Assembly: GCA_021777225.1 (NCBI GenBank)
Contig: JAJYDQ010000007.1
Location: 1 to 64,000, forward strand
From: Deltaproteobacteria bacterium
GTDB taxonomy: Bacteria; Desulfobacterota; Desulfomonilia; Desulfomonilales; Desulfomonilaceae
Direction of reading: 5' to 3'
Length of the DNA stretch: 64,000 nucleotides
Positions 1-64,000 of this stretch are shown here, piece by piece. Under the pieces are notes generated by a model. That model made no database searches. It was not told where the DNA came from and saw nothing but the letters and a program-made list of their open reading frames with translations. The translations under genes and the position numbers were made by a program. Each line of letters opens with the position of its first letter. Positions within the stretch are counted from its first letter, which is position 1.

Positions 1-114
1 CGAAGGGCACGTCGATGATCTAAAAATTTAGCTCTTTCACGGTTCCTAAAATGGGGCAAGGGAAAATCCTCACAAAATACCCTTCAGAGGCGCGGAATGT
101 GAGTTAGAAATAGC

Positions 115-1008
115 CTATTCGGATGTGGCGATGACCACACCGGCCAGAATCATTGCGCCGCTAAAGACATGGACCGCGGTAACCGGTTCACCCAGAAATT
201 CCACGGCCTCGAAGCCACTAAGGACTGGTAGAAGGTAATAGATGAATGCAGCTCGAGCTGGGCCGATGATGGCGACAGACTCGTTCCAGAAAAGGTAAGC
301 TAGCAAAGATGGCCCGACTCCCAGGTAAAGAATTGAAGCGATGACTTTCCAGGAGAAATCAATTGCCTTGAACTCAGCAAATTCGTAAGTGAACAATGGA
401 ACTAAAAGAATTATGCACAGGATAAAAAGTGAGAACAGAAAAGGCAGGGGGCTGATTTCAGCCGGTTTGACCCGAACTAATATGGTATAAAAAGCGAACG
501 AGGAGGCCTGAGCAAGCATCCAGAGATCACCCCTTGCAAAAGTTAGATGGACTAGTCGTGAGACCTGACCACCAGTTATCAGTAGTATGACACCGGCAGT
601 AGCGGCAATTAAGCCTATGACTCGACGGACTGTAAGTGTGTCGCGCAGGAAGATCCTGGCGAAAATTATCGTAAAAATAGGTGAAAAGATTGCTATTAAA
701 GTTAAATTTAGAGCGTTAGTTGTAGTAGCAGCCACATAAACTGCAGTATTACATACAGTCAAGCCCATGAACGCCGCTAGGGTAAGATATCCAAGATGCT
801 TACGAATTAGTGGCAATTCTCTATAAAATGGCCGAATTACAAAAGGAAACATTAAAATTATCGCGACCAAAGAACGCAAAACAGTAGTGCTCACGGGTGG
901 CACTGCATTCGCTATTATCCTGGCGACAATAAAATTTCCCGACCAAATCGCAGTTGCGGCTATAACCAGCACATAGCCTTTTACGGTATTGTAATTTTTA
1001 AAAAACAA
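115..1008 (-). CDS. EamA/DMT-family inner-membrane transporter
   Basis: A 297-residue protein made almost entirely of hydrophobic segments, with about ten predicted membrane helices arranged as two EamA repeats (roughly residues 10-145 and 160-295). The family (drug/metabolite transporter superfamily) mostly exports amino acids, nucleobase-like or other small metabolites; nothing in the sequence gives the substrate. It starts at a TTG codon with an AGGAG about 11 bases upstream, and no better start is near. It follows purL on the same strand, separated by about 130 bases that contain a hairpin, so it is probably a separate unit. The family call is firm; the substrate is unknown. Confidence 0.85.
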   Translation of the reverse strand: MFFKNYNTVKGYVLVIAATAIWSGNFIVARIIANAVPPVSTTVLRSLVAIILMFPFVIRPFYRELPLIRKHLGYLTLAAFMGLTVCNTAVYVAATTTNALNLTLIAIFSPIFTIIFARIFLRDTLTVRRVIGLIAATAGVILLITGGQVSRLVHLTFARGDLWMLAQASSFAFYTILVRVKPAEISPLPFLFSLFILCIILLVPLFTYEFAEFKAIDFSWKVIASILYLGVGPSLLAYLFWNESVAIIGPARAAFIYYLLPVLSGFEAVEFLGEPVTAVHVFSGAMILAGVVIATSE

Positions 1009-1030
1009 TTTTCTATTGACTCCTCGGAAA

Positions 1031-1051
1031 GGGGGCCGGCTTGGCGCCCCC
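1031..1051 (-). terminator. Hairpin downstream of purL
   Basis: GGGGGC at 1031-1036 pairs with GCCCCC at 1046-1051 across a 9-base loop. Read on the minus strand it follows the purL stop by about 90 bases and is followed by TTTCC. The short U-run makes this a moderate intrinsic terminator candidate. Confidence 0.45.
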
Positions 1052-1141
1052 CAGTGGCTCTATCTGGTCCATAGCATAGTGATTAACGATGGGGGATGGG
1101 GAATCAATCCTCGGACAGCACAGTGACCCCTGACAGATATC

Positions 1142-4105
1142 TTAGAGACCAGGCGCCTGCCAGGATTTTTTTAGCTCCTCTATGTGCAAATTGATGATCG
1201 TGACTCCTGTCAAGCCGATCACGACTAATTGCGGGTCAGTCGATGTTTTCCCAACAAGTGATAAAGAGAAGCCGCTCAAAGCTTCTTCAAACAGTTCCTT
1301 TTTCGATGGTGTGACGCTGATCAAAAACCTGCAGGGTGTTTCCGAGAACAACACGAAATCATCACGACTGTCACCTTCGTAAGCCAGATTTGCAAGGTTA
1401 ACATTCGCCCCAAAACCACCCGAGAACGCGCTTTCCGCCAACGCCACTCCAAGCCCGCCGTCCGACAGATCGTGAATAGAGGCTACGAGCCCGTTGCTGA
1501 CAGCGCCGAACAAAACCCTGTAAGACCCAATCGACGCCTCCGGATTTAATACCTTGGGGACTTCCATCCCCACGAACCCTTTTGAGGCAAAATACTCCGA
1601 GGCTCCAAGTTCATGTCTGGTTACACCCAATACATAGAGAAGATCGCCCGGAGCTTTGAAATCGGGTGTTACAGCTTTTCGTACATCCGGCAAAACCCCT
1701 ACAGCCGTAAAAAGCACGGTCGGCGGAATGGAAATTTTTGCTCCTCCGATGGAATAATCATTCTTCATGCTGTCTTTGCCGGAGATGCAAGGTATGTGAT
1801 ATGCGAGGCACAGGTCGTAAAGCGCCCTGTTCGCTCTAACCAACTGGGCAAGCTTGTATTCTCCATCTGGAGTTTTTTCCGATCTGACTGGGTCACACCA
1901 GCAAAAATTATCAAGACCCGCCATGTGGTCGGGATTCGCCCCCACCGACACGATGTTTCTAACGGCTTCGTCTATTACTGCGGCCATCATCCAGTATGTG
2001 TCTATGTCGGAATATCTTGGGGCTATTCCGCAGCCTATAGCGATGCCCAGATACCTGTCCAGCATGGGCCTTTGAACAGCAGCGTCTCCCGGCCCATCGT
2101 TGTTGACGCCTATCAACGGTTTTACTACTGAACCGGCTTGCACTTCGTGATCGTACTGCCGAATTAATCTCTCTTTTGAGCATATATTCCATCGGGACAG
2201 TAAATGGCGCAATTCACCGCCCAAATCCGTAGGACATATGAAATTGGGCTCAGTATTTCGAGGAACTTCCCATTTCGCTCTAAGTCGCATCTGCGGAACA
2301 CCATCATGCAGGAAGCTCAAAGGTAGATAGGCTATGGCGGCGTCATGCCAGTATACGGTAAAATACCCGTCATCAGTGAATTCACCGAGTTCCGTAGCTT
2401 CAACATCCAGCTTCTTAGCCAGCGCGATAAACTCTGTGAGTTTGTCGGGAGGAACAGCTACAGTCATCCTCTCCTGAGCTTCAGACAGCAGTATTTCCCA
2501 CGGCTGTAATCCGGGATATTTTAGCGGCGCCCTATCCAGTAAAATGCGAGCGCCTCCTGACTCAAGAGCCATCTCGCCGACAGAAGACGACAGGCCACCG
2601 GCTCCATTGTCGGTTATAGAGCTATATAATCCACGATCTCTGGCCATGAGCAGGAAATCAGTCATTCTTTTTTGAGTTATCGGGTCCCCGATCTGGACCG
2701 CTGTGGCGGGAGAACCTTCATGTAACTCTTCCGACGAAAAAGTCGCCCCATGAATGCCATCTTTGCCAATACGGCCTCCAGTCATGACAATACGGTCTCC
2801 GGGGTTAGCCCTTTTTACGTGAGCCGGTTTCCCGTTTATGGTCGCAGGCATCAATCCGCCGGTCCCGCAATAAACCAGAGGTTTTCCAAGATAGCGTTCA
2901 TCAAAGACTACAGCGCCGTTAACAGTTGGGATACCGCTTTTGTTTCCACCATGTTCCACTCCTTCACGAACGCCCTCGAAAACCCGTTTAGGGTGGAGCA
3001 ATCGAGGTGGAATTACGCCTTTGTAATCTGGTGGCGCAAAGCAAAAAACATCGGTGTTGAAAATAAGACGGCAGCCCAAACCCGTACCGAACGGGTCTCG
3101 ATTAACCCCGACTATGCCGGTCAGCGCTCCGCCATAGGGATCCAGGGCTGAAGGAGAATTATGAGTCTCAACTTTTACGACCAAGTTCCAGTCATCGTCA
3201 AGTCTGATCACGCCTGCATTGTCTTTGAACACAGAGAGACAGAAATCACTTTTCCCCAGTTTATGTCGAATGTCTTTCGTCGCACGTTGCACGTACGACT
3301 TGAACAAGCTATCAATCTGGGTGACTTTTCCATATTCTTCGTAATCAATGATCGCATTGAAAATTTTATGTTTACAGTGTTCAGACCATGTTTGGGCAAG
3401 AACTTCGAGTTCGCAGTCAGTAATCCTGAAAGATAATCCTTGTTTTTTCCTATTATCCACAAATCCCCGGCCATTGAAAAAACGCTGTATAGTCTTCATC
3501 TCTTCCAGGTTAAGCGCTAACACTCCCTCCTGGCTGATGCGACACAATTCATCATCCGATATATCCAGGTCTATTTCGCGGACCACGATTGCGGCCTTAG
3601 ACTTGACGATCGGCACATTTATTAGTGATCGATCATCTGAAGACGAGAAGACTTGCGAGGTCTGAATAAGATCATTGGCCAGGAGATCTGTGGCTATATG
3701 GGATACTTCGTCACGAGTCAGCGATCCATTGAAGAAATAGAGTTTTCTGCTGTAAACCCCACCCGCCGGCCTATCCTGCATGTTAAGCGTGCGCTCCACG
3801 GCCTCCCTGGCCGTGCGCCCGATATTGTCAGTCACACCTGGACGGTATCCGACTTCGACGAGCCAGTCAAAAGACAAATTCAGAGGTTCGTCAATTGTAA
3901 CTTCCTGAATCACCGGATCGCGAAAAACCTCTTCAGCCAGAGTTCTAAGCGCCGGTCCATCAAGGTCCATGTCAATTATAAAACTGTCGGCGACCCTAAG
4001 GTCATCAAGCTTGAATCCAAAGTCGGATTCTATTCGGGATGCGATCCTGCGGCCTGCGGGATCGGGCAGCGATTGCTTCAAACATACATCTATTCTATGG
4101 GGCAT
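1142..4105 (-). CDS. purL: Phosphoribosylformylglycinamidine synthase, PurS-PurL type without glutaminase domain
   Basis: FGAM synthase of purine synthesis, converting FGAR, ATP and ammonia/glutamine to FGAM. The 987 residues begin with a PurS-like region (about 1-110), followed by the paired AIR-synthase-like ATP-binding and C-terminal domains. The catalytic motif WSEHC (near residue 240) is intact. The nucleotide-site motif normally read ETHNHPS is ETHNSPS here. The length lies between small PurL (about 740) and the large fused enzyme (about 1300), and no class I glutaminase domain is present, so a separate PurQ must be encoded elsewhere. The gene is preceded by a 92-base gap from the acyl-CoA synthetase gene on the same strand. 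High confidence in family; the S for H change may be normal for this subgroup. Confidence 0.93.
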   Translation of the reverse strand: MPHRIDVCLKQSLPDPAGRRIASRIESDFGFKLDDLRVADSFIIDMDLDGPALRTLAEEVFRDPVIQEVTIDEPLNLSFDWLVEVGYRPGVTDNIGRTAREAVERTLNMQDRPAGGVYSRKLYFFNGSLTRDEVSHIATDLLANDLIQTSQVFSSSDDRSLINVPIVKSKAAIVVREIDLDISDDELCRISQEGVLALNLEEMKTIQRFFNGRGFVDNRKKQGLSFRITDCELEVLAQTWSEHCKHKIFNAIIDYEEYGKVTQIDSLFKSYVQRATKDIRHKLGKSDFCLSVFKDNAGVIRLDDDWNLVVKVETHNSPSALDPYGGALTGIVGVNRDPFGTGLGCRLIFNTDVFCFAPPDYKGVIPPRLLHPKRVFEGVREGVEHGGNKSGIPTVNGAVVFDERYLGKPLVYCGTGGLMPATINGKPAHVKRANPGDRIVMTGGRIGKDGIHGATFSSEELHEGSPATAVQIGDPITQKRMTDFLLMARDRGLYSSITDNGAGGLSSSVGEMALESGGARILLDRAPLKYPGLQPWEILLSEAQERMTVAVPPDKLTEFIALAKKLDVEATELGEFTDDGYFTVYWHDAAIAYLPLSFLHDGVPQMRLRAKWEVPRNTEPNFICPTDLGGELRHLLSRWNICSKERLIRQYDHEVQAGSVVKPLIGVNNDGPGDAAVQRPMLDRYLGIAIGCGIAPRYSDIDTYWMMAAVIDEAVRNIVSVGANPDHMAGLDNFCWCDPVRSEKTPDGEYKLAQLVRANRALYDLCLAYHIPCISGKDSMKNDYSIGGAKISIPPTVLFTAVGVLPDVRKAVTPDFKAPGDLLYVLGVTRHELGASEYFASKGFVGMEVPKVLNPEASIGSYRVLFGAVSNGLVASIHDLSDGGLGVALAESAFSGGFGANVNLANLAYEGDSRDDFVLFSETPCRFLISVTPSKKELFEEALSGFSLSLVGKTSTDPQLVVIGLTGVTIINLHIEELKKSWQAPGL

Positions 4106-4197
4106 ATCATATTCCTAATCAAATTCAAAAATCATCTCAAATCCAGGTTTGGTTCATTCACTTTCCGTAGCCGAAGGAAGTATTATTGGCTCACTAA

Positions 4198-6300
4198 TCA
4201 TGTTTTTAAAAAGATCCTTGCGTCCAGCGCCAATGACCCTGAGTTTGAAACCCATACTGGGTTAATGTCTATCTGATCAATAGCCGGAAATTCTATCATC
4301 AAAGCCGATACGGTAGAAATTGTCTTGCGAAGACTATCCCTGTCAATGGGCGCCCTACCCCTAACGCCTTTAAAAATTTCCGATCCTGGAAGTTCATCAA
4401 TCATTTGATCAATTTCCCTATTTGACGGTGGCGCCATCCTCAGAGAAGCCTTTGCAAAAACTTCGACGAGAACGCCGCCATAACCTACCAGTACGAGGGG
4501 CCCAAAATGCGGGTCTCTTTTCCCACCAACAATAAGCTCATAAGTACCCGCGTCACGATGCGCCATTTGCTGAACAAGACATCCATGAAGTCCTACTGTA
4601 GTGTCTGAAATGAAACGGCCCCACATGTGATCGAGAGCCTCTTTCACTTGATCCAGATCTTTCAGGCCAAGGACCACTCCCTTCATATCCGACTTGTGGG
4701 AAATTTCCCGTGCAATCACTTTCACGGCGAAGGGGCCAGGGAAATCAGGTTGCCTGTTGTTAATGTTCTGGGATGGCAGGACCACTGTGTAATCTGGGAC
4801 ATCAAGGCCAGCCAGTCGCATAATGTCCAGCGCTTCATGCAGTAGAGCTGAACGGTCTTCAGAAATCAATCTATCGAGAATTCGTGAGATCGCCGGTTTG
4901 TCCATTTCTGGCGGCTTCGGCGATTCGCCGATTTCCTGTGTTATAAGCTCACGGCGTGTCTCAAATCTTATCACCTTGTCAAGAGCGCTTACTGCACGTT
5001 CCGGGGAAATAAATATGGGGAACTCAAATTCCTTTAAAAGCCTGGAAATTTCGACTTGCTCAGTCGATACACATAGAGCTACAGGTTTTTGATACTGTCT
5101 GGATAGAGAAGCCGCTGATCGCAAGAATTTACGCGACGCTTCTCCTTCGACTGCTGCGAAATAGGTTTGCAACAGGAGTATTCCATCAACATTTGGCTGT
5201 TGAAGCGTGTGTTCAACAATCTGAACATAAACCTCAAAGTCAAAAAGATCTCCCAAGTCGAGAGGATTGGCCAGTTTAATAACATTGGCCCTGACTTTCT
5301 GTCTGATCTGGTCGAGAAAGTCCTCATTAAACGGCGGCAAGTCAAACCCGTATGTGTACGCAGCGTCCGCAGCGACAACAGCATGACCACCGGACCGGGA
5401 AATTATGGCAAGATTCCGTCCTTTCATTCTAGGTATTTTAAGAATCTTTACGAAATCAACATAATTGTGCATGTCGCGAAAACGTATCATGCCCGACTGC
5501 GTCAGGGCGGCGTCAACAACCATGTCGTCATTGGCAAGAGCGTTTGTATGGGACTGCGCTATGGTTTGACTGTATCCCCCAATGTTGGCTTTGTGTACCA
5601 CAATGGGCTTGGATGACTTCTTGGCCAAATCGGTAAACTTTTTACCGTCCTGAATTGATTCGAGATACATACATATTACTGACGTGTCAGGATCTTCTAT
5701 ATAGTACTCAAGCAGGTCATTTTCGTTTATGTTGAGTTTGTTACCAATTGACGCGAACTTACTGAAACCTAGCTGTTCACTGTCAAACATGTTAAGAAAA
5801 GACAAGGCTACTCCACCGCTTTGAGCAATAATTCCGACATCACCTGCCCTAAACGTATTGCGGAGTATGGCGAAAGGTGTCGTCAACCCATTGGACGCAT
5901 TCATGATGCCAATACAATTGGGTCCGATGAACCTGATTCCATATCTGGACGCGGTCTCCTGGAGTGCTCGACTCCATTCGTCTCCGGTTCCTCCATATTC
6001 ACCGAAACCGCCACTTTCGATAACAGCTCGTGTGATCCCCTTCTTGCCGCACTGTTCCAGTATGTCCGGAACCGTTCGCGCTGGCGTAAGGATTATGGCC
6101 AGATCAATTGGCTCATTAATTTCATCGAGAGATTTGTGAATACGCCTTCCAAATAGTACGCCCTCGTCCAGTCCCACGAAATGAATCACACCATTATATC
6201 GGAATTCAAAAAGGTTCCGGGCTATTTCCTTACCCAGGTTCCGAGCATCGCCTGAAACTCCTATTACGACAACTGAAGAAGGATTAAATAATTTTTTCAA
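4198..6300 (-). CDS. ADP-forming acyl-CoA/acetyl-CoA synthetase (fused alpha-beta)
   Basis: A 700-residue fused acyl-CoA synthetase (NDP-forming). Domain order: CoA-binding Rossmann domain (about 1-130), two succinyl-CoA-ligase-like domains (about 150-450), and an ATP-grasp domain (about 480-700). The SHT motif near residue 250 carries the presumed phosphohistidine, and QSGG and SRSGG loops are present. Family members interconvert acyl-CoA + ADP + Pi and acid + ATP, giving substrate-level ATP in anaerobes. No GNAT acetyltransferase domain is attached, so it is not a Pat-type protein acetylase. A GTAACA/TGTTAC inverted repeat lies 24-40 bases upstream of the start. Acyl specificity cannot be read from the sequence. 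Confidence 0.88.
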   Translation of the reverse strand: MKKLFNPSSVVVIGVSGDARNLGKEIARNLFEFRYNGVIHFVGLDEGVLFGRRIHKSLDEINEPIDLAIILTPARTVPDILEQCGKKGITRAVIESGGFGEYGGTGDEWSRALQETASRYGIRFIGPNCIGIMNASNGLTTPFAILRNTFRAGDVGIIAQSGGVALSFLNMFDSEQLGFSKFASIGNKLNINENDLLEYYIEDPDTSVICMYLESIQDGKKFTDLAKKSSKPIVVHKANIGGYSQTIAQSHTNALANDDMVVDAALTQSGMIRFRDMHNYVDFVKILKIPRMKGRNLAIISRSGGHAVVAADAAYTYGFDLPPFNEDFLDQIRQKVRANVIKLANPLDLGDLFDFEVYVQIVEHTLQQPNVDGILLLQTYFAAVEGEASRKFLRSAASLSRQYQKPVALCVSTEQVEISRLLKEFEFPIFISPERAVSALDKVIRFETRRELITQEIGESPKPPEMDKPAISRILDRLISEDRSALLHEALDIMRLAGLDVPDYTVVLPSQNINNRQPDFPGPFAVKVIAREISHKSDMKGVVLGLKDLDQVKEALDHMWGRFISDTTVGLHGCLVQQMAHRDAGTYELIVGGKRDPHFGPLVLVGYGGVLVEVFAKASLRMAPPSNREIDQMIDELPGSEIFKGVRGRAPIDRDSLRKTISTVSALMIEFPAIDQIDINPVWVSNSGSLALDARIFLKT

Positions 6301-6387
6301 TTGAAATTACCTCTCAGGGACCAGTAACATTTTTTGTTACAGGCTTTAACGATTGTTTTAATTGTTCCTGATTCCCCAATATCAGGT

Positions 6388-7392
6388 CTACGGTTCTTGA
6401 GTTGAAAGCCGGAAACTCCTAACAGCGTCAACAATCGCCGGATTGTCCTTATACCATTTCACGAAGGATTGAAGCCCTTCACGCAAATTAGTTGAGGGCT
6501 TAAAGTCCAATTTCGAGGAGGCTTTGTCGATAGAGGCGTAAGTGGCTATCGCGTCACCCGGCTGAGGGGGCGCCATTTCCATGATGGCCCTGAGTCCACT
6601 GAGGTCTTCAAGGATCGAGATAAAATCCATCAGGCCTACAGGTTTATTGTTTCCCAAATTTATTATCTCATACTGATCAAGACCGTTTACTGACAGAGCT
6701 GATAAGACCCCGTTTACTACATCATTTATATAGGTGAAATCACGTTGATTCTTCCCGTAGTTAAAAACCATTATCGGCGCTCCGCACTGCATTGCATCCA
6801 GAAAACTCCAATAAGCCATGTCAGGCCGGCCCCAGGGACCATACACGGTAAAGAACCTCAAACCAATTGTCTGCATGTTCCACAAATGTGTATAGGTATA
6901 AGCTATCAATTCGTTAGATCTCTTCGTCGCAGCATAGAGGCTTACAGGGGTGTCGACCCGATCATCCTCGCTGTAAGGTAGTTTGGTGTTTCCCCCGTAT
7001 ACGCTGGAACTTGAAGCGTATATAAATCTTTCAACCCTATTGATTCGGGCCTGCTCAATCAGATTTACAAACCCTTGCACGTTTGACTTCTGGTATGTGT
7101 GAGGATTCTTGAGGGAATATCTGACCCCAGCCTGAGCCGCAAGGTGGCAGACTATTGACGGGCTGTAATCCTTGAATATTGTCTTTACGGACTTGAGATC
7201 CGAAATATCCGCGTTGACTGAAACAAAGTTCCTGTTCTTTCTTAGAATTTCATCCCTGGCTGTTTTTAGTTTGGGCGAGTAGTAGGTATTAAAGTTGTCT
7301 ACGCCTATTACTGTCAAGCCTCGACCGAGTAATGATTTCGCCATATAAAAGCCGATAAAGCCGGCTGTGCCGGTGACCAGAATTGTTGACAT
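6388..7392 (-). CDS. NAD-dependent epimerase, UDP-glucuronate 4-epimerase-like
   Basis: A 334-residue extended short-chain dehydrogenase/reductase. The N-terminal GTAGFIG motif binds NAD, and the catalytic YAATK (YxxxK) and SSSSVYG segments are present. The FNTYYSPKLK stretch near residue 40 is typical of UDP-glucuronate 4-epimerases (CapI/LpsL type) rather than GalE. It probably makes UDP-galacturonate for envelope polysaccharide or LPS. It sits 35 bases downstream of galE and is likely co-transcribed with it; AGAGG precedes the start. The exact sugar nucleotide is inferred from motif resemblance. Confidence 0.85.
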   Translation of the reverse strand: MSTILVTGTAGFIGFYMAKSLLGRGLTVIGVDNFNTYYSPKLKTARDEILRKNRNFVSVNADISDLKSVKTIFKDYSPSIVCHLAAQAGVRYSLKNPHTYQKSNVQGFVNLIEQARINRVERFIYASSSSVYGGNTKLPYSEDDRVDTPVSLYAATKRSNELIAYTYTHLWNMQTIGLRFFTVYGPWGRPDMAYWSFLDAMQCGAPIMVFNYGKNQRDFTYINDVVNGVLSALSVNGLDQYEIINLGNNKPVGLMDFISILEDLSGLRAIMEMAPPQPGDAIATYASIDKASSKLDFKPSTNLREGLQSFVKWYKDNPAIVDAVRSFRLSTQEP

Positions 7393-7427
7393 CTCTGCCT
7401 CTTAAGGATTTGAATGGCCTGTTAATA

Positions 7428-8420
7428 CTAATTGGGGTAACCCTGAGGACACGAAGAAAACCATTTAATAACTTCTGTTACAATTGCATCAAGATTGGAT
7501 CGTGACGGTTTCCAACCCAGGTCCTTTTGCGCCGCTGAAGCGTCGGCCAAGAGTTCAGCGGGATCACCGGGTCGTCTGGGTCCGAAGCTTGGCGCAATGT
7601 TGACCCCAGAAATTCTTCGAACCGAATCAACCACTTCAAGATTTGAAAATCCATCGCCTGTTCCTAGGTTTAACCTTACCATCGGTACTGTATCCAATTT
7701 GGCGCACGCTTTGAGATGCGCGTCAGCGAGATCCATTACATGTATGTAGTCACGGATACAAGTCCCATCACGAGTAGGATAGTCGTCCCCGAAAATCGTT
7801 AAACTATCTGAGAGATTTAGAGCAAATCGAACAACATTTGGAATCAAATGGGTTTCAGGCCTGTGGTCTTCACCAAGACCCGAATCAGGTTCACAACCGG
7901 CCGCGTTGAAATATCGCAACTGAGCAGACCTAATTCCGTATGCTACATTATAGTCTTCCAGCATCCATTCGATGGCGAGTTTTGTCCTTCCGTAAGGAGA
8001 AATCGGGTCTTTGGGATGATCCTCATACAGAGGCAATGTCTTGGGATAGCCATAGACAGCGCAAGTTGAAGAAAAAACCAGTCTGTTGTGACCTGTCGCT
8101 CTCATAGCTTCAAGCATATTGAAAGCCGCTATTACGTTATTCCTGTAATACTGGGCCGGGTCCTGCACCGATTCTCCTACGAGGCAACTGGCCGCAAAAT
8201 GAAATATAGCGTCGTATCTGCGTTTGGACAAATGTTCAAGTAAGCTATCGTAGTTCAGCAAATCAGCCCGTACAAATTGGGAGCATCTCAGCGCCGACTT
8301 GTGGCCCTTGGACAGATTGTCCAGGACTGTTACATCGAGACCATTATTCATTGCGAAGAATGAAAAATGTGAGCCAACGTATCCTGCTCCACCTATTACT
8401 AAAACCCGAGAAGTTTTCAC
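7428..8420 (-). CDS. galE: UDP-glucose 4-epimerase
   Basis: A 330-residue extended SDR enzyme. It has the NAD-binding GGAGYVGSH motif at residues 10-18, an SSTCAVYG segment and the catalytic YGRTK. Motifs and length match GalE, which interconverts UDP-glucose and UDP-galactose for surface polysaccharide and LPS. It is divergent from enolase across a 158-base region containing a perfect inverted repeat, and is followed 35 bases later by the second epimerase gene. Confidence 0.9.
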   Translation of the reverse strand: MKTSRVLVIGGAGYVGSHFSFFAMNNGLDVTVLDNLSKGHKSALRCSQFVRADLLNYDSLLEHLSKRRYDAIFHFAASCLVGESVQDPAQYYRNNVIAAFNMLEAMRATGHNRLVFSSTCAVYGYPKTLPLYEDHPKDPISPYGRTKLAIEWMLEDYNVAYGIRSAQLRYFNAAGCEPDSGLGEDHRPETHLIPNVVRFALNLSDSLTIFGDDYPTRDGTCIRDYIHVMDLADAHLKACAKLDTVPMVRLNLGTGDGFSNLEVVDSVRRISGVNIAPSFGPRRPGDPAELLADASAAQKDLGWKPSRSNLDAIVTEVIKWFSSCPQGYPN

Positions 8421-8493
8421 TTATAATGTCCCCCTTGAAATGCGCAATATCCAAAGACATTAATCCCACGCAGTAGGAAACGTTTATTAGGAT

Positions 8494-8514
8494 GTTGTGT
8501 TACAATAGTAACAC
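8494..8514 (+). promoter_or_regulatory. Extended -10 promoter overlapping an inverted repeat, eno/galE intergenic
   Basis: GTGTTAC (8497-8503), spacer AATA, GTAACAC (8508-8514) forms a perfect 7-bp inverted repeat. It contains TACAAT (8501-8506) preceded by TG, which matches an extended -10 element reading toward eno, 70-odd bases before its ATG. No good -35 is visible. A regulator bound here could block the promoter. The site is seen in sequence; its function is inferred. Confidence 0.4.
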
Positions 8515-8578
8515 TAGTGACCCTACCAGGCAATTTATTCCCGGAAAAGTTAGAGTTTACTACCAAGGAGGCGCTTAA

Positions 8579-9865
<1,287 letters not shown>

Positions 9866-9869
9866 TATA

Positions 9870-12050
9870 CTAGTCTTTGACCGGTAAATCATGAGGCCGC
9901 TCTTGACCATTCGAACTCAAGGGCGGCTTTAGACACAACGGTGTTTTTTTGTATGGGCCAGGTTTGCTCCAGACCGGATCATCATACCTATCATGACATG
10001 GGAGACATGGAGCAATCTCAATTATCCGAAGAATTTCTTCTTTGTTGAATCCTCTGCTAAGCTTATGAGATGAACCTTGCATCTCTGTTCCGTTCTCGTC
10101 AACTATGGCGTCCAGAGGGAATTTAATCCGTAAGCCGCTGCCTAAAGAATCATAGATAGGAGAAACCGAGACGGTCCTTTTTCCAGGATCCCAGGAGATA
10201 TTTCCTTCGCCAAGGCCTATAGGCTTTGAATCGAGGTGACAGTCAACGCAACGAAGGACTTCTTTCCGTGTGGTGTGAGGATGAGTTGGACCTATGGCCA
10301 CTGAGTTCATGCCGTTTCTCAATGGCATTATCCTGGAATCATAGGGTTTTATAACATTACCCTTTTGGTCTACTACTGTATTCCAAACCTGACAGCCCGG
10401 TACCAGAACGCCGACACGGCCCCTTGAATTTATTCCCAGGATATTTTTCTCGAACCTAAAAAATGATCTGCCTTCAGCCCACGCCCCTTCACTGGTTTTA
10501 CCGGTAAGATGATCCCTGCCTTCCACGCCGAGGTTCAAAATCTGATGACATCCGTAGCACTGCGGGCTCCACGCGCTGTGGCAAGCGTCACACTCTAGGC
10601 GTTCATGACCCTTGATGTTGTGGCCGTATTTATCGCCGGTAATGACTTTGATAGGGCTTTCTTTCCCCGTAAGCTTGCTGGTTAGAACAAACCCTTTCCC
10701 GGTCTTCCTGATGTGAGGTAATGGTCTTCCCCTGGATGTCCGCAGAATTTGGACGTCTCCCGAAATCTTGATAAATCTGGAACTACGAATAAGGGCCACT
10801 GTAAGTGGATCATCCATATCAACAGTAGTAGAAACCGGGGGTTTATCATATCCTCCGTGGCAGTCTTCACACCTGATCTCAATCTGATCTTTCATCCGGC
10901 CATATATTTTCCCGTCTCCCATGGTTTCCTGAGCCGTATGGCAATCCACGCAACCCATTTTTTTCTCAAAGTGAATGTCCGGGACCAGATTAAGTACGAA
11001 TCGATCGTCACTCAATGTGCTGTTGTTATAAAAACCATTCATGAATGGTGTGCCGTACTGCTCACTTTCCATTTCTCCATGATAATTAAGACCTGTGCGC
11101 GCACTGCGATTGTGACACGCCCGACATCTTTCATCAGGAATTTTCGTGTTTATCGAGTGATATGCGGCGTGACCCGTTTCGTACCTGTTTACCGTAGGAT
11201 CACCGCCATGGTAACGCCCTGTATGGTCGTAAATTGCGTGACATGCAGAGCAACCATCCAAGCGTCCCATTTTTTCTTCAGGTAGTTTGCCCCAAAGGTG
11301 GCATGTGGAGCAAAATTTCCGGAAATGGCTCTCAGGGAGTTGAACAGCTCCGTTCTTCGTGAAATCCGGTCCTATTTCTTGAAGTTCATTTTTACCGTCA
11401 GAGATGGACTTGATAGCGTAACGATGCTCACCAAGGTTGGTTACGCCCCATTGAAACCTCAATATTCCGATGATACCCGCATTGGTGGCCATGATGGAAC
11501 GCGGTGTATTACGAACCCGGTCCAAGATTGGAGACAGCTTGTCCGCATGGCACATCCCGGGGCCTAATACCCCGGAGCCGCAGCTATGGGGCGCCAGGTC
11601 AAGACGTGCAGGGTTGGCTCCACCGATTAGGCCACGATGAGCGCCCTTAACGGTTAGGTCCGACCCAACCCCTCCATGGCATATTACACATCCAAAAACT
11701 GAGTTTGGATGAGACTCGGATGTGTCTTCAATCCCGAAATGACATGTCAGGCAGAATTCGGATGAAACCTTGCCGCTAAAGGGGCTTGTTTCGATTACGC
11801 GAGGCTTGAGATTTTTAAGTTCCACGATCCTGGTTTTGAACGCTCTTTGCCTTTCAACGGCTGGCTCACTGGCAAGCTCCTCCTCCAGAAGCGATATAGC
11901 AAGAGAAATACCCTTTAGCTGGTATTTCTTCCACTCAGGATTACGCTGACGGTACGAGGTTATAAGCAACGCCGAAACAAAAATTAGAAAGCATCCCAAT
12001 AAGGCGCCAACCAAAATTCCTGATTGCGCCTTCAATTCAGGTATCCCCAT
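9870..12050 (-). CDS. Membrane-anchored multihaem cytochrome c (11 CXXCH plus one CX9CH)
   Basis: The 726-residue product has one N-terminal membrane helix (about residues 10-32), then a periplasmic domain with eleven CXXCH haem motifs and one atypical CX9CH (C157...C167-H168; codons at 11547-11582). The reading frame is open to 12227, but ATG 12050 fits better: it overlaps the upstream gene's stop by 19 bases, and the extra 59 residues look unrelated to the family. It is last in the operon that carries hoxEFUYH, a SUMF1-fold protein and a subunit-IV-like quinone protein. A role passing electrons between the quinone pool and periplasmic partners is inferred; substrate and direction are unknown. 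Its stop codon shares the palindrome CTAGTATACTAG with the eno stop. Confidence 0.88.
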   Translation of the reverse strand: MGIPELKAQSGILVGALLGCFLIFVSALLITSYRQRNPEWKKYQLKGISLAISLLEEELASEPAVERQRAFKTRIVELKNLKPRVIETSPFSGKVSSEFCLTCHFGIEDTSESHPNSVFGCVICHGGVGSDLTVKGAHRGLIGGANPARLDLAPHSCGSGVLGPGMCHADKLSPILDRVRNTPRSIMATNAGIIGILRFQWGVTNLGEHRYAIKSISDGKNELQEIGPDFTKNGAVQLPESHFRKFCSTCHLWGKLPEEKMGRLDGCSACHAIYDHTGRYHGGDPTVNRYETGHAAYHSINTKIPDERCRACHNRSARTGLNYHGEMESEQYGTPFMNGFYNNSTLSDDRFVLNLVPDIHFEKKMGCVDCHTAQETMGDGKIYGRMKDQIEIRCEDCHGGYDKPPVSTTVDMDDPLTVALIRSSRFIKISGDVQILRTSRGRPLPHIRKTGKGFVLTSKLTGKESPIKVITGDKYGHNIKGHERLECDACHSAWSPQCYGCHQILNLGVEGRDHLTGKTSEGAWAEGRSFFRFEKNILGINSRGRVGVLVPGCQVWNTVVDQKGNVIKPYDSRIMPLRNGMNSVAIGPTHPHTTRKEVLRCVDCHLDSKPIGLGEGNISWDPGKRTVSVSPIYDSLGSGLRIKFPLDAIVDENGTEMQGSSHKLSRGFNKEEILRIIEIAPCLPCHDRYDDPVWSKPGPYKKTPLCLKPPLSSNGQERPHDLPVKD
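9896..9930 (+). terminator. Terminator of eno, embedded in the convergent cytochrome gene
   Basis: GCCGCTCTTGA (9896-9906) pairs with TCAAGGGCGGC (9917-9927) with one G-T wobble and a 10-base loop, followed by TTTAG. A second small ACAC/GTGT hairpin and a run of seven T follow at about 9931-9950. It lies 30 bases past the eno stop and inside the 3' coding end of the cytochrome gene. Confidence 0.6.
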
Positions 12051-12394
12051 AGAGTCAGGACTGCACCGACAATAAGAATTCCGAAGAAAATGATCAAACC
12101 AAGCCTTCTTTGCCGTGCTAGCATTGGGAGAGCTGCAAGCAGCAATATGGCCATAAAGGGAATAAATATCCCGGCCAGCCATGGGGAGAGGAATCTCAAC
12201 ATCTGTTGAATCCCAACGAAGATCCAAGGCGCCTTGACATTTTCCATAGGTACACCGTTAGGGTCGGCTGGCCCCCCTAATGGGGCATCGAGGAGAGTGG
12301 ATACAAGAATCAGGATCGAACAGGCCGACAACAAGGCTATCAATTCCTTCGTGACCAAATAGGGGACGGTTTTTACCCTGTTAATTTTCGGCAT
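12032..12394 (-). CDS. Cytochrome b6f subunit IV-like / cytochrome b C-terminal domain protein
   Basis: A 120-residue protein with three membrane helices (about 15-35, 68-90, 97-117). Between helices 1 and 2 it has PADPNGVP...KAPWIFVGIQ. This matches the signature of the cytochrome b C-terminal domain (subunit IV), where PEWY or APWY lines the quinol-oxidation site. There are no histidines placed to ligate b haems, and no b6-type partner or Rieske gene is in the window. ATG 12394 is preferred over an in-frame TTG nine bases upstream. The gene overlaps the multihaem cytochrome by 19 bases, so the two are probably translated together as a membrane quinone/cytochrome module. The homology call rests on the motif and topology. 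Confidence 0.7.
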   Translation of the reverse strand: MPKINRVKTVPYLVTKELIALLSACSILILVSTLLDAPLGGPADPNGVPMENVKAPWIFVGIQQMLRFLSPWLAGIFIPFMAILLLAALPMLARQRRLGLIIFFGILIVGAVLTLWGYLN

Positions 12395-12420
12395 GGTCCA
12401 CAAATCGGATTGGGAAAAGC

Positions 12421-13413
12421 CTAATCCTTGACGATTCTAAATCCAACTGTCTGATAGTACCCGCGAGGAACGGCCTTATGAATATTCTGAATTCTTTTCG
12501 ATGAGATGGTTGAGGCCCACGATCCCCCCCTTATTACCTTCTCCTGCCCCAGTGACGGCCCAAGAGGATTCTGCGAAGGGCTCAACGCGTAATAATCCCT
12601 ACTGTACCAATCCGAGCACCATTCCCAAACATTGCCCGCCATGCCCGTTATCCCAAAGGCCCCAGCTTCCGCGGTATAAACCGGAGATGATTGTTCCTCC
12701 ATCGTCAGGCTGATGTTGTCGAGTGGGGGATTTATGGTCGTGTACAACGCCGCCTTTTCCCATTCCGCCGACGTTGGCAATCGTCCACCAGCCCATTGAG
12801 CATAATCCGCAGCGCCATGCCAGGAAACATTAGTTACCGGTCTATCAGCATATCCGGGCTTGGGTTGAAAAGCCCCATTTACTCTTAAAATAGGCGAAGA
12901 CGGATCGTCCGTCCTCACACTAGGCAAACCATCACTCGAAATCTCACCCTGCTTGTTGAGAAACTTGCAGAATTCCGCATTTGTAACTTCGTACTTCGAT
13001 ATATAGAAATCTCCGAGATAAACTTTGTGTAATGGCCTTTCATCCGGTCGGCCGGAACCGTCCTGACTCCCCATTTCAAAAGGACCGGCTGGGATAAGTA
13101 TCATGCCTAGATATTTACCGGAACTTTCTGAAAGATTGCCAACATCGTGAGACAAATGAATCTGTTTTTGATCATCCTTTTTGATGGGAAGAGGTGGGAG
13201 TGGGATAGCTGGTCCAAATGGACAACCAGGGAGTAATGGGCATGAATATTCATCGGACTGGTATTTCGGAGCAATCAACAGAGAATTTGAACCGTAGAAA
13301 TCCTGTAGATTCGTTACGGTATCATTATGGCTGTTTTGCCCCGCCATAATGGGGAAACTTTGTGCGCAAAAGGACACAAGAACTATTGTAACTATGACTA
13401 CGTTGATTTTCAT
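12421..13413 (-). CDS. Secreted SUMF1/formylglycine-generating-enzyme-fold protein lacking the catalytic cysteines
   Basis: A 330-residue protein with a signal peptide (about 1-24), a low-complexity proline-rich stretch (about 60-80) and a SUMF1 (FGE-sulfatase) domain from about residue 100. Family landmarks are present: IPAGPFEMGS, DERP, EVTNAEF, RLPTSAEWEKAA, NVWEW and RGGSW. The C-terminal region, where true formylglycine-generating enzymes carry two active-site cysteines, reads ASTISSKRIQ with none, so it is unlikely to oxidise sulfatases. It sits between hoxH (32 bases upstream) and the subunit-IV-like gene (27 bases downstream), which suggests a structural or assembly role for the periplasmic cytochrome module. 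That role is inferred. Confidence 0.85.
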   Translation of the reverse strand: MKINVVIVTIVLVSFCAQSFPIMAGQNSHNDTVTNLQDFYGSNSLLIAPKYQSDEYSCPLLPGCPFGPAIPLPPLPIKKDDQKQIHLSHDVGNLSESSGKYLGMILIPAGPFEMGSQDGSGRPDERPLHKVYLGDFYISKYEVTNAEFCKFLNKQGEISSDGLPSVRTDDPSSPILRVNGAFQPKPGYADRPVTNVSWHGAADYAQWAGGRLPTSAEWEKAALYTTINPPLDNISLTMEEQSSPVYTAEAGAFGITGMAGNVWEWCSDWYSRDYYALSPSQNPLGPSLGQEKVIRGGSWASTISSKRIQNIHKAVPRGYYQTVGFRIVKD

Positions 13414-13444
13414 GTATTGACTGGTTTATTTGCCTCTCTGTCTT

Positions 13445-14866
13445 TTATGATAGCACACTGTTCAGAAGTGTTCCGTCCGGACTAACAAGGTCCACACGCT
13501 GGTTCTGGGCCCCTATTGTATGAGTAGAACAACTCAAGCACGGGTCGAATGCTCTGATCAAGGCTTCAATTTTGTTTAGGGCCTCTTCTGTGATTTCGCC
13601 GCTCTTGATGAAACGCCTTGCGACTTGGAGTATACCCCTGTTCATCGCCAAGTTGTTGTTCCCGGTAGCCACGATCATGTTGGCCCAAGTAATCAAACCC
13701 TCTTCATCAACTCTGTAGTGATGTATCAGTAAACCCCTCGGGGCTTCAACAACACCCACTCCTTCAAATTCGTTGTTCCGCGCGATTGATCGCACATGAG
13801 GACTCAGGATCTCAGGGTCATTCAGTAGATGTCGCATCAATTCGAGACTGTAAAGGACCTCGATTAATCTAGCGTAATGATTGTAGAATGAACTCAGGAC
13901 TGGTCCTCTTTCAAGGCCCTTGAACTCAGCAAGTTCCTGGTCCGCCTGAGCTGTTCCAAAGCCATTGCAAACATTCAATCGTGCGGCCGGACCGGATTTG
14001 TAAATACCCTCAGGATAACCGAGCGCTTTAAAGTATGGGGATTTAAGGTAAGACCAGTCCTCGGTTTTTTCAGCAATATATTCACTATATCTTTCTGGAT
14101 CGACCCCATCATGGATGGTGGCCCCTTTGGAATCTATAAAACGTAGTTCCCCTTCAACATGTTCAAGGTTTCCTTCTGAATTGACCAGACCTGCGAACAA
14201 TGTCGGAAAATTGGCGAATGTCCGGATTTCTTCCCGATAATTCTCTAGTGAACTCTTGAACCAGTCCAACGTTCTGTGGATGATCGCATAACCTTCCGGG
14301 AGGAGGGAAATCATAAAGTCCCGATTCTTTTCCAATAGTGGTTTATTGACACCACCAGGCACAACCCATGCTGGGTGAATGCGCTTGCCCGCACAGCATT
14401 CGACAATTTGCTGCCCAATCTTACGTAAATTAATCCCATCCATTGCTAACGAAGGGTAGGTCTTAATCAGACCCAAAATATTGCGTTCTGAAGGGGCTGC
14501 GTCAAACCCAAGGACCAGATCGGGAGCAGACAAATGAAAAAAACTCAAAGCATGAGATTGAATATACGTCCCACAATTTAGCAAACGACGGAGCTTTCGA
14601 CCCGGATCAGGGACCCTCACGCCAAGGATTGAGTCACAGGCTTTTGCGGAAGCAATCGAGTGGCTTACAGGACAGATTCCGCAGATTCGTTCCACGAGTG
14701 ATGGCATCTCATAAAACGGACGACCTTCACAGAATTTTTCAAATCCTCGAAACTGGGTCACATGGAATTTAGCGTCTGATATTGACCCTGAATCATCAAG
14801 AACTAACGTAATCTTCCCGTGGCCTTCTATTCGGGTGATTGGTTTAATCTGTATAGTTTGGGTCAT
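13445..14866 (-). CDS. hoxH: NAD-linked [NiFe] hydrogenase large subunit
   Basis: A 473-residue catalytic subunit. The N-terminal Ni-binding motif RICGICPVSH has C62 and C65. The C-terminal motif DPCLSCSTH has C443 and C446 and ends at H449, followed by a 24-residue tail that a HoxW-type endopeptidase would be expected to remove during maturation. Together with HoxY it splits or forms H2; with HoxEFU, electrons go to or from NAD(P). No maturation protease or hyp genes are in the window. The gene lies 21 bases after hoxY with a GGAGCG site before its ATG. The group 3d assignment follows from the gene set. Confidence 0.95.
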   Translation of the reverse strand: MTQTIQIKPITRIEGHGKITLVLDDSGSISDAKFHVTQFRGFEKFCEGRPFYEMPSLVERICGICPVSHSIASAKACDSILGVRVPDPGRKLRRLLNCGTYIQSHALSFFHLSAPDLVLGFDAAPSERNILGLIKTYPSLAMDGINLRKIGQQIVECCAGKRIHPAWVVPGGVNKPLLEKNRDFMISLLPEGYAIIHRTLDWFKSSLENYREEIRTFANFPTLFAGLVNSEGNLEHVEGELRFIDSKGATIHDGVDPERYSEYIAEKTEDWSYLKSPYFKALGYPEGIYKSGPAARLNVCNGFGTAQADQELAEFKGLERGPVLSSFYNHYARLIEVLYSLELMRHLLNDPEILSPHVRSIARNNEFEGVGVVEAPRGLLIHHYRVDEEGLITWANMIVATGNNNLAMNRGILQVARRFIKSGEITEEALNKIEALIRAFDPCLSCSTHTIGAQNQRVDLVSPDGTLLNSVLS

Positions 14867-14887
14867 GTGCTGATCGCTCCGGGAGAT

Positions 14888-15421
14888 TCAGGCTCCAAAA
14901 TGTGTTTTTCCGCCAATAACTGGGGGTCGTCCATCGATAAAATCGTTCAGGGTTGACAAAATCACCCCGGCCGGTGGTGGGCATCCTGGAAGAAACAGGT
15001 CCACTGCAACGTATTCATGCACAGGTCTGCAATATTCGATAAGTTTTGGAACAGAACCAGATGGCAAGATTTGTCCGGAGGCTGAATTCTCAATATAGGA
15101 GCGAGAGAGAGTTTCCATTACGCCAAACTGGTTACGCATACCAGGGACGTTTGCGGTGACAGCGCAATCTCCGAAAGAAATGAGGACTTTGCTTCTCGAT
15201 CGCAACGTCTGTAATTCTTCTCTGTCAGCTTCCGAGCTGACTGCGCCTTCAACGAGAGCCAAGTCTATATTCTCAGGGATTGTCTTGAAGTCAACTAACG
15301 GGCTATAGACAAGATCAATCCTGTCAAATAGTTCTATAATGTTTTCGTCAATATCGAGAAAAGACATGTGGCAGCCGGAACAACCATCCAGCCACGTTGT
15401 GGCTACTCTTATGCGAGTCAT
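14888..15421 (-). CDS. hoxY: NAD-linked [NiFe] hydrogenase small subunit
   Basis: A 177-residue small subunit without a Tat signal or C-terminal anchor, as expected for the cytoplasmic group 3 enzymes. Ligands of the proximal [4Fe-4S] cluster are visible in [15 protein letters not shown] and LPGCPP. It overlaps hoxU by four bases (ATGA) and is followed by hoxH, which is the canonical hoxUYH order. Confidence 0.94.
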
Positions 15422-16182
15422 CTGCTTTCATCTCCTCGCATCAACTTCAAATATGGCAGGAACTGCCTCCTTTTTGTCATTTCCGCCACGGACTTACCCT
15501 TTTCTGAAAGGGCCCCGGTAGGACAAACCTGAACGCATTTCCCGCAGCCTGTGCAGGTGCTTGATTCTCCCCATGGCTGATTAAGGTCTGATATTACCTT
15601 CGAAAGGTAACCACGACCCATGACATCCCATGTATGAGCGCCCTCTATTTCTTCGCAAACACGTATACATCGCTGACATAGCACACACCGGTTGTGGTCC
15701 ACCGAGAATCTTTCGTGCGAAGCGTCTACGGCGTGTCGAGTGTGCAAATAATCATAATGTACATGGGTCATGCCAAGCTCGGTGGTTAGAGCTTGTAGAT
15801 CACAATGTCCGTTCGAAACACAAACGGAGCATATGTGATTGCGTTCAGTAAAGAGCAGTTCCAGAATTTTCCTTCGATAGTTCTTTACCCGGTCCGAGTT
15901 TGTTGTGACTTCCATGTCCTGCCTGGGGAGAGTCACGCAAGAAGGACTCAGTTTTGGGGACCCTTTGATTTCTACTATACAAAGTCTGCAAGCCCCTCGT
16001 TCAGACAGCCCGTCCATATGGCACAGCGTCGGAATTGAGATCCCATTTTCTCGAGCGACAGATAATATTGTCTCGTCCTCTCGAGCGCTCAACACCTGCC
16101 CATTTATGGAGAACGTCAGGGTCCTGACTGGCTGAACATCGGCTCGATCCGATATTCTCTGTAAAAAAGCAGGGTATCTCAT
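15418..16182 (-). CDS. hoxU: Hydrogenase diaphorase Fe-S subunit HoxU
   Basis: A 254-residue NuoG-N-terminal-like subunit that wires the diaphorase to the hydrogenase. It has an N-terminal plant-type [2Fe-2S] domain (GACRLC, with flanking cysteines), a [12 protein letters not shown] segment for the NuoG-like cluster, and two [4Fe-4S] motifs ([11 protein letters not shown] and [11 protein letters not shown]). ATG 16182 is preferred over 16227: it has GGAGG seven bases upstream and overlaps the hoxF stop as ATGA. Confidence 0.93.
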
Positions 16183-17825
16183 TGTGATTCCTCCGTAGGT
16201 TTCATGTGACATGTCCCGGCTGGGCAAACCCTATCTTCAATGTGCGCTCTGTATTCATCCGTAAAGTAACGCATAGTGCTCAAAACCGGGTTCGGCGCAG
16301 TCTGCCCCAATCCACAAAGGCTTGTGTTCTTCACTAGATCGCAAAGTTCTTCAAGCATTTCCATATCGCTAGGTTTACCACCGCCTTCGGTTATTCTTTT
16401 CAATAGGTTATGGATTTGAACAGTACCGACTCGACAAGGAACACATTTGCCACAAGATTCGCTCATACAGAATTCTATGAAGAATTTCGCCACATCGACC
16501 ATGCAGGAAGAGTCATCCATAACGATGAGACCTCCGGACCCCATGATCGCGCCAACTTGAGCTAGAGATTCATAATCCATGCTCATGTCAAGAAACTGCG
16601 CTGGGATACACCCGCCAGAAGGTCCACCAGTGAGAATTGCTTTGAACTTGCCATCACCTATGATACCACCACCGATATCAAGAACGATTTCCCGCAATGT
16701 AGTTCCCATTGGGGCTTCGATTAAACCTGTGTTGTTGACCCTGCCGGCAAGAGCGAACACTTTGGTCCCCTTGCTCTTTTCAGTGCCTATTGAAGCGAAC
16801 CAGACGCCACCTTTACGAATGATTGGGGGAACATTCGCGAAAGTTTCAACATTGTTAATCAAAGTGGGATAACCCCATAGCCCTAACTCCGATGGAAACG
16901 GCGGTCTTGGTCTCGGACTGCCTCTACGACCCTCTATGGACGCTATAAGGGCCGTTTCCTCACCACAAACAAAGGCTCCCGCTCCCAAACGGACGGTAAC
17001 GTCAAAACTGAAAGTCGTATTGAATATATTCCGGCCAAGGACACCAAGTCTCTCGGCTCTTGCAATGGCTGTCCTTATACGTTTTACCGCCAGCGGATAC
17101 TCTGACCGCACATAGATAAACCCATAATTGGCGCCAACGGCCAAGCCAGCAATTGCCATCCCCTCAAGAACACGGTGAGGATCGCTCTCGAGGACGCTCC
17201 TGTCCATAAATGCGCCCGGGTCTCCTTCGTCCGCGTTGCATATAACAAATTTGACATTACTTTTGGCTTTTGAAACCGCCGTCCATTTGAGCCCTGTAGG
17301 GAAACCGGCCCCACCTCGACCTCTAAGTCCACTTTTAGTGATCTGTTCAATGACACCAGCAGGAGTCATCGTCCTTAAAGCATTGTAAAGCGCCTCATAT
17401 CCCCCCTCTGCAATGTAGTCCTCAATGCTCTCGGGATCTACGCGACCACAATTCTCGAGTACAATCTTCCTCTGTCGAGCAAAGAACGGTAGGTGCGCCG
17501 AGCAGTCAAGACGGTTTACCGGCGACCCTCCCAGCGCCTCAACAATATCCGACGCGTCTGATACGGACACGCACTGGTATAAGAGGCCATCAGGCTCAAT
17601 AGCGACCATAGGCCCCGCAGTGCAGAGGCCAAGACATCCCACTCCTTTGACTAAAGCCCAACTTTCAAGGCCTCGTCTGGCGACTTCCTTTTCTAATGAT
17701 TCTTTTACAAGTCCGCTTTGGGAAGAAAGACACCCTGCGGCCACACAAACATGGATTCGGTATTTGAAACCCTCCTGTTTTTCCTTTTCAATTTTCCCAA
17801 TGTCCTGTAGCTCTTCAATCGTCAT
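16179..17825 (-). CDS. hoxF: Hydrogenase diaphorase subunit HoxF (NuoF-like, NAD and FMN binding)
   Basis: A 548-residue NuoF-type subunit. Residues about 20-110 are a thioredoxin-like [2Fe-2S] domain (CVAAGC and GCLGLC). The Rossmann-like core starts near residue 165 with [13 protein letters not shown] for FMN/NADH. The [4Fe-4S] ligands lie in [13 protein letters not shown] with a further cysteine in TSLCGLG. It oxidises NAD(P)H or reduces NAD(P)+ in exchange with the hydrogenase. It overlaps hoxE by 11 bases and hoxU by 4, so the subunits are translationally coupled. Confidence 0.94.
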
Positions 17826-18321
17826 GATTCATGAGCCTCCCGACTTTCTCGAGCACTGACGCCGAAGACATTTTACCATGAACTTCTCCGTCAAAAACTA
17901 CTACTGGCGCTAATCCGCAAGACCCCATACAACGAGCGGTCAGAAGTGAGAGTTTTCTGTCCGGCGTGGTTTCTCCCGTTTTTATTCCTGTCTGTTCTTC
18001 CACTGTTTTCAGGATGTTTGAAGACCCGGCTATGTAACAGGCTGTGCCCAAGCATACTACACAGGTATGGTCTCCTGGTGGTTTTAGGGTAAAAAAGTGG
18101 TAAAAGGTAGCAACCCCGAAAACTACGCTCAATGGTAAACGCAGGGATTCCGCCACATATTTCAAGGAATCCGTATCCAAAAAACCAAAAGATTCCTGGA
18201 CAGCATGAAGTGTTTCAATTAAGGCGTCGGGTTGGTGACCATGTAACCGCATTGTACGGTTAACCAATCGCCAGCGCCTGTCTTCATTGGCCCTTATCCG
18301 GTCAACTTCTTTTTCATCCAT
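17815..18321 (-). CDS. hoxE: Hydrogenase diaphorase subunit HoxE (NuoE-like)
   Basis: A 168-residue NuoE/24-kDa-like subunit with one [2Fe-2S] cluster in a thioredoxin fold. The four ligands are in CLGTAC and ARCMGSC. The start at 18321 has GGGAAAG just upstream; an in-frame ATG at 18336 lacks one. It overlaps the end of the methyltransferase gene by 8 bases and opens the hoxEFUYH set. Its presence points to a complete pentameric enzyme rather than the tetrameric HoxFUYH form. Confidence 0.93.
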
Positions 18322-18871
18322 GTTTCTTTCCCACATACCGGCTTATGTTATTGTGTGGTCCCGTATGCTCCATGTCTAAGAATATTTTAAAGTCCGGGAA
18401 GAACTGTCCGAGACCCCCTGGAGGAACAAGATATTCATTACAAAAGTCGGGTCGCAGAGTCAGGTGATTGTAGTTGTAAGTGGCGTAAATCAAGATACCG
18501 TTTCGTTTTAGGGCCGATTTGATTGGGGCTATCAGGTTGCTGGCAAAGAAGTAAAATACCGTTATTAGGTCATAAAAATTAGCGGGTAGCGGGTTTTGGT
18601 CCAAGCCAACTGCTGCGCATCCAATAGGTAGACCTTCACCGCGGACCCTTATCATAAGGCTTCGTAAAGCGACAAAGCTTATATCCAGGGCATCAACCCA
18701 GTATCCGCGTTGGGCAACAAAAATGGAATTCGCCCCTCTGCCGCACGCTAAGTCCAAAGCCCGCCCTGAAGTCAGTATTTCGCTCCATTCAAGAAGCAAT
18801 TGATCGGGATATGGAGTATCTCCAGACTCCGTAGAGTAACGAGAATTCCACTTTTCCCGATCAGATTTCAA
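18314..18871 (-). CDS. Class I SAM-dependent methyltransferase
   Basis: A 185-residue Rossmann-fold methyltransferase of the TehB/UbiE-like type. Motif I is ALDLACGRGANS near residue 38, followed by an acidic motif II (DALDIS) and a DLITVFYF segment in the motif IV position. The N-terminal REKWNSRY is common in this family. It is the first gene of the hydrogenase operon and overlaps hoxE by 8 bases. Whether it modifies a hydrogenase-related substrate or is only a passenger cannot be told. Confidence 0.82.
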   Translation of the reverse strand: MKSDREKWNSRYSTESGDTPYPDQLLLEWSEILTSGRALDLACGRGANSIFVAQRGYWVDALDISFVALRSLMIRVRGEGLPIGCAAVGLDQNPLPANFYDLITVFYFFASNLIAPIKSALKRNGILIYATYNYNHLTLRPDFCNEYLVPPGGLGQFFPDFKIFLDMEHTGPHNNISRYVGKKHG

Positions 18872-18892
18872 AACTCAACCCTGATTGATAAT

Positions 18893-18903
18893 GCCAAATT
18901 GGC
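18893..18903. promoter_or_regulatory. Short palindrome upstream of the hydrogenase operon
   Basis: GCCAAATTGGC, 22 bases upstream of the methyltransferase start, with a further TTGGC about 16 bases away. It is a possible operator for the operon. The length is modest and no regulator is known, so confidence is low. Confidence 0.25.
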
Positions 18904-18982
18904 GGTCTTGGTTTCTTTTTGGCAAAACTTAGAGTCGCTCAGTTTCCACAAGTGAGTTAAAGGGCTATCAACATGTCAACCA

Positions 18983-19516
18983 TCAGGCGCCATCAAATGA
19001 CGCCCTCTCTTTTTCCTCGAACCATGACTCCGGGTTCTCGAGATACATTTTTAGGTCTTCTAATGCCCCGAAATGGCCGCGCTCTTCGCTGATCATCACT
19101 GTGGCGAAGTCTTTCTCCAACGGGTCCGAAGCTTTACTTAGCTGATCTTCATAAAATTTGATTGCGCCCTGTTCCATTTCCAAGCCTATTGAAATTGCTT
19201 CCAGGTCCGAATTGTCTCCCGCGACTCGGGAACCTAGGGTTTCTATTCTTTTTCGGAACAATTTCTGCAAATCTTCATTTTCAACTTTATAATTTTTCCA
19301 GTGAGTATCCCATTTCTGTCCCTTAGATAGAGAGTCGAAGATCTCTTTAACCCTCTTTATATGTGCGCCTTCATCAACCATGAGTGTTTTGAATATCTCC
19401 TTACCCAATGGATTTACGCAGTTTTCAGAAGCCTTCTTGTAAAAATCTCGACCCTTTTCTTCCTTTTCCAGAGCTGCGGCAAGAATGGACAAAGCCCTGT
19501 CTTCGGTTTGAATCAT
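18983..19516 (-). CDS. Ferritin-like (rubrerythrin-type) diiron protein
   Basis: A 177-residue four-helix-bundle protein with two carboxylate/histidine helices: EKEEKGRDFY...DEGAH in the first half and EMEQGAIKFYE...EERGH in the second. The spacing is that of the rubrerythrin diiron site. There is no C-terminal rubredoxin domain. The family typically acts in peroxide reduction or iron handling in anaerobes. It lies 90 bases upstream (in map terms) of the ferritin gene on the same strand and ahead of the hydrogenase operon. Confidence 0.85.
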   Translation of the reverse strand: MIQTEDRALSILAAALEKEEKGRDFYKKASENCVNPLGKEIFKTLMVDEGAHIKRVKEIFDSLSKGQKWDTHWKNYKVENEDLQKLFRKRIETLGSRVAGDNSDLEAISIGLEMEQGAIKFYEDQLSKASDPLEKDFATVMISEERGHFGALEDLKMYLENPESWFEEKERASFDGA

Positions 19517-19606
19517 TATTTCCTCCTGCTAGTATGGGTAGATCTGTCCGATATGGAGAACTTTTTGGGACTAAGCCACTAAATTAAGACTTACAAAACA
19601 AACCAG

Positions 19607-20125
19607 TTAGGCGCCAGTGGTTGTTGTTGGGTAGACAAAAGTCCTTGCTGCCAGTTCCCTGTCTATCATAAACATTCCTCCACCTTGGTCTCCGGCCAAT
19701 TTTAGTCTCTGCACAACATCGTAAGCCGAGGCTTCTTCCTCAACCTGTTCGTTAACGAACCATTGTAGAAAGGAGGACGAAGCGTGGTCTCTTTCTGCTA
19801 TGGCAAGGTCAACAAGGCCATTTATTAACGCGGTAACTTTTTGTTCATGCTTGTAAGCTTCTTCAAAAGCGTGAATAGGGGAATCCCAGTGAGTTGGAGG
19901 GCCCTCAATTGCTGTCAGATTGACCTCGCCTCCGCGTTCATTTATGAAATCAAAGAATTTGATAGAGTGAATTAACTCTTCTTGAGCCTGACACCTCATC
20001 CAGTTGGCGAACCCTGGTAAATTTATCGAACTAAAATAAGCAGCCATGGAAAGGTACAGGTACGAGGAATATGTCTCGGCGTTTATTTGCTTGTTAAATG
20101 AGTCTTGAATCTTGGGATTTATCAT
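19607..20125 (-). CDS. ftnA: Ferritin, non-haem (Ftn)
   Basis: A 172-residue bacterial ferritin with ferroxidase-site residues in the order E (helix A, AETYSSYLYLS), EExxH (QEELIH) and E/Q in later helices (NEQVEEE). Length and motifs match FtnA. It stores iron as ferric mineral in the cytoplasm, fitting an organism with many Fe-S and haem proteins. It is followed by the rubrerythrin-type gene, so this looks like an iron/oxidative-stress pair. Confidence 0.93.
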   Translation of the reverse strand: MINPKIQDSFNKQINAETYSSYLYLSMAAYFSSINLPGFANWMRCQAQEELIHSIKFFDFINERGGEVNLTAIEGPPTHWDSPIHAFEEAYKHEQKVTALINGLVDLAIAERDHASSSFLQWFVNEQVEEEASAYDVVQRLKLAGDQGGGMFMIDRELAARTFVYPTTTTGA

Positions 20126-20252
20126 TTTGAAGCCTCACCTTTCTTTATCGTTTGGAACCAAATATGCTCCCTTTTATTATCGAGATGCGAATCAACAGAT
20201 CGGGATTCAGGAAAAATCAATGCATACGCGCCAATTTCACTGGCGGGGAAAT

Positions 20253-23200
20253 TTATTCATCAGTGGAAGGGTCAACTTCTCGGGACAAATCTTTCTTCCC
20301 ATAGATTATGAAATAGACAACAGGCACAACAATCAGAGAAAAAACTGTCGAAGCAAAAGCACCGAAAATGAATGACCATGCCAATCCTGAAAATACCGGA
20401 TCCAAAGTTATGACCCATGCGCCGAAAATTGCGGCTCCAGCAGTCAGTAATATCGGGGTAAATCTCACCGCGCCGGAGTCAATGATCGCCTCCTTGAGAT
20501 CGACACCATGCCGCACTCTGACATGAATAAAATCTATTAAAATTATCGAGTTACGCACAACAATCCCGGCCAGGGCTATCATGCCTATCATTGCCGTGGC
20601 GGTGAAAAAAATTGAGTCGGTATATTGTCCTATTCGATGGGCAAAAAACTCATTCAATATTGCAAACCCCGGCAAAATTCCGATGAGAGTAAGTGGAATC
20701 GCAATCATGATAACCAGGGGCACGGAAAAAGATCCTGTTTGCTGTACAAGAAGAACGTAGATGAGCACCAAAGCCACAAAAAATGCTATACCAAGGTCCC
20801 TGAAAACATCCAGGGTGATTTTCCACTCTCCTTCTCCGGCCCAGTTCACTTCATAACCCTCTGGAATGTTCAGTTGTTTCATGCGTGAGGTCAATTCCAG
20901 AATTGCGTTGACAGGACTCAAACCGGCTGTGTCGCCCACTACATAAACAACTTGGCGCAGATTCTTTCGAAAGATAGTCTTATCAAGGGTAGTTTTTTGT
21001 ATTTCTCCGAGTTCGGCGAACGGTGTCATAGACCCGTTGGATCCTTTCAGTTTGATTGATCCCATGTCCTGGAGTCTCGACCTTAGAGCGCGGGGAAGCC
21101 GTAGATTTATTTCAAGTGGTTTTCGCTCTTTGTTTGAGTGAACTATTGAGGGAGATTCTCCACCTAAGAGGATTCTGGCGGATTGAGAGATTTCTTCTAC
21201 AGTCAGGTGATGCTGCCCGGCTTTTGTCCTGTCGGCAACAAAATTGTACTGGGTTTGAGGAGCTGTTACAGAGTCATCAACATCTACAACGTAACGGGTT
21301 TCCTCCATTAGTAGCCGAATCTTTCTGGACTGGGCGACAATGTCATCATAGGTGGCGTCTGGTGGACCATAGACTTCGGCTACAAGCGTTGAAAACACGG
21401 GTGGTCCCGGAGGCACTTCGACCAGTTTGACGTTAGCGTTCCAACGTTGCGCAATTTCATGAATTGCGGGCCTAATTCTGAGGGCGATCGCATGGCTCTG
21501 AAATTGACGTTCCTCCTTGTCTATGAGGTTTACCCGGATGTCAGCAAGATAGCTTCCCTGCCGCAGATAATATTGTCTCACCATACCGTTGAAATCTATT
21601 GGGGAAGCTATACCCACGAAAGTTTCAAAGTCCCTGATTTCATTTACCGTTGAAAGATAGAGCCCAAGGTCTCTGGCGACGCTGTCCGTGGTTTCCAGGG
21701 TAGTGCCCTCCGGCATATTCACCAGAATGAGAAATTCGTTTTTGTTGTCAAAAGGCAGCATCTTCATAGGAACCAGATTAAGCGCAACCAACGAGATAGA
21801 TCCAAACAGGGCCAGCGCAATTGCGCCTAAGAGGCCATAGGTTTTCTTGCGACTGTCCAGAAATGGCAGTAAAAGTCTCCGATAGGTTCGATAAATTGGC
21901 CCTGTCTTGAAATCATAGGCCTCCGCTTGTTTTCCATATTCCTTACGCAGCGCATGATAAGTCGCCCAGGGAGTCACAGTAAACGCTATAATCAGAGACA
22001 TTAGCATGGCCACCGGCACGTTTATAGCCATGGGCCTCATGTACGGACCCATCATTCCCGTAATAAAAAACATGGGGAGGAATGACGCAATAACCGCAAA
22101 GGTCGCGAGAATTGTTGGCGGACGCACTTCATCTACAGCAAGTATGGTCGAATCGAGTGGAGGGTGGGTCCTCATCATGAAATGGCGGTGAATATTTTCT
22201 ACATCAACAATTGGGTCATCTACCAGCAAACCCAGGGACAGGATCAAGGCAAAAAGTGTGACCCTATTTATTGTGTAACCAAAAAGAAAGTTCGCCAGAA
22301 GTGTGACAGCAAGAGTCATCGGAACCGCTAGAGCTACTATCAACGCTTCCCGCCATCCCAACATTAGAGTGAGCAACATGACTATACTCACGATGGCTAT
22401 CATCAGATGCTTAACTAATTCATTTACCTTGTCGTTGGCTGTTTTGCCGTAATTCCGGGTAACAAGAAAATGAATGTCCGACGGGATTACGGTTTTTTGC
22501 AAGTTCCCGAATTTTTTAATCAGGCCTTCTGCCACATTGACTGCGTTAGTTCCTTTACGCTTTGCCACGGCAATTGTGACCTGACTGTAAGATTTCCCAG
22601 GGATCGCTGTTGGAACTGAGCGTGTTTCCGGGTCAACTGGAGCGCCCGCGCCGAAAGTCAACCTCGTGTACGTTGTGACTTCAGCGGGACCATCGACTAT
22701 CTCTGCGACATCGCTAAAATATACGGGTTTCCCCTGATCAACTCCAATTATCAGATCTTTGACTTCATCGGCTGATTTCAAAAAGGGACCAGCGTCTACG
22801 ATAATTTCTCGATCAAGAATGTCCATGGTCCCTGCGCGCAAATTTATGTTTGCGCCTTTGAGCGCCCTAACAAGATCCAAAGGGGCAACATGCCGGGCCG
22901 CCATTCTTTCAGGCTGTAAGAGAACCCTGACTTGCCTGTCACGCCCCCCGACCACATATGTTTTCCCTGTATCCGGAATGCTCTGGAGACGGTGAACAAT
23001 TTCATCCGCTACTCTTCTAAGTTCATAGTCCGAGTACAAGGCGCTGTACATGCCAAAGGTTACTATCGGAACATCGTCTATCTCAATGGGGCGAATGACC
23101 CACCCAGTGACTCCTGGAGGCGCGTCTGGCGTATACGCCATGATCTTGCTGTATACTTTGAGTATACTTTTTTCTCTTTCCTCCCCCACATAGAATCGGG

Positions 23201-23510
23201 CGGTCACGACTGCGCCACCTGGTCTGGAACTGGAATAAATGTATTCCACCCCATCGATTTCCCACAATTTACGTTCGAGGTTTATTGTGACAAGGTTTTG
23301 AATTTCTGCAGCAGACGCGCCGGGGAAATTTATCATCACGTCGACAACAGGCACGACAATCTGAGGTTCTTCCTCCCTCGGCGTTACGATAAGCGCTGCA
23401 ACCCCAGCTAGCAGTGATCCGATGATGAATATGATAGGCAGCTTGGATGTGAGGAAAGCCTCAACAATTTTGCCAGTGGCGCCAAGGTTATATTTTTCCG
23501 ATAGACTCAT
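20253..23510 (-). CDS. RND-family efflux transporter permease
   Basis: A 1085-residue inner-membrane RND pump with 12 membrane helices and two large periplasmic loops (about 45-340 and 575-870). The proton-relay residues are visible: the Asp pair in GLLVDDPIVDVEN (TM4) and the basic residue in GIVVRNSIIL (TM10, Arg where AcrB has Lys). The N-terminal hydrophobic segment follows a short polar leader. No membrane-fusion adaptor or outer-membrane factor is adjacent, so partners must be elsewhere. Substrate class cannot be decided between drug and metal from these motifs. It is a single gene on the minus strand. Confidence 0.92.
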   Translation of the reverse strand: MSLSEKYNLGATGKIVEAFLTSKLPIIFIIGSLLAGVAALIVTPREEEPQIVVPVVDVMINFPGASAAEIQNLVTINLERKLWEIDGVEYIYSSSRPGGAVVTARFYVGEEREKSILKVYSKIMAYTPDAPPGVTGWVIRPIEIDDVPIVTFGMYSALYSDYELRRVADEIVHRLQSIPDTGKTYVVGGRDRQVRVLLQPERMAARHVAPLDLVRALKGANINLRAGTMDILDREIIVDAGPFLKSADEVKDLIIGVDQGKPVYFSDVAEIVDGPAEVTTYTRLTFGAGAPVDPETRSVPTAIPGKSYSQVTIAVAKRKGTNAVNVAEGLIKKFGNLQKTVIPSDIHFLVTRNYGKTANDKVNELVKHLMIAIVSIVMLLTLMLGWREALIVALAVPMTLAVTLLANFLFGYTINRVTLFALILSLGLLVDDPIVDVENIHRHFMMRTHPPLDSTILAVDEVRPPTILATFAVIASFLPMFFITGMMGPYMRPMAINVPVAMLMSLIIAFTVTPWATYHALRKEYGKQAEAYDFKTGPIYRTYRRLLLPFLDSRKKTYGLLGAIALALFGSISLVALNLVPMKMLPFDNKNEFLILVNMPEGTTLETTDSVARDLGLYLSTVNEIRDFETFVGIASPIDFNGMVRQYYLRQGSYLADIRVNLIDKEERQFQSHAIALRIRPAIHEIAQRWNANVKLVEVPPGPPVFSTLVAEVYGPPDATYDDIVAQSRKIRLLMEETRYVVDVDDSVTAPQTQYNFVADRTKAGQHHLTVEEISQSARILLGGESPSIVHSNKERKPLEINLRLPRALRSRLQDMGSIKLKGSNGSMTPFAELGEIQKTTLDKTIFRKNLRQVVYVVGDTAGLSPVNAILELTSRMKQLNIPEGYEVNWAGEGEWKITLDVFRDLGIAFFVALVLIYVLLVQQTGSFSVPLVIMIAIPLTLIGILPGFAILNEFFAHRIGQYTDSIFFTATAMIGMIALAGIVVRNSIILIDFIHVRVRHGVDLKEAIIDSGAVRFTPILLTAGAAIFGAWVITLDPVFSGLAWSFIFGAFASTVFSLIVVPVVYFIIYGKKDLSREVDPSTDE

Positions 23511-23801
23511 TGCGATCCGGTTGACCTCAAAAGAGAATCCTGCTGGTCTTTATGAGTGAAGGAAAATTATCTTTGATAGAGTAAAATCATCGTATCAAAG
23601 ACTATCATCACATACTCGAAGCGTCAACAGGAGGAATTTTCGCTGGTTTGGAACGGAAACTTGTGGTGTTAAACAGTGGATTGGGATTAGATTAACTCCT
23701 GTTGAGCATTGGTATTGTTTGACCCCGGGAAGTTTTTCAATCCTGCGGCAGATAACTTTGTTGACAAATGCCGTATTTCTCTGGTAACCAAGGTAACTCT
23801 A
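23511..23801. other. Intergenic region between RND pump and ATP synthase genes
   Basis: This 291-base region lies between divergent genes. An in-frame TTG at 23709 would extend the AtpZ-like protein by 31 residues, but those residues lack family character. No RNA gene, strong hairpin or convincing sigma-70 promoter was seen. It must hold the divergent promoters. Confidence 0.5.
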
Positions 23802-24053
23802 GTGAAGAACTTGACCACAACCTGGAAGCTCGTGGGCGATGGCCTTCAGTTGGGCGCGTCTATCGTGTTTGCTATTTTTATTGGGGCCGCTCTCGGGTGG
23901 TGGTTGGACGGCAAGTTTGGAACCTCATATTTAAAATTTGTATTTTTTGGATTTGGAGTCGCAGCCGCCGGCCGAAATGTTTGGATCGAGATTCGGAAGC
24001 AGTTGCGAAAAGATGAGTTGGGGCGGAAGAATGAACTTTCAAAAAATCCCTAA
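23802..24053 (+). CDS. atpZ: AtpZ/AtpI-like ATP synthase-associated membrane protein
   Basis: An 83-residue protein with two membrane helices and the AtpZ-type GWWLDGKFGTS turn between them. It starts at GTG 23802 with AAGG about eight bases upstream. Proteins of this family help assemble the c-ring or supply Mg2+ for the ATP synthase. It overlaps the next gene by about 40 bases. The family call is good; the choice of start is inferred. Confidence 0.8.
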   Translation: MKNLTTTWKLVGDGLQLGASIVFAIFIGAALGWWLDGKFGTSYLKFVFFGFGVAAAGRNVWIEIRKQLRKDELGRKNELSKNP

Positions 24054-24414
24054 GATCTGGTTTTTTCTGTCAGGGATTATTTTTGTTTTAGGTTTTATAG
24101 CTTGTTTCATTTTCACTAAAGGCCGTTTCACACTCGGATATTTTACGGGCGGTGCCTTAGTGCTCCTGAACGCGTGGCTAAGCGCGAGAAAAATCCAGAA
24201 CTCCGATTTTTATAATAGAGGCCGCTCCATTGTTTCATTGTTGGGTAGCTTCTATTTTAGACTGCTTTTTATAGCGCTGTGCCTTTTTGCTTTGATCAGG
24301 TTTACAAAGGTCGATCCAATAGGACTTGTAACCGGGCTGTCTGTGGTTCCTGCGGGTCTCTTTGTCATGTTAATGTTAATCTACATATCGAATCGAAGGC
24401 CGAAGGAGGTCTAA
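24013..24414 (+). CDS. atpI: ATP synthase subunit I
   Basis: A 133-residue protein with four hydrophobic helices, resembling the ATP synthase I family that assists c-ring assembly. It lies directly upstream of atpB with a 3-base gap, in the classical position. The frame is open back to 23938, but the upstream part only reads through the previous gene. ATG 24013 or 24031 are the plausible starts. Confidence 0.75.
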   Translation: MSWGGRMNFQKIPKIWFFLSGIIFVLGFIACFIFTKGRFTLGYFTGGALVLLNAWLSARKIQNSDFYNRGRSIVSLLGSFYFRLLFIALCLFALIRFTKVDPIGLVTGLSVVPAGLFVMLMLIYISNRRPKEV

Positions 24415-24417
24415 TAA

Positions 24418-25140
24418 ATGTCAGCTAGCATTCATCCACCTGTGTTTACTGACGCAATCTCAAATCCTTTAATGCATTCGATGGGGCATTTTTTCGAGGA
24501 ATATGGAGTCAGTCACGCGGATATCAACAATGTGCTAAATACCTGGATCGTAATGATCATCCTCGTAGTCGCCGCTATTCTGGTGAAAAATAAACTCGAG
24601 ATGATACCTAAAGGTAGCCAGAATTTTTGGGAAGTTGTGGTTTCAACACTTGAAGATATAGTCGTCCAAACCATGGGTGAACACGGGAGACCATATTTTC
24701 CATTAATAGCGTCCCTTGCTCTGTTCATTCTCTTTTGTAATCTGATAGGAATAATTCCCTGGTTTCAGTCATCGACCAATAATCTGAATACTACACTCGC
24801 GTTGGCGCTAGTTTCATTTGTCACGACCCATTACGTCGGTATCAAGCATCATGGGACGCATTACGTCAAACATTTCCTTGGCCCGGTGCCATGGCTGATT
24901 CCGCTGATGCTCCCGATCGAACTTATCGGACACCTTAGCCGGATCCTCTCGCTGAGTTTTCGACTTTTTGGAAACATAATGGGTGAAGATCTTGCTGTCG
25001 TCATCTTGACAATTCTCTTGCCATATTTGGTTCCTTTACCAATGATTTTCTTGATGGTGTTCACTTCTTTCATTCAGACTCTCGTGTTTATCATGCTGAC
25101 CATGATGTACATAACCGGGTCCCTGGAAGAAGCTCACTAA
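24418..25140 (+). CDS. atpB: ATP synthase F0 subunit a
   Basis: A 240-residue membrane subunit forming the proton half-channels next to the c-ring. Five to six helices are visible. The essential arginine lies in the fourth helix segment, [14 protein letters not shown]. The N-terminal VFTDAISNP stretch is typical. AGGAGG precedes the ATG. The gene order atpZ-atpI-atpB-atpE without b, delta or F1 genes matches the split ATP synthase loci common in deltaproteobacteria. Confidence 0.95.
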
Positions 25141-25168
25141 TATCCAAAAACATGGAGGTATTGATTTG

Positions 25169-25513
25169 ATGAGAAAGTTAGTTATCGCTGGTTTAATGAC
25201 GATCACTGTTAGCCTTTGCGCTAGTTTGGCTTTTGCCGCTGACTTGTCTGCGGCCGCAGGCGTGGTTCAGTGGACGGTCCTGGGCGCCGGTTTGGCGATT
25301 GGCTTGGGCGCTATTGGTAGTGGAATTGGAATGGGTACCGCAATTGGTGGAGCGTGCGAGGGCACATCCAGAAATCCCGAAGCTGGTGGCCGAATCCTCA
25401 CAACAATGATTATCGGTCTGGCTATGATTGAATCTCTTACGATTTACGCGTTGGTCGTAGCATTGATTCTTCTTTTCGGTAATCCATACGCCGCCAAATT
25501 CCTTGGCGCATAG
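25169..25513 (+). CDS. atpE: ATP synthase F0 subunit c
   Basis: A 114-residue c subunit with an N-terminal extension that looks like a signal peptide (SLAFA then ADLSAAAG). It is followed by the two-helix hairpin with polar loop TSRNPEAGG. The ion-carrying glutamate is in MIESLTIY of helix 2. The helix-1 position that is Gln in Na+-type rings is Met here, and the residue after E-S is Leu instead of Thr, so a proton-coupled ring is more likely. ATG 25169 has GGAGG at 25154-25158; an adjacent upstream TTG is not needed. Confidence 0.94.
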
Positions 25514-25527
25514 TTTGACTCTCACAT

Positions 25528-25549
25528 GGGGGCCGTTCATGGCCCCCTT
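25528..25549 (+). terminator. Terminator after atpE
   Basis: GGGGGCC (25528-25534) and GGCCCCC (25541-25547) form a 7-bp perfect stem with a 6-base loop, followed by TTA, 15 bases after the atpE stop. It is GC-rich with a short T-run. Confidence 0.55.
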
Positions 25550-25696
25550 ACCCCGCTTGACCTTTCAAGTCCGGCATCAACCAGACTTCCTATTTTTAAA
25601 TTCTAACATCTTTAAATTCAATAGAGTTTAGGATATTTACTTTTTACTGGTTCTGCCGTTGGGGTAAAGTCACGCCATTTGTTTTAGGATCAAAAA

Positions 25697-25984
25697 ATGA
25701 CAAGTCAGGTAAAATTGTGCGGAGTTTGTGGCGGTGTTATGAGAAAGTCATCGAGACGGGTTTTGTCGGCGTCTGCCGGTATGGTGTTGATCCTTACCGG
25801 TTTGTTGTTGATAGCTGGTTATGGTTTTTTCACGAATTTTTATCAGGCTCCGTGGCTGATAAGATTTGCCTTGCCTGCCCTGTACTACATTGGAGCAATA
25901 CTAATTGGGTTTGGGATTGTTTCTTTTTTTGTTTGGGAGAACATCTGGCGATGTTTTGATTGCAAGGAAATGACGAAACGTTGA
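25697..25984 (+). CDS. Small membrane protein with split Cys pairs, unknown function
   Basis: A 95-residue protein. CGVCGG at residues 8-13 and CFDC near residue 87 could together bind a metal as a zinc ribbon. Two hydrophobic helices (about 25-45 and 55-80) lie between them, which would place both Cys pairs on the same, cytoplasmic side. AGGA precedes the ATG. It lies alone between atpE and rpsF. I do not recognise the family. Confidence 0.65.
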   Translation: MTSQVKLCGVCGGVMRKSSRRVLSASAGMVLILTGLLLIAGYGFFTNFYQAPWLIRFALPALYYIGAILIGFGIVSFFVWENIWRCFDCKEMTKR

Positions 25985-26139
25985 TTGCTATCACACTAAG
26001 GCTTGTCGGTTAGGGTTGGGGTAAAAATAATGTCTGTTCGGGAATAAAAAGTTGCGCTAAAAGTCAGTTTTGAGTAAACTATGTAATTCACATCAACCTC
26101 CTTGCCCTTTGGAGGGCTTGATAGCCGAAAGGAGAATTT

Positions 26140-26634
26140 ATGAGACGGTACGAGGCATTGATTGTCCTCGATCCGGATATGGCCGACGATGATGTCAAAG
26201 CGTTAACCGAACGCTTTAGCGGCGCAATAAAGGACCATTCCGGAGAAATCATCAAAATCGAGGACTGGGGTACCAGAAAGCTCGCCTATCTGGTCAAGAA
26301 GAAAGATAAAGGCCGTTACATCCTGTTCGATTTCGTTAGCGGCCCCGAACTCATCAACGAATTGGAAAGGCAGTTCAAAATCACTGAAGATGTCATGAAA
26401 TATCTCAGTGTTAAGCTGGACGACGAGGTCGATCTCGACGCGTTCAAAGCCAAAGCCCAAAAGGAAGCTGTTGCAACTGAAACCAAAAATGACGCTGCTG
26501 TCGAACAACCCGCAACCGAGGAAATTGAGGCTCCAAAAGAAGAAGTAACTGAAGACGCTGAAAATCAGGCTGGCGCCGAAGATGTTTCTGAAACGCCTGT
26601 CACCTTTAGTTCGTCAGAGGAGGAGGCCAAATGA
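26140..26634 (+). CDS. rpsF: 30S ribosomal protein S6 with acidic C-terminal extension
   Basis: A 164-residue S6. The first about 100 residues are the normal fold ([13 protein letters not shown] at the start). The remaining about 60 are a Glu/Ala-rich low-complexity tail of the kind seen in other bacteria. It heads rpsF-rpsR-rplI-dnaB and overlaps rpsR by four bases. GGAGAA precedes the ATG. Confidence 0.96.
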
Positions 26635-26879
26635 GCAATAACAGACCACAAAAGCGTCGCCCCTTCCCCAGGAGCAAGGTTTGCAGGTTTTGCGCCGATT
26701 CAGGTTTGCGGATGGATTATAAGGATCCCGGTCTGCTAAGAATTTTTATTACTGAGCGTGGCAAGATTGTTCCAAGACGAATTTCAGGGAATTGCGCCAA
26801 GCATCAAAGACAATTAACAACCGCAATCAAGAGGGCCAGGAATATCGCGCTCTTGCCATTCACGGTGCCAAGACGCTAG
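26631..26879 (+). CDS. rpsR: 30S ribosomal protein S18
   Basis: An 82-residue basic protein with the S18 signature ([17 protein letters not shown]...[12 protein letters not shown]). Two cysteines near residues 19-22 (VCRFCAD) and one in NCAKH suggest a zinc-binding S18 variant. ATGA overlap with rpsF indicates coupling. Confidence 0.97.
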
Positions 26880-26901
26880 TATCAGTCAGTTGGAGTGAGC
26901 C

Positions 26902-27375
26902 ATGAACATTATATTACTTGATCATATTGAAGAATTGGGCTCTGTAGGTCAGACCGTGAAAGTTAAAGACGGTTACGCCCGCAATTACCTTTTGCCTCGC
27001 AAGTTGGCATGCCTGGCTACAGAGAAAAATCTTAACTTCTACAAGGGCTTAATCGAAGCAAAACAGAAGAAACTGGCCAAAGCCAAAGGCGCTGCCGAAG
27101 TTCAGGCCCAGCAGCTTTCATCCGTGGTGCTGACTTTCGTCAGAAAATCCAGGGATCAGGACGCCAGATTGTTCGGTTCAGTGACCAATGCGGATGTTAC
27201 TGAATCTCTCGCCCTGCAGGGATATGAATTTGACCGAAAAAAAGTATCCTTGAGCGAACCTATCAAGCGTTTGGGCGAATATTCGGCTTCGGTAAAATTG
27301 CATCCGGAAGTCACGGCTACTATTAAAATTGTCGTTGATCCCGAGGTTTCTTCAAAGGATGGCGCAGGACAATAA
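26902..27375 (+). CDS. rplI: 50S ribosomal protein L9
   Basis: A 157-residue L9. The N-terminal domain (MNIILLDHIEELGSVGQ, GYARNYLLP) binds 23S rRNA, a charged central helix spans about 45-75, and a C-terminal domain follows. Length is normal. It overlaps dnaB by 17 bases. Confidence 0.97.
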   Translation: MNIILLDHIEELGSVGQTVKVKDGYARNYLLPRKLACLATEKNLNFYKGLIEAKQKKLAKAKGAAEVQAQQLSSVVLTFVRKSRDQDARLFGSVTNADVTESLALQGYEFDRKKVSLSEPIKRLGEYSASVKLHPEVTATIKIVVDPEVSSKDGAGQ

Positions 27376-28744
27376 CGCGCATATTAGAACTCCCCCCCAG
27401 TTTTTAGAAGGCGAACGCGCCATACTGGGGGGATTACTAATTGACAACGACGCTCTTCCGAAGGTCCTAGCAACCCTAACTCCCGAAGATTTCTACCGGG
27501 AGGCCCACCGGAATATATTCAAAGCAATTGTGGATCTGTTCAACAAAAATGAGCCCGTCGATCTAATAACACTTACTGGCAGTCTTAAAGAAAAGGGTAT
27601 CTTCGAAAATGTTGGCGGGATCATATTCGTCTCGGAACTGATAGACGCCGTTCCAAGCGCCGCCAATATTGTCCACTACGCCAAGGTGGTCAAGGAAAAG
27701 GCGATTTTGCGACAGTTGATATCAGCCGCTACTGAAATTTCTACACGATGTTATGAAGATCAGTCTGATGTAGACGAGTTTCTCGATGAAGCTGAACAGA
27801 TTCTGTTTCGGGTCGGCGAATCTCGTATAGGAACCGGTTTTCACCATATTCAGGAGCTGATGAAGAGCAGTTTCGCCACTATTGAGAGTCTCTATGAACG
27901 TAAAGAGAACATTACCGGTGTTTCTTCGGGATTTCATGATCTGGACAGTATGACGGCCGGTTTTCAGAACTCGGATCTAATTATCGTGGCGGGCAGACCA
28001 TCTATGGGCAAAACTTCCCTGGCTTTGAACATTGGAATGAACGCTGCGACAGAATCTAATGTCTCAACTGCAATCTTCTCCCTGGAAATGAGCAAGGAAC
28101 AGATAGCCCTTAGAATCCTCTGTTCAAAAGCAAAAGTTAATCTGAAAAGCTTGAGGACCGGATATCTCACGCCTGAAGACTGGGCCAGACTTACGCTAGC
28201 TGTGGGAAGTATTTCAGATTCCCCCCTCTATGTGGATGACACACCTGCCATCACTACGTTGGAGATCAGGGCCAAGGCTCGCAGACTCAAGAAAGAGACA
28301 AATTTGGGCCTGGTAATCGTGGACTACCTACAACTCATGAAAGGACCGGCAAAAGCCGATTCCAGGGAAAAGGAGATCTCCGACATATCAAGGTCTTTGA
28401 AGGCCTTGGCCAAAGAGCTTAATATTCCTGTAATCGCCCTCTCTCAGCTCAACAGAAAAGTAGAAGAAAGACCTAACAAAAGGCCCCAGTTGGCTGATTT
28501 GCGAGAGTCTGGAGCTATTGAACAGGACGCCGACGTCATCATATTCATTTATCGTGACGAAGTTTATAACAAGAGCGACGATAATCCCAAAAAGGGTGAA
28601 GCTGAAATAATCATCGGTAAGCAGCGTAACGGACCAATAGGGATGGTAACAGCTTATTTTGACGCGAAATATTCTACATTCAGACCGTATTCTCCTCGTG
28701 AAGATACGCCTGTTGACGATTCAGCCATACTCTCAAACCTCTGA
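27359..28744 (+). CDS. dnaB: Replicative DNA helicase DnaB
   Basis: A 461-residue hexameric helicase. The N-terminal primase-interaction domain spans about 10-115, and the RecA-like motor follows with Walker A GRPSMGKTS, Walker B VIVDYLQLM and a DLRESG sensor region. No intein is present. ATG 27359 inside the rplI end is chosen over 27329 because the family begins close to PPQFLEGERAILGG. The rpsF-rpsR-rplI-dnaB order is widely conserved. Confidence 0.97.
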   Translation: MAQDNNAHIRTPPQFLEGERAILGGLLIDNDALPKVLATLTPEDFYREAHRNIFKAIVDLFNKNEPVDLITLTGSLKEKGIFENVGGIIFVSELIDAVPSAANIVHYAKVVKEKAILRQLISAATEISTRCYEDQSDVDEFLDEAEQILFRVGESRIGTGFHHIQELMKSSFATIESLYERKENITGVSSGFHDLDSMTAGFQNSDLIIVAGRPSMGKTSLALNIGMNAATESNVSTAIFSLEMSKEQIALRILCSKAKVNLKSLRTGYLTPEDWARLTLAVGSISDSPLYVDDTPAITTLEIRAKARRLKKETNLGLVIVDYLQLMKGPAKADSREKEISDISRSLKALAKELNIPVIALSQLNRKVEERPNKRPQLADLRESGAIEQDADVIIFIYRDEVYNKSDDNPKKGEAEIIIGKQRNGPIGMVTAYFDAKYSTFRPYSPREDTPVDDSAILSNL

Positions 28745-28871
28745 AAGAGAAGTCGTATATATCGGAAACCTTGTGCGTTCACCGCATGTATGAACTAATC
28801 CTTGGACCATATATTAGGTTCCTTGTATTGCAAGGAGTCGAATTCCCACCTTTTAAATAAGGGAGACTAAA

Positions 28872-29978
28872 ATGAGCGCCAGCCTTTACGAGAATTTAAG
28901 GGAGCAGATGGACCAGTATTCCGTTGGGTTCCCTTCAACCGAGTCCGGTATCGAGATTGAAATTTTAAAAAAACTTTTCACAGAGCAAGAAGCAGAGATG
29001 TACCTTAATCTCAGCATGATGCTTGAAACGGCGCAAGACGTGGCCAATCGTATTGGCAAGGATTCGAATCAAGTTGGATTATTGCTCGAACGCATGTTCG
29101 AAAAGGGTCAGATTTTCCGTGTCAAAAAGGAAGGGATATCCAAATATGGCGCGGCGCCCTTTGTTGTCGGTTCGTACGAACATCAAGTCAAAGATATGGA
29201 CAAAGAATTTGCCAGGATGTTCGAGAAGTATTTTGTGGAGGCGTTTGGCAGGAATGGTTTGGCCCAGTCCGCTCCATTGAGGACTGTCCCGGTAAACCGG
29301 TCTATTAACCATTTGTGGCAGGTTCAGCCTTATGAAGATCTTAAGCAGATCATAAAGACCAAGGAACAAGTCTCGGTCGCAAATTGTGTATGTAGGGTAC
29401 AGCAAGGTCTTATAGACAAAGGCTGCGGCAAACCTCTCGAGGCTTGCCTTCAGTTTGGAAGTCATGCCCAGTATTACGTTGACAAAGGAATGGGAAGATT
29501 CATTACAAAGGATGAAGCCCTGGATATACTTAATAAGTGTGAAGAAGCGGGGCTGGTACCTCAACCGTTCATTTCTCAGGATACAGGTGGAATATGTAAC
29601 TGCTGTGGCGACTGTTGCGGCATCCTGCGTTCGATCAAGCTTCATCCAAAACCTGTTGAAAAGGTCCTGACGAACTATTACGCTGAAATCGACCCTTCCG
29701 CGTGTTCTGCCTGCGAGACGTGCATGGACAGATGCCAAATGGAAGCGATCAGCATAGGAACTGAAGAAGTCGCTCAGGTAGACCGTGACAGGTGCATAGG
29801 TTGTGGCCTTTGTGTCACAACCTGCCCTAGCGAGGCTATCTCATTGAAAATCAAACCTGAATCTGAACGAAAAGCCCCACCGGCCACAGGTCGGGACTAC
29901 ATCATGCAATTGGCTTCAGCTCGCGGCAAGACACTCATCCCGCTTGCTGTAATCAAAAGATCGCAGGAGCAGCGGTAG
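28872..29978 (+). CDS. Winged-helix-like and dicluster ferredoxin-domain protein
   Basis: A 368-residue cytoplasmic protein. Residues about 28-100 resemble a winged-helix domain. A cysteine-rich centre follows (NCVCR, GCGKPLEAC, and CNCCGDCC near residue 245). Two consecutive ferredoxin [4Fe-4S] motifs close it: CSACETCMDRC and CIGCGLCVTTC. The family is common in anaerobic deltaproteobacteria and usually just called 4Fe-4S binding protein. The extra Cys motifs may hold another cluster. An electron-transfer or redox-sensing role is inferred. It stands alone after dnaB. Confidence 0.85.
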   Translation: MSASLYENLREQMDQYSVGFPSTESGIEIEILKKLFTEQEAEMYLNLSMMLETAQDVANRIGKDSNQVGLLLERMFEKGQIFRVKKEGISKYGAAPFVVGSYEHQVKDMDKEFARMFEKYFVEAFGRNGLAQSAPLRTVPVNRSINHLWQVQPYEDLKQIIKTKEQVSVANCVCRVQQGLIDKGCGKPLEACLQFGSHAQYYVDKGMGRFITKDEALDILNKCEEAGLVPQPFISQDTGGICNCCGDCCGILRSIKLHPKPVEKVLTNYYAEIDPSACSACETCMDRCQMEAISIGTEEVAQVDRDRCIGCGLCVTTCPSEAISLKIKPESERKAPPATGRDYIMQLASARGKTLIPLAVIKRSQEQR

Positions 29979-30068
29979 CTGGATGTTTTTGAGATCTGAA
30001 CGCTCATGCTTAGCCACTGCGTTTGCTGAGTGTGGAAACGGATATTGAGTGTAGGGAGAATTTCACGG

Positions 30069-30434
30069 TCAGAATCCGAGGTCTTCCTTCTTTTTTCGGG
30101 GAATCAATTTCAACTTCAGAGAATTTTCCAAGCCCGCTGCGGCAATCCCCACTGAACCATCCGTGTTTATGCTCAGGCCTACGGAAACGCTTTTTATCTC
30201 CCATGTCTCACCAATTTTGGGGTCGATCCTGGAGAGCATTTCTCCGACTTCGCCCACACTTTGTTCAATGTTTAGGGCCAATGTCTCCGAGTCTACATTT
30301 TGTTTTAAGACAGGTCCATGGGACGCGCCCATTGATCCTCTAATTTCGGCCTCATCTCTGCAACCCGGCGTTTCATGCACGCTAGTATCTGGGACCATCA
30401 CCAATACATGTTTGGATTTCTCTTTCTGCGCCAT
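30069..30434 (-). CDS. Trypco1-like (CU044_2847 family) small protein
   Basis: A 121-residue soluble protein. After a KHVLVMVPD beta-strand start, residues about 60-115 read as helix EVGEMLSRI, strand VSVGLSIN, a glycine turn and strand SLKLKLIP. This pattern resembles the trypsin-co-occurring domain 1, which is often found next to trypsin-like proteases in predicted bacterial conflict or signalling modules. No protease is next to it here. ATG 30434 has AGGAG at the right spacing, so the longer frame to 30455 is not used. The family assignment is from memory of the pattern. Confidence 0.55.
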   Translation of the reverse strand: MAQKEKSKHVLVMVPDTSVHETPGCRDEAEIRGSMGASHGPVLKQNVDSETLALNIEQSVGEVGEMLSRIDPKIGETWEIKSVSVGLSINTDGSVGIAAAGLENSLKLKLIPRKKKEDLGF

Positions 30435-30614
30435 AGCATACTCCTGGTCAAACATCTTAAATAAAAACCTAAATTCATTTGTTCTTTAGGCAATATAACA
30501 AAAAAATACCATTTAAAAGCTTTTGTAATTAACCAATCTCAATAAGATAGACTACCTTTCATGTAGCTATTCAACAAGTCCGGCAAGTTTGGGAAGATTT
30601 TGAAAAGAATTGGT

Positions 30615-31544
30615 TCAGATCATGCCGGACTTGGCTTCGCGAAGGACTTGAGCTGATTTCTTTAGAGCGGCATTCTCCTCACAAGATAGAGGGGGTCTTA
30701 CCGTTGCGAGCACACCGCCAGCCCCTACAATCCTGGGCAAAGACAGGCTCACTCCATCGAGTCCATCAATGGAATCAGCGGGCATAGATAAAGTCAGCAC
30801 AGTCCTGTCATCATCTCGAACAACGCGGGCTATTTTGGCGAGTCCCGCCCCAATACCATAATTGGTGAACCCTTTCCCTCTGATTATACGATAGGCGGCG
30901 CGCCGAACCCTCTCGTCAATGTCAGCTTTCATTCCATGAGTCAGGGGCGCGCCAACCTGCTTTCCAAACTCCTCTAATGGAATACCAGCTACTCTGGCGC
31001 TCGACCAAACCAATACTTCGGAATCCCCGTGCTCACCCATGACGTAAGCGTGTACCGAGTGTGCGGCCACCCCGAAACATGCTCCTATGAGAGATCTAAA
31101 TCTGGACGTATCCAGAACAGTTCCCGATCCGAAGACCCGCCCCTGTGGGAGTCCAAAGGACCGGGCCACAACATCCGTCAATATGTCCACAGGATTGGAA
31201 GCAATAAGAAGCAAGGAATCCGGTGCAAACTTAAGGACATTCGGAATGACGTCCCGAAATATGTTTGCGTTTCGTTTAAGGAGTTCCAGGCGCGACTCAC
31301 CAGGACGTTGAGCCACGCCGCAAGCCATTATAACAAGATGGCAACCTGCTAAAGCATCATAATCTCCAGCCGAAATTGCTAAAGCTTCGGCAAAAGGTGT
31401 CGCGTGGAGAATGTCCTCGGCTTGCGCCTTTGCCAAGTCCTTGTTGACGTCCACCATCGCCAATGCATTGGCGGACCCTGTCAGTACAATTGCGAACGCG
31501 GCTGCGCTACCGACCAGTCCACATCCGACAACACCCACCTTCAT
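30615..31544 (-). CDS. ldh: L-lactate dehydrogenase
   Basis: A 309-residue NAD-dependent enzyme of the lactate/malate dehydrogenase family. The GCGLVGSA motif binds NAD. The specificity loop reads VAQRPGESRL with Gln at the position that is Gln in lactate and Arg in malate dehydrogenases. The catalytic GEHGDSE (His) and DTSRFR (substrate Arg) segments are present. It interconverts pyruvate and L-lactate. Single-gene unit on the minus strand. Confidence 0.88.
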   Translation of the reverse strand: MKVGVVGCGLVGSAAAFAIVLTGSANALAMVDVNKDLAKAQAEDILHATPFAEALAISAGDYDALAGCHLVIMACGVAQRPGESRLELLKRNANIFRDVIPNVLKFAPDSLLLIASNPVDILTDVVARSFGLPQGRVFGSGTVLDTSRFRSLIGACFGVAAHSVHAYVMGEHGDSEVLVWSSARVAGIPLEEFGKQVGAPLTHGMKADIDERVRRAAYRIIRGKGFTNYGIGAGLAKIARVVRDDDRTVLTLSMPADSIDGLDGVSLSLPRIVGAGGVLATVRPPLSCEENAALKKSAQVLREAKSGMI

Positions 31545-31638
31545 TGTTTACACCTTTCCAATCGCTGGGAAATTCCTGTTAATGCTATCATCCTCTATAG
31601 CTGCACAGATGAGTCCGGCATTGCATTATCGTCATGAG

Positions 31639-31818
31639 TTAAATTGATGTCGATCTGGTTGCTATCCACAGGCTGGTCATAAATTGGTCCATGACCAGAT
31701 TTTCATCTGTAGACTCATAAATCAGGTTCTGGTGGGCCACATCCAGAACGCCAAATAAAATCGACAGATCGTAATCCGACGCGTTTGATAGGAACTCAAT
31801 AAGAGTTTTTCTTTCATT
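31639..31818 (-). CDS. Small acidic hypothetical protein
   Basis: A 59-residue protein starting at ATG 31818, with AAGGAGA about 10 bases upstream; the frame runs back to 31884 without a better site. It is rich in D, E, L and S and has no membrane segment or known motif. It lies 95 bases upstream of ldh. A real small gene is supported mainly by the ribosome binding site. Confidence 0.45.
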   Translation of the reverse strand, partial: NERKTLIEFLSNASDYDLSILFGVLDVAHQNLIYESTDENLVMDQFMTSLWIATRSTSI

Positions 31819-32056
31819 CATGATCAACACTCTCCTTCTATATAGAAAACCAAAGTCGCCGAATATAACGAATTGCGACTCCAATTAATATTTGTCTTTG
31901 ACAACAATGTTTCTTTTCAGTTTCTTTGTTAACCAAACTCTTTTCCTTGTCTTCATGTCCGCGGAAATTTCTTCGCCAACTTCACTGAAGAATTACCGGA
32001 GCGTTCTCAATTACGCGATTTAGATTTATTGGTCAAGTCTGAGTGATAACATCGTG

Positions 32057-33166
32057 TTATATAGACAACTTAGCACTATCGTCCAGCAACTTGGCCAATT
32101 GATTGTTGTTTCTCATGTCCAGTCCAAGCGCCTCCTGCCAGATCGAGTTAGACTCCATACACAAATAAATTAGTACGTCAGCGCTGTACGACCTAATCCT
32201 TTGGGCCAGGCGCCGATAAATCGCTGTCCTGCGGTTGCGGCTCAGGCGAAGCTTGCCGTCAAGACCTGGGGCAAAAGAATCGTAGAAATATCTAATTGGC
32301 CCAAATCTCGAAGTAACAACGTCTCTGAGGTCAGGCACGAAGCGTAGGACACCCATTGAAATCCAGGCTATAGAGTCTGGTCTAACGGAATCGAAAATGG
32401 CGTCAATTGTTTTAAAATACTCTTCTTCCCAACCATCAAAGGGCACAATGGGGTCAAAGTGAAATCCAACTTTAAACCCATGAGACGCGGACTTACTGGC
32501 GGAAATTAACCTCCGTCTTAAGCTGATTGCACGAATTTCCTCAGATTTACTGAAACCAGGCGCATTAACTGAAAAACTCAATATTATATTTCGCGGATTC
32601 TGAAGATTTAACAGTGGCTCTATAAAATCAGTTTTGGTTTTGAACTCCAACGTCGCGTTATTTCGACCCAGAAATGTCTCCGCCAACGGGACCGCATAAC
32701 TCGTATAGTCATCTAATGCCAGAGAATCTGTAAATTCGCCGGTGCAAAACCTAAAAAAGTGGTCAGGAGGAGCATAAGCCAGAAAGGCCTTGAGTTGGCT
32801 TAGCATTTCTTCAAAATTTACATACACTTCCATTACAGGATTGTTAAAGTAAACCTGGAGAGCGCAATAACGGCAATCAATGGGACAACCATTGCCGATA
32901 TTGAGTATTTTCAAGCCGCAGCACAGATAGGTCTTCGTCCCTGGACAGGATTTCACAAAAGCTCCCTTGTAATTCACAAGTTTTAGGATCCTTTTCCCTT
33001 TTGCCAGCGGATCAGGGTTCATGTCGATTCGCGCCGATTCTGCATCGATTTCGGCGCCTCTTAGGACCGTAACGGATTTGACCGACCTCAAAATGCGACG
33101 GGTCACATACGATTCTTCCGCCTCCTTTTCAACCCAAATCTCGTCTATCGGGAATCTCATGCGCAA
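32057..33166 (-). CDS. Spore photoproduct lyase-like radical SAM protein
   Basis: A 369-residue radical SAM enzyme with the CPIDCRYC (CX3CX2C) cluster motif near residue 95. A further cysteine in FCTGEFTDSLALD lies where spore photoproduct lyase has its hydrogen-donor Cys. Family members (SplB and SPL-like) repair or modify DNA or unknown substrates. There is no reason to expect sporulation in this organism, so the function is open. Single gene; downstream region 31885-32056 holds no gene. Confidence 0.8.
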   Translation of the reverse strand: MRMRFPIDEIWVEKEAEESYVTRRILRSVKSVTVLRGAEIDAESARIDMNPDPLAKGKRILKLVNYKGAFVKSCPGTKTYLCCGLKILNIGNGCPIDCRYCALQVYFNNPVMEVYVNFEEMLSQLKAFLAYAPPDHFFRFCTGEFTDSLALDDYTSYAVPLAETFLGRNNATLEFKTKTDFIEPLLNLQNPRNIILSFSVNAPGFSKSEEIRAISLRRRLISASKSASHGFKVGFHFDPIVPFDGWEEEYFKTIDAIFDSVRPDSIAWISMGVLRFVPDLRDVVTSRFGPIRYFYDSFAPGLDGKLRLSRNRRTAIYRRLAQRIRSYSADVLIYLCMESNSIWQEALGLDMRNNNQLAKLLDDSAKLSI

Positions 33167-33292
33167 AAAGCACTCCTATTTCTCAAGTCTCAGGAACACA
33201 GCCATAATCCGTTTCCTGGACAAATTACGTTCTCTGCTATATTAAGTCACTATACAGATCTAACAAAATCGGAAGCTCGGAGGAGATGTGTG

Positions 33293-33448
33293 ATGGCCGA
33301 GGACAAAATTAAGAAACCCGGTCCCGAAAAGGAATCCCCAGGTAAGGCAGCACCCAAGAAAGACGAAGATCTCGAAAATCTGACTTCCATTGTACAAATT
33401 GACGACAGTGAACTACCGCAGAGAGTTAAGGACAAATTCAAGGATTAG
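33293..33448 (+). CDS. Small charged protein of 51 residues
   Basis: ATG 33293 has AGGAG seven bases upstream and opens a 51-codon frame ending TAG at 33446-33448. The product is very hydrophilic: a Lys/Pro/Glu-rich first half (KIKKPGPEKE), then a short amphipathic end (TSIVQIDDSELPQRVKDKF). The stop codon abuts, with no gap, the stop codon of the convergent ParB-like gene. No family recognised. The strong RBS and tight packing support it. Confidence 0.55.
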   Translation: MAEDKIKKPGPEKESPGKAAPKKDEDLENLTSIVQIDDSELPQRVKDKFKD

Positions 33449-34411
33449 TTAACCATGTTGATAGGAATTGGGTAGTTGAAATTCGCGAATCACATTGAGG
33501 AAATCTTCAGCCCTTGAACGTGAATCCAAACGGATTTCAATTGTTACCGACTCATCCTCAAATGATTGTCCGGGTCTCAGTGAAACATTCCTGGGGGGGC
33601 GGACGTCCTGTACCCACCTTTCAAAAATGCGCCAGTTTTCGGTTATGTCAGGAAATGCCCATCTGGTGATGAGTTTTCTAAATTGAGCCACCTTTTCAGC
33701 AACTGTCAGATGGTGATCGTTTAATATTTCATCAACCTCGGGTCTACCCAGCAAATCCGTCATCGGTTGTCCCAGGTAAATTGACAAATTAAACAATTGG
33801 GAAATAACTTCAAAAGCCTTGTTTGCATTTAAACCTAATTTACCGATCAATTTCACCAGAGGGAGCCGTTGATCGTAAGGAAGCTCCGAAAGTATCGCAG
33901 CGCTCTTTTCTTGTAATCTCCCTCTGGACAACGCATCCAGCAATGATGTTTCCAGCCCACCTATCTTTCTGAGTTTTTCCAGTTTCGGACCCTTGGAAGA
34001 AATATCCAGGAATGGGAAGACTTTCTTGGCCAATGTCTCCCGAGGGACAAGTTCCAGCAGTCGTTTGACCACATATGCCCTAACAGCCGGGTCTCTCTTG
34101 ATTCTTTCAAGATTGTCCCAAAAAGCCATAATAAAAGTTTGGCCTTTCATTTGCATCGGATCGACAACGCGAACTGCAAAACTACGCGCCTTTAACGCGC
34201 AGACGGCTTCGAGTCGCCGCCTGCCCAATACGGGGATAAAACGGTGACCCGCAGTTTCTTTCACAACGGGAGGGTGGATTACACCAACTTGTTCTATTGA
34301 AGCTACAAGTGGGTCTAAAGGCTCAAATGAGGGAACATGGAAATCAATATTGTCAAGATCCAGTTGAGACGGGTCAATAATTGTTGTTCTGATATTTATT
34401 TGAGAGTTCAT
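33449..34411 (-). CDS. Orphan ParB-like N-terminal domain protein
   Basis: A 320-residue protein with a ParB/Srx-type domain at about 20-110 (PLVASIEQVGVIHPPVV, then GRRRLEAV, the CTP/DNA-contact motif), followed by a helical middle and a C-terminal domain with mixed strands. It has no ParA partner nearby and does not look like the chromosome partition ParB. It overlaps the glycosyltransferase gene by 38 bases. A DNA-binding or NTP-switch role is inferred from the fold only. Confidence 0.75.
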   Translation of the reverse strand: MNSQINIRTTIIDPSQLDLDNIDFHVPSFEPLDPLVASIEQVGVIHPPVVKETAGHRFIPVLGRRRLEAVCALKARSFAVRVVDPMQMKGQTFIMAFWDNLERIKRDPAVRAYVVKRLLELVPRETLAKKVFPFLDISSKGPKLEKLRKIGGLETSLLDALSRGRLQEKSAAILSELPYDQRLPLVKLIGKLGLNANKAFEVISQLFNLSIYLGQPMTDLLGRPEVDEILNDHHLTVAEKVAQFRKLITRWAFPDITENWRIFERWVQDVRPPRNVSLRPGQSFEDESVTIEIRLDSRSRAEDFLNVIREFQLPNSYQHG

Positions 34412-35207
34412 AATACCTTATCGCTTCTTCATCTTTTCCATGTTTTGAAAGTCCCTTGGCAAGGATTTCACATTTTTTCACCAATTCCCTTATGGCCGCT
34501 CTCCGGTAATCGGATTGCAATTCGGGGTTTTGCAGTATGTTCAGAATCGCCTGAATCCTGAATCTGTCAATTGCGGGAATGGTTTTAGAAAGTTGATCGC
34601 TTCTATCTCCATGTTTTATTACCAATGGCTCATTTACGAACTTTACCGAATGAAAAGCCGTGATGCGTAGCCAGAGGTCATAATCTTCAGCCGCTGGGAG
34701 TTCTTCATTAAACAGGCCGATTTTATCGAGTAACAGACGTGAAATCAATACAGCGGAAGGACTGATCAAGCATCTCCCAAGCGCTCTTTCAAAAAAGCGG
34801 CCACCCTGTTTCTTATGGACATTCTTTTGATTAACGACTTTCCCGTGTTTCAGCCACAGTTCGTCGGAGTGACATATGAAATTGCTATCCGCTTTATCAT
34901 AAAGCTCCAATTGCTTTTCCAGTTTGGCTTGACTCCATTCGTCATCCGAATCAAGAAACGCTATGAGCTTGCCTCGAGAAACGACAATTCCCAAGTTTCT
35001 GGCTGCGGACACGCCTTTGTGATCCTGTCTCAAGTATCGAATTGATTCCGACATTCCTGCTATCAGATCGGCGGTTGAATCCGTCGATCCGTCATCTATT
35101 ACTATAAGTTCGATGTCTTGAAAGGTTTGTTTTAAGATCGAAAGAATAGACCGAGGGAGCACATCCACTCGATTGAATGTTGGAATTATTGCGGATACCA
35201 AGGGCAT
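34374..35207 (-). CDS. Family 2 glycosyltransferase
   Basis: A 277-residue GT-A glycosyltransferase. N-terminal SAIIPTFNR, the DDGSTDST nucleotide-sugar region, and the DSDDEW metal motif (DxD-like) near residue 95 are present. A later AEDYDLWLR matches the acceptor/catalytic ED motif. It probably adds sugar to envelope polysaccharide or LPS. It overlaps the ParB-like gene by 38 bases. Confidence 0.9.
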   Translation of the reverse strand: MPLVSAIIPTFNRVDVLPRSILSILKQTFQDIELIVIDDGSTDSTADLIAGMSESIRYLRQDHKGVSAARNLGIVVSRGKLIAFLDSDDEWSQAKLEKQLELYDKADSNFICHSDELWLKHGKVVNQKNVHKKQGGRFFERALGRCLISPSAVLISRLLLDKIGLFNEELPAAEDYDLWLRITAFHSVKFVNEPLVIKHGDRSDQLSKTIPAIDRFRIQAILNILQNPELQSDYRRAAIRELVKKCEILAKGLSKHGKDEEAIRYYELSNKYQNNNY

Positions 35208-35273
35208 TTCTTGATCCGAAAATTCACAAACCTATTTATGCAAAGGCCAAGAATGTCCTTGACCTAGGAAAAT

Positions 35274-35308
35274 TTTCGTGACCCCTATCAAAAGATTGGG
35301 TCACGAAA
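35274..35308 (-). terminator. Hairpin between the radical SAM and glycosyltransferase genes
   Basis: TTTCGTGACCC (35274-35284) pairs perfectly with GGGTCACGAAA (35298-35308) over a 13-base loop. On the minus strand it follows the radical SAM gene by 140 bases and is followed by AATTTTCC. The rest of the 240-base gap (35208-35448) shows nothing else. Confidence 0.5.
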
Positions 35309-35448
35309 TGTCTATTTGAATGGGCTGATGCTGAGGCCTAAGATTAACGATATCTAATAATGCCGACGACTAAACCGGGAGATTAAACCACAATCTGGAC
35401 CATCAAGGACAGATGATTGCTGGTCTTTCAGGATGCTTGCTCCAAGAT

Positions 35449-36966
35449 TTAACCAGCTCTTACTGACTTTTCTCTGTCCTTATCGCTACCTTTGTCATAA
35501 TGCGCCTGAATCTTTCGACAGACATCATCTTTTATTGTTTGCCATGAGCAAAATGCTGCTGTTCTAATTTGTCCCGTCTCGACATCCTCGTAAGCAAAGA
35601 CGGCTGGACAATCGTGAAGTCTGGCGTTTTCCAGGCCACCTTCATCTTCATACGGAATTGTGATTAGGGTAAGCAGTTGCTTAAAACTGGTTCGTCTTCT
35701 CAAAATTTCATCAATCTTCCTGCCTCTGGCAATGTCTACCAGAGCCTTGATTCCGTTGACGAAAGCAGGCTTGGCGAGAGACTTCCTGAGATTAATAGTC
35801 CTAGCCACAATAAAGGCTGTTTGAAGGGCCGTAGAAAGATTGAAATACCAATGCCGCCAAATCGGGGCTGATTTTACAGGCGCTTTCCCAGTTAGCTTCC
35901 GGTCTAGTTTCCGGAGCCTGGAGAGAGCTTCGGAAAGAGGAATATTAAGATATGATGAAAGAGGAACGTACTTCTCTCCATCTGAAATTACAAGTGTCGC
36001 GCTCTCACAATTCGGGTGAGACCCACCAAGGGTTTGTTTTCCGAAAAATTTGGACAGAATTTCAAATTTCATCATTCCTGTGGACACAAACTCCACATCA
36101 GGAAGAATTTTTTCAAATATGTTTTCAACGCATTCGGTTGTGGTCGGCTCCAGTTTCACATCTGAGGTCTCCCAGCATGGAGTCAGCGGAACAAAGGCCC
36201 AAACTGAAACATACTCCTTGTAACCGTGGACGAACTCCATCAATTCACCCATGTTACTGTCATTCACACCGGATGCCACGGTAGAAATTACGGCTAACTT
36301 GTTTACACCGCATTTAATCACATTTTCGAAAGCTTTCTTTTTTACAGCGAGCGAATTGTCTCCTCTGAGGGTTTTGTAAATCTCGGGTTTCGTTCCATCC
36401 AAACCGAAATTGACCTGAACGCCAAGACTGCAAAGCTCCTTACAATAGTTCATGTCCGCCAGCTTCAAACCATTTGTAAATAATTGAACCTGAAAACCAT
36501 GAGATTTCGCCAGACGCACAATTTCAATAAAATCATCATGAACAGTGGGTTCTCCGCCGAAAAAGCAGATATTCGGCTTGGGGTCCTCACTTTCAAACTC
36601 TCGAAAAATCTTTTCAAAATATTCCATTGGCGGTTTGTAAGAAAATCCCATTGCATCGACATAAGCAAGACAGATTGGACATCTCTGATTGCAAAGATTT
36701 GTGACGTCAATAGCTACAGTTGTAGGTGGCGTATGTAATTTGTGGTCACACGACTTGCAGTTCAAGGAACAGCCTGAAATGTTTGATGGTTCCTGATAGT
36801 CGGCTATTTCGCGCTTCCATCGCCATTTACGGGCGTCTTTTGTAACAAGAGAAGATGTACGGCCACAATCTTTGCAGAATTTTACAAGGTACACACAATT
36901 ATTCTTGATCTCATACCGTGCATCTGTAGGAGTTCCACAGTTCTCACATAGACCTAATTTCATCAT
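35449..36966 (-). CDS. Radical SAM protein of the MJ0619/tetraether-synthase-like class
   Basis: A 505-residue protein with ordered cysteine motifs: two CxxC pairs (C7/C10, C31/C34) forming a rubredoxin-like or zinc-ribbon site, CSLNCKSC (C66, C70, C73), and the radical SAM CNQRCPIC (C92, C96, C99). GGEP and later SAM-domain strands follow. Further cysteines in HPNCES, HDCPAV and AAFCSW may bind auxiliary clusters. The arrangement resembles the family containing MJ0619 and archaeal tetraether lipid synthase (Tes), which joins alkyl chains by C-C bonds; related enzymes methylate pterins. Which reaction applies here is unknown. It is divergent from lpxB and sits alone with its own probable promoter. 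Confidence 0.72.
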   Translation of the reverse strand: MMKLGLCENCGTPTDARYEIKNNCVYLVKFCKDCGRTSSLVTKDARKWRWKREIADYQEPSNISGCSLNCKSCDHKLHTPPTTVAIDVTNLCNQRCPICLAYVDAMGFSYKPPMEYFEKIFREFESEDPKPNICFFGGEPTVHDDFIEIVRLAKSHGFQVQLFTNGLKLADMNYCKELCSLGVQVNFGLDGTKPEIYKTLRGDNSLAVKKKAFENVIKCGVNKLAVISTVASGVNDSNMGELMEFVHGYKEYVSVWAFVPLTPCWETSDVKLEPTTTECVENIFEKILPDVEFVSTGMMKFEILSKFFGKQTLGGSHPNCESATLVISDGEKYVPLSSYLNIPLSEALSRLRKLDRKLTGKAPVKSAPIWRHWYFNLSTALQTAFIVARTINLRKSLAKPAFVNGIKALVDIARGRKIDEILRRRTSFKQLLTLITIPYEDEGGLENARLHDCPAVFAYEDVETGQIRTAAFCSWQTIKDDVCRKIQAHYDKGSDKDREKSVRAG

Positions 36967-37078
36967 ATGCTCCGAGAGGCATCTGAGTGCCCATGGTTAA
37001 AACTATATCCCAACATATTGTAGCATGTTTTCGGCAAAATTTTGCGTCTTGAAAAAGGGATAACATTTTCGGATTGGA

Positions 37079-37106
37079 CTCATATCAAACATTCTTTCAT
37101 TGTCAA
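37079..37106 (-). promoter_or_regulatory. Candidate sigma-70 promoter for the radical SAM gene
   Basis: On the minus strand TTGACA (37106-37101), a 16-base spacer and TATGAG (37084-37079) lie about 110 bases upstream of the start codon. The -35 is perfect, the -10 is 4 of 6. Confidence 0.4.
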
Positions 37107-37216
37107 GGCAAAAGTCATACTGTAAAAATAAAGAGCCTTGGTCCGAGAAGCTTGGACGATTCCGGGTTGTCTTATCTGCGTCTAGAACTTATTAGTCCTA
37201 TAGGCGAATCAATTTT

Positions 37217-38536
37217 ATGTCCCAAAATTTGGCATTCTTCAAACAAACAGTAAATGGACACGGCTCTGACCTAGTGGGATCCGTTTTGATCCTGGCTGGA
37301 GAAGCGTCAGGAGATTATCATGCCGCCTCTCTTGTAAAGGATGTGCGGCGCCAATTCCCGAACATCAGTTTTACCGGTATTGGCGGTGAAAAGCTGGAAA
37401 CAGCGGGAATGAGACTGTTGCTCCACTACAGAGATATTAACACCATTGGATTTAGTGGAGGACTTAGTAAACTTAAAAGCGTACTCGCTGCTTACAACCT
37501 GATGAAGTCAGAATTGCGTAGCGGAAAATATGATGTTTTTATTCCGGTTGATTTCCCTGATGTGAATATCCGTTTATGTAATGTCGCAAAGAAGGCTGGA
37601 GTTAAAGTCTGCTATTACATCAGTCCTCAAATATGGGCATGGCGAAAACGTCGAATCTACAAGATCGCTGCGGTGGTTGACCGGATGATGACCATATTTC
37701 CTTTTGAGGAGAAGATGTATTCCGATGTTGGCGTGCAGGCCAATTTTGTGGGCCACACCATGGTTCGGGACATTCCAGCAGAAGTCGACAAATCTTCCGT
37801 AAAATCGGAACTGGGGATTCGGGATCAACGGCCGTTAGTGACGCTCGCTCCCGGTAGCCGTAATTCTGAGATCGCCAGAGTTCTTCCCGTCATGTGTTCC
37901 GCTGCTGAATCACATCTCAGGACTTTTCCAGAAACTGAATTTGTGATTCCTCTTGCCGGCCCTCATCTCAGAGAGCTGATTCAACGTATCCTCGATGAAT
38001 CATGCTTCAACGCAAGGGTAATCCATGCCGAAACCTCCAAGATAATGGCAGCTTCTGACTATGGTCTGGTTACGTCAGGTACCGCCACTTTACAGGCTGC
38101 GCTATCTAGAATGCCTCATGCGGTTGTATACATACTCGATAAATTTTCTTGGGTTCTGGCCACCAAATTCTTGATGCCGCTCGTGATGGAACCCGACCTG
38201 CATGTTGCTATTGCAAACATGTTGTGCATTAAGGGCCAGCCTGGACCGGACAACCCTATCGAGATCATGATCAAAGAGGGCTATAGGGTTCCTTGTTTGG
38301 GATGTGGACGACCTCTGTTGGTCCCTGAAGTCCTGCAACACTTTGCCACGCCCGAAAATTTGGCTTCATGGCTAGAAAGATTCAGGACGGATTCGAATCT
38401 CAGAGCAGCAATGGAAAAGGCTTTTGTCCGTCTCAGAGAAATGCTCGAACCACTACCCTCTAACCCTTCTCCGTCGGACGCCCTCTTGGCGTTGATTTTG
38501 GAAAAACGAGGCGAAGCAACCCAACTAAAGTTTTAG
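37217..38536 (+). CDS. lpxB: Lipid-A-disaccharide synthase
   Basis: A 439-residue GT19 glycosyltransferase, slightly longer than usual (about 380) because of about 20 extra N-terminal residues and a longer C-terminus. Family motifs: AGEASGDYH near residue 30, GIGG, DFPDVNIR, YYISPQIWAWRKRR, LAPGSRNSEI and TSGTATLQAA. It condenses UDP-2,3-diacylglucosamine with lipid X to form the lipid A disaccharide at the inner membrane. It shows the cell has an LPS outer membrane. Other lpx genes are not in the window. Confidence 0.95.
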   Translation: MSQNLAFFKQTVNGHGSDLVGSVLILAGEASGDYHAASLVKDVRRQFPNISFTGIGGEKLETAGMRLLLHYRDINTIGFSGGLSKLKSVLAAYNLMKSELRSGKYDVFIPVDFPDVNIRLCNVAKKAGVKVCYYISPQIWAWRKRRIYKIAAVVDRMMTIFPFEEKMYSDVGVQANFVGHTMVRDIPAEVDKSSVKSELGIRDQRPLVTLAPGSRNSEIARVLPVMCSAAESHLRTFPETEFVIPLAGPHLRELIQRILDESCFNARVIHAETSKIMAASDYGLVTSGTATLQAALSRMPHAVVYILDKFSWVLATKFLMPLVMEPDLHVAIANMLCIKGQPGPDNPIEIMIKEGYRVPCLGCGRPLLVPEVLQHFATPENLASWLERFRTDSNLRAAMEKAFVRLREMLEPLPSNPSPSDALLALILEKRGEATQLKF

Positions 38537-38565
38537 TCCCGGGGATTGTTTACACAAAAAGGAAA

Positions 38566-38596
38566 GGCCCAAATGTATGGTAGGAACATTTGGGCC
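38566..38596. terminator. Bidirectional terminator between convergent lpxB and HAD genes
   Basis: GGCCCAAATGT (38566-38576) pairs perfectly with ACATTTGGGCC (38586-38596) over a 9-base loop, 30 bases after the lpxB stop. On the minus strand it is followed by TTTCCTTTTTG, so it fits a terminator for the HAD gene best. Confidence 0.65.
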
Positions 38597-38676
38597 CCTC
38601 AATGCGTTTAAAGTAGGTAGGTCTTGTTAAGATCAGACAGTGGTATGCGTACGGGGTTCCTAAAAAAGTTGGTTTT

Positions 38677-40035
38677 TTATTTTTTTTTGTCGGATTTGCT
38701 GCTGATAACTGGGGCCAAGGCGGCTGGCAGTTCACTTATGTGATTGAGCACCCTTCTCGGCTGGTGTAAAGCAAGTTCTTCAGCGGAGAAGAATGGTCCG
38801 GCTACCGCGTAAGTATCAATTCCAGCGGCTTTTGCGCCTTGTATGTCAATAGGAGCGTCTCCTACGTAGATTGTGTTTTCCGCTTTGGCGCTTACTGATC
38901 TAACAAACTCCAGAAACATGTCAGCGGCTGGTTTTGCCTTAAATCCATCTTCAGCCCCAAGAATTGTTTTCATTTTGTGAGCAAATCCAAGGTGATTTGC
39001 AAGTATGCGCGCATACCGACCGCGCTTGTTTGAAACGATTCCCTGTTTGAGTGATCCATTCAATTTTATGAGAGTCTCCAAGGCCCCCGGGATCATAGAG
39101 GTCTTGTCGAGGAAGATCGTGTCATAGTAATCTCGAAAGACCTTGATTCCTAGTTCAGAGTGCTCTGGCCTTAAATGGGATTTCACGAAATCAATCAAAG
39201 AAACCGACGTTTTCCTGAGGACTTCCTGAACGGTCATTATCGGATAACCGAGTTCATTGAACATGTAATTGAAGGCTTCGGCTATAGCGTCTATTGAATC
39301 AATAAGAGTTCCATCCAAATCAAAAGCGACTGCCTCAATATCCCGAGTCAACATCAACGGGACTTCATGAAATCCATTGATTCTGATCGCTGGGATTCCA
39401 TTTGCCGCACAATAGAGAAAAAGATCACCGAGCGCCAATACCATGTCCGCTTCGGACGCAGCATGTCTGTCCGACTCACCATCTCCAATGAGCACAATCT
39501 TGTCGTATTGACGCCTGAAGTTTCGAAGCGCTCTCAACTTGCAGGTGCCACAGACTTGACAGCCCGGATTACAATGTTCGGACCTTATCTCAATCTTTCC
39601 GCTATCTTCGATAACCAGACTGTTTGAAATTATGTCAAGTCCGGAAATTCCATGTTTTCCGAAGAGAGTTTTGATCGTCTCATCAAAACCATCCGAGACA
39701 ATTTTTACATCTATGTTTGAGTTTCTGGACCACTCCAGGAATTGTGGAAAATATGGATCAAGTTCTGAATGCTCAAGCACAAAACGCTCAAAATCCAGCC
39801 TTGTCATACGCATAAGAGGCGCCAGGGCTTCGTAAACTGCTTTAGAACCTATATCGCCCCTAAGATAACGCTTCACATGATAGCGCCATTGTGGGTCGGA
39901 AATGTGGCTCCTAAGCAGCCTGTTTACAGTATCCTTGACTGAAACGGTACCGTCAAAATCGCAAAGGACAAGGGTCGTTCCTGAACCCTGCCACTTCTTC
40001 AAGAAATCATCCTCGGAACTATATAAATGTGACAT
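38677..40035 (-). CDS. Tandem HAD phosphatase fusion (MtnX-like plus phosphoglycolate phosphatase-like)
   Basis: A 452-residue protein with two complete HAD domains. The first (about 20-220) has the nucleophile motif CDFDGT (D26, D28), VSDGFD, and a metal-binding-like HCNPGCQVCGTC typical of MtnX/PSPase-like HAD-IB enzymes, closing with GDGESDRHAA. The second (about 233-430) has FDLDGT (D239, D241), SNKRGR and VGDAPIDIQGA, typical of phosphoglycolate phosphatase/Gph. Both active sites look intact. The pairing suggests two sequential dephosphorylations or a two-substrate enzyme; substrates are not known. Confidence 0.88.
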   Translation of the reverse strand: MSHLYSSEDDFLKKWQGSGTTLVLCDFDGTVSVKDTVNRLLRSHISDPQWRYHVKRYLRGDIGSKAVYEALAPLMRMTRLDFERFVLEHSELDPYFPQFLEWSRNSNIDVKIVSDGFDETIKTLFGKHGISGLDIISNSLVIEDSGKIEIRSEHCNPGCQVCGTCKLRALRNFRRQYDKIVLIGDGESDRHAASEADMVLALGDLFLYCAANGIPAIRINGFHEVPLMLTRDIEAVAFDLDGTLIDSIDAIAEAFNYMFNELGYPIMTVQEVLRKTSVSLIDFVKSHLRPEHSELGIKVFRDYYDTIFLDKTSMIPGALETLIKLNGSLKQGIVSNKRGRYARILANHLGFAHKMKTILGAEDGFKAKPAADMFLEFVRSVSAKAENTIYVGDAPIDIQGAKAAGIDTYAVAGPFFSAEELALHQPRRVLNHISELPAALAPVISSKSDKKK

Positions 40036-40094
40036 TGCTCTCTAGTCATCTCGTTACAAAATTGAGGCCAATACATCGGGACATCAGCCTTGAT

Positions 40095-40571
40095 TTATTT
40101 GATATCAATTATCTCGCATTCCCGGACCCCATTTGGGGCGCGAACTTCAACTACATCGCCTACCTCTTTCCCTATCAATGCCCTACCAACAGGAGAATCT
40201 ACGGATATAATGCCATTGGCGATGTCTGCTTCATCTTGGCCCAACAGTTGGTAATTTTTCGTTTCATCGGTATCAAGGTCTTGAATTGTCACATGAACTC
40301 CAAAGACCACTCTGTCAGGTGTAGGACGATTATTTATGTCTATGACCTCTGAAGAAGAAATCCTTTCTTGAAGGTCTCTAATTCTGGTTTCTATTAACGC
40401 CTGTTTTTCCTTCGCATAGGTGTATTCAGCGTTTTCAGATAGATCGCCGTGACCCAACGCTATTTCGATTTCTTTTATGACAGATGGTCTTTCGACCCTA
40501 ATTAATCTATCCATCTCTTCGTTCAATCTTTTTAAACCTTCACCAGAGATGGGCCGCCTGTTAAAACTCAT
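40095..40571 (-). CDS. greA: Transcription elongation factor GreA
   Basis: A 158-residue Gre factor. The N-terminal coiled coil carries the acidic tip motif GDLSENAEY, which inserts into the RNA polymerase channel to trigger transcript cleavage in backtracked complexes. The C-terminal domain has SPVGRALIGKEVGD. ATG 40571 follows GAGG by nine bases; the frame extends three codons further to 40580. It shows basic residues typical of GreA rather than GreB. Confidence 0.93.
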   Translation of the reverse strand: MSFNRRPISGEGLKRLNEEMDRLIRVERPSVIKEIEIALGHGDLSENAEYTYAKEKQALIETRIRDLQERISSSEVIDINNRPTPDRVVFGVHVTIQDLDTDETKNYQLLGQDEADIANGIISVDSPVGRALIGKEVGDVVEVRAPNGVRECEIIDIK

Positions 40572-40684
40572 GACTACCATCCTCTTTTTAAGACAGAGTG
40601 TTCACTTGACTATCGGTAGGCAAGAACATTGATAGAACCTCGAACCAAATGAGTCAAGCTAGAAACTTCAACCTAATTTGATTT

Positions 40685-41167
40685 CTACTTTTGTTCAATG
40701 GGCGCCTGGTCGGAGACTTTGTGCAAGCCAAGACAATAAATTCTAAGCGACTCCTGTAGTGTATCTGCGGCAAGAGTGGCGCAGTGAAGGTCTTCCTCCG
40801 GCATTCCACCAACAGCTTCTCTTATCGATAGATAATTAATATCCGCTACCTCTTCAGGGGTTTTGCCCAGTGCCATACGCGTAGCTGCGGCGCCGCACTC
40901 ACTACTGAATTTACATCCATCAGTCCAGTAACTGGCGTCGGCCACTTTCCCCCTACTAAATTTTAGCGAGATCTTCATAGAATCTCCACAGTTCCCCTTC
41001 GCAATAGCCACTGCGTCAGGTTCATCCATAGTTCCAAAGGTGGGATTGAACTTGTTCAAAGCGAAGATCCAAGTCCCCAACATCACTGTCAATACAGCGG
41101 CGCAAGCCCCAATAGTGGGCCAGGGAGCACCGGAGAAAAAATTTATAATATCCATGTTTTCAAACAC
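40685..41167 (-). CDS. Membrane-anchored IscU/NifU-N-like Fe-S scaffold protein
   Basis: A 160-residue protein with one N-terminal membrane helix (about 17-38) ahead of an IscU-type domain. The cluster ligands of IscU are all recognisable: C60 and D62 in GNCGDS, C85 in TDGCKF, and H128/C129 in LHCATL. IscU and NifU are normally soluble, so the membrane tether is unusual. It lies 9 bases downstream of the MoeA-PBP gene and shares its operon, hinting at supply of Fe-S clusters or sulfur to molybdo- or tungsto-enzymes. The anchor and ligands are seen; the role is inferred. Confidence 0.8.
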   Translation of the reverse strand: MFENMDIINFFSGAPWPTIGACAAVLTVMLGTWIFALNKFNPTFGTMDEPDAVAIAKGNCGDSMKISLKFSRGKVADASYWTDGCKFSSECGAAATRMALGKTPEEVADINYLSIREAVGGMPEEDLHCATLAADTLQESLRIYCLGLHKVSDQAPIEQK

Positions 41168-41176
41168 CGATGCTAA

Positions 41177-43078
41177 CTATTTCGGCTCTAACAGACGCTC
41201 CCCGGATCGATCAACTCCATAGCCTCCCAGCGATGCGACCCGGGTTCTAAATGATTGACTGCCGATTATTTTCAGAAGTTGTATTATCTTCTCATCTTCC
41301 AAATATTTCTGTGGAACAATAAAATCATATTGTTCGGTAGCCAGTGGAATAAAATCCAACCCCAAAGCGTTTGCCGCCGCAAGGACCCCCATTCCTACAT
41401 CAGCGACGCCAGACAGTACCGATACAGCAACCGACGTGTGGGTATATTCTTCCATTTCGTAACCTTTTATATCCGAATCGTCAATGCCCATCTCATTGAG
41501 GTAATAGTCGAGTAAAACCCTGGTTCCAGCGCCTTTCTGCCGATTGACAAAAGTCACGTCATTTCTGGTCAGGTCATGGAATCCGCGAATATTTTTAGGG
41601 TTACCCTTCTTTACCATAAAACCTTGTTCACGCATTACTCCGTGGAATACTCCAACAGGAACATCCGGGATGAACTTCCTGATATAGGACCAGTTGTAAA
41701 TTCCTGTGTCTGCATCAAGCAGGTGGCTTGTAGCGACATGTGCGGTGTCATTCCTTAGCGCCAGTAATCCCGACAGGCTACCTACATTACTCGATGAAAC
41801 ATACACGCCATGTTTTAGAAGTTCATCGGCCAGGCAATCTATCGTTAAGTCGTGACTACCTATTATCACAAGCGTGTTTTCTATTTGTTGAGGTTGACTG
41901 AGCAGCTCCACTTCAACCATAGATCCTTGTTCAATGCCTTCGCTGTTTAATGGAATTCGAATTATCCCGTCAGCGCGAGTGAGTGTCGTGATGGATCCCG
42001 CACCCCTAGGTAATGGAGCAGCGACATTCCTACCACCCACTTTGCCCAATTTGACCCTGAAAAACTCCTCTCTTCCTAACTTTGAAGGGACCTTTCGTAC
42101 TGAAAACGCCGAGATGGTCGGCCTGTTATATTCAGGGATCCCCAGCATCCATGAAATGACAGGTAATCCAAATATTTCAAATGAAAATACAGCCGACACA
42201 GGGTAACCCGGTGTCCCAATTACCGGTTTCCCCTTGATTATTCCCAGAATGGTCGGCTTGCCCGGCATCATGGCTACGCCGTGAACAAGGATCTCCCCAA
42301 GCTCAGCAATTATTGAGGCTGTGTAATCCTCACTACCCGCCGATGAACCCGCATTTACAACAATAATGTCGTTTCCGGCTTCTACACCAGATTTTACGGC
42401 TTCTCGAATCATAGCATAGTCGTCGGGAACAATATCGACGGTAACGGGCGCACCGCCTGCTTGAGAGACCAGACCGCCAAGTATGTGGGTGTTAAACTCT
42501 ATGGATTGGCCAAAATCCGGAGGTTGATTCTCCAACCGCTTGGCTGAAAAAAGTTCTGATCCGGTTGGAATTAATAATACCCTTGGTTTCCTAACGACCC
42601 CGATTTTGGTCACTCCACCACACAATAAGGCTCCTATATCATACGCAGATATAATATGGCGGCCAGGCAATATCATTTCGGACTGAACAAAATCTTCTCC
42701 CACCCGACGAACATTTTCCCATGGAACCAACGCCTTCTCAATTTCGAAAGTTTCGTCGTTCACGAAATTAACGTGTTCAATCATTATAACGGCATTTGTT
42801 CCCGGCGGTATTGGCCGTCCAGTGTTCACGGGCCAGGCGCTTTCACCTATTACAAAATCAAGAACGGTGTCCGGCGCGGCTCCAAATGTGCTGGACGCAT
42901 TGACGGCAAAACCATCCATCGCCGCAGTATGGAAACTCGGTGATGACAGCTTGGCGTAAACAGGCCGCGATGTGACCCTGCCAAATGACTTAACTGTTCG
43001 AATCTTTTCCGATCCCGGAGAGTTTTTCCTGCCCAGACGCCCCAAAAGAATTTCCAGGGCCTCCGCAGGTGGTTTCAT
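41177..43078 (-). CDS. MoeA fused to a C-terminal periplasmic-binding-protein-like domain
   Basis: The 633-residue protein has a MoeA core (about 1-400; TAAMDGFAV, VGEDF, GSSAGSEDYT, GTPGYPVSA) followed by a PBP-like domain (about 410-630) of the kind seen in molybdate/tungstate-related proteins. MoeA inserts molybdenum or tungsten into MPT-adenylate; the PBP-like domain may bind a metal oxyanion or act as sensor. The start at 43078 (GGAG directly before ATG) overlaps the upstream MoeA gene by 89 bases. A GTG at 43168 would give 30 more residues without family character. Confidence 0.88.
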   Translation of the reverse strand: MKPPAEALEILLGRLGRKNSPGSEKIRTVKSFGRVTSRPVYAKLSSPSFHTAAMDGFAVNASSTFGAAPDTVLDFVIGESAWPVNTGRPIPPGTNAVIMIEHVNFVNDETFEIEKALVPWENVRRVGEDFVQSEMILPGRHIISAYDIGALLCGGVTKIGVVRKPRVLLIPTGSELFSAKRLENQPPDFGQSIEFNTHILGGLVSQAGGAPVTVDIVPDDYAMIREAVKSGVEAGNDIIVVNAGSSAGSEDYTASIIAELGEILVHGVAMMPGKPTILGIIKGKPVIGTPGYPVSAVFSFEIFGLPVISWMLGIPEYNRPTISAFSVRKVPSKLGREEFFRVKLGKVGGRNVAAPLPRGAGSITTLTRADGIIRIPLNSEGIEQGSMVEVELLSQPQQIENTLVIIGSHDLTIDCLADELLKHGVYVSSSNVGSLSGLLALRNDTAHVATSHLLDADTGIYNWSYIRKFIPDVPVGVFHGVMREQGFMVKKGNPKNIRGFHDLTRNDVTFVNRQKGAGTRVLLDYYLNEMGIDDSDIKGYEMEEYTHTSVAVSVLSGVADVGMGVLAAANALGLDFIPLATEQYDFIVPQKYLEDEKIIQLLKIIGSQSFRTRVASLGGYGVDRSGERLLEPK

Positions 43079-44357
43079 CTCCAGAAAAATACTCCTTCTC
43101 AAAGTCGTCTCCCATCCAATTGGAAAATAGATAAACTGTGACTGTTCGCCCCTTGTAATATCCTTCACAGCCTACTGGAATTTTCAGATAAGCATGAGAT
43201 CTCGGCATGGCTGAGACCATTCCGGATTTGGCCATAAAAGGGGTCGCAAGATATTGATCTCCAACTCTGGACAGTTTCACTCGAACAAAGTCTAGACGCC
43301 CTTCCTTTGAAGCGACATTGCGCGTCAGACTCGCTCGTATTTGTGGCCTCAGGAAAGGTTGGAGCGAGCCTTCACCCGCAAGACGTCGTATAATCGGTAC
43401 AACTAATTGATCGAAACAAACCAAGGCTGAGATCGGATGTCCAGGCAAACCTACAACAGGTTTTGAATCGATCAACCCTAAAATTAGAGGTTTACCAGGC
43501 GACATCGATACTCCGTGCGCAAGGATTTTCGAGTCCGGCGCTTCTGAAATTGCCTGAATAACATAGTCCCTGCTGCCCATGGAACTGCCTCCCGATATTA
43601 TTACAACATCAGATTGTTCCAGGCCGGACCTGATTAAAGTCGAAACCGATTTAAGAGTATCCCCCGCCAACCCCATCCACATTGGCTCGGCAAAAACCTC
43701 CCTGATACCGGCAAACAGAGAATGTCGATTTACATCTCTAACACATCCAGGTGGAGGCGTCTGATCCGCGGGAACTATTTCATCTCCGGAACTGATAAGG
43801 GCGACTTTGGGGGAGCGATGAACCTTAACCTTTGTAACTCCAAGTGACGCAAGCAGTCCAAGGTCTTGCGGCTTAAGTCGCAATCCGGCGTTGAGCAAAA
43901 CTTCTCCCTTTCGATAGTCTTCACCTCTCCGGACCATGTTGTCAAAAGGCGCCACAGCTTTAAGAACCTGCAGAGAGTTCCCTCCCAAGTCCTCGGAGTA
44001 TTCTATCATTACCACTGAGTCGGCGTTAGCCGGCAACACACCCCCGGTCCAAATTTTTACCGCCTCCCCCCGCTTCAGTTTCATTTTGGGAAACTCGCCC
44101 ATGGGAACTTCACCAACAACATTGAAAAGCGATGGAGAACTCTCTGTAGAACCGAAAGTGTCAATAGATCTAACTGCATAGCCATCCATAGTTGCGCGGT
44201 CAAAAGCAGGAGAGTCCTGGTCGGCCCTTATGGCTTCCGCCAAAACCCTGAAAAGGGCACCGTCCAGTTCGGCAAACTCTGCCCCAAGCGGTTTTACAAT
44301 TTGCAATCCAGCTTTTGCCTCGTCAAGAGACACGACTCGAAAAAAAGGCTTCAACAT
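42990..44357 (-). CDS. moeA: Molybdopterin molybdenumtransferase MoeA
   Basis: A 455-residue MoeA: PAFDRATMDGYAV near residue 45, GEVPMGEFP, VRRGEDYR, SGGSSMGSRDYV and GLPGHPISALVCFDQ. The C-terminus extends about 30 residues past the usual end and overlaps the next gene. ATG 44357 is chosen over 44432 because the earlier residues are unlike the family. Two adjacent MoeA paralogues, one with a PBP-like domain, suggest separate handling of molybdate and tungstate, as in other anaerobes. This is inference. Confidence 0.9.
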   Translation of the reverse strand: MLKPFFRVVSLDEAKAGLQIVKPLGAEFAELDGALFRVLAEAIRADQDSPAFDRATMDGYAVRSIDTFGSTESSPSLFNVVGEVPMGEFPKMKLKRGEAVKIWTGGVLPANADSVVMIEYSEDLGGNSLQVLKAVAPFDNMVRRGEDYRKGEVLLNAGLRLKPQDLGLLASLGVTKVKVHRSPKVALISSGDEIVPADQTPPPGCVRDVNRHSLFAGIREVFAEPMWMGLAGDTLKSVSTLIRSGLEQSDVVIISGGSSMGSRDYVIQAISEAPDSKILAHGVSMSPGKPLILGLIDSKPVVGLPGHPISALVCFDQLVVPIIRRLAGEGSLQPFLRPQIRASLTRNVASKEGRLDFVRVKLSRVGDQYLATPFMAKSGMVSAMPRSHAYLKIPVGCEGYYKGRTVTVYLFSNWMGDDFEKEYFSGDETTCGGPGNSFGASGQEKLSGIGKDSNS

Positions 44358-44573
44358 GATAATAATTCTCAGTTTTGAAGGTTCTAGGAATGATTTGATA
44401 ATAAGTATATCAATTGGACCTTTCAGTGTCAAAATTGCCCTGCTTTTTTAAACGCATTGGCATATGATTGACAATCAAAAGAAATGGATTCCGAGACTTG
44501 ATCACAATTTGGCTATGATGATTCAAGCTGACTTTCGAAGTCTTGAACAAACAAAAGGGTGTGAATTTTTGCT

Positions 44574-45485
44574 ATGAGTATCTGGGTCGTTCGCCCTGGA
44601 GCATTAGGCGACACGTTATTAACCCTTCCTCTCCTTTATTCGATTCTAGAAAACAACCCTTCGCATCACGTTACGCTCCTTGGTTCCGGGGCTTACAAAG
44701 AAATCATTCCAAAAGAATTCGAGTTCAAGGCCGTTGATCAACCGGACTCGCTGTGGATGTTTCAACCTGAACAGCGGATGGACGACCCCATCTTAAAGCC
44801 ATGTGATATCGCATATGTGATACTTAAGGATCCCAATGACGTGATTTTCAGACTTGGCCACATGGGCGTTCAGGAAATTTTCAGCGCGTCTCCGGTTCCC
44901 TGTCCGGGCTTGAATATTGTTGAAAGTCTCCATACACAATTGGGGATTTCAGTTCCTCGAAGACGCCCTATGTTGAAGGGTTACAGCGGCAACAAACCTT
45001 GGAACGTCGCCTGGTTCCACCCAGGTAGCGGCGGCCGAACGAAACTCGCGCCATTAAGGTTGTTCAGGCAAATATCAACCGTTCTAAAAGAAAGGACCGG
45101 GTGCGAAATAGTTGTAACATTGGGGGAAGCTGACATGGAAATCAAGGCTAATGAAGAATGGGGACTCTGGCTGGAGCAGAGTGGGGCAGAAATCCTGGAA
45201 CATAGACCGTTAACGGAAATATGCGCTAAAATGTCAAGCGCAAGGTTTTTCATAGGCAATGACTCCGGCATGAGTCATCTAGCTGCGCATTTAGGAGTTT
45301 TTTCGGTATTGTTTTTCATCAGCACTGACCCGGTTCAGTGGAAACCTTGGGTGAGTCCGACCCAGACACTGGTCTTGGATTACCGAACTGTAAATCTCAG
45401 GGGGAAGATACTAAAATCTGCACTCGAAGTAGCAAATGCAGCAATCACATACCAAAAATTGTATAATGATAAACTCTATTTTTAA
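44574..45485 (+). CDS. Heptosyltransferase-like family 9 glycosyltransferase
   Basis: A 303-residue GT9-type protein: VRPGALGDTLLTLP at the N-terminus, the nucleotide-sugar domain starting near FHPGSGG, and NDSGMSHLAAHLG close to the C-terminus, the standard ADP-heptose-transferase motifs. It probably adds heptose or a related sugar to the LPS core. It is an isolated gene, next to the AT-rich spacer. Confidence 0.88.
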   Translation: MSIWVVRPGALGDTLLTLPLLYSILENNPSHHVTLLGSGAYKEIIPKEFEFKAVDQPDSLWMFQPEQRMDDPILKPCDIAYVILKDPNDVIFRLGHMGVQEIFSASPVPCPGLNIVESLHTQLGISVPRRRPMLKGYSGNKPWNVAWFHPGSGGRTKLAPLRLFRQISTVLKERTGCEIVVTLGEADMEIKANEEWGLWLEQSGAEILEHRPLTEICAKMSSARFFIGNDSGMSHLAAHLGVFSVLFFISTDPVQWKPWVSPTQTLVLDYRTVNLRGKILKSALEVANAAITYQKLYNDKLYF

Positions 45486-45800
45486 TTATATTCCATAGTT
45501 ACTAGAAATATATAAAATATAACATTATTATTAATAGCGCGCATCCTTTAATGGTAACCTTTTACGCGTATTCATTCTTGCAATAAAAAGAATTACAAAC
45601 TTTGTTGTATTAAAAATACAATATATATAGCGTATTAACTCTATTATATCAAGCATTACACTAATTTAGCGTTATTATAAACCTCATATAGTTTCTAGCT
45701 TTTCGTTATAACATCTTAATAGAGCACATTTTTTTGTTGACAACATAAAATGTATCTGTAAAGTGCGGTCTTAACAAAACGTTCTCCTGGGAGGGAGGCT
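45486..45800. other. AT-rich intergenic region upstream of an outer-membrane protein gene
   Basis: This 315-base region is strikingly A+T-rich compared with its neighbours, with long runs of A/T (for example around 45490-45535 and 45595-45720). No frame of coding character or RNA gene was seen. Its right end carries the promoter given next. It may be a regulatory or nucleoid-protein-bound region. Confidence 0.5.
45737..45764 (+). promoter_or_regulatory. Candidate sigma-70 promoter of the outer-membrane protein gene
   Basis: TTGACA (45737-45742), 16-base spacer, TAAAGT (45759-45764). It lies 36 bases before the ATG at 45801, which has GGGAGG as ribosome binding site. Confidence 0.45.
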
Positions 45801-46820
45801 ATGAAAATTAAAAGACCTCGTATGCTACTGGTATGTCTATGTTTCTTCACTATGCTCTTCACGGCGAATGCGCTGGCTTGGAACTTCATCCAGGCCGCCG
45901 CCACAAACGACGCTAGTGAAAACCTGCTCGTTCCAATCTCGCCCAGAGCTAGGGCGATTAACAAGGTTAAGCCCCAACCTATCGTAAAGTGCAGACCCCC
46001 TATGGGTTTTCAACAAAGCGCCCAAGCGCTCATGAATCGATCGCAGGAGTCGCTCCTTCCGACACTCAAGCCTCGTGGGTGGGAACTCGACGCACAAGCG
46101 TTGTTCGCTCGCACAAGAGGCAAGGCTATATACTTGAACAACAGTTTTGGAGTGGGATTCCTGGGTTCCAATCCGGAAGTTGATTTCAACACCGCCATGG
46201 GGATACCCGACCATGCCGTTGTTGGATCGTTTACAGCCAAATACAGGTTCCGGCCCAACTGGTCACTCAGATATTCGATTCTACCAACCGTGATTCAGGG
46301 TGGCGGAAGCGGCTTGACCGGTTTCCAATTCGGCACATGGAATGCCACCACCGGCCAGAATCTGAAATCAAAATGGGAACGGCTATATCAACAGATAGGA
46401 CTGGTTTATGACCCCATTCGGACCCCCACATCACGAATCGGGATCTTCGCAGAATACGTTAGAATCAATGAACGGATTAGCGTATTACAACAGGGCGCCG
46501 GCGCTGGAATGGGTAACGCAATCTTCGACAATGATTTGAACATGGCTATGGTAGGTGTCGAACTCGAAAAACTACTAAAGGTTACACGTTACTCCAACAC
46601 CCTGTCTTTAGAATGCAAAGCGGGCGTGGCCTTCTATGATGATGCTTTCGGCTCAGATCTCAGCACCGGACTGAAGTACAGTGTCCCCTTAAATAACGGT
46701 CGTTCCGGTTTCCTTAAAGGTGGTTACAGATATTTGACTTATAAGAAGAGTTATAGCGACGTCAAGATGATCGATACCGCAATGGATGGTGGTTTCCTGG
46801 AAATGGGATTCATCTTCTAA
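45801..46820 (+). CDS. Predicted outer-membrane beta-barrel protein
   Basis: A 339-residue protein with a signal peptide (cleavage near ALA-W, residue 27), a linker to about residue 95, and then alternating short amphipathic strands (GVGFLG, FTAKYRFRPNWSLRYSI, RIGIFAEYVRI, TLSLECKAGVAFYDD, LKGGYRYLTY) ending in F-I-F. The terminal aromatic residue is a BamA-recognition feature. No specific porin family is recognised. A strong terminator pair follows. Confidence 0.75.
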   Translation: MKIKRPRMLLVCLCFFTMLFTANALAWNFIQAAATNDASENLLVPISPRARAINKVKPQPIVKCRPPMGFQQSAQALMNRSQESLLPTLKPRGWELDAQALFARTRGKAIYLNNSFGVGFLGSNPEVDFNTAMGIPDHAVVGSFTAKYRFRPNWSLRYSILPTVIQGGGSGLTGFQFGTWNATTGQNLKSKWERLYQQIGLVYDPIRTPTSRIGIFAEYVRINERISVLQQGAGAGMGNAIFDNDLNMAMVGVELEKLLKVTRYSNTLSLECKAGVAFYDDAFGSDLSTGLKYSVPLNNGRSGFLKGGYRYLTYKKSYSDVKMIDTAMDGGFLEMGFIF

Positions 46821-46838
46821 CAAACTTCAATGAATTGA

Positions 46839-46867
46839 GTGGTCAGGCGACGGAGGGACCTGACCAC
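46839..46867 (+). terminator. First hairpin after the outer-membrane protein gene
   Basis: GTGGTCAGG (46839-46847) pairs with CCTGACCAC (46859-46867) over an 11-base loop, 19 bases after the stop. It lacks a T-run; it may protect the 3' end of the mRNA, with true termination at the next hairpin. Confidence 0.45.
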
Positions 46868-46909
46868 ACTGAATTCTTCAAGGGGTCCAGGGAAAAAAAC
46901 CTATTTATC

Positions 46910-46974
46910 GCCCGACCGGTTCCTTGGATCTGTTCCCTCCCAGCTCGACTTAACCGGTCGGGCTTTTTTCTTTT
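46910..46974 (+). terminator. Strong intrinsic terminator
   Basis: GCCCGACCGGTT (46910-46921) pairs perfectly with AACCGGTCGGGC (46952-46963) and is followed by TTTTTTCTTTT. The loop is 30 bases long. This ends transcription from the outer-membrane protein gene. Confidence 0.85.
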
Positions 46975-47020
46975 GCGCCCCAATCTTTTTGTATTATGCT
47001 AATTGGAAAAGGCCTCCTGC

Positions 47021-47818
47021 ATGGACACTATCAATCTAAACATTTTAACATTCATCCGAGAAAACCCCGGGACATCAAGGACTTCCATATTGGAGGCGTT
47101 TCATATCAGCGAGTACCGCTTGAATCGCGCTCTCAGAGGATTAAAACGTGAACATCCAGACATAGCTTTTCCATGTAGCCATGGGCACGGCTTGTGGGTA
47201 GTGCGGCTGGATAGATCCCTCTGTTTGGGAATGGAATGGTCGGCAGAAGAAAATGGCGGATATGTTCAGTGCAACGCGACTCCAACTTTTTCCGACGGAA
47301 AATGTTACGAGCATTCTTCTTGTGAGAGTCCTGAAATGATCGGATTTCTTCGAAAACTGTCGTACTGCATGGGACCTCGAGAGCCGAACCCAATAAACCT
47401 GTTAACGTTGGGAATAGTCCAGATTGAGGAACTCTATGAGGCCCTCAAAAGGATAACACCTTTGACCAGCTCAGAATTTCGGGCCAGATATAGACTTATC
47501 CAAATGTTCGCTTCGGCATACACTACCATTAAATGGAAGCGACGAAAACGTACAGAGTATTCCGAATACCATATCCCACCTGAATTTGCGGAAAGACACA
47601 GGGAGTCGTATATAAATCCTTTTGAGTTTTCTCTGAAAAAACTTTTTGCATTGTTCGATATTCCTTCCACTGCGACGCGTGATGAAACGCTAAAGGCTTG
47701 GAAGAAGCTGGCGCGCCTTTATCACCCGGACTCGTTCGGCGGAATAGGAGATGAAGAGAAAATGAAAGAATTAAATCTGGCCAAGGAACGAATTTTTAAA
47801 ATAAGGCGCTGGGATTGA
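47021..47818 (+). CDS. HTH-domain protein with C-terminal J domain
   Basis: A 265-residue protein. Residues about 1-65 look like a winged helix (TSRTSILEAFHISEYRLNRAL). A middle part has several cysteines. The last about 65 residues are a J domain with the HPD tripeptide (LYHPDSFGG), which stimulates DnaK ATPase. It starts at ATG 47021 with AAAGG upstream; an in-frame TTG at 47003 is not needed. A DNA-linked cochaperone is the simplest reading; the target is unknown. Confidence 0.78.
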   Translation: MDTINLNILTFIRENPGTSRTSILEAFHISEYRLNRALRGLKREHPDIAFPCSHGHGLWVVRLDRSLCLGMEWSAEENGGYVQCNATPTFSDGKCYEHSSCESPEMIGFLRKLSYCMGPREPNPINLLTLGIVQIEELYEALKRITPLTSSEFRARYRLIQMFASAYTTIKWKRRKRTEYSEYHIPPEFAERHRESYINPFEFSLKKLFALFDIPSTATRDETLKAWKKLARLYHPDSFGGIGDEEKMKELNLAKERIFKIRRWD

Positions 47819-47828
47819 TTCGGAACAA

Positions 47829-47862
47829 AAACAAAAGGGATTCTCTTGAATCCCTTTTGTTT
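47829..47862. terminator. Bidirectional intrinsic terminator
   Basis: AAACAAAAGGGATTC (47829-47843) and GAATCCCTTTTGTTT (47848-47862) make a 15-bp perfect stem with a 4-base loop. T-rich tracts flank it on both strands, so it serves the J-domain gene and the convergent Cys-rich gene. Confidence 0.88.
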
Positions 47863-47887
47863 TCTTCATTCTTTTAAGGATTTAAGT

Positions 47888-48454
47888 CTACCAATAGCTT
47901 CCGAAAACACCTTCACCCGGGGAAGCCATCAGGGTTGACGGTAGGCTGGAGTTCGTTTTCTTGCTCATGGGAGACATTCTTCTCGTGGATCCATAACCCA
48001 TAGGTCTCATCGCAGGCGACATACCGTAGCAAGCGGGCGGGCCACATTTCACCGGTCCACAAACAGAGGGAGGACACGGAGGCGGTCCGCAAGCTGGAGG
48101 AGGACATGGGGGAGGTCCACACATCGGCCTGGGAGGGCAACAAGGATTTGGACTACAGTCCAACGCGTCGATCATTCTATCAACCAACTTGAAAGGCAAC
48201 GCTACAACACCTGTTACCAGCCTAAACGCGCCTGAGAAAACTCGACCAATGGGGTTAGGCCCACAACATGGGGGTGGACAAGGCGGAGGTCCGCAATAGG
48301 GCTGAGGGCCACAATACGGTTGGGGACCACATGGGGGAGGTCCACACATCGGTGGCACCTTACATATAGGACCACCGGCGGAAACTGGTCCCAACGCAAG
48401 AGCGAACACTGTCAAAACCAACGCAAGAGCGCCAACATACATTCTTGCCTTCAT
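47888..48454 (-). CDS. Secreted Cys/Pro-rich protein with CGPPPC repeats
   Basis: A 188-residue protein with a signal peptide (about 1-26, cleavage after SAG or VSA). Two Cys/Pro/Gly blocks (about 29-66 and 99-143) contain four CGPPPC units and variants such as CGPQPYC. The whole protein has 18 cysteines. The blocks flank a hydrophobic/amphipathic segment (GRVFSGAFRLVTGVVALPFKLVDRMIDALD region, about 68-98). The C-terminus is Ser/Met/Gly-rich. No known domain. The spacing suggests disulfide-linked or metal-binding extracytoplasmic structure. A second, smaller protein with CPPPVCG lies 2 kb away. Confidence 0.72.
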   Translation of the reverse strand: MKARMYVGALALVLTVFALALGPVSAGGPICKVPPMCGPPPCGPQPYCGPQPYCGPPPCPPPCCGPNPIGRVFSGAFRLVTGVVALPFKLVDRMIDALDCSPNPCCPPRPMCGPPPCPPPACGPPPCPPSVCGPVKCGPPACYGMSPAMRPMGYGSTRRMSPMSKKTNSSLPSTLMASPGEGVFGSYW

Positions 48455-48597
48455 GCAACAACTCCTTCCGAAAAATCCCTCGGACTCTCCCTTGCGCCCC
48501 GCCGAGAGACAGATAAAACACTTTTACAAATTTCTTGGAAATTACTCTATCAAATTTAATCTACAAATGTCAACCCGTAAAATCATTATTAACATCA

Positions 48598-48613
48598 ATT
48601 AATATTTATTAAT
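48598..48613. promoter_or_regulatory. AT-only inverted repeat upstream of the Cys/Pro-rich gene
   Basis: ATTAATA (48598-48604), TT, TATTAAT (48607-48613) is a perfect 7-bp inverted repeat in the AT-rich gap 48455-48736, about 145 bases upstream of the Cys/Pro-rich gene. It could bind a regulator or be chance in AT-rich sequence. Nothing else was seen in this gap. Confidence 0.25.
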
Positions 48614-48736
48614 AACATCTCGTCGTAATTGATTAATCTAAAACCGCTCGCTGACTGGACAATTCTTGATTGATGATTACTCGTAAATAACGCGCTTCTA
48701 TAAGCTCAACAGACACGCAGCGCCTAACTCATCAGT

Positions 48737-50065
48737 CTAATTACCGTTTTCTTCCCAGACGCCATCGGCGTCAGAAGATGTTGAATCGTGATGGTTACCA
48801 GAGTAGCCAACCTTCCCACAACCAAAATCCAGAGACTCTGAAGACCCTAAAGTCGCTAACACCTTCTGGGAAAACCCTCCACCGGGACGTGCCTCCCTCG
48901 TCGTAACCCAGGATTCAACAATCGCATCATGATTCTTGTCGAACCTGAAGGCGCCACGAAGACCATTAAACTTCAAGTCCGCAACATATTTTAGAAGTGT
49001 TTCAAAATCTTTGGTGTGTAGGATCTGCTCCTTAGCCAAAATGTCGATAATCTGACCAAGATCGTGTCCCTCCGACACCCTGGTGATGGATGACGGCATC
49101 TCCCCATAAAGATGAACTATTTTTGATTTTATGGACTCGGGGTTCAAAACATTCGTCAGCGTGGGCACGTTGAGTATCATTTCGCGATTTGCGCCACTTT
49201 CCACATCGAAGGATGTCAGCGTTTCAGGACCAATGACTGTTTTCCTACTTTTGGGATCTTGCGCGCTGAAGGCCTTCAGGAAATTCTCAGCAGAATGGCC
49301 TTTGAAACAGGCAAAAACAAAATCCGGTCCTGAATTGGCAATTGACTTTAGGACCGACTGTAAAGACTCAGCCGAACCATCTGACATTACCCGGTCTGCA
49401 AATGCTCCACCTGCCCTTTCAAAACCAAAAGCGAAGAAATCGCTCTTTTCATTTGCGTCGCGATCGTTGTCGCCAGTTATAAAAACCTTGGTCCCACAAT
49501 TCTTGATCGCCCATGGCGCCAGAGGTTCCGACAAAACATAGTTGTTTGCGCTTACCCTAAACACATTAGTGTTACAAACTTCACCGGATACAAGTTTAAC
49601 GGACCGATTTGCGACAAACAATATGGTCCCGGCCGAGGCGAAAGTTCTTATAGCCTTCTCAGAAGACTCAACGTCAGCGAACAAGACTATGAATCGAACA
49701 TTGCCGTCATTAATCCACTTTTGCAGGGTCTCTTCAATTCCATCGGAATTTGACTGGAATGGTTTCTTGAATAAATCTACGGGACAAGGGCCATCTTTAT
49801 CGAAAAAGAGATCAAATCCAGACATTAGGGATTTGGCTTCCTGTTCCATTTCGCCCGAGTCAGGGTAGATAAAACCCACCTTGACTCGTTCTTCAGGATC
49901 TTTGGCCCATGCCGCTGATCCAATAACGAGCATCGCCGACGATAGTAAACCGCTGATTAGGAACTCTCGTCTAGAAAACACTGACGGATCAATCTGCGAA
50001 ATCAAAAAAGGGCTTTCGACCTTAACATTCCGGCGCCTATTGTGAGAATTATTGTGTTGATTCAT
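48737..50065 (-). CDS. Tat-exported ABC-type branched-chain-amino-acid-like binding protein
   Basis: A 442-residue periplasmic protein with an unusually long N-terminal region, then a twin-arginine-type signal (SRREFLISG, about 31-39, ending near AWA-K). The remainder resembles type I periplasmic binding proteins of the Leu/Ile/Val family (VKVGFIYPDSGEMEQE, VFRVSANNY, KVFITGDNDRDA). No permease or ATPase genes are adjacent. Ligand unknown; it could serve as a sensor or an orphan receptor. Confidence 0.8.
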   Translation of the reverse strand: MNQHNNSHNRRRNVKVESPFLISQIDPSVFSRREFLISGLLSSAMLVIGSAAWAKDPEERVKVGFIYPDSGEMEQEAKSLMSGFDLFFDKDGPCPVDLFKKPFQSNSDGIEETLQKWINDGNVRFIVLFADVESSEKAIRTFASAGTILFVANRSVKLVSGEVCNTNVFRVSANNYVLSEPLAPWAIKNCGTKVFITGDNDRDANEKSDFFAFGFERAGGAFADRVMSDGSAESLQSVLKSIANSGPDFVFACFKGHSAENFLKAFSAQDPKSRKTVIGPETLTSFDVESGANREMILNVPTLTNVLNPESIKSKIVHLYGEMPSSITRVSEGHDLGQIIDILAKEQILHTKDFETLLKYVADLKFNGLRGAFRFDKNHDAIVESWVTTREARPGGGFSQKVLATLGSSESLDFGCGKVGYSGNHHDSTSSDADGVWEENGN

Positions 50066-50307
50066 GTCTTGACAGTCAATCCCGGAAAGAACTCAGAGCG
50101 TTCTTTCCGATAAATAAGGTTTAAATTAATTTTTATGTTTTCTTAACGTGCAGCGCATCCTACCCCAAAGAAATATGACTGTAAAGCATAGTGTTCGGAA
50201 TCATCAAATCATCAGCACAAGCTTTAGGAAGCGTCGGAATAAGCTAATGGCAGAAAAATGTATTTGCGATGGAATTAAAAAAAAGGAAGGGTGTAATAAA
50301 GTAGGTA
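50066..50307. other. Intergenic gap with no supported gene
   Basis: Gap before the small Cys-rich gene's terminator region. A short plus-strand frame (50148-50498) overlaps that gene and has no coding character or RBS. A run of A residues at about 50278-50285 gives the T-run of the minus-strand terminator. Confidence 0.4.
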
Positions 50308-50338
50308 GTCCTCCCCGTCATGGTGAAACAGGGAGGAC
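50308..50338 (-). terminator. Hairpin after the small Cys-rich gene
   Basis: GTCCTCCC (50308-50315) pairs with GGGAGGAC (50331-50338) over a 15-base loop, 10 bases past the stop on the minus strand. A run of eight T lies about 22 bases further (50278-50285), so it is not a textbook terminator. Confidence 0.45.
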
Positions 50339-50348
50339 CGAAAGATCT

Positions 50349-50681
50349 CTAACGATAGGGGCGACCCATCGGGGCGCAAGCCGACCCAGGAGCGCAACTG
50401 TATCGGCTCTTCTTTATGACTTTTCTTGGCGCTCCGCAAACCGGCGGAGGGCATTCCATCCTTACAGCGATAACTCTGCAGCTTCTCGGAGCAAATGAGT
50501 CCTGAGAGCATTTTACAACGGCCATTTCCGTAGCATGACAAGGAGTTGGGCCAATGCCCTGATACAACGCTCCTCGAAAATTCTGAGCCGTGGCTACAAA
50601 CAAAGCGTCTGAGTTTCCTGGGATCACTGCGGTTACGGCTAGAGCCAATACCGCCAGCAAAAATACAGACTTCTTAGACAT
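50349..50681 (-). CDS. Small secreted Cys-rich protein
   Basis: A 110-residue protein starting at ATG 50681, with a signal peptide (KSVFLLAVLALAVTAVIPGNSDA, cleavage near residue 25). The mature part carries cysteines in PCHATE, VVKCSQD, RSCRV, MECPPPVCGAP and YSCAPGSACAP. The CPPPVCG motif echoes the CGPPPC repeats of the larger protein at 47888-48454. No family recognised. It may act in the same envelope structure; this is inference. Confidence 0.62.
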   Translation of the reverse strand: MSKKSVFLLAVLALAVTAVIPGNSDALFVATAQNFRGALYQGIGPTPCHATEMAVVKCSQDSFAPRSCRVIAVRMECPPPVCGAPRKVIKKSRYSCAPGSACAPMGRPYR

Positions 50682-50928
50682 CGTATACCTCCACATTATA
50701 ATTTAACTATAACTCCAATTATTGTATTAAAGACAAACAACAACCTCAAAAGGTTCCTATTTCTGAAATCGTTGTCATTACTTATTCACCGTATCAGATT
50801 AGCGGCCAAATGGCAAGTCCAAATATGCTGTGTTATTTCAGCTAGATATACGATTAAATCTACTTCGGATTTTCTGGTTAGTCCTCTGTGTTCGGCAAAT
50901 GTCGTTGCCTATTATGGCGTCACTGGAA

Positions 50929-52236
50929 TCATGATTTGCGGGCGTCATTCACAACCTGAAGCTTGAAAGAGGGTTGCCCTGTGGCCTCAAGGACGCTACT
51001 CCATAGCTTACCCCTTAAATCAACCTGTTTGCGACCTGCAGATACTAAACCCAAAGGTACACAGACAAACTCCTCGTTCCATGTGCCCACCATAATATTA
51101 GTCATTCCCGCAAGGCCGACGTGCACAGCGTTCTGCCCCAGAAAACCGCAAAAAACAGAGTCTTCGGATGTTGCGCGGACAGACCTTATAGTGTAACTCG
51201 GATCAATGTACTTCAAGCTTGTCTCGATTCCCTTTTCCCTGAAATATTCAGTAATTCGATCTTTAAGGTATAAACCTATATCACCCAAGACTTTGTTACC
51301 TGAATTATCAAAACCATCGACACCGCAGTATCGCTGGCCAGCCCCCTCAGCAACAACGATCACGGCATGCTTCTTTTCCTGGATTCTTTTTTCCAGTACT
51401 GCCAGGAAACCATGAGGCCCGTCGAGGTCAAAATCCGATTCTGGAATGAGGACGAAATTTGCATAGCGTCTGTCTAGCGACGCATTGGCGGCTATAAAAC
51501 CCGACTGTCGACCCATAAGCTTTACAAGACCAATGCCGTTTGGGGCTCCATTTGCCTCAACATGGGCGCAACCTATTACGTCTGATGCGCAGCTAACTGC
51601 CGTGCTAAATCCAAACGACCTGGAGAGAAACAGTATGTCATTATCGATCGTCTTGGGTATCCCTATTACACCGATTTTGGACCCTCTGTGTGCTATTTCT
51701 TCGGAAATCCTGGCAGCGGCCCTAAAAGTACCGTCGCCCCCAATTGTAAAGAGCAACCCGATGTTCATACGTTCCAGAGCATCAACGACTTCACCTATTT
51801 CCTGATGGCCTCTTGAGGATGAAAGGATAGTCCCGCCCAACTCATTAATCTCACGGACCCGGTTAGGGGTAAGTTCCATGACCGGGTGACCATACTTGGG
51901 AATAAAACCCTGGAATCCATACCTTATACCAAGGATATTGGTCACCCCATATGTATGATACAATGTCAGGACGATCGAGCGTATGACATTGTTCAATCCC
52001 GGACAAAGCCCACCACATGTTACAATTGCGCATTTAAGTTTACTGATGTCAAAATAGATTTTTCGTTTTGGACCTGCCTTTAAAAAAGAAATCGGGGACT
52101 GGCCCTTTTTTATGCATTCCTCAGCCAACCCGGCAGAGAGATCGAATAATACCCTGTCATTGTCTTCGACCCAATCCACCTGCCTCAGTGGGTTGCTAAT
52201 TTTAGATTCACCCAACAGTTCCACTGATGTATCCAT
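50929..52236 (-). CDS. pfkA: 6-phosphofructokinase, GGDGT/PKTIDND type
   Basis: A 435-residue PFK of the long, plant-like clade. It has GGLCPGLNNVIR near residue 75, GGDGT and PKTIDND. The Gly of GGDGT indicates ATP as donor, while Lys in PKTIDND is found in PPi-dependent forms, so donor choice is not certain from these alone. It phosphorylates fructose 6-phosphate in glycolysis. ATG 52236 has GGGGAAG at nine bases; in-frame TTG 52254 and ATG 52245 lie just upstream. Confidence 0.85.
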   Translation of the reverse strand: MDTSVELLGESKISNPLRQVDWVEDNDRVLFDLSAGLAEECIKKGQSPISFLKAGPKRKIYFDISKLKCAIVTCGGLCPGLNNVIRSIVLTLYHTYGVTNILGIRYGFQGFIPKYGHPVMELTPNRVREINELGGTILSSSRGHQEIGEVVDALERMNIGLLFTIGGDGTFRAAARISEEIAHRGSKIGVIGIPKTIDNDILFLSRSFGFSTAVSCASDVIGCAHVEANGAPNGIGLVKLMGRQSGFIAANASLDRRYANFVLIPESDFDLDGPHGFLAVLEKRIQEKKHAVIVVAEGAGQRYCGVDGFDNSGNKVLGDIGLYLKDRITEYFREKGIETSLKYIDPSYTIRSVRATSEDSVFCGFLGQNAVHVGLAGMTNIMVGTWNEEFVCVPLGLVSAGRKQVDLRGKLWSSVLEATGQPSFKLQVVNDARKS

Positions 52237-52292
52237 AATGATCATCTTCCCCAAATCACTTAACCATCCATTTGTAATAACGGTAGGAATAA

Positions 52293-53366
52293 TTAGACGT
52301 TAAACCTGAAAAGCATTATGTCTCCGTCTTTGACGACGTAGTCTCTTCCCTCTAGACGAACTTTACCCGCCTTCTGGGCCGCCACCATGGAACCTGACGA
52401 CTTGAAATCATCAAAGGCTACCACTTCCGCGCGGATAAAGCCTCGTTCCATGTCCGAATGAACTGTGCCGGCAGCCTTCACAGCCGCCCTACCCTTGACC
52501 AGACTCCATGCTCTGACTTCCGGTTCACCTGCGGTAAAAAATACAATCAGGTTTAAGAGTTCAAAGGACCGCTTGATAATTCTTTCTTTGGCGCCTTCTT
52601 CCAAAGACATGTCCACCAGAAATTCAGATGCCTCTTCCTCGGACATACCGGCCAATTCAGCTTCCATGTCCGCGTATAGCCAGTCAATACTCACATTGGG
52701 TTGATCTTTTATGTATTCCTCAATCTCTGACAGTACTTGACGCGCTTGTTCGGGACCCTTGTTTTCACCGGTATTCAATAAAATCAGTTGGGGCTTGGCT
52801 GTTAGAAAGGCAAAGCCACGAAGCTTTTCGTTTTGTTCAACTTCTTTCATCAATCTTAGTGGTTTGGCTTCATTCAATAAGTCCCTTGCCTGAACAAGCA
52901 GCTCATATTCTTCGGTAAGTTCCTTTCGTCCGCGACTCAAGTCTTTGCTAACTCGTTCGAGTCGTTTCTCAACGATCGAGAGATCTGATAAAATCATCTC
53001 CTCTTCTAGAGTCCTATAATCTGAAAGCGGGGATGGTTTTCCTGAAGAGGCGGAATCAAAAAACCGCACGCATGTGACGAGCGCGTCCAAAGGACGTATT
53101 ATAGAAAGCAATTTGTCACCGAGTGACCGGCCTTGTTTTCCTTCACCGGTGAGACCGGCTATGTCGAGATATTCAACGTGGACGGGGGTAACTTTTTTAG
53201 GTTTGTGATATTGAGTGAGAAAATCTATGCGGGGATCGGACACTTTTACCACGCCCAACCCGGGCTCCTGCCTATTTCGCTGTTCGCCAGGATTAAGTCC
53301 CCCTGTAAGCGCCCTAAAAAGTACAGTCTTTCCTGATCCCGGCAAACCAACTATTCCAAGCTTCAA
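52293..53366 (-). CDS. ychF: YchF/OLA1-like P-loop ATPase
   Basis: A 357-residue GTPase-fold protein of the Obg/YchF group. The P-loop is GLPGSGKT instead of the usual GLPNVGKS. The base-recognition motif is LNTGE (NxxE), which is the YchF hallmark that favours ATP. A coiled-coil insertion spans about 130-200, and the C-terminal TGS-like region has SWSL, MERGFIRAEV and DYVVKDGDIMLFRFNV. It acts on ribosomes and in redox stress in known cases. The variant P-loop is worth noting. Confidence 0.88.
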   Translation of the reverse strand: MKLGIVGLPGSGKTVLFRALTGGLNPGEQRNRQEPGLGVVKVSDPRIDFLTQYHKPKKVTPVHVEYLDIAGLTGEGKQGRSLGDKLLSIIRPLDALVTCVRFFDSASSGKPSPLSDYRTLEEEMILSDLSIVEKRLERVSKDLSRGRKELTEEYELLVQARDLLNEAKPLRLMKEVEQNEKLRGFAFLTAKPQLILLNTGENKGPEQARQVLSEIEEYIKDQPNVSIDWLYADMEAELAGMSEEEASEFLVDMSLEEGAKERIIKRSFELLNLIVFFTAGEPEVRAWSLVKGRAAVKAAGTVHSDMERGFIRAEVVAFDDFKSSGSMVAAQKAGKVRLEGRDYVVKDGDIMLFRFNV

Positions 53367-53402
53367 TTGACAGTTACCTTCCCAACGACAATTTCAAGCG
53401 CA

Positions 53403-54284
53403 CTATTTTGGGGCCTGAGTGAAACGAATGTAAAGGCGAACATTTCTGCTGTCAACTTTCGTCGGGGCAGGCGAATCAGATTCCAGAGATTTCGCCCCAA
53501 CTTCAATAGCTCCATAGTTGACCAACGCTGAAGTAAGATCGCCGTACCTACTGGAAGGTATGATCACACCTACTAGGGCTTCTCCAAAAGCATTCCGAAA
53601 TTTTTCGTCAATTAATTTGCCTTGAATATCTGGAAGGATTTCTTTGAGACTTTTTAAAGCCAGATCCATCTGAGGGCTTTCCACTGTTAGGTTATCCGCT
53701 CCAATTTCATCAGCAACAGTTGGGAAACGCCACGCAACGGAAGAGGAACGGCCGGGTCCGTCATAGGGAACATAAGCATGGGAGAACGGCGCGGTTTGAG
53801 GTGAAAATGGAGCTGAAGCCACCATCCCGGAGTCAACGGGACGTGAAGCCGAATCAACTGCGATAGCGCCATTTTGCGCGTTACTATTGAGAGACAGACC
53901 GGATTTTCCGCCCTGGGACAATTCCGGTGGAGTATAATTATATACAAGGAAAGCACAAAACGTGACAAATGCGAGAGACACGGCGCCAACCGGAACAGGG
54001 GCGGTCGGGATTGCATTCATCAGATTTTTGATTTGGGAGATAATAGATTGGAAGATTGAGGAGTTTTTGTCGATTCTGGCGTTAAGTTGCTTTAGAAAAT
54101 CGTTTGGAGGCGCAACCTGTTCCAAATTGGCTAAAGCCTGAATGGTAACTCCGTACCACTTAAACTCTTCCCGACACGCTGCACAGGACTTTAAATGATC
54201 TTTAACCATTTTTCCGGTTTGCGCGTCAGAATCTCCTTCGTAAACCGCCCTAAAATAGTCAGCAATCCGTTCGCAATCCATCAT
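53403..54284 (-). CDS. Anti-sigma factor with N-terminal zinc-finger domain
   Basis: A 293-residue protein. Residues 1-60 form an anti-sigma zinc-finger (CERIADY...HLKSCAACREEF with HxxxCxxC). One membrane helix lies near residue 95-115 (VGAVSLAFVTFCAFLVYNY), and the remaining about 175 residues are periplasmic and Ser/Pro-rich. It overlaps the sigma gene by four bases. It is expected to hold the ECF sigma factor inactive until an envelope signal releases it. Confidence 0.88.
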   Translation of the reverse strand: MMDCERIADYFRAVYEGDSDAQTGKMVKDHLKSCAACREEFKWYGVTIQALANLEQVAPPNDFLKQLNARIDKNSSIFQSIISQIKNLMNAIPTAPVPVGAVSLAFVTFCAFLVYNYTPPELSQGGKSGLSLNSNAQNGAIAVDSASRPVDSGMVASAPFSPQTAPFSHAYVPYDGPGRSSSVAWRFPTVADEIGADNLTVESPQMDLALKSLKEILPDIQGKLIDEKFRNAFGEALVGVIIPSSRYGDLTSALVNYGAIEVGAKSLESDSPAPTKVDSRNVRLYIRFTQAPK

Positions 54285-54940
54285 GACAGGACCTTCTTAA
54301 GTTTTTCTTTTACTACCATCCGCGCTCTATGCAGACGGGATTTAGTCGTTCCTTCGGGCAGATCCAGTATGCGGGCAATTTCATCGTAGGACAAGCCCTC
54401 AATGTCTCTTAAAATTACAATTTCCCGATGGTCCGGTTCTAGCTCGTTAATCGCTTCTATAACGGCTTTTCGAATCTGATTTCCGGACAACAATTCTTCA
54501 GGGTTGGCTGTCTGATCCGGTAAAGCTCTATGAGACTGATCCCCTTCATCGTCGGTTTCGGACGATCCTTTGTTCGTAAAAAAACCTCGGCGTTTCAAAT
54601 ACTTGAACCTATTTTTACCTCTGTTCGTCGCAATCTGAAAAAGCCAGGTAGAGAACTTCGAATCACCTCTAAAGCTTTTCAGGTTTTGATATGCCGCGGT
54701 AAAGATTTCCTGAGCTAAATCATTAGCTTCTTCAGGATCTCCAACGAATCTATAAGCGACACTGAAAACCTTTTTCTGATACTTTACAACCAGATCGTTA
54801 AAAGCCTCTCTATCACCACCAGCGCAACGCTTTACCAGTTCTTCATCGTCATCCCTGTTATCCGTAGAACTACCGACAAGCGATACACTTGCTAATGTCA
54901 GACAAATTAAATTTAGAATTGTTTCAAGATCTAACGTCAC
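54281..54940 (-). CDS. RpoE-like ECF sigma factor
   Basis: A 219-residue sigma-70 family protein with only regions 2 and 4. Region 2 carries DLAQEIFTAAYQNL and FSTWLFQIATNR; region 4 carries EAINELEPDHREIVILRDIEGLSYDEIA and GTTKSRLHRAR. The first about 28 residues are an extra hydrophobic stretch not typical of the family. Coupled to its membrane anti-sigma factor, it likely responds to envelope stress. The upstream region has no clear autoregulatory promoter. Confidence 0.93.
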   Translation of the reverse strand: MTLDLETILNLICLTLASVSLVGSSTDNRDDDEELVKRCAGGDREAFNDLVVKYQKKVFSVAYRFVGDPEEANDLAQEIFTAAYQNLKSFRGDSKFSTWLFQIATNRGKNRFKYLKRRGFFTNKGSSETDDEGDQSHRALPDQTANPEELLSGNQIRKAVIEAINELEPDHREIVILRDIEGLSYDEIARILDLPEGTTKSRLHRARMVVKEKLKKVLS

Positions 54941-55217
54941 GAGAGGATTTTTTATCTCCGATCAATATATCCGCGAAAATTATGGTAATTTGGGGCCTAA
55001 GTCAAGAATTAAGGTCAACAAACCAATCTCCGGCCTAGCAGGTCCTTGTTATAATTCATTTGGAACCCGAACGCACAGCGAAATTCCGGTGTTTGCCGTT
55101 TGTAACTTGAATATATTGGCATAATCGAGTAAAAAGTGATGTTCTAAGTATGATTGTTACCTATTGACACCTTGCCCAAAATCGTTCGTCTATAGAAATA
55201 GCATTTTGGAGGACGGA

Positions 55218-56396
55218 ATGAAACTATCAAGACGGGTAACGGAAACAGCGCCTTACCTGTTTCATTTGATTGATGAAAAGCGCAAAGCTGCCCAGGAAAG
55301 AGGCATCGATGTGATATCGTTGGCTATTGGGGACCCGGACATGCCAACTCCGGACTTCGTGATCGACCTTATGAATGAGGAGATTCGCGACCCTCGTAAC
55401 CATCAGTATCCCAGTTATAAAGGAGAACCAGATTTCTGTGAGCTAGTGGCGCATTGGTTTAAAAAGCGTTTCGGCGTGAATCTGGACGCCCAAAATGAAA
55501 TAATGGCCACCATAGGTTCCAAGGACGCGGTATCTCATCTCCCGTTTGTATTCATTGATCCAGGAGACACCGCATTGGTCACAGACCCCGGATATCCCGC
55601 CTATGAAGCAGCCATAGGATTCGCCGGCGGCGCGTCCGTCCGTGTTCCCCTACTCGAAGAACGGGGATTTCTCCCAGACCTGCGGTCTATTCCTGATGAC
55701 ACCGCAAACTCGGCAAAATTTATTTTTATTAATTATCCAAACAACCCTACCGCGGCAGTCGCTGATGAGTCTTTTTTTCAGGATCTCGTGACGTTCGCCA
55801 GGAAGCATGATCTTGTCATACTCGCTGATAACGCTTATTCTGAAGTGTACTTTGAACCGGAAGATAGACCCATAAGCATAATGCAAATACCTGGAGCAAA
55901 AGATCTTTCAATCGAAATACACTCCTTTTCCAAAACCTTTAATATGACAGGATGGCGGATCGGATTTGTTGTGTCGTCAAAAGCGCTGATCCAGCGATTC
56001 CTTACGCTGAAATCAAATTTCGACTCAGGGGTCTTTATGGCCATCCAGCGGGCCGCTGCCAGAGCGCTCGGACATCCCGACGCTCCGTTGTTTAATGAAC
56101 AGAGGATCCAACTGTTCAGGAAAAGACGGGATATTATCGCCGCAGCGCTCAATGAGCTCGGTTTCAGATTCGGTTTGCCACGGGCAAGTTATTATTTCTG
56201 GGTCCGAATTCCTGAAATGTATTCGTCTTCAGTAGTGTTTTGCGCTGACTTACTTGAAAAACAGGGACTGGTAGTCACCCCTGGAATTGGCTATGGACCG
56301 AGCGGAGAAGCATTTTTCCGAATCTCAATGACTTCGCCCAATGAAAAAATTAAACAGGGCATGGAACGTCTCAAGAATTTCATGAAGGGACTCTAA
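55218..56396 (+). CDS. dapL: LL-diaminopimelate aminotransferase-like enzyme
   Basis: A 392-residue fold-type I PLP enzyme. The N-terminal [18 protein letters not shown] and [12 protein letters not shown] are typical of DapL, which makes LL-diaminopimelate for lysine and peptidoglycan. The PLP lysine is in [15 protein letters not shown]. The start at ATG 55218 has GGAGG; the frame runs further upstream (55164) without an RBS. It overlaps carA by one base. Class I aminotransferase is certain, DapL likely. Confidence 0.85.
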
Positions 56397-57505
56397 TGAA
56401 AGCCTCTCTCGTATTGGCCGATGGTGAATCTTTTGTGGGTGTCGCAATGGGAGCCACTGGCGAAAAAATAGGGGAAGTCGTCTTTAATACGGCTATTACA
56501 GGATATCAGGAAGTCCTGACGGATCCTTCCTATCGAGGACAAATTGTCACCATGACTTATCCCCACATTGGCAACACAGGAGTCAATTTTGACGACAATG
56601 AATCCATTTCGCCATTTCTTGCCGGTTTTATTGTGAAGGAATATTGCGCCAGCCCCAGCAATTGGAGGAATAATGAAGATCTTGGCGCTTTCCTAAAACG
56701 GTTCGATGTGATTGGCATCCAGGGAATCGACACTAGAAGGCTAACCAGAAATTTGAGAGAGACAGGCGCAAAAAAGGGCATAATTTCTACAGAAGACCAT
56801 GATCTCGACAGTCTTCTTAAAAAGGTCAGAAATTATCCTGATATTGAGGGATTGGACTTGGTAAAGGAAGTAACATGCGATAAGCCTTACGATTGGAATC
56901 AAGGGACATGGCGATGGAATGCGCGCTCAGCTACTTCTCAGAATAAGTTCAAGGTGGCCGCTCTAGATTATGGGATTAAACAGAATATCCTGAGACTGCT
57001 TGTGGACTCGGGGGCTCACGTCAGAGTGTTTCCAGCCTTTTCCAGCTCAGACGAAATTCTCGCTTACAATCCGGATGGAATTTTTCTTTCGAATGGCCCT
57101 GGTGATCCGGAGGGTGTCCCCTACGTGATTGAAACGGTAAGAAATCTCATCGGCAAAAAGCCTATATTTGGAATTTGTCTTGGCCACCAAATCCTTGGTC
57201 TTGCGTTGGGCGGACGGGTCTATAAGCTCGTTTTCGGGCATCACGGAGCCAATCATCCGGTTAGAAGGCTCGACACAGGTCAGGTCGAGATAACTTCCCA
57301 AAATCACAATTTCGCGGTAGACCCAGAGACTGTGGCCTCAGAATGTCAGGTTACTCATGTGAATCTAAATGATCAAACCAACGAAGGAATGATTCACAGG
57401 AAATACCCGGTATTCTCGATACAGTATCACCCCGAGGCGTCTCCAGGTCCTCATGATTCCAGGTATCTGTTTGAACGCTTCCGAAAGATGATCATGGATT
57501 CATGA
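56396..57505 (+). CDS. carA: Carbamoyl-phosphate synthase small subunit
   Basis: A 369-residue glutaminase subunit. The N-terminal domain ([32 protein letters not shown]) and class I glutamine amidotransferase domain (from about residue 190) are both present. The catalytic triad is in [11 protein letters not shown] (Cys) and QYHPEASPG (His, Glu). It feeds ammonia to CarB for arginine and pyrimidines. carB is not in the window; the next gene is convergent. One-base overlap couples it to dapL. Confidence 0.95.
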
Positions 57506-57527
57506 TCAACATCTCAATTTCAGTCGC

Positions 57528-57569
57528 AACCGCAACCCATGATGTCAAAAATTAAAATGGGTTGCGGTT
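57528..57569. terminator. Hairpin between convergent carA and amide hydrolase
   Basis: AACCGCAACCCAT (57528-57540) pairs perfectly with ATGGGTTGCGGTT (57557-57569), a 13-bp stem with a 16-base loop and two further pairs beyond a mismatch. There is no T-run, but its place between convergent genes suggests a shared terminator. Confidence 0.5.
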
Positions 57570-57592
57570 ACGAAGTCATCAATTAAACATGA

Positions 57593-58699
57593 CTATTTAG
57601 CCTGATCTGTAATATCAAGATATTTCTGGGGAACGGGATCAAGAGGCATGTATTTGAACTTGTTCCCGCTAAAATCAACCTTCTTCAAGTCAATCTTCGT
57701 AACATCAAGGTTATCATAAGTCCGTTGATACATCACCCTGTTGGTGAGATCTTTGAATGTCGCGAATTGTGTGGTCTCCGCTGCCGTTATTTTTCCGTCC
57801 GCTCCCTTTTCTACAACCAGACCTTTGGAAATATCGAAGGAATTCACAATGTGTTGGGCGAGGTTTAGGTTCTTGTCAACATTGGGTTGTCGCTCAGCGG
57901 ATTTTACTACAATTGCGAGCCTCACAAAGCGACTTGGCGGAGTCATATCCCCCGGAACTCCGAACATTCCTGCGCCATGACCAGTGGGGACAAGCTTCAG
58001 GGAATCCAGGACGCCACCTGTTGGGTTTGAGTTGTTCATCCCAACGTATTGGCGTAAATTCGTCATGTGCCACGGGAAATTAGGGGCGTTTGTTAATATC
58101 CCAATATAGTCATCGTATACGTGAAGCTGTCCATGCTCAAATTCCAACACAATGGTTTTACCCGTGGCGTCCGAGACAGCGAGATGCACAGGTGGAACCA
58201 TGTTCAATTCCTCAACGATAGCTCCGTAAATTACTACGTTTTGAACTTCTTTTCTGACTTCCTCAACAGTGGCGAAATTTCCTAGAATCCATGGTCCCAT
58301 TAGCGAAAGATTTAGTGATTTGGACTCTTCGCCCGGCTTTACTTCCTGATACGTGGTGTTATGTTCGAACCACAGGGCCCCAGTGGTAAGGCCGGCTTCA
58401 TTCATTCCATCAGCCACAGCGCCGTCCGGACCAGCCCCATAATACCCAACATAACCATATTTGGTTTTCCAGCTTATCCCGGGTTGTCCGTTGGGCGCTT
58501 GACTCTGGAAACCCATCTTACGTGGCGCCACGACGATTTGCCATTTCAATGGAACTCCAAACTCCATAGTCCTCCCTACAACGACCGAACTATCTTTAGC
58601 CCCCAAGGTAAACCACATACATCCCTGAGCGACGCCAAAAGAACCTATTAGCGCCAGGCTGATTATACACACGCAAAATAATACAGTTCGCCTCGTCAT
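57593..58699 (-). CDS. Exported choloylglycine hydrolase/penicillin-acylase-like Ntn hydrolase
   Basis: A 368-residue protein with an N-terminal signal peptide (about 1-26). It is immediately followed by the candidate N-terminal nucleophile Cys27 in VAQGCMWFT, then VVVGRTMEF, a family pattern. Choloylglycine-hydrolase-type enzymes cleave C-N bonds of conjugated amides such as bile salts or acyl-amides. Signal-peptide cleavage may expose the catalytic Cys. ATG 58699 has GAGGAGGG upstream. It lies in a cluster with an exported HAD phosphatase (25 bases upstream) and a sulfatase. Substrate unknown. Confidence 0.82.
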   Translation of the reverse strand: MTRRTVLFCVCIISLALIGSFGVAQGCMWFTLGAKDSSVVVGRTMEFGVPLKWQIVVAPRKMGFQSQAPNGQPGISWKTKYGYVGYYGAGPDGAVADGMNEAGLTTGALWFEHNTTYQEVKPGEESKSLNLSLMGPWILGNFATVEEVRKEVQNVVIYGAIVEELNMVPPVHLAVSDATGKTIVLEFEHGQLHVYDDYIGILTNAPNFPWHMTNLRQYVGMNNSNPTGGVLDSLKLVPTGHGAGMFGVPGDMTPPSRFVRLAIVVKSAERQPNVDKNLNLAQHIVNSFDISKGLVVEKGADGKITAAETTQFATFKDLTNRVMYQRTYDNLDVTKIDLKKVDFSGNKFKYMPLDPVPQKYLDITDQAK

Positions 58700-58724
58700 A
58701 AAATGTCCCTCCTCAATTGATGAT

Positions 58725-59831
58725 TTACTTACTCTCAAACGGGAAAATGATCTTCCAGTCTTTTTTCATACTTATGACAAACCAACCCTTTGCCTTCGCT
58801 TCATCATACAACTCCTGTGTAAAGGTCCCGACTTTGGTCTGTGGCAAGCCTTCGGCTGGACCATAAGCGTACTCGCGTTTGGCGTCGTCGTGGAGCACCA
58901 GCATCATCAATGCCGCCTTCCCACTTCCCTGAGTATACTCAAGCATTTGCCGGTCGCCAGTTGAGTTACCAAACGCCGCCTGCGGACGACGGCCTGTGAA
59001 AAGATAGATATTCTCCGGTTTTCCAGAGAAATTGTCGTTCAACAGGAGTTTCGGCGATCGCATCAGGATGCCCTTCCCGTCTTTGGCATAGCTGAACTGG
59101 GTTTCGACCGCCGAACCGATCACCTGTTCAAGAGAGATGCCATAAACCTGCTTCGAATAAGCACGAACAAAATCTTGTCCCCCACCTGTAACAATGTACG
59201 TTTTGTAGCCGTTATCCCGCAGGTAGCGCATTACCTCCAGCATTGGCTCATAAACAAGGTCGGTATATGGGCGTTTCCAACGAGGGTCCTTAGCTTTTGC
59301 GATCCATTCCTTAACCGCAGCCTGAAACACATCAGTGGTCATGCCCGTGTGTGTCGCAAAGACGATCTGTTCGAGATCTTTTGTCGTGAACTTCTCCATC
59401 GCAGCCCGATCGTGCGAGATTACCGCCTTGAATGGCATCTTCTCTTTCCATTCCGGATGCTTCGACGCATGCTCCACTACTTGATCCAATGCGAACATAA
59501 CTTGTGTGTAAATTGGGTGCTCCACCCACAATGTCCCATCTTGATCAAAAGTAGCAAGTCGGTCTTGGGGCACGACGTAATCAGGGCTGGACTTATCAGT
59601 AGTGACCTGTACGAAACGCATGATAGCCTGCTTTGCAGGCCCCTCGTTCCATGAAAGCAGCGGGTCATTCTGAGCGTAACATTGGGCTACACTCAGCACG
59701 AGAGTAAAGATGGCTGCCGTAAAAAGAGGAGTCAAACGGTAGAATGGTCTTTTGAGCAAAGAGGACTTTGCCGAAAAGTTGTTATCAATGAAATAGGCGG
59801 TCGATATGCTGCTATGCAAAAGTCGAATCAT
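58725..59831 (-). CDS. Exported HAD-superfamily phosphatase
   Basis: A 368-residue protein with a long N-terminal region ending in a signal-peptide-like helix (about 33-53, VLSVAQCYAQ). It has the HAD nucleophile motif FDQDGTLWVEHP near residue 95, YIVTGGG for motif II and GNSTGDRQML for motif IV. A capping domain lies between motifs. It is a periplasmic phosphatase relative of unknown substrate, 25 bases upstream of the amide hydrolase and 110 bases after the sulfatase gene. Confidence 0.82.
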   Translation of the reverse strand: MIRLLHSSISTAYFIDNNFSAKSSLLKRPFYRLTPLFTAAIFTLVLSVAQCYAQNDPLLSWNEGPAKQAIMRFVQVTTDKSSPDYVVPQDRLATFDQDGTLWVEHPIYTQVMFALDQVVEHASKHPEWKEKMPFKAVISHDRAAMEKFTTKDLEQIVFATHTGMTTDVFQAAVKEWIAKAKDPRWKRPYTDLVYEPMLEVMRYLRDNGYKTYIVTGGGQDFVRAYSKQVYGISLEQVIGSAVETQFSYAKDGKGILMRSPKLLLNDNFSGKPENIYLFTGRRPQAAFGNSTGDRQMLEYTQGSGKAALMMLVLHDDAKREYAYGPAEGLPQTKVGTFTQELYDEAKAKGWFVISMKKDWKIIFPFESK

Positions 59832-59883
59832 TACTAACCCCCTACTCTTCGTGGCTTGATAAATCTGCAGAATACCGAAATAT

Positions 59884-59919
59884 TCCTGCGTATTGAGGGA
59901 AAAACCTCGCCACGCAGGA
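59884..59919 (-). terminator. Hairpin between sulfatase and HAD phosphatase genes
   Basis: TCCTGCGT (59884-59891) pairs with ACGCAGGA (59912-59919), with an inner GAGG/CCTC stem. It lies 22 bases after the sulfatase stop on the minus strand, with only a weak T-run (ATATTT). It may partly terminate or stabilise the upstream transcript and so lower downstream expression. Confidence 0.45.
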
Positions 59920-59940
59920 GTAAATATTGCTCAGATCAGT

Positions 59941-61605
59941 CTATTTCGTCTTTGCCGGTTGTTGGGGCGATTTTTCTGGCTGGGACGAAGGTTCCAGAAG
60001 CAAAAATAGGCGTCTCAAGCCAGGAGGATTATTAAACTGGTTTACTAACTGACTTGTAGAGCCGGCTGTTGGTATTGTCGGGCGGTTCGGGCACGTCAGA
60101 AGCTCGCCAAAGAATTGCTCGAAATACGGTTGAGCCAATTCGACTATCCAGCCATGGTCTTCTCCGGAGTACCTTCCAGGAGATGTCCTTAAGTCACCAC
60201 GCGTCGGAGCGGCCCCATTGAAAACAGCGTCATACTGTTCGCCCGGGTCCCACCAAAGATTATAAAGCGCGGGAAAAGCCAGGTTTAAATCTGGCCCAAG
60301 CCAGGTGTCCTTGGCTGTAAAAAGAAGCTTGAAGTTGGTTACTCGCAATCCACCAAACGCCAAATCTGTAACATAGAAAAAATGATCCCGGTTGGATGGC
60401 CCTTTCCCGAAAAGATAGTCAGTGTTTTCAACCCCATCAAAGATAATGTCCTTGCCGTTGTTGTCTTTAAAAATACGAGTAGGAGGTGATCCACCGGCCA
60501 GTTTGACAATAGTAGGCCACCAATCCATATGACACATGATTTCATTGGCCACCGTCCCGGGCTTAATATGCCCTGGCCACCATGCCATCGCGGGCACTCT
60601 ATAACCTCCCTCGTAAGAACTCCCTTTCATACCGCGGAAAGGAGTATAGCCAGCGTCAGGCCATGCGTCTACCCATGCGCCATTGTCAGTTGTCCACACG
60701 ACCAGAGTATTTTCACTAATTCCAGCGTCACGTACAGCCTGCATTATTTGACCGGAATTATCATCCAACTCCATCAGAGCGTCGAGATAGCGGCCGCCGC
60801 CTGGAGATTTTCCTTTGAAGCGTGGGGACGGATTATTAGGATTGTGTACTTTCATGAAACAGAGGTACATGAAAAACGGCTTGTCGTCCTGGGCATGCGT
60901 TTTGATGTATTTGACCGCATCCTCGCGAATGATGTCATCAACAGTAGCAAGATCCTCGTAGCCAAACTTTTTCTTGACCACTTTGGGAGTTCCTCCGGCT
61001 TTTCCTTCCCATTGGCTAAGGTCAACCTTGCTCCATGCCTCCATAAATTTCTTGTTGTGTATCGGAAAATCGGGTTGCAATGGTAGATAGTCGTATGCGT
61101 AAACTCCCGCGTAGTACGGAAGCATGTAATGCATCTCATCGAAACCATGCGCTGTCGGAAAAGTTTCAGGAGTGTCACCCAGATGCCACTTGCCCCACAT
61201 GGCTGTCTGATAGCCCAGTTTTTTTAGGGCCTCAGCTATAGTGGGGTCCTCTTTTTTTAGGCCGTTGAGATCACCTGGGGCCAACACTGTAGAAAGGGCC
61301 GTCCTTATCGGGATCCGGCCAGTAATGAATGAAGCCCGACCAGCGGTACAACTCGCCTGACCGTAATAATTTGTGAAACGCATTCCTTCTGATGCTATTC
61401 GGTCCAGGTTCGGGGTTGGGCAACCACGGTTCTCACCACCGCCATAGCATCCCAAATCACCCCAGCCGACATCGTCGGTCATGATCATGATGAAGTTTGG
61501 TTTTTTTTGCTGGGCAAACGTGGGCGTTGAAGAACAGACGACCAACGCAAACGTCACGGCCGCTACAAAAGCTACAAAGCCAGTCACACCGCTTCGCCAC
61601 CGCAT
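59941..61605 (-). CDS. Exported arylsulfatase (Cys-type, CTAGR)
   Basis: A 554-residue sulfatase with a signal peptide (about 1-32). The formylglycine precursor is in SCTAGRASFITGR. Metal ligands and substrate residues are in MTDDVGWGD, GKWHLGD, TTDNGAW and KGSSYEGGYR. It hydrolyses sulfate esters in the periplasm. The Cys must be oxidised to formylglycine by an FGE or anSME encoded elsewhere; the SUMF1-like gene at 12421-13413 lacks the catalytic cysteines. ATG 61605 has AGGAG; the frame opens at 61629. Confidence 0.93.
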   Translation of the reverse strand: MRWRSGVTGFVAFVAAVTFALVVCSSTPTFAQQKKPNFIMIMTDDVGWGDLGCYGGGENRGCPTPNLDRIASEGMRFTNYYGQASCTAGRASFITGRIPIRTALSTVLAPGDLNGLKKEDPTIAEALKKLGYQTAMWGKWHLGDTPETFPTAHGFDEMHYMLPYYAGVYAYDYLPLQPDFPIHNKKFMEAWSKVDLSQWEGKAGGTPKVVKKKFGYEDLATVDDIIREDAVKYIKTHAQDDKPFFMYLCFMKVHNPNNPSPRFKGKSPGGGRYLDALMELDDNSGQIMQAVRDAGISENTLVVWTTDNGAWVDAWPDAGYTPFRGMKGSSYEGGYRVPAMAWWPGHIKPGTVANEIMCHMDWWPTIVKLAGGSPPTRIFKDNNGKDIIFDGVENTDYLFGKGPSNRDHFFYVTDLAFGGLRVTNFKLLFTAKDTWLGPDLNLAFPALYNLWWDPGEQYDAVFNGAAPTRGDLRTSPGRYSGEDHGWIVELAQPYFEQFFGELLTCPNRPTIPTAGSTSQLVNQFNNPPGLRRLFLLLEPSSQPEKSPQQPAKTK

Positions 61606-61673
61606 TTCAACTACTCCTCTCCTGAACATTTTGAAAATACTTTACCCCTTATTAAACTATATCATGCTTCAAA

Positions 61674-62987
61674 TTAACGTATCAATCCAATTTTCTTGGC
61701 TTGATTCAACAGGTCTTGTCTAAATTGCGGAGCGGCAAGTTCAATTAGCGCTAGCGCTCGCTCGGAATTGGTTTTACCTTTCAGATTGGTCATGCCATAC
61801 TCTGTTACCACCCACATCGGTTCCATTCTGGAATCCGTGACTATTCCGGTGAGGCGTGGGACTATCTTGGACACCTGGTCATTCTTGGCAGTCGAATAGA
61901 AAGCCAGGAACGACATGCCTCCTTTTGAACGAAAAGCGCCGCTCATGAAATCTCTCTGACCTCCGACGCCGCTGAATTCGTGGCCTGCGATATATTCCGA
62001 GTTAACCTGTCCCATGAGATCGATTTCTATAATGGAGTTTACCGACACGACATTGTCATTGCGCTGAATCACTGACGGATCGTTAATATGGGAGCATGGA
62101 TAGCTTTCTACGGAGGGGTTGTCATCAATGAAATCATAGAGTTTCCTTGTGCCCCAGCAAAGAGCGAAAACCGATTTAAAACGGTGAATGTTCTTTTTAT
62201 GGTTTGTTATTGCCCCGGCTTCGTGGAGATCGACGACGCTTGTGGTAAGCATTTCAGTATGAATTCCAAGATCTTTGTGGTTTGTGAGGGATTTCGCTAC
62301 AGCGTTGGGGATGCCTCCAATGCCGAATTGTAAACAGGCCCCATCAGGTACCATTTCGGTGATTTTGGCTCCTATAGAAACATCTTTTGCAGATAAAGGC
62401 CTTTCTTCAAGTTCCAGCAGGGGGGTATGGTTTTCAACAATTGAGTCTACCTCGGAAACGTGAATGAGATTCTCTCCGAAAACACGGGGCATATTTTCAT
62501 TCACTTCAACTATGGTTGTTTTACATTGTCTGACGAGGGTCGAGGCATAATCGCAACTTGTACCGAGACTGAAGTAACCGTGCTTGTCCATGGGAGAGAC
62601 CGTTATCATAAAGACATCAATATTAATGAATTCCAGCAAGACTCTCGGAAGTTGCCACAGATAACAAGGCATGAAATCTATTACAGAGCTTGTTCCAGCT
62701 TCCTGGATTAGTTCTCTATCCAAATCCGTCATAAAATTGGCGTGAAAACGTAAATGATCCAGATATTTTGCCTTGAATAGAGGTTTGGCTCCGTCTTTGG
62801 CGATCTGATAATAGAGATCGATTTTATCCACATCTCCCGCATCGACCCGTTCGGCCAGGCTGGCCAAAAGCGCAGGAGGATTGGAAGGACCGAGCCCGAA
62901 TGATACGTTGCATTTTCGGGGGATTTTCGCGACAGCTTCTTCGGGGGTCGTAAGCTTCTGATGATAGATGCTATAAATGTCTTGCAT
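61674..62987 (-). CDS. Acetyl-CoA hydrolase/CoA-transferase family protein
   Basis: A 437-residue enzyme of the Cat1/AbfT (4-hydroxybutyrate CoA-transferase) family. Motifs: LQFGIGGIPNAV near residue 220, YIAGHEFSGVGGQRDFMSGA and GIVTDSRMEP in the C-terminal domain. It transfers CoA between acetyl-CoA and organic acids in the cytoplasm. AGGAAGAGG precedes the ATG. It lies 68 bases upstream of the sulfatase gene on the same strand; a functional link to the exported hydrolases is not evident. Confidence 0.9.
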   Translation of the reverse strand: MQDIYSIYHQKLTTPEEAVAKIPRKCNVSFGLGPSNPPALLASLAERVDAGDVDKIDLYYQIAKDGAKPLFKAKYLDHLRFHANFMTDLDRELIQEAGTSSVIDFMPCYLWQLPRVLLEFINIDVFMITVSPMDKHGYFSLGTSCDYASTLVRQCKTTIVEVNENMPRVFGENLIHVSEVDSIVENHTPLLELEERPLSAKDVSIGAKITEMVPDGACLQFGIGGIPNAVAKSLTNHKDLGIHTEMLTTSVVDLHEAGAITNHKKNIHRFKSVFALCWGTRKLYDFIDDNPSVESYPCSHINDPSVIQRNDNVVSVNSIIEIDLMGQVNSEYIAGHEFSGVGGQRDFMSGAFRSKGGMSFLAFYSTAKNDQVSKIVPRLTGIVTDSRMEPMWVVTEYGMTNLKGKTNSERALALIELAAPQFRQDLLNQAKKIGLIR

Positions 62988-63097
62988 ATTTTACCTCTTC
63001 CTGCCAACCATGCGACGCCATCTGAGGAGGGCCCGTTTTTGATGATAAAGTTCATCAAGACTGTGTAATCAGTTTATGCGACGCTGAGTTGGCGCCC

Positions 63098-63843
63098 CTA
63101 ATCCCCGCCCAAAACAGACCCCACCTCGTTCAATAGTTCAGCTATCGCAAAAGGCTTGTGTAAAAATCCGTTAACAAGAGGACCGATCTCCCTGTGTAAA
63201 TTATCGTCCGGAGCGTAGCCGCTTGCTATAAGCACTTGGCTGATGGGTCGATTCTTAGCAATTCCATCAAGCAGTCTCTACAGGACATCACCGGCATGAG
63301 AAGGTCCAGAATCACCAGCGATATCTCAGATGTTCTCGTCTGATAAATCGCAACAGCGTTACGTCCATTGTTGGCAAAAATGACAGAATAGCCGGCGTTC
63401 GTGAGAATCCGGTGAGCCAGTTCAGCTACCGGAAGCGTGTCCTCTACAACCAAAATTGTTTCTGTTACGGTTAAATGGGCTGATGGGGAGGTCCCCCTTC
63501 TGTTAGTAGGTTCTGATTCTATGGCAGGAAAGTAAACCTTGAACTCGGCTCCTTTACCTGGTTCGCTCTGACACAGGGCGCTCTCCACCTGCTTACGTTC
63601 GGTGGCGTCGGTCATAAAACACAAAGCCGCCGGGTTTGAGAACTTGATCTCCCCGTTTTGAACGATGAAAATCGCTTCACCAGCTTTATCAACAATCTCG
63701 CGAAATTTTAACGCAGCAGCTTCTCCGAGTAATTTCTCGGAGTCCTGACGAATAGCCTCAGAAGCCCGAAATTCAGCGATCTCAAGTCGCATCTCTTTCA
63801 ATTCATCAATAAGCTGGTCTTTGGTCTTGTCTTGGTCTTGCAT
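63098..63843 (-). pseudogene. Decayed hybrid histidine kinase (internal deletion plus frameshift)
   Basis: The frame from 63843 encodes a short coiled coil, a PAS domain (about 50-85, ending TDATERKQ) and then jumps straight to GAEFKVYFPA, the usual end of a histidine-kinase ATPase domain. The dimerisation and ATP-binding core is missing. A receiver domain follows (VEDTLPVAELAHR, LVILDLLMPV), but it stops early at 63226. The remainder (VLIASGYAPDDN...HKPFAIAELL) continues in another frame to a stop at 63098-63100. A one-base loss near the AKC codons explains it. Both lesions argue for a non-functional remnant. Confidence 0.82.
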
Positions 63844-63857
63844 GAAAGCTTATCCTG

Positions 63858-64000
63858 TCAATCGTTGTCCAGGACCTCGCGAATTGTAGTCAAAAGCTGT
63901 CTCATGTTGTACGGTTTCTGGACAAACCCCTTTGCTCCGGCCGCCTTGGTACTATTAGCATGTCCATTTTGGGAATAGCCACTCGCTATAATTACCTTGG
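63858..64000 (-). CDS. C-terminal end of a receiver (response-regulator) domain gene, cut by the window edge
   Basis: On the minus strand the frame reads KVIIASGYSQNGH, then KGFVQKPYNMRQLLTTIREVLDND and stops at 63858-63860. This is the last third of a REC domain, with the conserved Lys in QKPY. It resembles the receiver end of the neighbouring pseudogene. The rest of the gene, perhaps a hybrid kinase, lies beyond the window. Confidence 0.78.
   Translation of the reverse strand, partial: KVIIASGYSQNGHANSTKAAGAKGFVQKPYNMRQLLTTIREVLDND

What the first reader, a model, noticed from the sequence alone, without database searches (positions are those of the whole stretch)
35449..36966. Tes/MJ0619-like radical SAM protein in a bacterium
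The order CxxC, CxxC, CX3CX2C, then the radical SAM CX3CX2C closely matches the family that includes archaeal tetraether lipid synthase. Bacterial homologues may make membrane-spanning or cross-linked lipids. The gene is divergent from lpxB, so a lipid role would fit the neighbourhood.
Basis: partly seen in the sequence, partly recalled or inferred. Interest (0 to 1): 0.7.

Follow-up and report, generated by a model that had tools for sequence, protein, structure and literature searches.

The report
Tes-fold radical enzyme with altered cluster
A sulfate-reducing bacterium and its whole family carry an iron-sulfur radical enzyme with the same overall build as the archaeal enzyme that welds membrane lipids together, but it belongs to a separate, uncharacterised bacterial branch with changed active-site residues, so it probably modifies some hydrophobic chain in a way that is not yet known.

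Summary
In detail: a 505-aa radical SAM protein lies at 35449-36966 on the minus strand, with CxxC, CxxC, CX3CX2C and radical SAM CX3CX2C in that order, head-to-head with the genome's only lpxB. It resembles the archaeal tetraether synthase Tes/GDGT-MAS (MJ0619 is that same enzyme, not a pterin methylase) over its full length. A model built without any Tes sequence has GDGT-MAS as its closest solved structure (E 9e-30, TM 0.75; next MoaA, TM 0.35). It is not a Tes: 161 bits against a cut-off of 450. It falls in a separate, well-supported clade (100/100, long stem) of 33 sampled sequences from Desulfomonilaceae, one other Desulfobacterota and about 5% of sampled Phycisphaerae. Two of these genomes also carry a true Tes. 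The clade keeps three cysteines for each auxiliary cluster. Its labile Met439 position is always Ile/Leu, Tyr459 is always Phe, and the rubredoxin site has four Cys. The enlarged helical cap and two operon-like links to PEMT/ICMT methyltransferases favour a lipid or other hydrophobic substrate; membrane-spanning lipids are possible but unsupported. lpxB adjacency holds in 15 of 16 Desulfomonilaceae loci and was not seen in Phycisphaerae. Verdict: new variant of a known kind, testable in Desulfomonile tiedjei DSM 6799.

The parts
35449..36966 (-). Radical SAM protein of the Tes/TrsS superfamily, 505 aa
   Evidence: ORF; 7TOL phmmer 2.4e-37; Pfam; fold search 7TOM/7TOL TM up to 0.75
36865..36948 (-). 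N-terminal rubredoxin-like domain, Cys4 site C7/C10/C31/C34 (Tes has Cys3His)
   Evidence: alignment; Tes ligands C9, C12, C33, H36 from PMC9433317
36742..36771 (-). N-terminal auxiliary cluster motif C66-X3-C70-X2-C73 with nearby His75
   Evidence: alignment; Tes [Fe4S4]N ligands C73, C77, C80 + His
36670..36693 (-). Radical SAM cluster motif C92-X3-C96-X2-C99
   Evidence: Pfam Radical_SAM 88-246; alignments
36007..36009 (-). C320 in the HPNCES motif, first Cys of the C-terminal auxiliary cluster
   Evidence: invariant in the 33-row clade alignment
35692..35937 (-). Predicted helical cap (residues 344-425) at the position of the lipid-pocket helices of GDGT-MAS
   Evidence: AF2 secondary structure; linker lengths compared
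35647..35658 (-). I437-P-Y-E440: position of labile Met439 of Tes replaced by Ile/Leu, followed by invariant Pro and near-invariant Glu
   Evidence: alignments
35548..35610 (-). C-terminal cluster Cys C453 and C473 with F457 at the position of Tes Tyr459
   Evidence: alignments
37217..38536 (+). lpxB, the only copy in the genome, head-to-head with the rSAM gene
   Evidence: Pfam; single copy; synteny in 15 of 16 loci
34374..35207 (-). Family 2 glycosyltransferase, downstream neighbour on the same strand, conserved in 8 of the 16 loci examined
   Evidence: Pfam
33449..34411 (-). ParB-N-like protein, conserved neighbour, but widespread in the phylum without the rSAM gene
32057..33166 (-). Spore-photoproduct-lyase-like radical SAM protein, conserved neighbour in part of the family

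Best explanation
It is a membrane-associated radical SAM enzyme built like archaeal tetraether synthase. A 5'-deoxyadenosyl radical made at the C92/C96/C99 cluster takes a hydrogen from an unactivated carbon of a long hydrophobic chain lying under the helical cap, and the C-terminal [4Fe-4S] cluster receives the resulting carbon radical, as in Tes. In this clade that cluster keeps three cysteines but has lost the labile methionine, so it probably has a permanently open or differently ligated iron (the near-invariant Glu440 is a candidate). The product is therefore probably not the Tes product but another bond at an alkyl carbon of a bacterial lipid (a cross-link, a thiolation or a desaturation). 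Shown: sequence family, predicted fold, metal-ligand pattern, clade. Inferred: membrane association, substrate, radical transfer, product.
For: Full-length match to GDGT-MAS by profile (2.2e-170 with a profile that includes Tes) and by fold from a clade-only model (E 9.1e-30, TM 0.75 over 510 columns; next best MoaA TM 0.35). Three Cys for each of the RS, N and C clusters and a four-Cys rubredoxin site are conserved in the clade. The region between C320 and C453 is longer (110 aa) and more hydrophobic than in Tes (about 92) and much more than in TrsS (76); in GDGT-MAS the second lipid pocket is made of amphipathic helices (PMC9433317). PEMT/ICMT membrane methyltransferases lie directly downstream on the same strand in two distant genomes (G462, G384). 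Conserved head-to-head with lpxB in 15 of 16 Desulfomonilaceae loci, the rSAM gene itself better conserved than lpxB.
Against: No substrate, product or lipid of any host was tested. Met439 and Tyr459 are replaced in all 33 members, so a Tes-type radical-storage step may not operate, although Tes Y459F/L variants are active (PMC9433317). Phycisphaerae neighbourhoods are not conserved and include thioredoxin-fold and rhodanese lipoproteins rather than lipid genes. The helical cap is only modestly hydrophobic in the window protein itself. No model coordinates were available, so cluster geometry and pocket shape were not measured.
Confidence: 0.5

Rival explanations
1. Bacterial membrane-spanning-lipid synthase: it joins two fatty-acyl tails end to end, giving diabolic-type acids or brGDGT precursors.
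For: Tes fold and helical cap; Tes accepts bacterial phosphatidic acid in its pocket (PMC9433317); anaerobic hosts.
Against: Separate clade, Tes cut-off missed by far, Met439/Tyr459 lost, true Tes present beside it in G462 and G124. The experimentally supported bacterial enzyme Mss comes from Thermotoga maritima (PMC11604127), whose genome has no protein with this family's N-terminal domain.
Confidence: 0.2
2. Lipid thiolation or sulfur insertion: the enzyme stops at, or regenerates from, the C-S bonded stage that Tes passes through.
For: Tes under one equivalent of SAM yields a sulfur-bearing lipid (PMC9433317). Rhodanese, thioredoxin-fold or class-V aminotransferase genes adjoin several homologues.
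Against: The thioredoxin and rhodanese neighbours look like exported lipoproteins and are limited to a few Phycisphaerae. Desulfomonilaceae loci have none. Sulfur donor unknown.
Confidence: 0.12
3. Modification of lipid A or another outer-membrane glycolipid in Desulfomonilaceae (acyl cross-link or chain modification), explaining the fixed pairing with lpxB and a glycosyltransferase.
For: Head-to-head with the single-copy lpxB in 15 of 16 loci; GT2 downstream in half of them.
Against: lpxB was not recognised near the Phycisphaerae or G462 homologues. Other synteny in the family is also substantial (HAD/GreA beside lpxB). The ParB-like neighbour is general to the phylum.
Confidence: 0.15
4. Not a lipid enzyme: a maturase acting on a peptide, quinone or other cofactor that has re-used the Tes scaffold, as TrsS may do.
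For: Most SPASM-like multi-cluster radical SAM enzymes act on peptides or cofactors (general knowledge); TrsS, a related family in the same genome, has no lipid role known to me; active-site changes.
Against: No precursor peptide or cofactor gene recurs beside it; the cap is hydrophobic and Tes-sized or larger, unlike TrsS.
Confidence: 0.2

Closest known systems
Tetraether synthase Tes / GDGT-MAS (MJ0619; PDB 7TOL, 7TOM; NCBIfam NF045702)
   Same: Domain order (rubredoxin-like, [Fe4S4]N, RS barrel, helical cap, [Fe4S4]C), three Cys per cluster, full-length fold (TM 0.75)
   Different: 22-26% identity; 161 bits vs cut-off 450; Met439 to Ile/Leu, Tyr459 to Phe, Cys4 rather than Cys3His rubredoxin site, longer cap; separate clade, and co-occurs with true Tes in two genomes
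TrsS radical SAM (seleno)protein (NCBIfam NF045646)
   Same: Same superfamily, same N-terminal domains; also encoded in this genome (split at contig ends C48/C124) and in D. tiedjei
   Different: TrsS keeps the Met at the 439 position and has a shorter linker (76 aa); the window protein scores 152 bits vs cut-off 490
Mss, bacterial membrane-spanning lipid synthase
   Same: Published AlphaFold superposition reports Tes-like catalytic architecture (PMC13274423)
   Different: Its source genome T. maritima has no PF23545 N-terminal domain; sequence not held here, so no direct comparison
Gms, GMGT synthase
   Same: Radical SAM enzyme joining sp3 carbons of membrane lipids
   Different: C-terminal SPASM domain with two four-Cys clusters and an N-terminal helical domain, cap on the opposite side (PMC11186832)

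Membership tests
Radical SAM superfamily | CX3CX2C cluster motif in a partial TIM barrel | tested here: met
   C92/C96/C99; Pfam PF04055 3.6e-22; models
Tes superfamily (Tes/TrsS/this clade) | PF23545 N-terminal ribbon plus full-length GDGT-MAS fold | tested here: met
   PF23545 30.3 bits vs 27; Foldseek top hits 7TOM/7TOL, E 3e-30 to 9e-27
Tetraether synthase Tes (NF045702) | Score above the curated cut-off of 450 bits | tested here: not met
   160.8 bits; positive controls L025 557 and L087 723
Tetraether synthase Tes (NF045702) | Labile [Fe4S4]C ligand Met439 and Tyr459, invariant in archaeal Tes | tested here: not met
   Ile437/Phe457; Ile or Leu and Phe in all 33 clade rows, Met and Tyr in all 12 Tes rows
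Tetraether synthase Tes (NF045702) | Rubredoxin site with ligands C9, C12, C33, H36 | tested here: not met
   Cys in place of His36 in every clade row that covers it
Tetraether synthase Tes (NF045702) | Placement among Tes in a tree | tested here: inconclusive
   Own clade at 100/100 and outside Tes (96/97); AU test does not reject a grouping with two bacterial Tes rows, p 0.2
Tetraether synthase Tes (NF045702) | Couples two lipid chains | not testable with these tools
   needs biochemistry or lipidomics
TrsS (NF045646) | Score above the curated cut-off of 490 bits | tested here: not met
   151.9 bits; D. tiedjei TrsS control 673.5
Mss | Homology to T. maritima Mss | tested here: inconclusive
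   Indirect only: no PF23545 protein in T. maritima; Mss sequence and its paper not held
Pterin methylase (class D, old MJ0619 annotation) | Pterin-binding methyltransferase activity | not testable with these tools
   The reference enzyme was reassigned to tetraether synthesis (PMC9433317)

The most novel reading that the evidence does not exclude
A third functional branch of the tetraether-synthase superfamily in Gram-negative bacteria that performs a previously unknown C-H functionalisation of membrane lipid chains (for example cross-linking or thiolation of phospholipid or lipid A acyl tails) with an auxiliary cluster permanently open at one iron.
Probability: 0.25. Interest if true: 0.8.

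Novelty: new variant of a known kind. Interest (0 to 1): 0.55.

Why it matters
Bacterial Tes homologues are being used to guess which bacteria make membrane-spanning lipids, which underpin climate proxies, and the papers read here report none with confirmed activity (PMC8941075, PMC11868695). This clade shows that motif or fold resemblance alone would over-assign that role: it is Tes-shaped but lacks the residues invariant in archaeal Tes, and it sits beside a true Tes in some genomes. If it does act on lipids, it would add a new chemistry to bacterial membranes, and a cultured host (Desulfomonile tiedjei DSM 6799) makes it directly testable.

Tried and rejected
Pterin methylase: rejected because the reference annotation was withdrawn in PMC9433317. 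Plain bacterial Tes: rejected on profile cut-off and motif, with the tree in agreement. Strong claim for lipid A from lpxB: weakened because other homologues show no lpxB beside them. TrsS membership: rejected by score. Cys483 as the missing fourth ligand of the C-terminal cluster: rejected, conserved in Desulfomonilaceae but absent in the Phycisphaerae rows. A transmembrane helix in the cap: only a few members exceed a 19-residue Kyte-Doolittle mean of 1.6, so not claimed. AU test against a grouping with bacterial Tes: not rejected (p 0.2), so origin from a bacterial Tes stays open. Direct comparison with Mss failed because neither its sequence nor its paper is held. ParB-like neighbour as functional partner: homologues occur across the phylum without the rSAM gene. 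Plasmid tblastn gave only partial, 23-30% matches among the rows listed.

Full report
Observation. The gene is at 35449-36966 on the minus strand and encodes 505 aa. The four cysteine motifs reported are present in the stated order. The protein matches Pfam Radical_SAM and the N-terminal ribbon named for MJ0619 (PF23545), and its best solved relative by sequence is GDGT-MAS, the tetraether synthase of M. jannaschii (7TOL, 2.4e-37). MJ0619, GDGT-MAS and Tes are one family: the pterin methylase annotation of MJ0619 was tested and could not be corroborated (PMC9433317).

Host. The family of the window genome includes Desulfomonile tiedjei DSM 6799. G010 has a 26,923-base second contig whose first 12,000 bases are 100% identical to plasmid NC_018026.1 of that strain, and it falls in the same family code as the window. 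The family is Desulfomonilaceae. 16 of 17 other sampled family members carry an orthologue at 66-93% identity (one is in two pieces); the exception, G017, is 86% complete. In 395 genomes sampled across the phylum only family members and one other genome, G462, have the type, while 15 of 298 sampled genomes of the class of a Phycisphaerae MAG do.

Family. NCBIfam's Tes model gives 160.8 bits against a cut-off of 450 and TrsS 151.9 against 490. Positive controls pass: bacterial Tes L025 557, archaeal Tes 723, D. tiedjei TrsS 673. A maximum-likelihood tree of 53 proteins puts the window protein in a 33-row clade (Desulfomonilaceae, Phycisphaerae, G462, and two rows from an unnamed bacterial bin, G100) at 100/100 with a stem of 2.8 changes per column, apart from Tes (96/97) and TrsS (100/98). 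The origin is not settled: an AU test does not reject the clade grouping with two bacterial Tes rows (p 0.2). G462 and G124 each encode a true Tes (579 and 565 bits) beside proteins of this clade, so the two are paralogues that are not mutually exclusive and probably do different work.

Anatomy. Compared with GDGT-MAS ligands (PMC9433317): the rubredoxin site is C7/C10/C31/C34, with Cys where Tes has His36. The N-terminal auxiliary cluster has C66/C70/C73 with a histidine shortly after in the rows that cover it, at varying spacing. The radical SAM cluster is C92/C96/C99. The C-terminal cluster has C320/C453/C473. The labile ligand Met439 corresponds to Ile437 and is Ile or Leu in all 33 clade rows. 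Tyr459 corresponds to Phe457 and is Phe in all. All 12 Tes rows keep Met and Tyr, and TrsS keeps Met. Pro438 is invariant and Glu440 nearly so. The stretch between C320 and C453 is longer and on average more hydrophobic than in Tes, and clearly more so than in TrsS.

Structure. AlphaFold2 with a 29-row alignment gave pLDDT 85, pTM 0.85, and with clade members only pLDDT 88, pTM 0.87. Foldseek against the PDB returned 7TOM and 7TOL first in both cases, with TM up to 0.75 over about 510 columns; the next hit, MoaA, aligns over only about 235 columns (TM 0.35). The second run shows that the match does not depend on Tes rows in the alignment.

Neighbourhood. lpxB, the only copy in the genome, is head-to-head in 15 of 16 Desulfomonilaceae loci, and a family 2 glycosyltransferase follows in 8. 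Synteny of the region is generally high, and the ParB-like neighbour occurs across the phylum without this gene, so co-function is not shown. In Phycisphaerae the flanks vary. Recurrent neighbours are thioredoxin-fold and rhodanese lipoproteins. In two distant genomes (G462, G384) a PEMT/ICMT-type membrane methyltransferase, in G462 fused to a rhodanese domain, lies directly downstream on the same strand.

Mechanism. Shown: family, predicted fold, cluster cysteines, replaced residues, distribution. Inferred from Tes biochemistry: reductive SAM cleavage, hydrogen abstraction from an unactivated carbon, and transfer of the carbon radical to the C-terminal cluster. The loss of the labile Met suggests a permanently open or differently ligated iron and hence a different product. 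The substrate is most likely a hydrophobic chain. Which one is unknown.

Comparison. The experimentally supported bacterial coupling enzyme Mss was taken from T. maritima (PMC11604127) and is reported to resemble Tes in architecture (PMC13274423). T. maritima has no PF23545 protein, so Mss is unlikely to belong to this clade, but its sequence could not be compared. Gms has a different SPASM architecture (PMC11186832). The homology thresholds used for bacterial Tes surveys (E below 1e-50, PMC8941075) would probably leave this clade out (inference; local BLAST E-values against archaeal Tes are about 1e-36 to 1e-44).

Verdict. An uncharacterised third branch of the Tes superfamily: new variant of a known kind. 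Lipid action is plausible, membrane-spanning lipid synthesis is not established, and a cultured host exists for the test.

Noticed in passing
window genome contigs C48 (5-721) and C124 (5-718): A TrsS-like radical SAM gene is apparently split across two contig ends in the own genome; D. tiedjei has it intact above the TrsS cut-off.
   Followed up: partly
window 37217-38536: LpxB carries an unusual CLGCGRPLL-type stretch near its C-terminus, a possible small insertion with a CxxC motif.
   Followed up: no
window 41177-44432: Two MoeA-like genes in tandem, the first apparently with a C-terminal binding-protein-like domain.
   Followed up: no
window 32057-33166: Spore-photoproduct-lyase-like radical SAM protein next to a ParB-like protein and a GT2 in a Gram-negative sulfate reducer; the trio is conserved in part of the family.
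   Followed up: partly
L079, L080 (Patescibacteria MAG KR11_N3): Two Tes proteins with all archaeal signature residues fall inside the Tes clade; possible mis-binned archaeal contigs or transfer.
   Followed up: no
L085 (labelled Candidatus Nitrosotalea) versus L081 (Methanophagales): Nearly identical Tes sequences in a thaumarchaeal MAG and a Methanophagales MAG suggest contamination of one bin.
   Followed up: no
L151 2166-3500 and L135 4383-6536: Membrane PEMT/ICMT methyltransferases, one with a rhodanese domain and one extended by a condensation-like region, directly downstream of clade members.
   Followed up: partly
L141 7965-8489, L128 2777-3316, L133 1739-2341, L136 7464-7934: A thioredoxin-fold lipoprotein lies directly upstream of the rSAM gene in four Phycisphaerae genomes.
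   Followed up: partly
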